This document shows, piece after piece, positions 1 to 37,379 of a DNA stretch of 37,379 bases (position 1 is the stretch's first letter; each line of letters begins with the position of its first letter). Source of the DNA: an uncultured Gammaproteobacteria bacterium (GTDB lineage: Bacteria; Pseudomonadota; Gammaproteobacteria; SZUA-229); contig CAJXZZ010000023.1 in assembly GCA_913065105.1 (NCBI GenBank), positions 1 to 37,379 on the forward strand, in the 5' to 3' direction. Made by a program: the position numbers and the translations under genes. Below the pieces are notes generated by a model that saw only the letters and a list, made by a program, of their open reading frames with translations, was not told where the DNA came from and did no database searches.

Positions 1-395
1 GTCTTCCCCTCATTTTGTTGTTTTCCATCACCTATGATGCAGGTGTAACCATCGCATCATCTATTGTGCATAGAAATGTACATTAAACAATAAGGTAATT
101 GTCAAATCAATACTAATGACCGCTTTGAGTGAATAGACGTTCAAGTTGAGCACATTCACTATTAAACAAAACCTACACGACTTTCGTTACGAGGGTGGAG
201 CCCCCATAAACAGTGGGTCCTAGATTCCAGTGGTAATTGAGAAAAGGGAATATGGTCCAAGCCAACAAGGTAGGACCAGCTGACTCAACTGGTACAGGTT
301 AACCAATAAGGGCTGAACCCCGCGTAATACGTGGCTTTCCACTATCATGAGGAAAATATTGTTCTGGAGTCGGCAATGCCGAGAAGGGGAATAAA
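1..395. other. Gene-free leader region with dense self-complementarity (possible structured RNA, about 190-390)
   Basis: No credible coding frame is present. From about 190 onward the stretch is full of short complementary segments: GGTCCTA at 216-222 with TAGGACC at 271-277, ATTCC at 224-228 with GGAAT at 247-251, ACCAG at 275-279 with CTGGT at 289-293, CCGCGT/ACGTGG around an AAT loop at 320-334, TTTCC/GGAAA at 336-355, and TCGGC/GCCGA around another AAT loop at 370-382. It ends directly at the 3' end of a minus-strand tRNA gene. I compared it from memory with RNase P, tmRNA, 6S, group I and group II intron core motifs and found no convincing match. It could be an unassigned non-coding RNA on either strand, an intron relic, or decayed mobile DNA. 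Confidence 0.35.
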
Positions 396-472
396 TGGTG
401 GGCCTGGAAGGACTCGAACCTTCGACCTGCCGATTATGAGTCGGATGCTCTAACCAGCTGAGCTACAGGCCC
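396..472 (-). tRNA. tRNA with CAT anticodon, probably tRNA-Ile2 (alternatively elongator tRNA-Met)
   Basis: Read on the minus strand this is a complete cloverleaf of 77 nt with an encoded CCA end. The acceptor arms are GGGCCTG and CAGGCCC, the D arm contains TAGCTCAGCTGGTTAGAGC, the T arm is GAAGG/CCTTC around TTCGAGT, and the anticodon loop is CTCATAA with CAT at 436-438. The stem CCGA/TCGG plus GACTCATAATC resembles tRNA-Ile2, whose C34 is changed to lysidine by TilS to read AUA. An elongator Met tRNA cannot be excluded from sequence alone; an initiator is excluded because the first acceptor pair is a normal G-C. It lies downstream of the rpoD terminator and so probably has its own promoter. 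Confidence 0.9.
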
Positions 473-526
473 TTTATTTAGGGATTTCTGATTTTCTATC
501 TTTTGTATCTATCTGCGAGGTTGTTC

Positions 527-578
527 GGTTAGCGCCTCAAATGCTCTAACCCTGTGCTGTCGACCCCGCTACAGTCCC
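527..578 (-). pseudogene. Possible tRNA remnant (5' half) or coincidental hairpin
   Basis: On the minus strand this starts GGGACTGTAGC and continues, after about 15 unrelated bases, with GGTTAGAGCATTTGA. The neighbouring intact tRNA starts GGGCCTGTAGC and has GGTTAGAGCATCCGA at the matching place, so the acceptor 5' strand and D arm look duplicated with an enlarged D loop. No anticodon or T arm follows. The same bases also form a hairpin (GGTTAG at 527-532 with CTAACC at 546-551), so the resemblance may be partly chance. Confidence 0.3.
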
Positions 579-610
579 TTACGTAGGACTTCTTTGTTGC
601 TGCTATGAAC

Positions 611-640
611 GAAAACGCCCCGTTACAGGAACGGGGCGTA
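611..640 (-). terminator. Rho-independent terminator of rpoD
   Basis: A perfect 10-bp stem (ACGCCCCGTT at 615-624, AACGGGGCGT at 630-639) closes a 5-nt loop and on the minus strand is followed by TTTTCG. It sits 40 bases beyond the rpoD stop codon. Confidence 0.8.
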
Positions 641-679
641 TTCTATATAGCTTTTGGTTTGATGTCAGCAGTAATTTGC

Positions 680-2533
680 TTAATCGTCGTCGTTACCCAG
701 GAAGCTGCGCAGGTTTTCTGCACGACTCGGGTGGCGAAGTTTGCGTAGGGCCTTGGCTTCGATTTGACGGATACGTTCACGAGTAACATCAAACTGTTTG
801 CCAACTTCTTCCAGTGTATGGTCGGTGTTCATGTCGATACCAAAACGCATGCACAGCACTTTGGCTTCACGCGCGGTCAGGGTGGTGAGTATCTCGCGGG
901 TTGATTCGCGCAGTGACTCGCCGGTCGCTGATTCCATCGGCGCCATGATGTTGACGTCTTCGATGAAGTCGCCCAGGTGTGAATCTTCGTCGTCACCGAT
1001 CGGGGTTTCCATGGAGATAGGTTCTTTTGCAATCTTAAGAACCTTGCGTACTTTGTCTTCTGGCATTTCCATTTTTTCAGCCAGTTCTTCTGGTGTAGGT
1101 TCGCGACCCATTTCCTGTAGCATCTGGCGGAAGATACGGTTGAGCTTGTTGATGGTCTCGATCATGTGAACAGGGATACGGATGGTACGAGCCTGATCTG
1201 CGATAGAGCGGGTGATCGCCTGACGGATCCACCAGGTTGCGTAGGTCGAGAATTTGTAACCGCGACGGTATTCAAATTTGTCGACTGCTTTCATCAGGCC
1301 GATGTTGCCTTCCTGAATCAGATCGAGGAACTGCAGGCCGCGGTTGGTGTATTTTTTTGCGATAGAGATAACAAGGCGTAAGTTGGCTTCCACCATTTCT
1401 TTCTTGGCGCGGCGTGCTTTTGCTTCACCGATCGACATCTTGCGATTGATTTCCTTGATGTCTGAAATAGTCAGACCAAATTCTTTCTCAATAATGGCCA
1501 GTTTTCGCTGTGTTATTTTAATCTCAGGTGCTAGCTCTTTGAGTTTTTCAGAGTACTCGTGACCTTTGCAATATTTATCGATCCATTTTGTATTGATTTC
1601 ATTTTTCGGGAAAGTGGTGATCATTATCTTACGTGGCATGTGCGCCTTGTTAACGGCAAGTGCAAGAATGTGTCTTTCCAATTGTCGAACGCGGTTAACC
1701 GTGAAGTGTAGTTCACGGGTTAAGCGGGTGACCAGCGCGGGTGTATATTTTAGTTCGAGGTAGGCAGCTGCCATGCCGGCGCGAGCTTTATCAATTTCGC
1801 TACTGGTGCTTTCTTTTTTCTCGATAACATTTATGCAGCGTGTGTATGCACGTTTGATTTTGGAAAATACTTTTTTTACATCTTCGATGGCTGGGCTGTT
1901 ATCAACTTTATCTTCTTTTTGAACCGGGTTGCCGGCTGCTGCCATTTCGGCTTCTTTTGCTGCGCGTTGTAACGCTTCTGCTGCCAGGCGATCAAGTTCT
2001 TCATCGCTTTTATGAAAATCAACAACTAGTTCGTTAAGGCGAGAGTCACCTTCGAGCACTCTTTCCCATAATTTAATAGTGCTGCCAACGGTCGTAGGGT
2101 TGGTGGCTAGTGCTTCTAGAACCTGTTTTAAGCCCTCATCAATACGCTTGGCAATTTCAATTTCGCCTTCGCGGGTAAGAAGTTCTACGCTGCCCATCTC
2201 ACGCATGTACATACGTACTGGGTCGGTGGTGCGTCCTAATTCTGTTTCAATGGATGCCAGTGCGGCAACGGCTTCATCAGTAGTTTCATCATCAGCTTCA
2301 CTTACGGAGGCATCGGATAATACCCGTGACTCAGCTTCTGGTGCTGTTTCCAGTACCTGGATGCCCATGTCATTGATGGTATTTATGATGTCCTCGATTT
2401 GTGAAGGGTCGACAATTCCTTCGGGCAGGTGGTCATTAACCTCGGAATAGGTAAGGTAGCCTTGCTCTTTGCCTTTAGCAATGAGCGACTTAAGACGTGA
2501 CTGTTTGTCTTTTTCCAAAATGGGAGATGCCAT
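680..2533 (-). CDS. rpoD: RNA polymerase primary sigma factor RpoD (sigma-70)
   Basis: The housekeeping sigma factor directs core RNA polymerase to -35/-10 promoters. The 617-aa product carries every sigma-70 region: region 1.1 ([19 protein letters not shown] near residue 22), region 1.2 ([20 protein letters not shown] near 102), the non-conserved insert, regions 2.1-2.4 ([20 protein letters not shown] and [17 protein letters not shown]), region 3, and region 4.2 with its helix-turn-helix ([20 protein letters not shown]). The frame opens further upstream with a TTG at 2563, but the ATG at 2533 has an AGGT about 9 bases upstream and fits homologues such as E. coli, which lack the extra ten residues. 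The classical rpsU-dnaG-rpoD operon is not present here: the upstream neighbour is a divergent redox gene. Confidence 0.97.
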
Positions 2534-2889
2534 AAAATTACCTATGAAAATATTACTTGCCAAAAAACGTTTAAATCAGAGCAGGAGAATAAACTATATT
2601 TATCCGGGACCGAACCTGCCATTTTACCAGTCAATGGGGGTTATTGCTATGAAATCAAGGGGTAAATAGGGTGTCTGGTATCACGGAGTTGGCATGATTC
2701 TCTCCGGAACACGCTGTAAACTATTGTTTTTGTTAATCAGATTGATTGTTAAGATAAAATTGTGTTTGCGATAAGCGTTGGTCACTTTAATGAGTAATTA
2801 GTTTTAACTATGATTAAAATAGTTAAGCTTTGTTGATGCGCTTACGTTTAAAAAATAATCTAATTTTCTAAATTTTTAAAGAGTAAAAA
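2534..2889. promoter_or_regulatory. Divergent intergenic region between rpoD and the thioredoxin-fold gene
   Basis: This stretch has no gene and becomes AT-rich toward 2890. It must hold the promoters of rpoD (minus) and of the downstream plus-strand gene, since both genes point away from it. I see no -35/-10 pair or operator clear enough to assign. In many gammaproteobacteria dnaG would end here; no trace of it is visible. Confidence 0.4.
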
Positions 2890-3447
2890 ATGGTATCACT
2901 AGAAACACCAGTATGTGAATTTGAAACACCGATCGTAGATTTTGCTCTGCCTGGTGTTGACGGCAAAATCTGGACGCCAGAATTGGCGCGCGGTGAAAAT
3001 GGCCTGTTAGTTATGTTTATCTGTAATCATTGTCCGTACGTGAAGTCAATACGTGAGCGCATGGTGCGTGATACCGATGAATTGATGGAGCATGGGGTCA
3101 GTACGGTCGCGATTATGTCGAACGATCCGGCAGAATATGAAGAAGATTCATTTGAGAACATGCGGGCAGTCGCAGAGAAATTTAACTTTTCATTTCCTTA
3201 CCTGTTAGATGAAACTCAAGAAGTAGCAAAGGCCTATGGCGCAGTATGTACGCCAGACTTTTTCGGTTACAACAAGTCGATGCGGTTGCAATATCGTGGC
3301 CGACTGGATGAGAGTAGAAAGGAGACTGCGGCTGCTACTGTAAGACGCGATTTATTTGATGCTATGAAACAGGTGGCGCAAACGGGCCACGGGCCTGAAG
3401 ATCAAATCCCAAGTATGGGCTGTTCGATTAAATGGAAAACTGCCTGA
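2890..3447 (+). CDS. Thioredoxin-fold (AhpC/TSA/redoxin-type) protein with CNHCPYVK active site
   Basis: This 185-aa protein belongs to the redoxin-like branch of the thioredoxin superfamily. The N-terminal part (ETPIVDFALPGVDGKIWT) matches the opening strand of AhpC/TSA proteins. The active site is FICNHCPYVKSI near residue 45, a CxxC pair followed by the cis-Pro region of this family, and AVCTPDFFGYN near residue 120 is the usual second conserved segment. No signal peptide or lipobox is seen, so it is probably a cytoplasmic thiol oxidoreductase or peroxidase-like protein; the substrate is unknown. It starts at an ATG preceded by the weak ribosome site AAGAG, and converges on the PhnD-like gene. 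Confidence 0.85.
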   Translation: MVSLETPVCEFETPIVDFALPGVDGKIWTPELARGENGLLVMFICNHCPYVKSIRERMVRDTDELMEHGVSTVAIMSNDPAEYEEDSFENMRAVAEKFNFSFPYLLDETQEVAKAYGAVCTPDFFGYNKSMRLQYRGRLDESRKETAAATVRRDLFDAMKQVAQTGHGPEDQIPSMGCSIKWKTA

Positions 3448-3463
3448 ACGGGTTATTTGTGTG

Positions 3464-3481
3464 AGCGTCGTCCATGACGCT
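3464..3481. other. Small hairpin in a convergent gene gap
   Basis: AGCGTC (3464-3469) and GACGCT (3476-3481) pair around a 6-nt loop between two convergent stop codons. There is no T tract on either side, so a termination role is only possible, not shown. Confidence 0.3.
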
Positions 3482-3509
3482 GGCATGCCTGCTTTATACG
3501 TTATTGTTT

Positions 3510-4304
3510 TTAGTAGCCGAAAACGCCTTCCAGCAAGTCGGTGTAACCGTCATAATCTGCATTTTCAGCAGGCACAAATTTAACTGCATTAATAGCAGCT
3601 AGCATTTTCTGGCCCTCGGGGTTAGTGTCGGCAGTCAACAAGGCCTGGCGTATTTTTTCAGTGACGTCAGCGGGTACTTTGGGTGAGGTCGATATTGCCA
3701 TGTGTGGTACGGGATCAGTTGTTTCTACTGTATTAAGTCCTTCGTATGTCGACGCTAGTCGAGTGGGAATAATGGCGGCGTCAACTTTTCCAGATAGAAC
3801 GCTTTCTACCGCTTTCTTAGTGCTTCGTTCATATACGTAGAGCGGAACACGCATCGGGTTGGGGTATAATTCTTCTAGCCGCATGGCGCCAAGACTGGGT
3901 GATGGCATGGTGGCTATTCTTTTACTAGTGAGCTCCTCGGCATCCATGACAAAATTGTCCTCGTGAGTCACGATAGAGAAGCTCACTGTGTCAGGTAGTT
4001 TGGCTAAAACTGTATAACCCTGCTTTTTTACGCGATAGTCGGTGAAATGCGCGGCGTCCAGCACAATGTCGAAACCTTCACGCTGGTGGCGCATTTTGCT
4101 CCAGTAAAAAGTAAAGTTTCTGTGTGTGACGAGGGTGATTGTCTGTCCCGTTTGAGACGACAGGTAGTCGGCTAAAGATTGATAAGCCTCCACGGTTTTT
4201 TTCTCACTTAGAATAGGCTGGATGGTTAAGCTGTATTCTGCTGCATGGCTAATTGAGGTGCATAAGAAAAACATCAAAAAGGTAGTGATTAGCCTTGTTT
4301 GCAT
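3510..4304 (-). CDS. PhnD-like periplasmic substrate-binding protein
   Basis: The 264-aa product starts with a signal peptide (hydrophobic ITTFLMFFLCTSI, likely cleavage after SHA near residue 21). The mature part follows the PhnD / phosphate-phosphonate ABC binding-protein pattern: PILSEKKTVEAYQSLADYLSSQTG near the start, FDIVLDAAHFTDYRV in the hinge region, and a later VESVLSGKVDAAIIPTRLAS segment. Such proteins bind small anionic ligands in the periplasm. No phn-type permease or ATPase gene is adjacent, so it is an orphan; it may serve a transporter elsewhere or act as a sensor-linked binding protein. The ligand cannot be read from the sequence. Confidence 0.8.
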   Translation of the reverse strand: MQTRLITTFLMFFLCTSISHAAEYSLTIQPILSEKKTVEAYQSLADYLSSQTGQTITLVTHRNFTFYWSKMRHQREGFDIVLDAAHFTDYRVKKQGYTVLAKLPDTVSFSIVTHEDNFVMDAEELTSKRIATMPSPSLGAMRLEELYPNPMRVPLYVYERSTKKAVESVLSGKVDAAIIPTRLASTYEGLNTVETTDPVPHMAISTSPKVPADVTEKIRQALLTADTNPEGQKMLAAINAVKFVPAENADYDGYTDLLEGVFGY

Positions 4305-4836
4305 AGAGGTCTCCTAATAAGTTGATTTTTATAGAGTTGTAATTGTGAATATAGTTGTGATTTAAATTTTTGCGCTATTTCATGTCATTTGTAGGTAAAA
4401 GACTACAAATCGTATAAAAATTTATCTGTCGGTGCGTTTTTAATGATGCTTGTATTGTTTAAAAGTGCGTTCATTTTTTATTAACAATATCTTGATAAAA
4501 TTTATATTTAAGCAATTGAATTTAAATGGTTTTGTTGTTTTTGGCTTAATATTGTCTGGAGCGCAGCGTCGCACATATTGAAAATATTTTTTAATTCATT
4601 TAGATAAAATTTGTTTTGAATTTGACCTAAAAAAGACAAGTATCTTGTCTGTTACTTGCTCATTACGCTGAATTAAGGGAAAATACGCGCCTTTCAATGC
4701 GCTTAGGCATGGCGATTCACAAGCTGTTTGAGGTGTCTTAGTCGTTGATTTCAATAGAATTTTGGTTGCTTCGCAGGTGTTTTTACAGGTCTGTTGTGGC
4801 AGCTTTTTCAGTTATAAAACTTAACCGGAGAGCATT
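4305..4836. promoter_or_regulatory. Long divergent intergenic region upstream of tkt
   Basis: About 530 bases without a gene separate the divergent PhnD-like gene from tkt. The stretch is strongly AT-rich from 4320 to 4630. Its clearest internal structure is a perfect 17-bp dyad at 4634-4650, listed separately. The tkt ribosome site (CGGAGAG, 4825-4831) lies just before the start codon. I could not assign a convincing -35/-10 pair. Confidence 0.5.
4634..4650. promoter_or_regulatory. Perfect palindromic operator candidate upstream of tkt
   Basis: AGACAAG at 4634-4640 and CTTGTCT at 4644-4650 form a perfect 7-bp inverted repeat around TAT. It lies about 190 bases before tkt. Symmetry, size and position suit binding by a dimeric repressor or activator; the regulator is unknown. 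Confidence 0.5.
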
Positions 4837-6810
4837 ATGTCTTCACGTAAAGACCTTGCAAACGCCATTCGCGCCCTGAGTATGGATGCGGTACAGAAAG
4901 CCAATTCAGGTCACCCTGGTGCACCAATGGGTATGGCGGATATCGCTGAAGTATTGTGGAATGACAATCTAAACCACAACCCAGCTAACCCTAAATGGAG
5001 CAACCGCGACCGTTTCGTTTTGTCGAATGGTCACGGCTCAATGCTGATCTACTCACTGTTACACCTGACGGGTTATGAGCTGTCAATTGACGATCTGAAG
5101 AATTTCCGTCAATTACATTCTAAAACACCTGGTCACCCTGAGTATGGTTACGCGCCGGGTGTTGAAACTACCACTGGTCCTTTAGGCCAGGGTATTACTA
5201 ATGGTGTGGGTATGGCGATTGCTGAAAAAGCGCTGGCCGGCCAGTTCAATCAGAAAAATCATAATATTGTTGATCACCATACTTATGTGTTCCTGGGTGA
5301 TGGCTGTTTGATGGAAGGTATCTCTCACGAAGCATGTTCATTAGCCGGTACTTTAGGTCTTGGTAAGCTGATCGCATTCTGGGATGACAACGGCATCTCT
5401 ATCGATGGTCACGTTGAAGGCTGGTTTACAGATGATACGCCAAAACGTTTTGAGTCTTACGGCTGGCACGTAATTGCTGGTGTAGACGGTCACGACCATG
5501 AAGCGATTGCAGCAGCGATCGCAACAGCGAAAGCAATGACTGATAAACCCACCATGATCTGTTGTAAGACAACTATCGGTTTTGGTTCACCAAACAAAGC
5601 GGGTTCACATGCCTGTCACGGTGCGCCATTAGGTGAAGAAGAAATTAACCTGACTAAAGCTGCTTTAGGTTGGGATCACGCTGCATTTGAAGTGCCAGCC
5701 GATATTTATCACGGTTGGGATGCAAAAGAAAAAGGTGCTACAGCTGAAGCTGCGTGGAATGAAAAATTTGCTGCCTATAAAGCTGCTTTTCCTGAACTAG
5801 CTGCTGAATACGAACGTCGTATGGCAGGCGATCTGCCAGCTGACTGGGCAGCAAAATCTGCTGCCTATATCGCTGCTGTAAATGCCGATGCGAAAAGTCC
5901 TGCTACACGTCAGGCATCGTTAGCCTCTATCGAAGCCTACTCTCCGCTGGTTCCTGAACTGTTTGGTGGTTCTGCTGACCTGGGTTGTTCGAACCTGACT
6001 GAATGGTCTGGTTATAAACCGATGATCAACAATGAAGATGCTAACTATCTGAACTACGGTGTGCGTGAGTTCGGCATGTCTGCGATCATGAACGGCATGA
6101 CTTTGCACGGTGGTCTACTTCCATTCGGCGCAACCTTCCTGATGTTCTCTGAGTACGCACGTAACGCATTGCGTATGGCGGCTCTGATGAAAATTCAAAG
6201 CATCTTCGTTTACTCTCATGACTCAATCGGTCTGGGTGAAGATGGTCCTACTCATCAGCCAGTCGAACAGATTCCTACACTACGTATGATTCCTAATATG
6301 GCTGTATGGCGTCCATGTGATGCAGTCGAATCTGCAGTTAGTTGGGCGCAGGCGATTGAGCGTAAAGACGGTCCTTCATGTTTGATCTTCTCACGTCAGG
6401 GTCTGCCACATAATGAGCGTACTGATGCACAGATCGCTGAGATCGCTAAAGGCGGTTACATTCTGAAAGATTGTGAAGGTACACCTGATGCAATCATTAT
6501 CGGTACTGGTTCTGAAGTGGCTCTGGCGACAGGTGCAGCTGAAGCAATGTCTGGTAAGAAGATTCGTGTTGTATCTATGCCTTCAACTAATTTATTTGAT
6601 GCGCAGGATGCAGCTTATAAATCTTCAGTCCTAATCAAAGGTGTTCCAACGGTTGCGGTAGAAGCCGCGGTTACTGATGCCTGGTACAAATATGCTGATG
6701 CAGTAGTTGGTATCGATCACTTTGGTGAGTCAGCGCCTGCTGATCAACTGTTTAAAGAATTTGGCTTCACCGTTGAAAACGTGGTGAAAGCTGTTGAATC
6801 TGTATTGTAA
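4837..6810 (+). CDS. tkt: Transketolase
   Basis: Transketolase moves two-carbon ketol units between sugar phosphates in the pentose phosphate and Calvin cycles, using thiamine diphosphate. The 657-aa length is typical. The N-terminal part has the family opening ([20 protein letters not shown]), [14 protein letters not shown] near residue 60, and the thiamine diphosphate motif GDGCLMEG...WDDN around residues 153-184. The pyrimidine-binding domain shows [13 protein letters not shown] near 375 and [18 protein letters not shown] near 460, and the C-terminal domain closes the protein. A CGGAG ribosome site precedes the ATG. It is followed after about 40 bases by gap and is probably co-transcribed with it. 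Confidence 0.97.
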
Positions 6811-7851
<1,041 letters not shown>

Positions 7852-7852
7852 G

Positions 7853-7960
7853 GATCTTTTGTCCGGGAGCGGCGTTGCGGCTCAAATTTAAAATACTCAC
7901 GTACGATTGTACGCTCCGTTTTTAAATTCGAACCGCGCCTTTCTCGCGAACAAAATCTCC
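7853..7960. repeat. Long imperfect inverted repeat, cruciform-forming
   Basis: The left arm (7853-7893) and the reverse complement of the right arm (7919-7960) share TTTTGT, a GC-rich middle and AAATTTAAAA in order, with mismatches and small gaps. The centre holds another hairpin, CGTAC/GTACG around GATT (7900-7913). Transcribed, the whole unit would fold into one rod just past the gap stop codon. The arms carry GGAGCGG-type cores like the adjacent REP-like unit. Confidence 0.7.
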
Positions 7961-7973
7961 TCACTTAATTTTT

Positions 7974-8003
7974 TGTAGGAGCGGATTTTATTCCGCGATA
8001 AGC
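7974..8003 (+). repeat. REP-like extragenic palindrome
   Basis: The segment TGTAGGAGCGGATTTTATTC followed by CGCGATAAGCC matches the pattern of pseudomonad-type REP sequences: a GTAGGAGCGG head, a small palindrome (GCGGA/TCCGC at 7981-7996) and a CGCGA tail. REP units are usually spread through intergenic DNA and can be mobilised by RAYT transposases; no RAYT gene is in this window. Confidence 0.6.
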
Positions 8004-8034
8004 CTGCGATAGATTGTGAGATTTAGATGACTAT

Positions 8035-8066
8035 CAGCCCGGTTATGTAACTGGGCTGGTGTTTTT
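8035..8066 (+). terminator. Rho-independent terminator after tkt-gap
   Basis: CAGCCCGGTTA and TAACTGGGCTG form a stem with a single G-U pair, followed by GTGTTTTTAT. It should end the tkt-gap transcript, so pgk probably has its own promoter. Confidence 0.75.
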
Positions 8067-8082
8067 ATATAAGTATTAAGAA

Positions 8083-8122
8083 TTTGTTTTTATTTGCGTT
8101 TTTTTGCGTTCATTTGCGGATA
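8083..8122. repeat. Four direct 10-bp repeats upstream of pgk
   Basis: Units begin at 8083 (TTTGTTTTTA), 8093 (TTTGCGTTTT), 8103 (TTTGCGTTCA) and 8113 (TTTGCGGATA). The spacing is exactly one helical turn, which places each core on the same DNA face. The array lies 108-148 bases before the pgk start, where an activator-binding or bent-DNA element could act. Confidence 0.55.
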
Positions 8123-8230
8123 ATAATTAAGTTTTTGTTTTTGAATTAAGTCAGTATTGTTTGTTAAACGTTAACAAATTTTTAACAAACTGTATTTAAA
8201 ATATTAAGTAACAATTTTGGAGTTTTAGTC

Positions 8231-9418
8231 ATGGCATTCATCAAGCTGACAGATTTAGATTTAGCCGGTAAGCGCGTTTTAATTCGTTCTGACCTTAACG
8301 TACCCGTAAAAGATGGCAAGGTGACTTCTGATGCACGTATTACAGCATCGATGCCAACGGTGGAATACTGCATGAAGGCTGGTGCTTCTGTAATGGTGAT
8401 GTCACACCGCGGCCGTCCTGAAGAAGGTAAGGTTGATGATGAAAACTCAATGCAGCCTATTGCCGAGGTGATGTCTGAAAAATTAGGGACTGATGTTCGC
8501 CTGGTTAAAGATTATCTGGATAATGCGCCAACGGTTGCTGCTGGTGAGTGTGTATTGTTGGAAAACGTTCGTTTCAATGCGGGCGAGAAAAAAGACGACG
8601 AAACATTATCTAAAAAATACGCAGCATTATGTGACGTATTTGTAATGGATGCATTTGGTACTGCGCATCGTGCACAGGCATCAACACACGGAGCGGGTAA
8701 GTTTGCACCAGTAGCCTGCGCCGGTATCTTGCTATCTGGTGAGTTAGATAGTTTAGCTAAAGCGTTAGCAAATCCTGCTCGTCCGATGGTGGCGATCGTT
8801 GGTGGTTCTAAAGTTTCAACAAAACTTACCGTGTTAGAAGCGCTTTCAGATAAAGTTGATCAGATGGTTGTTGGTGGTGGTATCGCTAATACCTTCCTTA
8901 AAGCTATGGGTCATAACGTAGGTAAATCTCTGTGTGAAGATGATCTTGTCGATACCGCGAAAGCGCTAATCGAAAAAATGAAAGCACGCGGTGCAAACAT
9001 TCCGATCGCTACTGATGTTGTCTGTGCAAAAGAATTTGCAGAAGATGCAGAAGCTACATTGAAAAAAGCTGAAGATGTTTTAGACGACGACATGATTTTT
9101 GATATCGGCCCTGATTCTGCAAAAGAACTTGCTGACATAATCAGCAAAGCTGGCACCATTATCTGGAATGGTCCTGTTGGCGTATTTGAGTTTGATCAGT
9201 TCGGTGAAGGTACTAAAACGGTTTCGATGGCGATTGCTGATGCGGATGGTTTTAGTCTTGCAGGTGGTGGCGATACTATTGCGGCAATTCAAAAATATGA
9301 CATATACGACAAGGTATCTTATATCTCAACTGCCGGTGGAGCTTTTCTAGAATATCTCGAAGGTAAAACGCTTCCTGCTGTCGCCATGTTAGAAGAGTGT
9401 GCAGCTAAGCAGTCGTAA
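8231..9418 (+). CDS. pgk: Phosphoglycerate kinase
   Basis: Pgk transfers phosphate between 1,3-bisphosphoglycerate and ADP. The 395-aa product has the N-domain substrate segment [15 protein letters not shown] near residue 15, the SHRGRP motif near 58, [15 protein letters not shown] near 110, the hinge segment with GGSKVSTKL near 190, and the C-domain nucleotide motif [19 protein letters not shown] near 315 followed by [10 protein letters not shown]. The ATG is preceded by TTGGAG. It is the first gene after the repeat-rich gap and is followed 60 bases later by pyk. Confidence 0.97.
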
Positions 9419-9478
9419 CAATCGGTTTGATAAAACGAATTTAAATAAAAATTTTTAGAGGTTAGAAACAAAACATCG

Positions 9479-10903
9479 ATGCGCAGAACTAAGATAGTCG
9501 CGACCCTAGGCCCAGGTTCAAGTTCTTACGAAGTGATACTTGAGATGGTGCAGGCAGGCGTTGATGTTTTTCGTTTGAACTTTTCTCACGGTTCACATGA
9601 AGAGCAAGCGCATCGAGTTGAATTGATCCGTGCATGCAGTGAAAAAACGGGGCGTATCGTTGGCGTCCTGGCAGATCTGCAGGGGCCAAAAATTCGCACT
9701 CACAAATTTAAAGACGCTCAGGTGCAATTAATAAGAGGTGAAACTTTTATTTTAGATGCGGCTTTAGGTAAAAACGAAGGAACTAATGAACGTGTCGGGC
9801 TTGCCTATAAGGACCTGCCAAAAGACGTAAAAAAAGGCGATATTCTTTTATTAGATGATGGGCGCGTCGAGTTAGAAGTCGACGAGGTTGTTGGTGATGA
9901 AGTCCGTTGTATCGTTATATATACCTGTGTGTTATCTAATAACAAAGGTATAAATCTAAAAGGCGGTGGTTTATCAGCGGTGGCACTGACCGATAAAGAT
10001 AAAGAAGATTTAATAGCGGCAGCTGCCATGGAAGTTGATTACATGGCTTTGTCATTTGCTCGAACTGCAGCAGATGTAAACCAGTGCCGTGAGCTTGTTA
10101 AGGCTGCCGGTAGTGATGCGAGTATCGTTACTAAAGTAGAACGCGCAGAAGCTATTGAAAATCTCGATGAGATTATTGATGCATCTGATGTAATCATGGT
10201 GGCTCGTGGTGATCTGGGTGTAGAGATGGGTGATGCAGAATTACCGGCATTACAGAAAAGTTTGATAAAAGCTGCAAGAAGTAAAAACAAGGTGGTTATC
10301 ACTGCAACGCAGATGATGGAGTCGATGATCGATAGTCCGATTCCGACACGTGCGGAAGTATTTGATGTGGCGAACTCTGTGCTTGATGGTACAGATGCGG
10401 TAATGCTTTCGGGAGAGACTGCTGTTGGTAAGTATCCGGCAAAAACGATTGCAGCAATGGGTCGTATTTGTGAACATGCCGAGAGACAGCGAGTTGCGAT
10501 GGTGTCTGATCATCGTGTTGACCTTATGTTTGGTAGGGTTGATGAAGCGATTGCTATGGCTACAATGTATGCTGCGAATCATCTTAAGGTGAACGTAATC
10601 GCATCTTTGACGGAATCAGGGGCAACGGTATTATGGATGTCACGTATTAGTTCGGGTATCCCGATCTTTGCGCTTACACCAAGACTTGGCACTTTGCGAA
10701 AAGTTACGCTGTATCGAGGTGTTTACCCTGTTTTTATAGAGTTTGATAAGATACGTTCCAGCAAAGTGACCAGGGATGTTATTGACATACTGAAAGCAAA
10801 AAATATAGTTGCAACGGGTGATCGCTTTATATTGACACGTGGTGACATGCTAGGCGATCAGGGTGGCGGTAGTAATACCATGAAAATCGTTAGCGTGAAC
10901 TAG
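9479..10903 (+). CDS. pyk: Pyruvate kinase (PykA-like)
   Basis: Pyruvate kinase makes pyruvate and ATP from phosphoenolpyruvate. The 474-aa product matches E. coli PykA more than PykF by eye: RRTKIVATLGPGSSS opening, RLNFSHGSHEE near residue 32, LADLQGPKIRTHKF near 65, SNNKGINLKGGGLSAVALTDKD near 155, the metal-binding MVARGDLGVEMGD near 240, and ATQMMESMIDSPIPTRAE near 275. The nearest purine-rich ribosome-site candidate (AGAGG, 9457-9461) is 17 bases before the ATG, unusually far. No alternative in-frame start codon lies in between, so initiation may be weak or the start is read differently. Confidence 0.96.
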   Translation: MRRTKIVATLGPGSSSYEVILEMVQAGVDVFRLNFSHGSHEEQAHRVELIRACSEKTGRIVGVLADLQGPKIRTHKFKDAQVQLIRGETFILDAALGKNEGTNERVGLAYKDLPKDVKKGDILLLDDGRVELEVDEVVGDEVRCIVIYTCVLSNNKGINLKGGGLSAVALTDKDKEDLIAAAAMEVDYMALSFARTAADVNQCRELVKAAGSDASIVTKVERAEAIENLDEIIDASDVIMVARGDLGVEMGDAELPALQKSLIKAARSKNKVVITATQMMESMIDSPIPTRAEVFDVANSVLDGTDAVMLSGETAVGKYPAKTIAAMGRICEHAERQRVAMVSDHRVDLMFGRVDEAIAMATMYAANHLKVNVIASLTESGATVLWMSRISSGIPIFALTPRLGTLRKVTLYRGVYPVFIEFDKIRSSKVTRDVIDILKAKNIVATGDRFILTRGDMLGDQGGGSNTMKIVSVN

Positions 10904-10972
10904 ATACCAGTTTTCCCGCGATGTAGAATTTTTAATAAATATGATTAGTTATACTTTTATAGGAGAGCTCTA

Positions 10973-12010
10973 ATGGCTTTAATTTCACTGAGACAACTAC
11001 TGGATCATGCTGCTGAAAATAGTTACGGCATGCCAGCATTTAATGTTAACAATATGGAGCAGGTGCATGCCATCATGCAGGCTGCTGACGAAACTAACAG
11101 TCCGGTTATCATGCAGGGTTCTGCTGGTGCACGTTCTTATGCAGGCGAACCATTCCTGCGTCACCTGATTTCTGCTGCGATCGAAATGTACCCGCACATT
11201 CCTGTTGTTATGCATCAGGATCATGGCTCTGAGCCTGCGGTATGTTTACGTTCTATCCAGTCTGGTTTCAGTTCTGTGATGATGGACGGTTCATTAGAAG
11301 CTGATATGAAAACGCCTTCATCTTTCGAGTACAACGTTGATGTAACTCGTGAAGTTGTGAAGATGGCTCATGCTGGTGGTGTATCTGTTGAAGGCGAGCT
11401 GGGTTGTCTGGGTTCGCTGGAAACTGGTGAGATGGGCGAAGAAGACGGCCACGGCGCAGAAGGTAAACTTGATCTGGACATGCTATTAACTTCTGTCGAA
11501 GAAGCGGCTGACTTCGTTGAAGCTACTGGTGTAGACGCACTAGCGATCGCTATCGGTACTTCTCACGGTGCTTATAAATTTACCCAGGAGCCTACTGGCG
11601 AAATCCTGCGTATCGACCGCATCAAAGAAATTCACACTCGTATTCCTAACACTCACCTTGTTATGCATGGTTCTTCATCAGTACCTCAAGAGTGGCTGGC
11701 AATCATCAATAGTTATGGTGGTGATATGGGCCAGACTTACGGTGTACCTGTAGAAGAAATTCAGGAAGGCATCAAGAACGGTGTGGCTAAAGTTAACATC
11801 GATACTGATTTACGTATGGCTTCAACCGGTTCTATCCGTAAACATCTGGCTGAGAATACTTCTAACTTTGATCCACGTAAATTCCTCAAGGAATCTACCG
11901 CTGCGATGAAAGGTATCTGTAAAGCACGTTTCGAAGCATTCGGTTCTGCCGGTAATGCTTCTAAGATCACACCGCTTTCACTAGAGAAAATGATCGACTT
12001 TTACAAATAG
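10973..12010 (+). CDS. fba: Fructose-bisphosphate aldolase, class II, Calvin-cycle subtype
   Basis: This zinc-dependent aldolase interconverts fructose-1,6-bisphosphate with two triose phosphates; in Calvin-cycle organisms the same subtype can act on sedoheptulose-bisphosphate. The 345-aa protein begins [20 protein letters not shown], has zinc-binding histidines in VVMHQDHGS near residue 81 and in GTSHGAYKF and [10 protein letters not shown], and carries [20 protein letters not shown] near 136. Length and these motifs fit the subtype called CbbA/Fba in autotrophs, not the longer E. coli FbaA. An AGGAGAG ribosome site precedes the ATG. It closes the carbon cluster and is followed by its own terminator. 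Confidence 0.95.
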
Positions 12011-12031
12011 TTTAAATTGTAAAATTTATCG

Positions 12032-12059
12032 AAAGGGGGAGCTATGTTCCCCCTTTTTA
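12032..12059 (+). terminator. Rho-independent terminator of fba
   Basis: AAAGGGGGA and TCCCCCTTT pair around GCTATGT and run into TTTTTAT, 21 bases after the fba stop codon. Confidence 0.85.
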
Positions 12060-12085
12060 TTTATCAAATATAATACGAGGATAAT

Positions 12086-12412
12086 ATGGCTGATTTAGAA
12101 ATTGAAGATCAAATAGTTGGTGATGGAGATGAGGCCGTTGCCGGTCAGACCGTTGAAGTGCATTACACCGGCTGGTTGACTGATGGCACTAAATTTGATT
12201 CAAGCCATGACCGTAATCAGACATTCAGTTTCAAGCTGGGCGGTGGTCAGGTAATTGCAGGTTGGGATCAGGGTGTTGCTGGTATGAAAATCGGTGGCGC
12301 GCGCAAACTGACTATTCCGCCAGACCTGGGTTATGGTGAGCGTGGTGCGGGTGGTGTTATTCCGCCAAATGCGACTTTGGTATTTAAGGTTGAGTTGATA
12401 GGTCTGAGTTAA
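12086..12412 (+). CDS. FKBP-type peptidyl-prolyl cis-trans isomerase
   Basis: This is a single-domain FK506-binding protein of 108 aa that speeds cis-trans isomerisation at proline bonds. Family marks include [20 protein letters not shown] near residue 24, [20 protein letters not shown] near 50, [18 protein letters not shown] near 72 and [16 protein letters not shown] at the end. No signal peptide or membrane anchor is present, so it is cytoplasmic. It lies between two strong terminators and is probably its own transcription unit. Confidence 0.95.
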
Positions 12413-12434
12413 ATTTGGTTTTATTGACTTAGAG

Positions 12435-12468
12435 AGCCGGGCTGATTTATCAGCCCGGCTTTTTTATT
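12435..12468 (+). terminator. Rho-independent terminator of the FKBP gene
   Basis: AGCCGGGCTGA and TCAGCCCGGCT form a perfect stem around TTTA, followed by six T residues. Confidence 0.9.
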
Positions 12469-12512
12469 GGGTGTAATTTTTACTGGTTATTTTGGTTGGT
12501 ATTTACTTGGGT

Positions 12513-13098
12513 TTTTTTGTTAGGCTTTGCGGTATTCGCACCGCGGGCGAGGTACTCTTTTGCTACAGCCCAAAAGAGTACCCAGAAAAGGCCGTCCCGA
12601 TCCGTTCGCCCCGAGAAAAGCACTCGGGGTGCCTGAATCCACAGCCGTTGCCTACGAGCACACCTTGATGCGCCATCCGGGCGCACAAGGCTAAATTCGC
12701 CTTCCCTGGCGAATTTGCTCTACCAACGGCAGCAGATTCAGCAAACGAAATGGAAATCTAAACAAGGACTCGCAAAAATAAGCCAAAAGCCCAAAAGAAT
12801 AAACAAAAGTATTTTCGAAATGAGATGGTTGGCTTTAGTGCCGTTTTTATCTTGTGACTTTCCTCCCACCTCCACAAGCCATCGAGGCAGTGCAGTTATC
12901 ATGGGCTTTCTGTGAAAACTGTCTGAGCGTTTTTTGCGAGTTTTTTCACGGCATGATTACTGTGCTGCCTCGGTGGGAACCCCTGTGTTTTTTACAGGGG
13001 CGTAGTGGTAGTGGCGGCTTTTTTTGGTTACTTTTTTTAGCTGTAGAAAAAAAGTGACTCGCCCGCGGTGCGAGAACCGCAATGCCTAACGAAAAGTA
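12513..13098. mobile_element. Hairpin-array dispersed repeat element with inverted ends, copy 1
   Basis: A gene-free unit of about 590 bases with inverted ends. The 33 nt at 12519-12551 match the reverse complement of 13058-13090 at 30 positions, and both ends continue into a hairpin with a CTACAGCC or CTACAGCT loop. Inside lies a row of strong hairpins: 12551-12582, 12608-12630, 12663-12690, 12693-12716, the pair 12884-12903 with 12952-12971, and 12980-13000. No transposase or credible ORF is present. Open frames through it look like spurious translations of the repeat. A related copy occupies the right edge of the window. It may be a non-autonomous mobile element or a structured-RNA repeat; I do not know its mover. 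Confidence 0.65.
12551..12582. repeat. Conserved-loop hairpin, left end of element copy 1
   Basis: GGTACTCTTTTG and CAAAAGAGTACC pair perfectly for 12 bp around the loop CTACAGCC. The inverted right-end counterpart (13028-13059) uses a different stem (ACTTTTTTT/AAAAAAAGT) with loop CTACAGCT, and the copy at 37006-37039 uses loop CAACAGCC. Confidence 0.75.
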
Positions 13099-13172
13099 AA
13101 TCGTAAATGCTAAACACCAAGCACCAAAGTACAGTCAAAAGTTAAGGAGAATAAAACAATAGTAAAAACTAT

Positions 13173-13877
13173 TTAACCAATCGCCCTGACATGGGGGTCT
13201 TTTTTATTGGAAGGGGTTATCAATGAGTCAATCAGCGCATCGGGTAAATTTGCATTGCCAGCTTTGATGTAAGGGTTGGTGAACACAGGGCAGTCGAGCC
13301 GTTCACGTAAGTCTGCTGCATTATCCATATGCTCGCTATGTTTATCTTCAAGCGAATTTAAAACTACGGCTGCTAAAGGCAGTCCGCGCATTTGAATTGC
13401 TTCTACATTTAGCAGAACCTGGCTGATTACGCCTAGTTTGTCATCGGCAATAAGTAAAACCGGGAGTTGCAAAGCGACAGCAAGATCTGCGTTCAGACCA
13501 TTTTCTGCCAGTGGTGAATAAAATCCGCCAGCGCCTTCAACAAGGACAAACCCTTCTTCGCTGCCTTGCAAGCAAGCGCTGACTAATTGTTCTGTGGTTA
13601 GAATTTTATTGGCAAGATGGGCTGCGCGTACTGGAGAAATGGCTGGTTCGAACCGATAGGGGCATACTTCTGATAGTGAGCCCTGGTAATTTGCTGCTTC
13701 CATTAATGCGGTTGCATCTTGTGGAATGAGTTCTCCGTCTAGTCTTACACAGCCTGACTCGATGGGTTTTCTTGGGATGACCTTGATGTTTCGCTGACAA
13801 AGTTGTCTGGCAATTTCAGTGGCAACAAAAGTTTTACCAACATCTGTGCTGGTACCTGTGATGAAGACTCCTTGCAT
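13173..13877 (-). CDS. bioD: Dethiobiotin synthetase
   Basis: BioD closes the ureido ring of dethiobiotin from diaminopelargonate, CO2 and ATP, the next-to-last step of biotin synthesis. The 234-aa product has the P-loop GTSTDVGKT at residues 8-16, KPIESGC near 37, EPAISPVRAAHLA near 76 and the substrate segment VLVEGAGGFYSPLAENG near 110. The ATG lies five bases after the purC stop, so the two are probably co-transcribed, an unusual pairing because bioD usually sits in a bioBFHCD cluster. It runs toward the hairpin-array element, and I see no terminator directly after it. Confidence 0.93.
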   Translation of the reverse strand: MQGVFITGTSTDVGKTFVATEIARQLCQRNIKVIPRKPIESGCVRLDGELIPQDATALMEAANYQGSLSEVCPYRFEPAISPVRAAHLANKILTTEQLVSACLQGSEEGFVLVEGAGGFYSPLAENGLNADLAVALQLPVLLIADDKLGVISQVLLNVEAIQMRGLPLAAVVLNSLEDKHSEHMDNAADLRERLDCPVFTNPYIKAGNANLPDALIDSLITPSNKKDPHVRAIG

Positions 13878-13882
13878 GTGTA

Positions 13883-14767
13883 TTACTCCATTAGCAATTT
13901 TTTTGCTTGTTCATACTTTTCGGCTGTTTTTGTCACAATTGAGTCTGGAAGTTCAGGGCCAGGAGCCGTTTTGTCCCAGTCCAGCGTCTCCAGATAATCA
14001 CGAACAAACTGTTTATCGAAACTCACAGGGCTGCTACCGGATTTATATTCGTCCTTGGGCCAGAAGCGTGATGAATCTGGCGTTAAAACTTCATCAATCA
14101 GGGTAAGCCGACCATCATTGTCGAGTCCAAATTCGAACTTGGTATCGGCGATGATAATGCCTCTCTGTAACGCATAGTCTGCCGCTTCTTTATAGAGACG
14201 TAAACTGACATCACGTACCTGCTCGGCAATGTCTGCGCCCAGTAACTCTTTCGATTGAGTGTAGTTGATGTTTTCATCGTGTGCACCAACGGCCGCTTTG
14301 GTCGATGGTGTGTATATCGCTTCTGGAAGTCTATCGGCTAATTGAAGATTGTCAGGAAGGTCTATGCCGCAGATAGAGCCGTTAGCCTGGTAGTCTTTCC
14401 AACCGGAGCCGATAATATAACCACGGACGATAGCTTCTACCGGTAAGGCTTTTAGTTTTTTCACGATCATCGCATGCTCGGCGACCTCTGCACGTTCTGC
14501 ATCATCAGGTAAAACGTCTTCCAGTTTAAGGTCGCACATCTGGTTTGGAATAATATGTAAAAGTTTGTTCATCCAGAACTGGGTAACCTGATTTAGGATA
14601 ATGCCTTTACCGGGAACGGGTGTAGGCATGATGACATCAAAGGCAGAGAGCCTGTCTGTCGTTACGATCAACATGTATTGATCATCTATATCATAGATAT
14701 CACGCACTTTGCCGCTATGTAGTAAGGGTAAGCTTTTAATGTGACTGGTATGTAGTGTGGCAGGCAT
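13883..14767 (-). CDS. purC: Phosphoribosylaminoimidazole-succinocarboxamide synthase (SAICAR synthetase)
   Basis: PurC joins aspartate to CAIR in de novo purine synthesis. The 294-aa product is the longer bacterial/yeast-like form and not the E. coli-size form of about 237 aa. Motifs include LLHSGKVRDIYDIDDQYMLI near residue 15, TDRLSAFDVIMP near 37, PVEAIVRGYIIGSGWKDY near 109, the substrate segment IIIADTKFEFGLD near 206 and IDEVLTPDSSRFWP near 224. It heads the purC-bioD pair and is divergent from the glutamine amidotransferase gene. Confidence 0.95.
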   Translation of the reverse strand: MPATLHTSHIKSLPLLHSGKVRDIYDIDDQYMLIVTTDRLSAFDVIMPTPVPGKGIILNQVTQFWMNKLLHIIPNQMCDLKLEDVLPDDAERAEVAEHAMIVKKLKALPVEAIVRGYIIGSGWKDYQANGSICGIDLPDNLQLADRLPEAIYTPSTKAAVGAHDENINYTQSKELLGADIAEQVRDVSLRLYKEAADYALQRGIIIADTKFEFGLDNDGRLTLIDEVLTPDSSRFWPKDEYKSGSSPVSFDKQFVRDYLETLDWDKTAPGPELPDSIVTKTAEKYEQAKKLLME

Positions 14768-14847
14768 CTTGATAATCTTTTGGGTTAAACTGCTGATTAA
14801 TTGTGTGTGTTTTTGTAACTGTGCATTTTACGCCAATGGTCGAAAAT

Positions 14848-15576
14848 ATGGGAAACAATAAAGTTGTAAATGTGATCCGTCATCTGGCGTTTGAAGATCT
14901 GGCCAGTTTTACCTCAGTGCTGCAGGCACATGATTATAAGATCAATTATATCGAAGCCGCCGATTTTGTATTAAAGCCGGATGACATTTCGCAAATTGAT
15001 GCCTTATCGGATGAGTTGTTGATTATTCTGGGAGGCCCCATCAGCGTCAATGATGCAGACATATTTCCTTTTCTGGATATAGAAATCAATTTATTAAAAC
15101 AGCGTGTGGCCGCAGATAAGCCTACCCTGGGGATATGTCTTGGCGCGCAACTAATAGCCAGTGCGCTGGGTGCAAAGGTGTATTCAGGTAATGAAAAAGA
15201 AATTGGCTGGTATGGTCTGAAGCTAACAACAGAAGGTAAGCAATCGGCATTGCGTTATTTGAGCGCTGAGCATTGTTCAATGTTGCACTGGCATGGTGAG
15301 ACCTTCGATTTACCTGATGGCGCGGTTTTACTTGCCTCCAGTGAAAAATATCCAAATCAGGCGTTTAGCTACGGTAGTCATGTCCTCGCATTACAGTTTC
15401 ATCCTGAGATAACACAACAGGGCATGGAAAAGTGGTTTATCGGCCATATTGGTGAGATTAAACAAACTGATGGTGTGAGTGTTGAGCAGTTAAGAAAAAA
15501 TACACATCAGTTTGCCAATCAGTTAGAAGTGCAGGGTGAACTATTTTTTAATAGCTGGATTAATGAAGTGGTATAG
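14848..15576 (+). CDS. Class I glutamine amidotransferase (GMP synthase-like GATase domain protein)
   Basis: The protein is a stand-alone class I glutamine amidotransferase domain. It has LLIILGGPISVND, the nucleophile cysteine in TLGICLGAQLIASALGA, the segment MLHWHGETFDLPDGA, and the catalytic histidine and glutamate in LQFHPEIT. Such proteins resemble the N-terminal half of GuaA; several are annotated as YfeJ-like and their acceptor substrate is unknown. The frame can be opened at GTG 14803, ATG 14836 or ATG 14848. I prefer the last because homologues begin shortly before VIRHLAFEDL, but no candidate has a clear ribosome site. Divergence from purC suggests a shared control region, not a shared pathway. 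Confidence 0.85.
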   Translation: MGNNKVVNVIRHLAFEDLASFTSVLQAHDYKINYIEAADFVLKPDDISQIDALSDELLIILGGPISVNDADIFPFLDIEINLLKQRVAADKPTLGICLGAQLIASALGAKVYSGNEKEIGWYGLKLTTEGKQSALRYLSAEHCSMLHWHGETFDLPDGAVLLASSEKYPNQAFSYGSHVLALQFHPEITQQGMEKWFIGHIGEIKQTDGVSVEQLRKNTHQFANQLEVQGELFFNSWINEVV

Positions 15577-15674
15577 CAAATCAACAAAGTATTGATTAAG
15601 CACCCTGTCAATTAGTACTGCCCTCTCACAATGGCGTAAGCAAGAGATTTGATGGTGTGTGTATGCTTTCAATA

Positions 15675-15705
15675 AAGGCTTATTTTCGCTAAAATAGCTG
15701 GCCTT
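15675..15705. promoter_or_regulatory. Dyad upstream of gltB (operator or attenuator candidate)
   Basis: TATTTT (15681-15686) and AAAATA (15691-15696) flank CGCT, and AAGGC (15675-15679) and GCCTT (15701-15705) add an outer pairing. It lies about 135 bases before gltB and after the amidotransferase gene. No T tract follows, so an operator is more likely than a terminator. Confidence 0.35.
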
Positions 15706-15839
15706 GCCTGTGATTTGTGAATAAGTAGCGTGATATGCAAATCATTAAGTCGAGACTAGTCGGTAAAACATAAGTGCTTCACTAATCCTGGCGCTAATTA
15801 ACTGATTTTACTAAAGAAAATACTGGCGATTATCGCTGT

Positions 15840-18800
15840 ATGTATGGTTACGGGTTAAATATGAGTTCAACATTGCAAGAACAGACAAAAATTGGATTCC
15901 CTGAAAAACAGGGCTTGTATGACCCTGCTTTCGAAAAAGACAGCTGTGGCGTCGGTTTTGTCGCGCATATTAAAGGCAAGCCTAGCCATCAGATCGTTGT
16001 TGATGCTGAAATTATGCTGCAACGCATGGAACATCGTGGCGGTTGTGGCTGTGAACCCAATACGGGTGATGGCGCTGGCATATTAACCGGTATGCCGTAC
16101 GATTTTTGCGTAAAAGTCGCTAAACAGGATCTGGCTGTGGATTTACCCGCGGCCGGTTTATTTGCCGCCGGTAATGTATTTTTACCCACTGATGAAAGCC
16201 AACGTCAAACCTGTATTGCAGCGGTTGAGACGATCATCGCTGAGCAGGGGCAAAAATGTCTGGGCTGGCGTGAAGTGCCGGTTGATACTGATGGTGCCGA
16301 TATCGGCCCTACCGCGAGATTGTCACAGCCGGTCATCATGCAGCTGTATATCGAAGCTGTGGGTATCGAAGGCAAAGATTTTGAGCGCCAGCTTTATGTA
16401 ATCCGTAAACGCAGTACGCATTTCTTGCGTTACGATAAGTCTCTGTCGCAGCGCAAAATGTTTTATATCTGTTCATTGTCGCCACGTATCATTATTTATA
16501 AAGGTATGCTTAATGCATTGCAGGTAAAAACATTTTATCTGGATCTGCAGGATATCGATTACACGTCGCATATCGCGATGGTGCATTCACGCTTTAGTAC
16601 CAACACGTTCCCGTCATGGGACCGGGCGCAGCCCAATCGTTATATGAGTCATAACGGTGAAATTAATACTCTATTAGGTAACAGAAACTGGATGGCAGCG
16701 CGTCAAGGTGTGGCGAAGAGTGATGCTTTTGGCTGCCCGATTGAAAAGCTTTTTCCTATTGCCGAAAACGACTGCTCTGACTCAGGAAACTTCGATAACG
16801 TTCTAGAATTTCTATTAATGTCCGGTCGCAGTCTGCAGGAAGCGGTGATGCTGATGGTACCGGAAGCATGGCAGTCTGATGACAATATGGATCAGGCGAA
16901 AAAAGATTTTTACCGGTTCAACTCTACGATGATGGAGCCATGGGATGGTCCTGCCTCGATAGCCTTTACTGACGGCAATTATATTGGCGCCGTGCTTGAC
17001 CGTAATGGTCTACGTCCTAGCCGTTATTATTTAACACATGATGACCGGGTGATCATGGCATCTGAAGTTGGTGTGGTCGATGTTGATCCTGCGGACGTTA
17101 AATTCAAAGGCCGTCTGCAACCAGGGAAAATGTTCCTTATCGATTTTGATAAAGGCGAGTTAATTTCTGATGAAACTCTGAAGCAGGATTTTGCAACGCG
17201 GCGCCCGTATGGTGAATGGTTAAACAATCAGGAAATTAAATTATCTGATCTTGGTTGTGGCATGGATGAAAAGTCGGAAGCACACGGCTTTGAACCGACG
17301 ACCATTATTCCGCGCATGCAGGCATTTGGTTATACCACTGAAACCATGCAGTTCATGTTATTACCGCTGGTGCGCGAGTTGCGTGACCCTGTCGGTTCAA
17401 TGGGTAATGACTCAGCACTGGCCTGTCTTTCTGACAAGCCGCGTATGATCTATGATTACTTCAAACAGTTGTTCGCGCAGGTAACTAACCCGGCGATCGA
17501 CTCGATCCGTGAAGAAGTTGTGATGTCACTGGAATGTTATATCGGTCCAGAAGGTAATTTACTGGAAACCACAGAGCAGCACGCACATCGTTTACGTGTG
17601 ACGCATCCAATATTAACCAATGAAGAGCTGGCTGCATTAAAACACCTGGATCATCGTGGCTGGAAATCTAAAACCATCGACATCACCTACGAAAAATCAG
17701 CCGGTGTTACTGGCCTGGCAAAGCGTCTGGATGAGATCTGTGCAGAAGCCAGTGATGCAATCAAACAAGGTTATAGCCTGGTCGTGCTGACGGATAGAAA
17801 TATTTCAGCGCAACGAGTTCCGGTCAGTACTCTATTGGCGACCGGTGCGGTGCACCACCATCTGGTAGCAAACCAGGAACGTACGCGTATTGGTATCGTG
17901 CTGGAAACCGGTGAGGCGCGTGAAGTGCATCAGCACTGTCTGTTAATCGGTTACGGTGCGGACGCTATTAATCCTTACCTTGCTTTTGAAGCACTGTTTC
18001 AATCGCAGCGTGAAGGTTTGCTGGATGCAGAAAAATACACGGACGAGGCCATCGTTGCGGCTTACCGTAAAGGTGTTGCCAAGGGCATGCTGAAAGTGAT
18101 GGCTAAGATTGGTATCTCAACATTACACTCATATAAAGGTGCCCAGATATTTGAGGCTGTTGGTTTAGGTGAAGATGTCATAAACCGTTGCTTTAAAGCT
18201 ACGGCGAGTCGCATTAAAGGCGTTAGCCTCGAAGTGCTTGCTGAAGAGTCATTACGTCGACATAAAAGAGCCTATCCAGATCGTGACCTGGTACGACTGC
18301 CCATGCTGGATAACCCCGGTGATTTCCACTGGCGTAACGGCGGTGAAGTGCACATGTGGAATCCGCAGACCATTGCCAATATTCAACTGGCTGCGCGCAC
18401 TAACAGTCGCGAAGCCTATAAACAGTTTGCCAAAGTATCCGATGATGATTCAACCCGTCGAGCAACCTTGCGTGGCTTGCTGAACTTCAAAAAAGGGGCT
18501 AATGGTGGTGCTATTCCACTGGATGAAGTTGAATCTGCCAAAGAAATTGTTAAACGTTTCGTCACCGGTGCGATGAGTTTCGGTTCGATATCAGCAGAGA
18601 GCCACGAAACACTGGCTATCGCGATGAATCGTATGGGCGGTAAGTCAAACACGGGCGAGGGCGGTGAAGACGCTGAGCGTTTTATCCCGATGGCCAATGG
18701 CGACTCCAAACGTTCTGCGATCAAACAGATCGCGTCTGGCCGATTCGGTGTGACTAACTGGTATTTAACCAACGCCGATGAACTGCAGATCAAAGTATCG

Positions 18801-20447
18801 CAGGGTGCAAAACCGGGCGAAGGCGGTGAATTACCGGGCGGAAAAGTGGACGCGCATATAGCACGCCTGCGTCATTCTACGCCGGGCGTAGGGTTAATCA
18901 GTCCGCCGCCGCATCATGATATCTACTCGATTGAAGATCTGGCGCAGTTAATCCACGATCTTAAAAACGCAAATCCATCAGCGCGTATCAGTGTGAAACT
19001 GGTCGCCGAGATCGGTGTCGGCACTATTGCTTCTGGTGTAACTAAAGCATTCTCTGATCATATCGTTATTGCCGGTCACGATGGTGGTACCGGTGCTTCA
19101 CCATTAACCTCGGTGAAACATGCTGGTCTGCCGTGGGAGTTAGGTGTTGCAGAAACGCATCAGACATTAGTGATGAATGATCTGCGTTCACGCGTAACAT
19201 TGCAGACTGATGGCCAGTTAAAAACCGGAAGAGACATTACTATCGCTGCATTATTAGGCGCTGAAGAATTTGGTTTTTCTACCGCGCCATTGATAACGCT
19301 GGGATGTATCATGATGCGTAAGTGTCATCTGAATACCTGTCCAGTGGGTATTGCCACGCAGGATAAGGAACTGCGTAAGAAATTTAAAGGTAAACCAGAG
19401 CACGTGGTTAATTATCTGTTCATGGTTGCTGAAGATATGCGTGAGCATATGGCTTCGCTAGGTTTCCGCACAGTGAATGAAATGATTGGTCGTGTTGATG
19501 TGTTAGAGACAGATAGTGCAATTCATCATTGGAAAGCCAGTGGCATCGATTTATCCATGTTGTTATCACCAGCAGTAAAACCGCACGAGGGTGTCGAGGT
19601 GTATCGCACGCAGGTGCAGGATCATGGCCTTGAAAAAGCGCTGGATAACGAAATCATTAAGCTTGCAAAAACAACCATAGAAAACGGTGCGGCAGTTTCT
19701 ATAGATCTTCCTGTAGTCAATACCAATCGTGTTGTCGGTACTATGCTGTCGCACGAATTAGCTAAAGAACGTCAAGGAAAACCACTAGCTGACAATACGC
19801 TGCACATCAAACTAACAGGTTCAGCGGGTCAGAGTCTAGCTGCCTGGTTATATGAGGGCGTGACAATCGAGCTGGAAGGTGATTCCAACGATTATGCGGG
19901 TAAAGGTCTATCCGGTGGCCGGTTAATAATGTATCCATCGAAGAGCGCTAACTTTGTCGCTGAAGAAAATATTATTGCTGGTAATACGGTGTTATACGGT
20001 GCGACTTCAGGCGAAGCCTATTTCAGAGGCATTGCAGCGGAGCGTTTCTGCGTGCGTAACAGTGGTGCCAGTACTGTTGTTGAAGGTGTCGGTGATCATG
20101 GCTGTGAATACATGACGGGCGGTCGTGTTGTTGTGCTCGGTGAGACCGGACGTAACTTTGCTGCCGGAATGAGTGGTGGTGTTGCTTATATCTGGGACAG
20201 GAATAAAACATTCTCCGCCTTGTGCAATATGGGCATGGTAGAGCTGGAATCACTGACAGTCGAAGAAGATATCAATGAAGTAAAAACATTAATTGAAAAT
20301 CATCTTAGATACACCGGCTCAGATAGGGCAAAAGCTGCACTGGATAATTGGCCTGAAACGATAAAACAGTTTGTTAAAGTTATGCCAACAGACTACAAGC
20401 GCGTTCTATCAGAGCTTAAAAAGCAAGAAGAACAGGCAGTCGCGTAA
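15840..20447 (+). CDS. gltB: Glutamate synthase (NADPH) large subunit
   Basis: GltB makes glutamate from glutamine and 2-oxoglutarate with GltD. At 1535 aa it has the full domain order: an N-terminal Ntn glutaminase whose nucleophile is the cysteine in EKDSCGVGF (residue 36), exposed after propeptide removal; a central domain; the FMN-binding synthase domain (KPGEGGELPGGKVDAHIARL near 988); the 3Fe-4S cysteines in CIMMRKCHLNTCPVG near 1157; and the C-terminal beta-helix with GGAxxE-type repeats. The start may instead be the ATG at 15861, seven codons in; neither has a strong ribosome site. A short hairpin-bearing spacer leads to gltD. Confidence 0.96.
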   Translation: MYGYGLNMSSTLQEQTKIGFPEKQGLYDPAFEKDSCGVGFVAHIKGKPSHQIVVDAEIMLQRMEHRGGCGCEPNTGDGAGILTGMPYDFCVKVAKQDLAVDLPAAGLFAAGNVFLPTDESQRQTCIAAVETIIAEQGQKCLGWREVPVDTDGADIGPTARLSQPVIMQLYIEAVGIEGKDFERQLYVIRKRSTHFLRYDKSLSQRKMFYICSLSPRIIIYKGMLNALQVKTFYLDLQDIDYTSHIAMVHSRFSTNTFPSWDRAQPNRYMSHNGEINTLLGNRNWMAARQGVAKSDAFGCPIEKLFPIAENDCSDSGNFDNVLEFLLMSGRSLQEAVMLMVPEAWQSDDNMDQAKKDFYRFNSTMMEPWDGPASIAFTDGNYIGAVLDRNGLRPSRYYLTHDDRVIMASEVGVVDVDPADVKFKGRLQPGKMFLIDFDKGELISDETLKQDFATRRPYGEWLNNQEIKLSDLGCGMDEKSEAHGFEPTTIIPRMQAFGYTTETMQFMLLPLVRELRDPVGSMGNDSALACLSDKPRMIYDYFKQLFAQVTNPAIDSIREEVVMSLECYIGPEGNLLETTEQHAHRLRVTHPILTNEELAALKHLDHRGWKSKTIDITYEKSAGVTGLAKRLDEICAEASDAIKQGYSLVVLTDRNISAQRVPVSTLLATGAVHHHLVANQERTRIGIVLETGEAREVHQHCLLIGYGADAINPYLAFEALFQSQREGLLDAEKYTDEAIVAAYRKGVAKGMLKVMAKIGISTLHSYKGAQIFEAVGLGEDVINRCFKATASRIKGVSLEVLAEESLRRHKRAYPDRDLVRLPMLDNPGDFHWRNGGEVHMWNPQTIANIQLAARTNSREAYKQFAKVSDDDSTRRATLRGLLNFKKGANGGAIPLDEVESAKEIVKRFVTGAMSFGSISAESHETLAIAMNRMGGKSNTGEGGEDAERFIPMANGDSKRSAIKQIASGRFGVTNWYLTNADELQIKVSQGAKPGEGGELPGGKVDAHIARLRHSTPGVGLISPPPHHDIYSIEDLAQLIHDLKNANPSARISVKLVAEIGVGTIASGVTKAFSDHIVIAGHDGGTGASPLTSVKHAGLPWELGVAETHQTLVMNDLRSRVTLQTDGQLKTGRDITIAALLGAEEFGFSTAPLITLGCIMMRKCHLNTCPVGIATQDKELRKKFKGKPEHVVNYLFMVAEDMREHMASLGFRTVNEMIGRVDVLETDSAIHHWKASGIDLSMLLSPAVKPHEGVEVYRTQVQDHGLEKALDNEIIKLAKTTIENGAAVSIDLPVVNTNRVVGTMLSHELAKERQGKPLADNTLHIKLTGSAGQSLAAWLYEGVTIELEGDSNDYAGKGLSGGRLIMYPSKSANFVAEENIIAGNTVLYGATSGEAYFRGIAAERFCVRNSGASTVVEGVGDHGCEYMTGGRVVVLGETGRNFAAGMSGGVAYIWDRNKTFSALCNMGMVELESLTVEEDINEVKTLIENHLRYTGSDRAKAALDNWPETIKQFVKVMPTDYKRVLSELKKQEEQAVA

Positions 20448-20494
20448 AAGCAGTGAATAGTGTACTGCAATCGTTCCTGACGATTCCAGCATAC

Positions 20495-20510
20495 ACCCCA
20501 TCCATGGGGT
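20495..20510. other. Intercistronic hairpin between gltB and gltD
   Basis: ACCCCAT and ATGGGGT form a perfect 7-bp inverted repeat around CC in the 100-base gap. No T tract follows, so read-through to gltD is expected; it could stabilise or process the mRNA. Confidence 0.45.
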
Positions 20511-20547
20511 TAAATAACTAATAGTTAAAAAAATCAGAGTATATGTG

Positions 20548-22023
20548 ATGGGTAAACCAACCGGTTTTAAAGAGTTTAAGCGTAAGACAGAAGATTACCG
20601 TGAGGTCAGTCTGCGGGTAAAAGATTACGGCGAAATTTTTACCGGTATACATGATGTCGAGCATCTTGGAACGCAGGGCGCGCGCTGCATGGATTGTGGT
20701 GTTCCATTCTGCCAGTCTGGGAATGGTTGCCCGGTAAATAATCTGATACCTGAATGGAACCATCTGGTTTATACCGAACAATGGCAACCAGCGTTAAATC
20801 GTCTGCATAAGACAAATAATTTTCCTGAATTTACCGGTCGTGTTTGTCCTGCGCCTTGCGAAGGTGCCTGTGTATTAGGTGTCAATGAACCTGCGGTCAC
20901 CATTAAAAATATTGAAAATGCCATTGTTGATAAAGGTTTTGCTGAAGGCTGGATCAGTGCAAGACCACCGGTAAATCGTAGCGATAAAAAAATCGCGATA
21001 ATCGGTTCAGGCCCTGCGGGTTTAGCGGCAGCAGCGCAGCTAAATAAAGTGGGACACAATGTTACCGTTTACGAACGTGCAGATCGCATCGGTGGTTTAT
21101 TGATGTATGGCATTCCTAATATGAAGTTAGGGAAAGATGTTGTGCAACGGCGTGTCGATCTATTAAAAGAAGAAGGCGTTGTTTTTGTAACCAACGCAGA
21201 CGTGGGCGGTAATGGTGACAATGCGGTTGATGTTAAAACATTGAAGAAAGAAAATGATGCAGTGTTATTCGCAACAGGTGCGACAAGAGCGCGTGATCTA
21301 GATGTGCCTGGACGTGACTTAAAAGGTGTTCACCTGGCAATGGAGTTTTTAACGGCCAACACAAAAAGTTTATTAGACTCTGATCTTAACGACGGTAACT
21401 ACATTTCTGCAAAAGATAAAAATGTCGTTGTTATCGGTGGTGGTGATACCGGCACTGATTGCATCGGTACGTCATTACGTCACGGTTGTAAGTCGATGGT
21501 TAACTTCGAATTGTTACCACAGTCTCCGGCAGAACGTGCAGAAGATAATCCCTGGCCATTATGGCCACTGATTCATCGTATTGATTACGGTCATGAAGAG
21601 AGTAGGGAGCGTTTTGGTCGCGACCCTCGGGAATACCGTGTTCTTACCAAAGAGTTTATCGATGATGGTAATGGTAATGTTGCCGGTGTAAAGATCGTTG
21701 AAGTCCGTTGGGCAAAAGTCGATGACCAATGGAAGATGGAAGAAGTTGAAGGTACGGAAAAAATTTGGGATGCGGATCTGGTCCTATTATCCATGGGATT
21801 CTTAGGACCAGAGCATTATGTTAGTGATGCAGTGTATGTCGAGTACGACGCACGTTCAAATTACCAGGCCGAGCATGGCAAGTACACCACAAACATTGAA
21901 GGTATATTTGCTGCGGGTGACTGTCGACGTGGCCAGTCTTTAGTTGTCTGGGGAATAAATGAGGGTCGTGAAGCGGCACGTGAGATCGATTGTTATCTGA
22001 TGGGTGACACTTTATTGCCATAA
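20548..22023 (+). CDS. gltD: Glutamate synthase (NADPH) small subunit
   Basis: GltD passes electrons from NADPH through FAD and iron-sulfur clusters to GltB. The 491-aa product carries the N-terminal cluster cysteines in [16 protein letters not shown] near residue 48 and [12 protein letters not shown] near 104, the FAD motif [18 protein letters not shown] near 149, the NADPH motif [15 protein letters not shown] near 292, and [20 protein letters not shown] near the end. GTG at 20545 also opens the frame; the ATG directly after it is preferred and gives [13 protein letters not shown] strong terminator follows the stop. Confidence 0.96.
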
Positions 22024-22047
22024 ATAGTTAAACAATAATTTTCAAAT

Positions 22048-22079
22048 AAAAAAAGCGACATTATTGTCGCTTTTTTTAT
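22048..22079. terminator. Bidirectional terminator between gltD and the PilZ gene
   Basis: GCGACA and TGTCGC pair around TTAT, flanked by A and T runs on both sides, so it can serve the converging genes on both strands. Confidence 0.85.
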
Positions 22080-22099
22080 TTGACCGATAACATTTAGCC

Positions 22100-22519
22100 T
22101 TAAGCGTAATTATCAATCACTGTTTTTTTTTGACCATATTGGTCAAGAAATTTAGTTAATATCTCCTCAGTACCGTTTTCAAAATCAATGAAGGCAAGAT
22201 TTAACATATATTCATCTTGCGACATTCTCTGCACGGACATCATGCGGCAGTTGGCATATAGTTTTTTTGGGCCATCTTCCAGGGGTAATTCAGTAACGGC
22301 TTTTAAGCGTATGTGACTTATTGCGTGACTTTGGATGCCGCGAGGTTCAATTTCGTTTGTTACCCAGGTATCACAGATAATTTGTAAGCCACAACTGGAT
22401 ATATTACGTGAAGTAACTGTGAGTATGTTGCCGTTATCTAGCAACATATCAACAGGAAGCTCAATCTCGTAACGAGGTGTCTGTCTTCTATCGGATACGC
22501 CGGGAATGTCTATTATCAT
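22100..22519 (-). CDS. PilZ-domain protein (putative cyclic-di-GMP binder)
   Basis: This 139-aa soluble protein is a single PilZ domain. The first c-di-GMP contact RxxxR is visible in DRRQTPRYEIELPV (RQTPR near residue 12), and the second, (D/N)xSxxG, in TSRNISSCGLQI near 37. Both motifs are intact, so binding is likely. PilZ proteins pass c-di-GMP levels to motility, pili or polysaccharide machinery. No such target gene is adjacent, and the partner cannot be named. It converges on gltD and is divergent from mscS. Confidence 0.85.
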   Translation of the reverse strand: MIIDIPGVSDRRQTPRYEIELPVDMLLDNGNILTVTSRNISSCGLQIICDTWVTNEIEPRGIQSHAISHIRLKAVTELPLEDGPKKLYANCRMMSVQRMSQDEYMLNLAFIDFENGTEEILTKFLDQYGQKKTVIDNYA

Positions 22520-22616
22520 AATTATAAAAAAATTGTCTTACTTCATTAATATCTTAGTACAAGCTGATGAAAATTAGAAACAAATTGTCACTATATCAAC
22601 AAATTAGTAAGGTTTC

Positions 22617-22659
22617 TGACAAATGGTCATGATTTGGTGTTTTTTTGAGTAGTTTGTCA
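22617..22659. promoter_or_regulatory. Paired TGACAAA/TTTGTCA half-sites upstream of mscS
   Basis: TGACAAA (22617-22623) is repeated in inverted form as TTTGTCA (22653-22659), 29 bases apart, within the 286-base divergent gap between the PilZ gene and mscS. Wide spacing makes this a weak operator candidate. Confidence 0.25.
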
Positions 22660-22805
22660 TTATTCCAAATATGATATTATGCGCTGTTTATTACGGGTGG
22701 CAGAGATTATATTAAGAATTTCCACCTGATCTTATAAAAAATTACTGCTATAAACTATATAACTTATTGATTTTATTTAATTAAATATTATCAGGAGATA
22801 TCGTC

Positions 22806-23657
22806 ATGCCAGAAGATAAAATAACAGAAACGCTTTCTATGTTGGATAAGATTGATATCCAGCAGTTAATTGAGACCTATGTTTTGCCATGGGGCATAAA
22901 CATAGTGATGGCATTAGCGATATTTATTATCGGTAAGTTTGTCGTCAAAATGGTAGTTAAATTCACCAAAAAGTTAATGAGCAAAGCGCATGTTGATAAT
23001 ATACTCATTAACTTTATCGCCTCTATAATCAATGCGATTTTATTGTTGTTCGTCGTGATTGCTGCGCTGGACCAGCTGGGCGTTGAAACGACATCACTGA
23101 TCGCCTTAATCGGTGCTGCCGGTTTAGCTGTTGGTTTGGCATTACAGGGCACGCTGCAAAATCTTGCTTCAGGTGTCATGCTGATCATCTTCAGACCATT
23201 CAGTGATGGTGACTTCGTCGAGGCTGGCGGCGTAAGTGGTGTGGTCGAAGAGATCGGTATATTTAGTATCACTATGCGTACTGGCGATAACCGTGAGGTC
23301 ATCGTTCCTAATGGTGCGATATATGGCGGCACGATCACCAACAATTCTAGACGTGCGACGCGACGTGTTGATATGGTATTTGGTATTGGCTATGACGATG
23401 ACCTGTTGAAAGCAAAAGAAATTCTTAATCGTATTCTTAGCGAAGATGAGCGAATTCTTGCAGATCCTGCGCCAACTGTTGCGGTAGGTGAGCTTGCGGA
23501 TAGCAGTGTAAACTTCAATGTCCGTCCTTGGTGCAATACATCTGATTACTGGGGTGTATACGGCGACATTCATGAAAAAGTTAAATTAACTTTTGACGCA
23601 GAAGGTATTTCTATTCCTTACCCACAGATGGATGTGCATCAGGATAAGGCTGCGTAA
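22806..23657 (+). CDS. mscS: Small-conductance mechanosensitive channel (MscS family)
   Basis: MscS is an inner-membrane channel that opens under membrane tension to release solutes during hypo-osmotic shock. The 283-aa length equals the E. coli protein. Three membrane helices are visible: about 29-50, 63-86 and the pore helix. The pore-lining segment carries the glycine/alanine pattern LIALIGAAGLAVGLALQGTLQNLASGVM-like run near residues 97-124, followed by the beta domain FRPFSDGDFVEAGGVSGVVEEI and the conserved IVPNGAIYGGTITNNSRR. The cytoplasmic cage domain ends near VKLTFDAEGISIPYPQMDV. A CAGGAGA ribosome site precedes the ATG. Confidence 0.95.
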   Translation: MPEDKITETLSMLDKIDIQQLIETYVLPWGINIVMALAIFIIGKFVVKMVVKFTKKLMSKAHVDNILINFIASIINAILLLFVVIAALDQLGVETTSLIALIGAAGLAVGLALQGTLQNLASGVMLIIFRPFSDGDFVEAGGVSGVVEEIGIFSITMRTGDNREVIVPNGAIYGGTITNNSRRATRRVDMVFGIGYDDDLLKAKEILNRILSEDERILADPAPTVAVGELADSSVNFNVRPWCNTSDYWGVYGDIHEKVKLTFDAEGISIPYPQMDVHQDKAA

Positions 23658-23709
23658 TAGTTTTTGTGTCAGAAAAAAATCGTAAAACATACAATTGAAG
23701 AGATTTGCA

Positions 23710-24465
23710 ATGAAAAAACATTTGTACTTAATAATGCTATCGAGTTTACTGGCCATAACAGCTAACGCAAAAGCGGCAGAGGAAGCTAAGCCGGTAGAAA
23801 AGTCGCCGTGGAAAAGTTCGGTAGAACTAGGTTTTATTCGTACTACCGGTAATACAGAAACACAGACTACTGCGCTTAAAGCCGATGTGGTTTATGAAGT
23901 AGACAAGTGGCGTCATACCGGGCATGCCGAAGGGTTTGGCCAGCAATCGAAAGATGACGTCACTAATGAAAATGTTGTTTCTGCAGAACGTTATGAGATA
24001 TCAGGTAAGTCGGATTATAAATTCACACCACGGGATTACGCATTCGGCCTGGTTAAGTTTAAAAAAGATCGCTTTAGTGGTTTTGAGTATGAAGATACTG
24101 TTGCGCTGGGTTATGGTAATAAAGCAATTAAACAGGACAACATGGAGCTAGACCTGGAGATTGGTCCTGGTGCCAGGTTCTACAAACCGGATAATGGCGG
24201 TTCTGAGAGCGAGGCGTTGTTAGTACTGGCCGCTAATTACTGGTGGGCGATAACTGGTAACTCTAAGTTTACGCAGGTGTTTAATTTTGATATTGGTGAA
24301 GTGTACACAGACAGTAAGTCAGTGACCGGCATCCAGGCAAACATTAATAAAACGTTGGCATTGAAATTTACCTATACCTTAAGGCATAAATCTGAAGTGC
24401 CCGATCCAGCTACTACAGAAAATACTGATACGGAATTAGCAATGACGTTGGTTTATAATTTCTAA
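23710..24465 (+). CDS. DUF481 outer-membrane barrel protein (YdiY-like)
   Basis: The product (251 aa from ATG 23710) begins with a signal peptide, KKHLYLIMLSSLLAITANAKAAEE. The mature part starts WKSSVELGFIRTTGNTETQT, the typical opening of DUF481 proteins, and continues as alternating amphipathic strands that end ELAMTLVYNF, with the terminal phenylalanine expected of an outer-membrane barrel. The frame opens five codons earlier at TTG 23695, but the ATG has GAAGAG at proper distance and directly precedes the lysines of the signal peptide. DUF481 function is not established; some members are acid- or salt-induced. It follows mscS by about 50 bases and might be co-transcribed. Confidence 0.85.
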   Translation: MKKHLYLIMLSSLLAITANAKAAEEAKPVEKSPWKSSVELGFIRTTGNTETQTTALKADVVYEVDKWRHTGHAEGFGQQSKDDVTNENVVSAERYEISGKSDYKFTPRDYAFGLVKFKKDRFSGFEYEDTVALGYGNKAIKQDNMELDLEIGPGARFYKPDNGGSESEALLVLAANYWWAITGNSKFTQVFNFDIGEVYTDSKSVTGIQANINKTLALKFTYTLRHKSEVPDPATTENTDTELAMTLVYNF

Positions 24466-24483
24466 ATAGTAAGTTCTACGCAT

Positions 24484-24513
24484 AAAAAAGCACTCGTACG
24501 AGTGCTTTTTTAT
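24484..24513. terminator. Bidirectional terminator between two barrel protein genes
   Basis: AGCACTCGTACGAGTGCT is a perfect palindrome flanked by AAAAA on the left and TTTTTT on the right, placed between converging stop codons. Confidence 0.9.
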
Positions 24514-24544
24514 TGCATCCTTGTTTTGTCATTTAAATCTATAG

Positions 24545-25159
24545 TCAGAATTTAAAGGCTAAACCAGCAAACACTTCGCCCTGAATGAATAAGCTACCGC
24601 TTACATTAATAGCACAGCCGCCGCTACAGAATATTGTAGAGTTACTGTTAAACAGGGTGCCTAGACCGCGTGTTTCCAGTCGCAGGGCAATGCTGTCGGT
24701 AATCGGCCACTTTAAACCGATGCCAAGACTAAAAGATGCGCGTAGATCGGACTGAGTGTCAGGAAAGTCCGGGCTTAGATAAGTAAAGCCGAGGCCACCA
24801 CTAACAAAAGTTTCCAGGTCTTTTTGTTTTGAAATAGGTGCTGTGCCGCCAAAGTGTAAATAATCAATCGTTAATGGAATATCGACGGGATCTGGCTGTC
24901 CTTCGACATTGATGGAGTTTAATTGTGATGACTGGTGGCTGTAATACACTTCGATTGATTTTCCTCGCTCGTAAGGAAAACCAAGGATAAGGCCATATAT
25001 TTCAGAGGCCACGACGGTATGTGTTGAGTCGTTTGTTGTATCAGTAAAATCACCACCACCGCGAAAGCCAAGTATCGGCGTTATTTCGACTGAATAACTG
25101 TTTGTGCTGATAGATAATAAAACAAGGAATAATGTTCTGGTAAGTATTTTCATAAGCAT
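24545..25159 (-). CDS. Small outer-membrane beta-barrel protein, unassigned
   Basis: I do not recognise a named family for this 204-aa protein. It has a signal peptide (LTRTLFLVLLSISTNSYS, cleavage near residue 23) and then alternating hydrophobic/polar strands: ITPILGFRGGGDF, SEIYGLILGFPYERG, SIEVYYSHQSSQL, LTIDYLHFGGTAPI, LETFVSGGLGFTYLS, SFSLGIGLKWPI, IALRLETRGLGTLF, and the final strand FIQGEVFAGLAFKF, which ends in phenylalanine as outer-membrane barrels do. About eight strands fit an OmpA/OmpW-size barrel. The only two cysteines (FCSGGCAIN) lie close together in a late loop and could form a small disulfide. The start may be M1 or M3; no clear ribosome site was seen. Confidence 0.75.
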   Translation of the reverse strand: MLMKILTRTLFLVLLSISTNSYSVEITPILGFRGGGDFTDTTNDSTHTVVASEIYGLILGFPYERGKSIEVYYSHQSSQLNSINVEGQPDPVDIPLTIDYLHFGGTAPISKQKDLETFVSGGLGFTYLSPDFPDTQSDLRASFSLGIGLKWPITDSIALRLETRGLGTLFNSNSTIFCSGGCAINVSGSLFIQGEVFAGLAFKF

Positions 25160-25198
25160 ATTTATAATCAGATTTTTTATCTGTAAGTTATAAGGTTG

Positions 25199-26380
25199 TT
25201 ATAGTTCTACAGTTATCTTCTCTGAAGCAGCTATCGCTTTCTGCTTTGCTGCTTCAACGGTGATATCTCTTGCCAGAGCCACTCCCATGCGTCGCTGGCC
25301 TTTTACTTCTGGTTTACCAAACAAGCGTATCTGTGTATCAGGCAATTGTAATGCATCGGCAATGTTATTAAAGGTTACCTGGTCTGAATCACCATTAACA
25401 AGGATAACACTACTTGCGCTGGGGCCATGAAAATGGATTTCAGGGATGGGTAATCCTAGTATGGCGCGTGCATGTAAAGCAAACTGAGACAGATCCTGTG
25501 AAATCATTGTGACCATGCCTGTGTCATGTGGTCGCGGCGAAACTTCACTGAAGATAACATCATCACCTTTAATAAACAATTCCACGCCAAAAATACCGCG
25601 GCCGCCAAGGGCATCGGTAATCTTAGTTGCCATATCGCGTGCTTTTTTAATGGCACTGTCTGACATAGCCTGGGGCTGCCACGATTGACGGTAATCGCCA
25701 TCAACCTGTATATGGCCGATGGGCTCGCAAAAACTGGTGCCATCAATATGGCGTACGGTTAATTGCGTGATCTCATAATCAAAATCAACAAAACCCTCAA
25801 CGATAACTTTTCCCGCGCCAGTGCGACCACCTTGCTGTGCGTAGTTCCATGCGCTATCGATATCGTGCAACGTTTTTATCGTGCTCTGGCCTTTGCCAGA
25901 TGAACTCATAATAGGTTTAATGACACACGGGATACCGATGTTCTCTATAGCCGCATCAAATTCTTCTCGCGTAGTAGCGAATTGATAGGGTGACGTGGTA
26001 AGGCCGAGTTCTTCGGCTGCAAGTCTTCGTATGCCTTCACGGTTCATGGTAAGCCTGGCTGCACGTGCAGTAGGGATAACAGTAAAACCTTCAGCTTCGA
26101 GTTCGACCAGGGTATCAGTAGCGATGGCCTCTATTTCGGGAACGATATAATCCGGTTTTTCAGTTTCAATGATGGTTCGTAAGGCGTCACCATCTAACAT
26201 AGAGATAACGTGACTGCGGTGGGCCACCTGCATAGCCGGTGAGTTTTTATAACGATCGACAACAATGACTTCGACACCATAACGCTGTAATTCAATAACA
26301 ACTTCTTTACCAAGCTCGCCACCACCGCAAAATAATACTTTAGTCGCAGTGTTTGATAGCGGGGTGCCAATGGAAGTCAT
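25199..26380 (-). CDS. purT: Formate-dependent phosphoribosylglycinamide formyltransferase (GAR transformylase 2)
   Basis: PurT makes formyl-GAR from GAR using formate and ATP, the alternative to folate-dependent PurN in purine synthesis. The 393-aa product has the N-terminal nucleotide fold with [20 protein letters not shown] near residue 14, [19 protein letters not shown] near 40, the ATP-grasp domain with [17 protein letters not shown] near 152 and [26 protein letters not shown] near 265, and the final [17 protein letters not shown]. It is the last gene of the minus-strand series, about 105 bases after mutM. Whether it shares that transcript is unclear. A short repeat lies between them. 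Confidence 0.95.
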
Positions 26381-26451
26381 CGTGTTCTCGTAATAGATAG
26401 GCTAAGCAAGAATTATATCGTTATTGTAATCTTTTTGGATAGTTAAAAGCG

Positions 26452-26468
26452 ATTCACCGCAGAGACGC
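26452..26468 (+). repeat. 17-bp repeat between purT and mutM
   Basis: ATTCACCGCAGAGACGC is found here and, in inverted orientation, at 30102-30118 in another intercistronic gap of the same minus-strand series. It resembles the CCGCAGAGACGCGGAG-type spacer repeats seen in many proteobacteria. Confidence 0.6.
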
Positions 26469-26485
26469 GGAGAATAATGCTTTTA

Positions 26486-27301
26486 TTATTTTTGGCACCT
26501 GGAGCAATAAAAAGTAGAGCGCGCCTGCTGGTTAAGTTTTTTTATCGGGCTGCCACAGACTGTGCAGGGCTCGTCTTTTCGGCCGTATACCAGTAGTTTT
26601 TGTGCGAAATAACCGGGCTGGCCGTCTTCAGCAGTAAAATCTTTTAAGGTTGTGCCACCCTGTTCGATAGATTCGATAAGGGTGTTTTTGATCGCGGAGA
26701 CCAATTTTTCGAAGCGAGCAAGTGAAACACTGCCGGCCCTGCGTTTAGGATTTATGCCAGCCTTGAATAGAGATTCGCTGGCATAGATGTTGCCAACACC
26801 TACAACCATATGACTATTCATGATAAAGGATTTTATCGAGCAGCTACGTTTGCCTGCTTTGTTACGTAGATATGTCGCATCAAAAGTTTCGTCAAGCGGT
26901 TCTGGGCCCAATGATTTAAACAGTTTGTGTTCGTTGATGTCGTCTGCTGTCCATAATACACAACCGAATTTTCTTGGGTCACGTAAGCGTAATATTTTAC
27001 CGTTAGAAACACATATGTCGATGTGGTCATGTTTTTCTACTGTGGTGTGTTTTGTACAGATCCGTAGACTGCCTGACATGCCTAGATGGATGATGATGCA
27101 GCCGTTATCAAGTTTCAGATAAATGTATTTGGCACGGCGACAGATCTGACGCACTTTTTGACCGGTTGCGAGTGCCGGCAGATTTTTTGGAATTGGCCAG
27201 CGTAACTTATGTTGGCGAATTATTACATCAGTAATGGTTTTATTGCGCAGGTGCGGTTCAATGCCGCGACGACTGGTCTCGACTTCTGGAAGTTCAGGCA
27301 T
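26486..27301 (-). CDS. mutM: Formamidopyrimidine-DNA glycosylase (8-oxoguanine glycosylase)
   Basis: MutM excises 8-oxoguanine and formamidopyrimidines and nicks the abasic site. The 271-aa product starts MPELPEVETSRRGI, giving the catalytic proline after Met removal and the conserved Glu3. It continues with the lysine-bearing RRAKYIYLKL near residue 55, IIHLGMSGSLRI near 69, the helix-two-turn-helix segment GVGNIYASESLFKAGINP near 167, and a C-terminal zinc finger CTVCGSPIKKL...YCSRCQK (C-x2-C, x16, C-x2-C). All key residues are present. It follows the DUF6524 gene after about 20 bases and is probably in its transcript. Confidence 0.96.
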   Translation of the reverse strand: MPELPEVETSRRGIEPHLRNKTITDVIIRQHKLRWPIPKNLPALATGQKVRQICRRAKYIYLKLDNGCIIIHLGMSGSLRICTKHTTVEKHDHIDICVSNGKILRLRDPRKFGCVLWTADDINEHKLFKSLGPEPLDETFDATYLRNKAGKRSCSIKSFIMNSHMVVGVGNIYASESLFKAGINPKRRAGSVSLARFEKLVSAIKNTLIESIEQGGTTLKDFTAEDGQPGYFAQKLLVYGRKDEPCTVCGSPIKKLNQQARSTFYCSRCQK

Positions 27302-27322
27302 GAATGTATTAACTAGCGGTAG

Positions 27323-27751
27323 TTAAAGGTCTCGTTCGACTTCGTCAGTATCAACCTGACCGCTGAGACGACGACGCACATGTGACCAGGAGATACCGAT
27401 GCTCAATACGCTGGCCAGCATGATCGAAATTATATAGGTGATAACGCGGAAACTGTCAGACGATAAACCGAAGACATCGATGATTAACCAGATGGCAAGA
27501 CCGAAAAAGGCGGCTGCCAGTATTATGCCAATATAACCGAGGGAGCCCAGCGTGGCACGTATTAAAATAATCCAGCAGATCAGAATTATTACGCCGATGA
27601 ATGCCTTCAGTACACTGAAGGCAGGCAGGTCTTCATAGACCCAGCTAAAGTAGGAAAAACCTTCAGGGTTATAGCTGGCGAATACGACGACGAGTGCAAA
27701 AATGAAACGAATAATAAATCTATCCCAGCCAAAGCTTTTTTGTAATGTCAT
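27323..27751 (-). CDS. Four-helix membrane protein of the DUF6524 type
   Basis: The 142-aa protein opens FGWDRFIIRFIFALVVVFASYNPEGFSYFSWV, a pattern I associate with DUF6524 (FW-x-FxxRxxFA...TYNPxG). Four hydrophobic segments lie near residues 13-27, 43-65, 71-91 and 100-120, followed by a basic and acidic tail (HVRRRLSGQVDTDEVERDL) that is probably cytoplasmic. No function is established for the family. It sits between the gld-like genes and mutM on the same strand. Confidence 0.7.
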   Translation of the reverse strand: MTLQKSFGWDRFIIRFIFALVVVFASYNPEGFSYFSWVYEDLPAFSVLKAFIGVIILICWIILIRATLGSLGYIGIILAAAFFGLAIWLIIDVFGLSSDSFRVITYIISIMLASVLSIGISWSHVRRRLSGQVDTDEVERDL

Positions 27752-27818
27752 GGTATGCGTCCAGTTATATTTAGTTGTGAGTATTATATGAAGTTCTATG
27801 CTTTGTTGCGATGTAATA

Positions 27819-28673
27819 TCAAGGGGCGATTTTCGTATTGTTATTGATTTCGACAGGGCGGATCAGCTGATCATAGGCTGCGATATCGAGATGATATTCA
27901 AGGCCTGTGTCAGGACGAGCGAGTATCAGCCAGGGCTCGATGTCGGTAATAATGTAGCGAACGGGTTGTTCTATATCCTTTAAATAGATAAATACTTCGC
28001 CAAGTTCATCACGTTGTAAATATGCATGCACCCCGAATGCCTGGTTATGTTGCCAGTGATCTATGGCTTTAGCGATGTTGTCGGCACTCATGCCGATATT
28101 GCTTCGCCATAAACCTTTGTCGTCTTTAGCGATGGTCTGATTTATAAGTACAAGCTTTTCGATGGCGCTGTTAGCCGGTAATAAATTAAGAGAAACCAGC
28201 GTGCTAAAGTGTGAACTGATTAGCGGGTAATAGACATCCTCGATGGTATAGATGCTCTGGTTTACTCTGATGTAGCGCAGATTGGTGGCGGCATTGATGA
28301 CGCCAAAAGCAACAGTGTTGTCATCGAACTGAATGCTTGTTTTTGGTTTTGCCAAACCGATCTTATCAATATCTATTTCTGATACATCGTACTGATTATG
28401 AACAGGTGCGACTACCAGTTCTATTAGAGAGCTGATGCGAAAATTGTTTGCGGCAACAGAAACTGGTCGTGTGATTTGCCATTGTTTATCACTTAGCCTG
28501 TTAATTACTGTCGAGTTTTTATTGTGCTGGATTTTAATTAAAGCGATATCGTTTGGGTTGATGTCAGTCAACTGCTGCAAGCGTGTGTTTTGTTCTTCGC
28601 TGAAATAAATGATAAAAGCCAACGAGATAACGACGATGAAAAGAACCAGGTTAAGTATGTTTATTTTGCTCAT
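27819..28673 (-). CDS. DUF4340-type membrane-anchored protein of the Gld-like ABC operon
   Basis: The 284-aa product has one N-terminal membrane helix (INILNLVLFIVVISLAFIIYF) and a long periplasmic part. The segments IALIKIQHNKNSTVINRLSDKQWQITRPV and later LVLINQTIAKDDKGLWRSNI are typical of DUF4340, whose repeats test a residue against a target value of the form 'W.i..P'. The family regularly follows GldG-like proteins, and here it starts 13 bases after one. Its role in the complex is unknown, and no catalytic motif is visible. Confidence 0.75.
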   Translation of the reverse strand: MSKINILNLVLFIVVISLAFIIYFSEEQNTRLQQLTDINPNDIALIKIQHNKNSTVINRLSDKQWQITRPVSVAANNFRISSLIELVVAPVHNQYDVSEIDIDKIGLAKPKTSIQFDDNTVAFGVINAATNLRYIRVNQSIYTIEDVYYPLISSHFSTLVSLNLLPANSAIEKLVLINQTIAKDDKGLWRSNIGMSADNIAKAIDHWQHNQAFGVHAYLQRDELGEVFIYLKDIEQPVRYIITDIEPWLILARPDTGLEYHLDIAAYDQLIRPVEINNNTKIAP

Positions 28674-28686
28674 GTTGATCTCTGCA

Positions 28687-30081
28687 TCAATTGTTTTTGC
28701 GTCTGTACCAGATGCGAAAACCGATAATCAGCAAAAGCAGTGGTATGACTAAGAAGAAACCAAAAGCAATGATCATTAACTGCGTATCATTTAACTCAAG
28801 TTTCGTGTCGGCTGAAGCCTGTACTTCTACGGATACAAAATCATCGTCGCCGATTAACCAGTTGAAGATATTTAGGCCAAGATTAAGATTGGCTCCAGCG
28901 CCGATGTAACCGTCAGAAAGAAAATCACTGTCACCGATAACTACAGCACGTTGAGTCTGAGGTTTGGCATTTGGCAGTGAGATGGATGAATCAATATTAC
29001 GGTGTAAAGCTACTGCAATAGTTACAGGGCCTGCGATGTCACCGCTGCTGGAATCAAACACCATCTCGTCAGATATGCCGCTCATTTCAGACCAGCTTTT
29101 GCCATACGAACTAAACAGGGCTTCAAGCTGCCAGTTGTTTACCGTGGCATCGTTAGTCAGTGGACTGATGCCACGTGTTATAGGAAACAAGGTGTTATAA
29201 CGAATAGTACTGGTGATGATGTGCGGATAAAATTCGGTGACTGGAATAATGGCAGGGTGAGGTATGTTCAATGTTTTTCTGAGGTCGGCGTTATTATCTA
29301 CGATGACGCCTGCCTGTAGCTGTAAGCCAAATGATGATGCAATTTTATCGAGACCCTGAAGTTCTCCAGGATCGGCCAGCCACAACAGGTTGCCGCCATC
29401 GTTAATAAAACTTTCTAGCTGTGTAATTTCACCAGCTAAATATTCGTTTATAGGTGCAGCGACAACCAGTATTTTGGTATTAGCGGGTAAGGCCTTCTCT
29501 AATAGATTTACCGTCTGCAGGTTAAAGCCCATCTGTTTGAGCTGTTTATGCAATTCTGAATAGGCGCGTTTATTACTGCCATTGATATCGCGTTCGCCAT
29601 GACCCGTTAAAAAGACCACCTGCTGATTATCGCGCCGATTTAATCGTAGTAGAGCATTGCTGATTGCCTGCTCGCCTAATGAGTCAATATGTTCCATGCG
29701 ATTGTTATAATAGATAACAAAAGCAAATGGTTTGTTCATTACGATACCGTCTTGTTGTGCCTGATCGATATCGATGTCCGGGTTTAATAAACGTAGATTA
29801 AAGTCGGGTTTGATGTGCTGATAACGGCCAATAATTTCTTTGATGGCCTGCCTGGTCACGTCATCCGTGGTGTAGGCATGAACGGTTATACTTTTATCTA
29901 ACATGTAAAGTAAGTCGATGCTGTTATCTGATAACGAGTGCCGTTTGTTTGCGGTTAAATCGTATTGATAGTTATAGTGGTTGCTGATCCACGCCAGCAT
30001 GCCGATACCACTGATAAATAACAGCAGAAAAACTATCCGTTGAATAGTTAGTTGTAAGCGCGATTGGTTAGATAGTTTCAT
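28687..30081 (-). CDS. GldG-like ABC-associated periplasmic protein
   Basis: The 464-aa protein has an N-terminal helix (IVFLLLFISGIGMLAWI, about 14-30), a large periplasmic part and a C-terminal helix (LMIIAFGFFLVIPLLLLIIGF) followed by a basic tail. YQYDLTANKRHSLSDNSIDLL near residue 38 and ITVHAYTT are hallmark opening segments of GldG/DUF7088. VVFLTGHGERDIN near 155, ILVVAAPINEYLAGEITQLESFINDGGNLLWLADP and VVIGDSDFLSDGYIGAG follow the GIFT/ThuA-like fold of these proteins. In Bacteroidetes GldG works with GldA and GldF in gliding; in proteobacteria the same set has no assigned substrate. A 17-bp repeat lies in the 51-base gap before its start. Confidence 0.85.
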   Translation of the reverse strand: MKLSNQSRLQLTIQRIVFLLLFISGIGMLAWISNHYNYQYDLTANKRHSLSDNSIDLLYMLDKSITVHAYTTDDVTRQAIKEIIGRYQHIKPDFNLRLLNPDIDIDQAQQDGIVMNKPFAFVIYYNNRMEHIDSLGEQAISNALLRLNRRDNQQVVFLTGHGERDINGSNKRAYSELHKQLKQMGFNLQTVNLLEKALPANTKILVVAAPINEYLAGEITQLESFINDGGNLLWLADPGELQGLDKIASSFGLQLQAGVIVDNNADLRKTLNIPHPAIIPVTEFYPHIITSTIRYNTLFPITRGISPLTNDATVNNWQLEALFSSYGKSWSEMSGISDEMVFDSSSGDIAGPVTIAVALHRNIDSSISLPNAKPQTQRAVVIGDSDFLSDGYIGAGANLNLGLNIFNWLIGDDDFVSVEVQASADTKLELNDTQLMIIAFGFFLVIPLLLLIIGFRIWYRRKNN

Positions 30082-30101
30082 GGTTGTTTTAAAACTTTTC
30101 A

Positions 30102-30118
30102 GCGTCTCTGCGGTGAAT
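30102..30118 (-). repeat. 17-bp repeat before the GldG-like gene (inverted copy)
   Basis: The reverse complement is ATTCACCGCAGAGACGC, identical to 26452-26468. It fills much of the gap between the permease stop and the GldG-like start. Confidence 0.6.
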
Positions 30119-30132
30119 GCTTTGCATTTTGA

Positions 30133-30885
30133 TCACGACTGTAAACGTTGTGTTTCTAACTGTCTTATTGCCAGAACAATAAAACCGAAAATAAACAATA
30201 AAAAGTAAGCGATATCACGGGTGTTTAATATGCCGCGTAACAGTGCTGTAAAATGTACATGCAAAGACAAATAGCTGAATACATTATTGCCGTCTGTGGC
30301 TGACGCGTTACTGACATTAAGCATCCATAACAGCAGTAACAGGCCAAAAGTGCTTATTGCTGCAATCATAGGGTTATCGGTTAATGACGACATATAAAGC
30401 CCGGCTGCACTAAATGCGGCCAGTGCAAGAAATAAACCGAAAACGCCAGAAAATAATTTAGTCAGGTCCAGTTCTGTTCCCATAGCGAGTGAAAGCGGCA
30501 TCAGTGTTATTAAAACCAAAAGACATACAATAAAAAATAATAAACCTAAATATTTACCCAGCACGATCTCAGTGATGCTTACCGGTGCGCTGAGTAACAG
30601 ACTGATGGTTTTATTGCGTTTTTCTTCGCTGATCAATCGCATGGTTAATAACGGCATGACCATCAGCAATACGATGCTGGCGAGTTCAAATAACGGTGAG
30701 GCAATTAGATCAGTAACGCCCGGTGCATTTTTTAACGTGGTTAATTCTGACTGAATGCTAAAAAATACATCGATAGATGAGAAAAAAGACCACGCCAGAA
30801 TAACTTGAACCACAGCCAATATCACCCACGCCAGTGGCGACATAAACATGCTGCGAAATTCGCGTTTAGCAATTGTCAGTATCAT
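30133..30885 (-). CDS. ABC-2 type permease (GldF-like)
   Basis: The 250-aa product is the membrane half of an ABC-2 exporter. It opens MILTIAKREFRSMFMSPLAWVILA, the usual start of GldF/NosY-like permeases, and has about six membrane helices, including LASIVLLMVMPLLTMRLISEEKRNKT-type segments near 85 and LFFIVCLLVLITLMPLSLAMG near 125. The frame runs further upstream to 30996, but the ATG at 30885 is right: it shares its A with the TGA stop of the ATPase gene (TGATG junction), which indicates translational coupling. Confidence 0.9.
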   Translation of the reverse strand: MILTIAKREFRSMFMSPLAWVILAVVQVILAWSFFSSIDVFFSIQSELTTLKNAPGVTDLIASPLFELASIVLLMVMPLLTMRLISEEKRNKTISLLLSAPVSITEIVLGKYLGLLFFIVCLLVLITLMPLSLAMGTELDLTKLFSGVFGLFLALAAFSAAGLYMSSLTDNPMIAAISTFGLLLLLWMLNVSNASATDGNNVFSYLSLHVHFTALLRGILNTRDIAYFLLFIFGFIVLAIRQLETQRLQS

Positions 30886-31829
30886 CACGATGTTTCGACC
30901 ATGTTTTTTTCGCGCATATCGATATCCCCTACCGTTAGATCGATAAAGATCTGTTCCAGCGAAGTTTGCCTGGCGGTGAAGCGGCTGAGACCCCATTTCA
31001 GTTTTACGATATATTCGATAAGTTGTTCTGCGTTCAGATCGCTATCGATTATAAAATTATTGTTATCGATCTGTTCGACAGAAATGAAAGCATCATGGCT
31101 CGCGATTTCATCCTGAGTAACAGTGTCAGTGAGTGACATTTCGTATTGTGTCGTTTGTTTGTGCAACAGTTCGTCAATGCTGGAGCTGTAGACCAGGTTG
31201 CCATGATTGATGATCTGCACCCGGCTGCATAACGCCTGAACTTCGGGCAGGATATGTGTGCATAAAATAATGCCATGGGTTTCACCCAGTGTTTTTATCA
31301 ACTGGCGTATTTCCAGGATCTGAATCGGATCAAGCCCAACGGTGGGTTCATCCAGAATAATAACCGGTGGTGAATGTAAGATAGCCTGCGCGATGCCGAC
31401 GCGTTGCTGAAAACCTTTTGACAGATTGTTGATCAAACGATGGCGCACATCACCCAGACCACAACGTTCAATCGCGGAATCGCACACGCTAGTAAGCTGT
31501 GTTTTGGTTATGAGGTGTAAGCGACCACAAAACTGCAGATACTCTGTCACAGTCATCTCTTTATAGAGTGGCGGATTTTCAGGTAGATAGCCTAAGGACG
31601 CTTTCGCGGCTTTAGGTTTATCTAATAGATCGATGCCATTAATGCTTATCTCGCCAAAAGTAGGCGCCAGGTTACCGCTCAACATCTGCATGGTGGAAGT
31701 CTTGCCTGCCCCATTGGGGCCAAGAAAACCCAGAATGTCGCCGGCAGCCAGCTCAAAGCTGATGTTATTGACCGCGCAGAAGTCGCCGTAGTGACGAGTC
31801 AGATTGTTAACAGAGATAAGCGAAGACAT
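30885..31829 (-). CDS. ABC transporter ATPase (GldA-like)
   Basis: The 314-aa product is a single ABC ATPase domain with a C-terminal extension. Walker A is [12 protein letters not shown] near residue 36, the Q-loop lies in LGYLPENPPLYKEMTV, the signature is LSKGFQQRVGIAQAI near 135 and Walker B is VIILDEPTVGLDPIQ near 155, with the switch histidine in CTHILPEVQ. The last third (SLEQIFIDLTVG at the end) is the regulatory extension of the GldA/CcmA group. It energises the adjacent permease and is the promoter-proximal gene of the minus-strand series, with a 178-base divergent gap before it. Confidence 0.93.
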   Translation of the reverse strand: MSSLISVNNLTRHYGDFCAVNNISFELAAGDILGFLGPNGAGKTSTMQMLSGNLAPTFGEISINGIDLLDKPKAAKASLGYLPENPPLYKEMTVTEYLQFCGRLHLITKTQLTSVCDSAIERCGLGDVRHRLINNLSKGFQQRVGIAQAILHSPPVIILDEPTVGLDPIQILEIRQLIKTLGETHGIILCTHILPEVQALCSRVQIINHGNLVYSSSIDELLHKQTTQYEMSLTDTVTQDEIASHDAFISVEQIDNNNFIIDSDLNAEQLIEYIVKLKWGLSRFTARQTSLEQIFIDLTVGDIDMREKNMVETS

Positions 31830-32007
31830 GGGGCGTTATTATTACTGAATTGAGTATACATGCAAGTAAAAACTAAGATATTTACCCCCTGCGTTACCTT
31901 TTTCACCTGCTGATCATCCGGGCAGAAATTTATCAAAAAACACTCTATAATCGACAAGGTCTACTGATTAACAATATTTGCGAATATAACGTGTAAAAGG
32001 TGAACAA

Positions 32008-32337
32008 ATGATTAGATATGGTGAATTAGATCAAGCGATTTCTATATATACTCGGACTGATGACGCACATGAGAATATTCCTGTTGAATACTATCGGCAA
32101 GTCATGAAATTAGCCATTGCGTTGAATAATGACGGCAAACATTGGGATATGCAGCAGTCTGCAGCTATTCTGCTGTTTCTTGCATTTAGCGACGGCCATC
32201 TACAACCTAATCAGCTTAGTTCCAGCGGTCTGATGGCTCTGGATCATGCAGAAAACCTTATGCTGGATTATGATCTGAAAACGGACAAGGCTAATAATGT
32301 GAGCAATATTTTACTTAAAGCTGTCGGCTATAAGTAA
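32008..32337 (+). CDS. Hypothetical protein, 109 aa
   Basis: I do not recognise this protein. It is soluble, without signal peptide, cysteine or metal motif, and looks largely helical (EYYRQVMKLAIALNNDGKHW, AAILLFLAFSDG, SSSGLMALDHAENLMLDYDL). The ATG has a good ribosome site (AAAAGGTGAAC), so it is likely to be translated. It precedes the protease-FHA pair on the same strand by 151 bases, which is compatible with, but does not show, a shared transcript. Confidence 0.6.
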   Translation: MIRYGELDQAISIYTRTDDAHENIPVEYYRQVMKLAIALNNDGKHWDMQQSAAILLFLAFSDGHLQPNQLSSSGLMALDHAENLMLDYDLKTDKANNVSNILLKAVGYK

Positions 32338-32488
32338 ACGACCAGGCGTATTGGTTCCAGGTCTAAAATTTATTGCTTCTGCCAATACAACGTTTTAAAC
32401 ATCCACCGCACTGACAGTTAAGGAATGACATGTCCACCTTCGCTAACATAACCGGTTTTTTATAGAGAGCAACTTAAAAGACCGACTT

Positions 32489-33769
32489 ATGTATTCATAT
32501 CTAAAACGACCATTACTGCATTACCTCAGCTTTACCCTCGTCGCATTGTTTCTATCGGCACATCAGGTGAATGCTGGCAGTCAGGATACTTATGAGAAAG
32601 TTAGGCCTAGCGTACTACAGGTTCTTATTCTTGATAAAACCAGCGGTACTAAGTCGAGTTTTGGTTCAGGATTTTTTGCCGGTGATGGTTATATAGTCAC
32701 CAATTTTCATGTCATATCTGATCTGGTGTTTCATCCTGAACGCCACCGAGCACAATACCGAAATGCAGATGATGAACGAGGCGATCTGACGTTATTATAT
32801 TTTGATGTCGTTAATGATCTTGCAGTGTTGCGTAGTGACAACTATCAGGGGCCTGGCTTGAAGATAGCACAGCAGCCGCCTCATAACGGAGAGCGTATTT
32901 ATGCGATGGGGCATCCACATGATCTTGGTCTTAGTGTTGTAGAGGGCACCTATAATGGACTGTTAGAAGATAAACTGATTCCGCGCATTCACTATACAGG
33001 ATCACTTAACCCGGGAATGAGCGGCGGACCAGCGCTAGATAAAGACAATAACCTGGTCGGCGTCAATGTATCGGGTATGGGTGATCAGGTGAGTTTTCTT
33101 GTGCCTGCGCGATACGTGTCTGAGATGTTAAATAATGTTAAAACGTATCAGAACGTTGACTTTAAAAAACTGGTCAGTCAACAACTAGATATACATCAGA
33201 AAACCTATCTGCAACCAATTCTAAATAAAGCGTTCAATCAAATATCACTGGGCCCATATCTCGTGCCCGGTAAACTCACTCAAGCATTCGAATGTTGGGG
33301 TAGCACTAGTGAGCCCGATGAGAGACTTTACAATGCGAGTAGTCACAAATGTGAGACATCAGATTATATCTACCTCAGTGCCGATGATTACACGGGCACG
33401 ATCGAGTACAAACATGAGTATTTTGAAACCGAAAAACTTGGCGTGCAACGTTTTTATGGTTTCTTAGAAAGGCATTTCCCATTGATACACGTTACTACTG
33501 ACGCAGATGAAAAACGCGTCACTTCTTTCGTATGCAAACAGGGGTTAGTTGAAAATAATAAATTACACATGAAATTAGTGTCTTGCTTGCGAGGCCACAA
33601 AGTTGTTGATGGATTGTATGATGCATTCATTATTCTCACTACAGTAGAGCAGGATGATGCAGCCCTGTATTCGGTGGCAATGGTTTCTGGTGTTAGTTAT
33701 GAAAATGGAATTGCTTTTCAAAGACTCTACCTGGATGCCATAAGTATGCAGGCCGAGGGTGAGGAATGA
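32489..33769 (+). CDS. Secreted trypsin-like serine protease with a novel C-terminal domain
   Basis: The 426-aa product has a signal peptide (LHYLSFTLVALFLSAHQVNA, cleavage near 29), then a trypsin-fold (S1C-like) domain of about 185 residues. The triad is complete: His74 in IVTNFHVISD, Asp110 in VVNDLAVL and Ser178 in NPGMSGGPAL. No PDZ domain follows, unlike DegP/DegS. The rest (about 225-426) is an unassigned domain holding all four cysteines of the mature protein (269, 288, 349, 366), probably two disulfides, which fits a periplasmic location. The stop overlaps the start of the FHA membrane protein gene, so the two are translationally coupled and probably act together. Confidence 0.85.
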   Translation: MYSYLKRPLLHYLSFTLVALFLSAHQVNAGSQDTYEKVRPSVLQVLILDKTSGTKSSFGSGFFAGDGYIVTNFHVISDLVFHPERHRAQYRNADDERGDLTLLYFDVVNDLAVLRSDNYQGPGLKIAQQPPHNGERIYAMGHPHDLGLSVVEGTYNGLLEDKLIPRIHYTGSLNPGMSGGPALDKDNNLVGVNVSGMGDQVSFLVPARYVSEMLNNVKTYQNVDFKKLVSQQLDIHQKTYLQPILNKAFNQISLGPYLVPGKLTQAFECWGSTSEPDERLYNASSHKCETSDYIYLSADDYTGTIEYKHEYFETEKLGVQRFYGFLERHFPLIHVTTDADEKRVTSFVCKQGLVENNKLHMKLVSCLRGHKVVDGLYDAFIILTTVEQDDAALYSVAMVSGVSYENGIAFQRLYLDAISMQAEGEE

Positions 33770-34755
33770 TGATGTCCACACTGTCAGAATATTTTCTCGA
33801 AGTAGTAGATCGTAGCGGACTGGTTAGAGAGCGTGTGTCGCTTGATCAGTCTCCCGTGATTATTGGTCGAGCGTACGACTGCCAGGTAATAATCGACGAC
33901 CCCTATGTATGCCCCCAGCACGTCAAAGTTTCTTTAGTCGAAAATGGCGAGTTACTTATTGAAGATCTGGGGAGTGTAAATGGGCTTTCTGTCACCAAAC
34001 ACGGCGCAAAACAATCACAGTTGCAGCTACGTCCAGGGGGTGACTGTTTTATCGGATGGACGAAGCTCAGGTTTCGGCGTCGTGATGAACAAGTCCTTCC
34101 AGCGCGCCATGATCACTCGCGCCAGCTTGTATTCAGTTTGCTACAACAACCTAAGTTTTTGGCAATACTAATCATATTTCCATTTCTCCAGTTAATGTTT
34201 AGTAGTTGGCTGGAGGAAGCGCGTCAGGTAGAGCCATACACTTTGCTGGTTGCGCCTGCGACAGTTTATATCTTTCTGCTCATATGGGCGCTGGTATGGT
34301 CAGTAGTGGGTAAATTGTTAGTACATCGAGCCTGTTTTTTTACGCATTTCGCCTTAGCGTCTGTAATGACTGGTTTGATACTAATTGCAGACAGTGTTAT
34401 TGCTTATGTCTTATTTATGTTCGATATGGATTTACTGCAGACCTATGTCCAATTGCTAATTAGTTTTATCATCACAGTGGTAATAATTTATGCACATCTG
34501 CATTTTGCAAGTCGGACAAAACCAAAAAGTCAGCTGCTTATAGCCGTGCTCATCAGTGCGATGTTTACTGTTTTTTCAGTGTATATCGAGTACGAAGGCG
34601 ACGATGAGTTTTCCTCTTCGCCTGAGTATAGTGTTTATATCAAGCCGCCTATGTTTGTGTTTGGTTCAACGCAAACTACCGATGAATTTTTATCAGGTAT
34701 GGACGAGGTAGAGCGTGAAGTCGATACATTAAAGAAAGCAAAGAAATTTGATTAG
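33766..34755 (+). CDS. FHA-domain protein with five membrane helices
   Basis: The 329-aa protein has an N-terminal FHA domain (about 10-105): GR at 34-35 in VIIGRAYDCQVIIDDP, CPQH at 49-52 in place of the usual SxxH, and GSVNGLSV at 69-76 in place of NGT. Phosphothreonine contacts are therefore partly altered. Five hydrophobic segments follow, near 130-150, 157-185, 189-222, 225-248 and 254-276. A cytoplasmic FHA with five helices places the acidic tail (YEGDDEFSSSPEY to the end) in the periplasm, with the protease encoded just upstream. The gene opens with three successive ATGs at 33766, 33769 and 33772; the GAGGA at 33761 suits the third best. Confidence 0.8.
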   Translation: MMMSTLSEYFLEVVDRSGLVRERVSLDQSPVIIGRAYDCQVIIDDPYVCPQHVKVSLVENGELLIEDLGSVNGLSVTKHGAKQSQLQLRPGGDCFIGWTKLRFRRRDEQVLPARHDHSRQLVFSLLQQPKFLAILIIFPFLQLMFSSWLEEARQVEPYTLLVAPATVYIFLLIWALVWSVVGKLLVHRACFFTHFALASVMTGLILIADSVIAYVLFMFDMDLLQTYVQLLISFIITVVIIYAHLHFASRTKPKSQLLIAVLISAMFTVFSVYIEYEGDDEFSSSPEYSVYIKPPMFVFGSTQTTDEFLSGMDEVEREVDTLKKAKKFD

Positions 34756-34841
34756 AGCATCAAAGGGGCGGGCGCCAGTGATGATAAATAATTTTGCCAT
34801 TCTCAGAGTACAATAAGCATAAAACAAAGTAGTATCACCCC

Positions 34842-35828
34842 ATGTCAGCAATCGTCTCAATCAAAGATCTATCCAAAACCTACCAGTCCGGTTTTCGGGC
34901 GTTGAAAAACGTTGATCTGGATATCGCCGATGGTGAAATTCTGGCTTTACTGGGGCCAAATGGTGCAGGCAAAACCACGTTAATCTCTATCATTTGCGGC
35001 ATCGTATCGCCGAGCGCGGGCACAGTGGCCGTCAATGGTTTTGATAATGTGAGCGATTATCGTAAGACCCGCGCATTAATTGGCCTGGTACCGCAGGAAC
35101 TCACGCTGGGTCAGTTTGATACCGTGTGGAATACCGTGCGTTTCAGCCGTGGTTTGTTCGGCAAAAAAAGCAACGATGCCTATCTCGAACAGCTGTTGAA
35201 AGACCTGTCTTTATTCGACAAAAAAGACAATGAGCTGAGAGCGTTATCCGGTGGCATGAAACGCCGGGTATTAATCGCCAAAGCCTTATCACACGAACCC
35301 AAAATATTATTTCTCGATGAGCCAACCGCCGGTGTTGATGTCGAGCTGCGCAAAGATATGTGGAATATCGTGCGGCGACTGCGCGATTCGGGCGTAACCA
35401 TCATCCTCACCACACACTACATCGAAGAAGCCGAAGAGATAGCCGACCGCATCGGCATTATCAGTAATGGTGAGTTATTACTGGTCGAAGACAAACAGGC
35501 GTTGATGCACAACCTGGGTAAAAAACAATTGATCGTCGAGTTAAAAGAATCCGCACCCGGCCTGCCGCAATCACTGGCAAAATACGATCTGGAATTATCT
35601 GACGACGGTGAACAGCTCACCTATACCTATGACACCATGAGTGACAGCACCGGCATCACCGATATGCTGCAGGCAATTCAAAGCGCAGGGCTGTTACTCA
35701 AGGATATGCAGATCAAACAGAGTTCGTTAGAAGATATTTTTGTTGATCTGGTCAGGGTCGATAAGGAGCCGGTTGATCAGAAGTCAGTCGATAAGAAACA
35801 GGCCGATCTGGCGGAGGCGAAGTCATGA
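34842..35828 (+). CDS. yadG: ABC exporter ATPase (YadG-like)
   Basis: The 328-aa product is an ABC-2 exporter ATPase close to E. coli YadG by eye. Walker A is [14 protein letters not shown] near residue 37, the Q-loop lies in [15 protein letters not shown], the signature is [15 protein letters not shown] near 140, and Walker B is [20 protein letters not shown] near 158, followed by the switch histidine in [12 protein letters not shown]. The C-terminal end is unusual: five pentapeptides, [25 protein letters not shown], encoded by 15-bp units (35742-35816). The stop overlaps the permease start by four bases (ATGA). Confidence 0.93.
35742..35816 (+). repeat. Five 15-bp tandem units at the end of the YadG-like gene
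   Basis: Units start at 35742, 35757, 35772, 35787 and 35802 and read GT(T/C)GAT-type heads followed by variable codons. They give a charged pentapeptide tail absent from E. coli YadG. Confidence 0.6.
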
Positions 35829-36586
35829 ATTTCCAGGCGATAAAAGTCATCTTCCTGCAAGAAATGTTACGCGCCTGGGAAACCCTGTTTCAAAGCCTGG
35901 CATCACCGGTTATATCAACCTGTCTGTATTTCATCGTGTTTGGTTCGGCTATCGGTTCACGCATACAAAGTATAGACGGCGTCTCATACGGCCTGTTTAT
36001 CGTGCCGGGGTTAACCATGTTGTCATTACTCACACAGAGTATCGCCAATGCTTCGTTTGGTATCTTCTTCCCTAAATTTACCGGCACCATTTACGAGATA
36101 CATTCAGCACCTATCTCATATTTAGAAATAATCATCGGTTATGTCGGTGCCGCCGCCACCAAATCGTTGATCATCGGTTGCATCATCCTGCTGACCGCCA
36201 GTTTTTTTGTAGATTTAAATATTGCGCATCCGGTATGGATGGTCACTTTCTTAATACTCACCTGCATATCATTTAGCCTGTTCGGTTTCATCATAGGGTT
36301 GTGGGCAAATGACTTTGAAAAACTACAGGTCATTCCGCTGTTAGTTATTACCCCGCTGGTATTTCTTGGTGGCAGTTTCTACTCGGTGAGCATGTTGCCA
36401 CCGTTCTGGCAGACGGTCACACTGTTCAACCCGGTGGTTTATCTCATCAGTGGTTTTCGCTGGAGTTTTTTTGAAGTGTCCGATGTCAGTGTCGGTGTAA
36501 GCCTGACGATGATTCTTGGTTTTCTGGTTATATGCATCGCCATAGTGGGCTGGATGTTTAAGACGGGTTATCGGGTCAAACAATAA
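35825..36586 (+). CDS. yadH: ABC-2 type exporter permease (YadH-like)
   Basis: The 253-aa product is the membrane partner of the preceding ATPase and matches E. coli YadH by eye. It has [12 protein letters not shown] near 37, [25 protein letters not shown] near 55, a conserved [17 protein letters not shown] segment near 97, and [20 protein letters not shown] followed by [16 protein letters not shown] near 200. Six membrane helices are expected. The ATG overlaps the ATPase stop by four bases. The exported substrate of YadGH is not established. Confidence 0.93.
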
Positions 36587-36587
36587 A

Positions 36588-36971
36588 GTGAAGCCATGTA
36601 ATTCATGCGGAAAATGTTGCATCAAATACGGCAACGGTGGTTTATCCGTTTCAGCCAGGCAACTAGATTACTGGGAGAACTACAGGCCTGAAATTTATCG
36701 TTATGTTAAGGATGGCAATATCTGGATGCAGCCTGATACCGGCAAACCAATAGAACGGTGTCCGTGGTTAAGAAAAGTACCAGACCAAAATAAGTATACC
36801 TGTGATATTTATTTTGACCGCCCGGACGATTGTAAATTTTATCCTTCAACCCTCGATGAAATGGTGATGGATGAGTGCGAGATGATAGAAAAAAAGGATC
36901 TGGCTAATCCGAAGCAGGCACAAAAGGAGTTGGATTTTATTATGGAAGATAGTCGGGTGGGTTTTGAGTAG
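36588..36971 (+). CDS. YkgJ-type cysteine-cluster protein (putative zinc/iron binder)
   Basis: The 127-aa product has the cluster CNSCGKCCIKYG at the N-terminus (CxxCxxCC) and further cysteines in RCPWLRKVP, YTCDIYFDRPDDCKFYP and MDECEMI, the pattern of the YkgJ/UPF0153 family thought to chelate zinc or iron. The start is a GTG one base after the yadH stop, which fits co-transcription. No better ATG is present in frame before the cluster. Its biochemical role is unknown. Confidence 0.8.
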   Translation: MKPCNSCGKCCIKYGNGGLSVSARQLDYWENYRPEIYRYVKDGNIWMQPDTGKPIERCPWLRKVPDQNKYTCDIYFDRPDDCKFYPSTLDEMVMDECEMIEKKDLANPKQAQKELDFIMEDSRVGFE

Positions 36972-37379
36972 TGTGGGTAGTGTGGGTAGTCGCACCCACG
37001 GGCGAGTCACTCTTTTGCCAACAGCCGCAAAAGAGTAACCAGACTAAATTCGTTGGGAACGAATTTGAACAGCTGTTTTATAGCTGGCCCGCAGGGCAAA
37101 ACACAGGAAGTGTTTTGTAACAATGCCGCCCTAAACAGCCTGCCCAAAAAACGGGCAAGCCTCAACTTCCAACTTTGCCTACGCGTCGGTCGGATCAGCC
37201 GTCCGGGCTGACCAACCTCAATTCGCCGTCCTTGGCGAATTGCCGCTAACAAAGTCGAAAGCTGAGGCAGGTTGTACGAGGGGAGTCAAGTCAAAAACGA
37301 AGCCAAAAACAAAAGAAAGAAAAAACCAAAGGAAAACACACAAATCTCACAAAATGGTTTATCGCTGTCCACCAGCGCG
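36972..37379. mobile_element. Hairpin-array dispersed repeat element, copy 2 (running off the window)
   Basis: This gene-free stretch begins with two tandem GTGTGGGTA units (36971-36988) and then repeats the left end of copy 1: CGCACC...GGGCGAG at 36991-37005 and a hairpin with loop CAACAGCC (37006-37039). A row of hairpins follows: AAATTCGTT/AACGAATTT at 37046-37066, AAAACAC/GTGTTTT near 37098-37116, TGCCC/GGGCA near 37141-37157, CAGCC/GGCTG at 37196-37210, and AATTCGCC/GGCGAATT at 37219-37241. The frame through it resembles other repeat-derived false ORFs. The distal end is not in the window. Confidence 0.6.

Follow-up and report, generated by a model that had tools for sequence, protein, structure and literature searches.

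A dispersed two-armed hairpin locus of Gammaproteobacteria whose arms may act as RNA, probably through CsrA binding

Why should two gene-free stretches 24 kb apart on one contig of an uncultured gammaproteobacterium (SZUA-229 lineage) carry the same row of strong hairpins, with stems that differ and loops that do not? An initial annotation of the window, i.e., the whole 37,379-nucleotide stretch analysed (contig CAJXZZ010000023.1), had read them, from the letters only, as copies of a dispersed hairpin array kept for its fold. A genome-wide census, i.e., searches across the own and related genome assemblies, shows that they belong to a dispersed non-coding element with two inverted arms. We propose, at even confidence, that the arms act as RNA, probably via binding of CsrA.

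Two inverted arms around a variable centre

The complete copy (window 12501-13108) belongs to an element of ~0.5-0.6 kb and has convergent neighbours, an FKBP-type gene on one side and a bioD-like gene on the other, whereas the second copy (36982-37379) consists of a single arm, the other arm lying past the contig end. Neither stretch has an ORF of at least 100 aa, in agreement with the gene-free assignment. The shared head CGCACC..GGGCGAG was located at 12537-12551 and 36991-37006, and the TTCGCC/GGCGAA hairpin was likewise found twice (12696-12713 and 37222-37239). Three instances of the first hairpin, which had been noted to keep both pairing and loop, have near-perfect stems (12551-12582, CTACAGCC; 13027-13058 on the minus strand, CTACAGCT; 37006-37039, CAACAGCC). 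The inverted ends are indeed identical at 30/33 positions (12519-12551 vs. 13058-13090) and are part of longer arms of 106 nt, which are complementary at 82/106 positions (77%). The full copy matched 41 stretches in its own genome, the best second copy at E=1e-108, and the further copies on which the initial annotation depended were found in number in the own genome and its relatives. The initial annotation had missed three features: a part already known to Rfam, hairpins H0 and H1 at the ends of both inverted arms, and a single structured strand in each arm.

From its left end, the complete copy begins with a terminal inverted segment of type I, ATTTAC..N..TTTT..TTAGGC.TTG (12501-12528, plus strand; mirrored at 13081-13108), followed by the terminal hairpin H0 (GCGGTATTCGCACCGC; 12529-12544, minus strand), whose pairs are exchanged among copies and whose pattern occurs 20 times in the own genome vs. 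0 times for the reversed control. The first hairpin H1, with loop CTACAGCC (12551-12582, minus strand), has a perfect 12-bp stem, and its structured strand is the outward one. A CCCCGAG..CTCGGGG hairpin with a T-rich loop on the outward strand (12609-12629, minus strand) returns in the arms examined, where its loop varies. Module A (12618-12756, minus strand) consists of two GGA-loop hairpins within a long covarying stem, the second of which (GCGCCCGGATGGCGC) lies at 12670-12684 and the first of which, TTCGCC AGGGAA GGCGAA, lies at 12696-12713, both on the minus strand. The arms are separated by a variable A/T-rich centre (12757-12876), which is poorly conserved in orthologous alignments. The right arm opens with module B (12878-12977, plus strand), a long covarying stem with the core CATGGGCTTTCTG..CTGTCTGAGCG..GCGAGTT..CAGCATG, and continues with a CCCCTGTG..ACAGGGG hairpin whose outward-strand loop is T-rich (12980-13000, plus strand) and which is present, in compensatory variants, in many right arms. 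The right H1, whose loop is CTACAGCT as read inward (13027-13058, plus strand), is assigned from the inverted repeat and the family statistics; it is followed by the right H0 (13065-13080, plus strand; pattern match at 13065-13082, minus strand) and, in the alignment of ends, by the mirrored terminal segment (13081-13108, minus strand). The contig-end copy contains an H0 variant with exchanged pairs (GTGGGTAGTCGCACCCAC; 36982-36999, minus strand), an H1 of the form GTCACTCTTTTGC CAACAGCC GCAAAAGAGTAAC with loop CAACAGCC (37006-37039, minus strand), a module C with the GGA-loop hairpins AAATTCGTTGGGAACGAATTT and CAAAACACAGGAAGTGTTTTG, GGA being on the inward strand (37047-37117, plus strand), and a module A (37149-37278, minus strand).

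In the own genome and in those of relatives, the two end units of the full element are inverted and stand ~370-620 nt apart, mostly 470-590, each running through outer segment, H0, GGCGAG and an H1 with a CTACAGC-type loop. The outer segment is either type I (ATTTAC..TTTT..TTAGGCATTG) or type II (TATCTGA..TTATTCTAATAGATTG), and ATTTAC, TTTT and TTAGGCATTG are conserved in an alignment of 64 element ends. Inside the end units stands module A or module B, paired as A+B, B+B or A+A, and only sometimes module C, a GGA-loop hairpin set of ~75-80 nt that is present in one species and cleanly absent from another at the same locus. Two further observations concern the variety of forms. A GGA-hairpin module of ~72 nt sits in the H1 loop of one of two near-identical copies, L072 (G000:C92) or L067 (G000:C7), and is missing from the other; and L076 (G000:C1:138500-139200) is a near-perfect palindrome of ~62 bp in which two type I ends flank one H0 hairpin, i.e., either the element at its smallest or what remains of one.

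Conservation of the fold and the selected strand

Module A of both window copies matches the full-length Rfam model RF01731 (TwoAYGGAY) on the minus strand, with 53.1 bits for the complete copy and 45.1 bits for the contig-end copy at a gathering cut-off of 43 bits, whereas no Rfam family matched modules B and C. The TwoAYGGAY RNA motif was reportedly described by Weinberg et al. in 2010. Module A agrees with it in having two adjacent GGA-loop hairpins in a longer stem; however, Rfam covers module A only and lists it as a candidate cis-regulatory element of unknown function, whereas here it is one exchangeable module of an element that also has H0/H1 ends and another type of module.

The stem changes are overwhelmingly compensatory, as expected by the initial annotation. 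In the module A alignment, which comprises 31 sequences after three of the initial 34 (L037, L041 and L053) were dropped because they contain another GGA-hairpin array and did not align correctly, 27/37 pairs changed on both sides, including 14/17 pairs of the outer stem, and 96.2% of cells are paired. None of 500 shuffles equalled the real alignment on any of five measures, and slid controls were far lower (31-42% paired). For module B, 37 instances were collected and 36 aligned, with compensatory change in 23/39 pairs. The 42 distinct H1 hairpins collected (about 40 stem forms) retain near-complete pairing in nearly all cases, and the pair exchanges GCGGG/CCCGC, GCGAG/CTCGC and GTGGG/CCCAC were seen in H0. 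Orthologous loci, e.g., that on the own contig C3 compared with its counterpart in genome G004, repeat the pattern, in which stems are altered on both sides and loops are unchanged. The covariation in modules A, B and H1 thus bears out the earlier suggestion of a structure kept for its fold.

A G-U pair on one strand reads as A-C on the opposite strand, and the two strands of each arm can therefore be told apart. On the outward strand, G-U outnumbers A-C by 47 to 9 in module A (19 to 6 when counted by column), by 82 to 11 in module B with two near-fixed columns left out, and by 38 to 5 in H1; p-values for this asymmetry are only indicative, because related sequences are counted as independent. 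The third pair of H1, read inward, is C-A in 42 copies, T-A in 32 and T-G in 0. With G-U frequent and A-C mismatches few, the outward strand is the selected single strand, and modules A, B and H1 concur on this in each arm. Selection on a single-strand fold is thus well supported, and the simplest reading is that the outward strand acts as RNA, single-stranded DNA being the alternative source of the asymmetry.

GGA loops and candidate binding of CsrA

The loops of module A suggest a partner for such an RNA. The hexaloop of its first hairpin fits the CsrA/RsmA consensus ANGGAN in 31/31 sequences, and the loop of its second contains GGA in 31/31. A SELEX study of CsrA reported the consensus RUACARGGAUGU; GGA stood in the loop of a hairpin, in most cases a hexaloop, and most ligands had at most 4 contiguous pairs (PMC7652899). 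Unlike in most of these ligands, the GGA loops here top long stable stems. CsrA binding of TwoAYGGAY has already been proposed on the basis of motif matches (PMC4333381). Loops matching the CsrA criterion ANGGAN / ACANGGAUGU occur both as the first loop of module A and as ACAGGAYGU-type loops in distant families. Since the Rfam model itself favours GGA loops, only hairpins outside the RF01731 matches give an unbiased count; among these, in distant families, GGA/TCC loops were found in 14/21 hairpins vs. 11/48 of the flanking ones (p = 9e-4, Fisher test). A hand count in those families placed GGA on the outward strand in 26/26 clear GGA-loop hairpins.

CsrA (PF02599) is encoded in 12/12 carrier genomes checked, a result that tests little because csrA is so common in Gammaproteobacteria. 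Several copies of module C carry their GGA loops on the inward strand. Module B has no GGA loop, and CsrA therefore cannot account for the whole element. A scan for sigma-70-type promoters in the element and adjoining DNA gave 0 matches. Like the CsrA-titrating sRNAs CsrB, CsrC, RsmY and RsmZ, the element presents several ANGGAN-type GGA loops on one strand. However, its GGA sites are few in each arm, its stems are long and no promoter was recognised, and it occurs as many dispersed copies in inverted pairs with an extra module without GGA.

We therefore favour, as a proposal, an arm unit that would read 5'-[module A (TwoAYGGAY) or module B]-H1-H0-3' on the outward strand and would be selected for single-strand folding of that strand, most likely as RNA. 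Because the arms are inverted and strand-specific, any transcript crossing the locus would carry one arm in working orientation, so that transcription from either neighbouring gene, or from the centre, would yield one arm of the correct strand. As paired structures with GGA loops, the hairpins are most likely CsrA/RsmA binding sites, in which case RNA of the arm would titrate CsrA or bring it to read-through 3' ends.

Genomic sites, competing explanations and significance

RF01731 has 14 matches in the own genome and is found in 15/40 relatives; in a wider draw of the class it occurs in 23/370 genomes and 21/274 genera, often in several copies. Where carriers of the close form are named, they are MAGs of unclassified Gammaproteobacteria (or Proteobacteria). 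The two-arm architecture recurs in distant gammaproteobacterial families, where inverted H1 pairs stand ~460-550 nt apart around the array and the H1 stems are quite different (GTCGATTTTCTTG, GCCCCTTTTCTTG, GTGACTTTTTGT). Flank comparison shows sites common to species (C3/G004/HyVt-525, L047/L051, L036/L142, L033/L139 and L126/L140, and in another family L173/L198), with flanks ~75-80% identical between species. At the fkp-bioD site, G000, G002, G004 and G010 have the element, G005 has a single H0-like hairpin left, and most other genomes have no element.

The element could instead be a non-autonomous MITE- or REPIN-like element, moved in trans as folded single-stranded DNA, with the hairpins as recognition structures and the outward strand as the one that is cut, an explanation that we consider unlikely. 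Its small non-coding size, terminal inverted repeats, scattered copies and patchy distribution in the class would fit such an element, as would the clean presence or absence of module C in otherwise matching elements, and the strand asymmetry suits single-stranded DNA as well as RNA. However, CsrA-like GGA loops are unexpected in a recombination site, and many sites are kept between species. It is short, non-coding and present in several copies with terminal inverted repeats, as a MITE would be, whereas neither consistent target-site duplications nor a related autonomous transposon, in a search covering Y1 transposases only, was found: the mean longest repeat flanking 14 elements was 3.6 vs. 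3.1 +/- 0.33 in shuffled pairs. While the element resembles QMITE1 and QMITE2 of Coxiella burnetii and other MITEs (Correia elements) in being short and non-coding with inverted ends and tens of copies, it differs from the QMITEs in its lack of a consistent direct repeat, its strong fold conservation and its sites kept between species. QMITEs are an origin of transcribed sRNAs and are accompanied by direct repeats and, in the case of QMITE1, by promoters; no conserved regulatory fold is proposed in the accessible part of that report (PMC5896051).

REPINs, like the element, are inverted pairs of palindromic units with strand polarity; however, its arms contain many hairpins and exceed those units several-fold in length, and a RAYT was adjacent in 0/30 loci tested. 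Mobility of the RAYT/REPIN kind was rejected on this ground, since no element unit was present in flanks of up to ~1.5 kb at 30 Y1_Tnp loci in 12 carriers. A plasmid or phage origin was likewise rejected, since neither the 72,556 plasmid records nor the 50,697 records from phages contained a copy. Integron attC sites have the boxes RYYYAAC...GTTRRRY and form cassette arrays. The element shares with them folded palindromic sites and a GTTAGGC-like end box, and its own genome contains two integron-type integrases scoring above the NCBIfam TIGR02249 cut-off (G000:C59:1599-2540 and G000:C10:454-1398). However, its box order is GTTAGGC...GCCTAAC, opposite to GCCTAAC...GTTAGGC, the integrases are not adjacent to elements, and no attC or cassette array was recognised near them in a regex scan, and the integron reading was rejected. 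The mobility implied by the initial annotation is thus weaker than its structural claim: copies are dispersed, but no consistent target-site duplication, linked RAYT or plasmid or phage copy was found, and many sites are common to species. Such sharing, with differing module content, argues against a fast-moving element, although not against one whose copies spread slowly or in the past, and shared sites may also reflect repeated insertion at favoured junctions.

A bidirectional terminator or insulator between convergent genes, in which the hairpins would halt read-through and antisense transcription, is improbable. Convergent neighbours are enriched (9/17 full elements with both neighbours known vs. 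18/85 gaps overall, p = 0.013), the window copy itself lies between the FKBP-type and bioD-like genes, and a terminator-like CTCGC..GCGAG with a T-run reads inward at both ends, with 3 terminator-like sites at element ends vs. 1.3 +/- 1.4 in shuffles. However, 8/17 sites are not convergent, 2 of these being divergent, the conserved GGA loops and module B core would not be required, and the selected strand is outward whereas convergent transcripts first meet the inward strand. Moreover, a GC-rich terminator-like hairpin with a T-run stands right after the FKBP-type gene (about 12433-12466), and the element is therefore probably unneeded as its terminator.

That inverted arms enclose and spread cargo genes is very hard to credit: three own-genome inverted arm pairs hold 0.9-1.7 kb inserts, one of them, L062, within a 9-nt direct repeat that is itself not convincing as a target-site duplication, but most paired arms enclose ~370-620 nt without genes, the composites contain no integrase, and the L122 arms around parC/parE-like housekeeping genes look accidental.

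The inserts themselves hold two small ORFs beside a gene for a T6SS amidase of the Tae4 type (L061, G000:C64:5400-8200), a YciI-like gene with a 3-methyladenine glycosylase gene (L062, C10:13500-15900), and no clear gene (L063, C7:30800-33000). They have in common a leader of ~150 nt (..GTGATAGATGGATGTCCGCCTATCAC..CCACCTAATACACTGTTAGGGC), part of which precedes an unrelated gene without an arm at L116 (G000:C44:22320-22364), like a cassette boundary; since the leader also occurs away from arms, the cargo may be a separate insertion. A cargo-transposon reading of the three composites was rejected, as it is not general and the leader is found elsewhere. A separate palindrome, GTAGGTCCGATTA..TAATCGGACCTAC, which looks like another dispersed repeat, recurs in the inserts (L062:1763-1800; L063:1174-1212 and 1335-1370).

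Returning to arms that act as RNA, we advance the broader form of the proposal more tentatively, as somewhat doubtful: a class-wide two-armed family that would give CsrA-binding RNA whichever way it is transcribed, with copies serving as distributed decoys or 3'-end regulators long kept at the same junctions. A literature search that took in few subscription journals turned up no description of the two-arm architecture, of module B or of the strand evidence; in the accessible portions of that literature, the name RF01731 or TwoAYGGAY is rare and no tested function was found.

TwoAYGGAY, long an orphan motif in Rfam, is now one part of a complete modular two-armed element, and it becomes open to testing because the sense strand is defined, a second module (B) covaries and the range extends across the class. 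CsrA binding by the arms would mean that many Gammaproteobacteria have, in their Csr network, dispersed decoys beyond the few known CsrB-type sRNAs; without such binding, the element is still a strongly selected fold kept at gene junctions across species. With loops that resemble CsrA binding sites, it may amount to a layer of RNA regulation that is widespread and has been overlooked.
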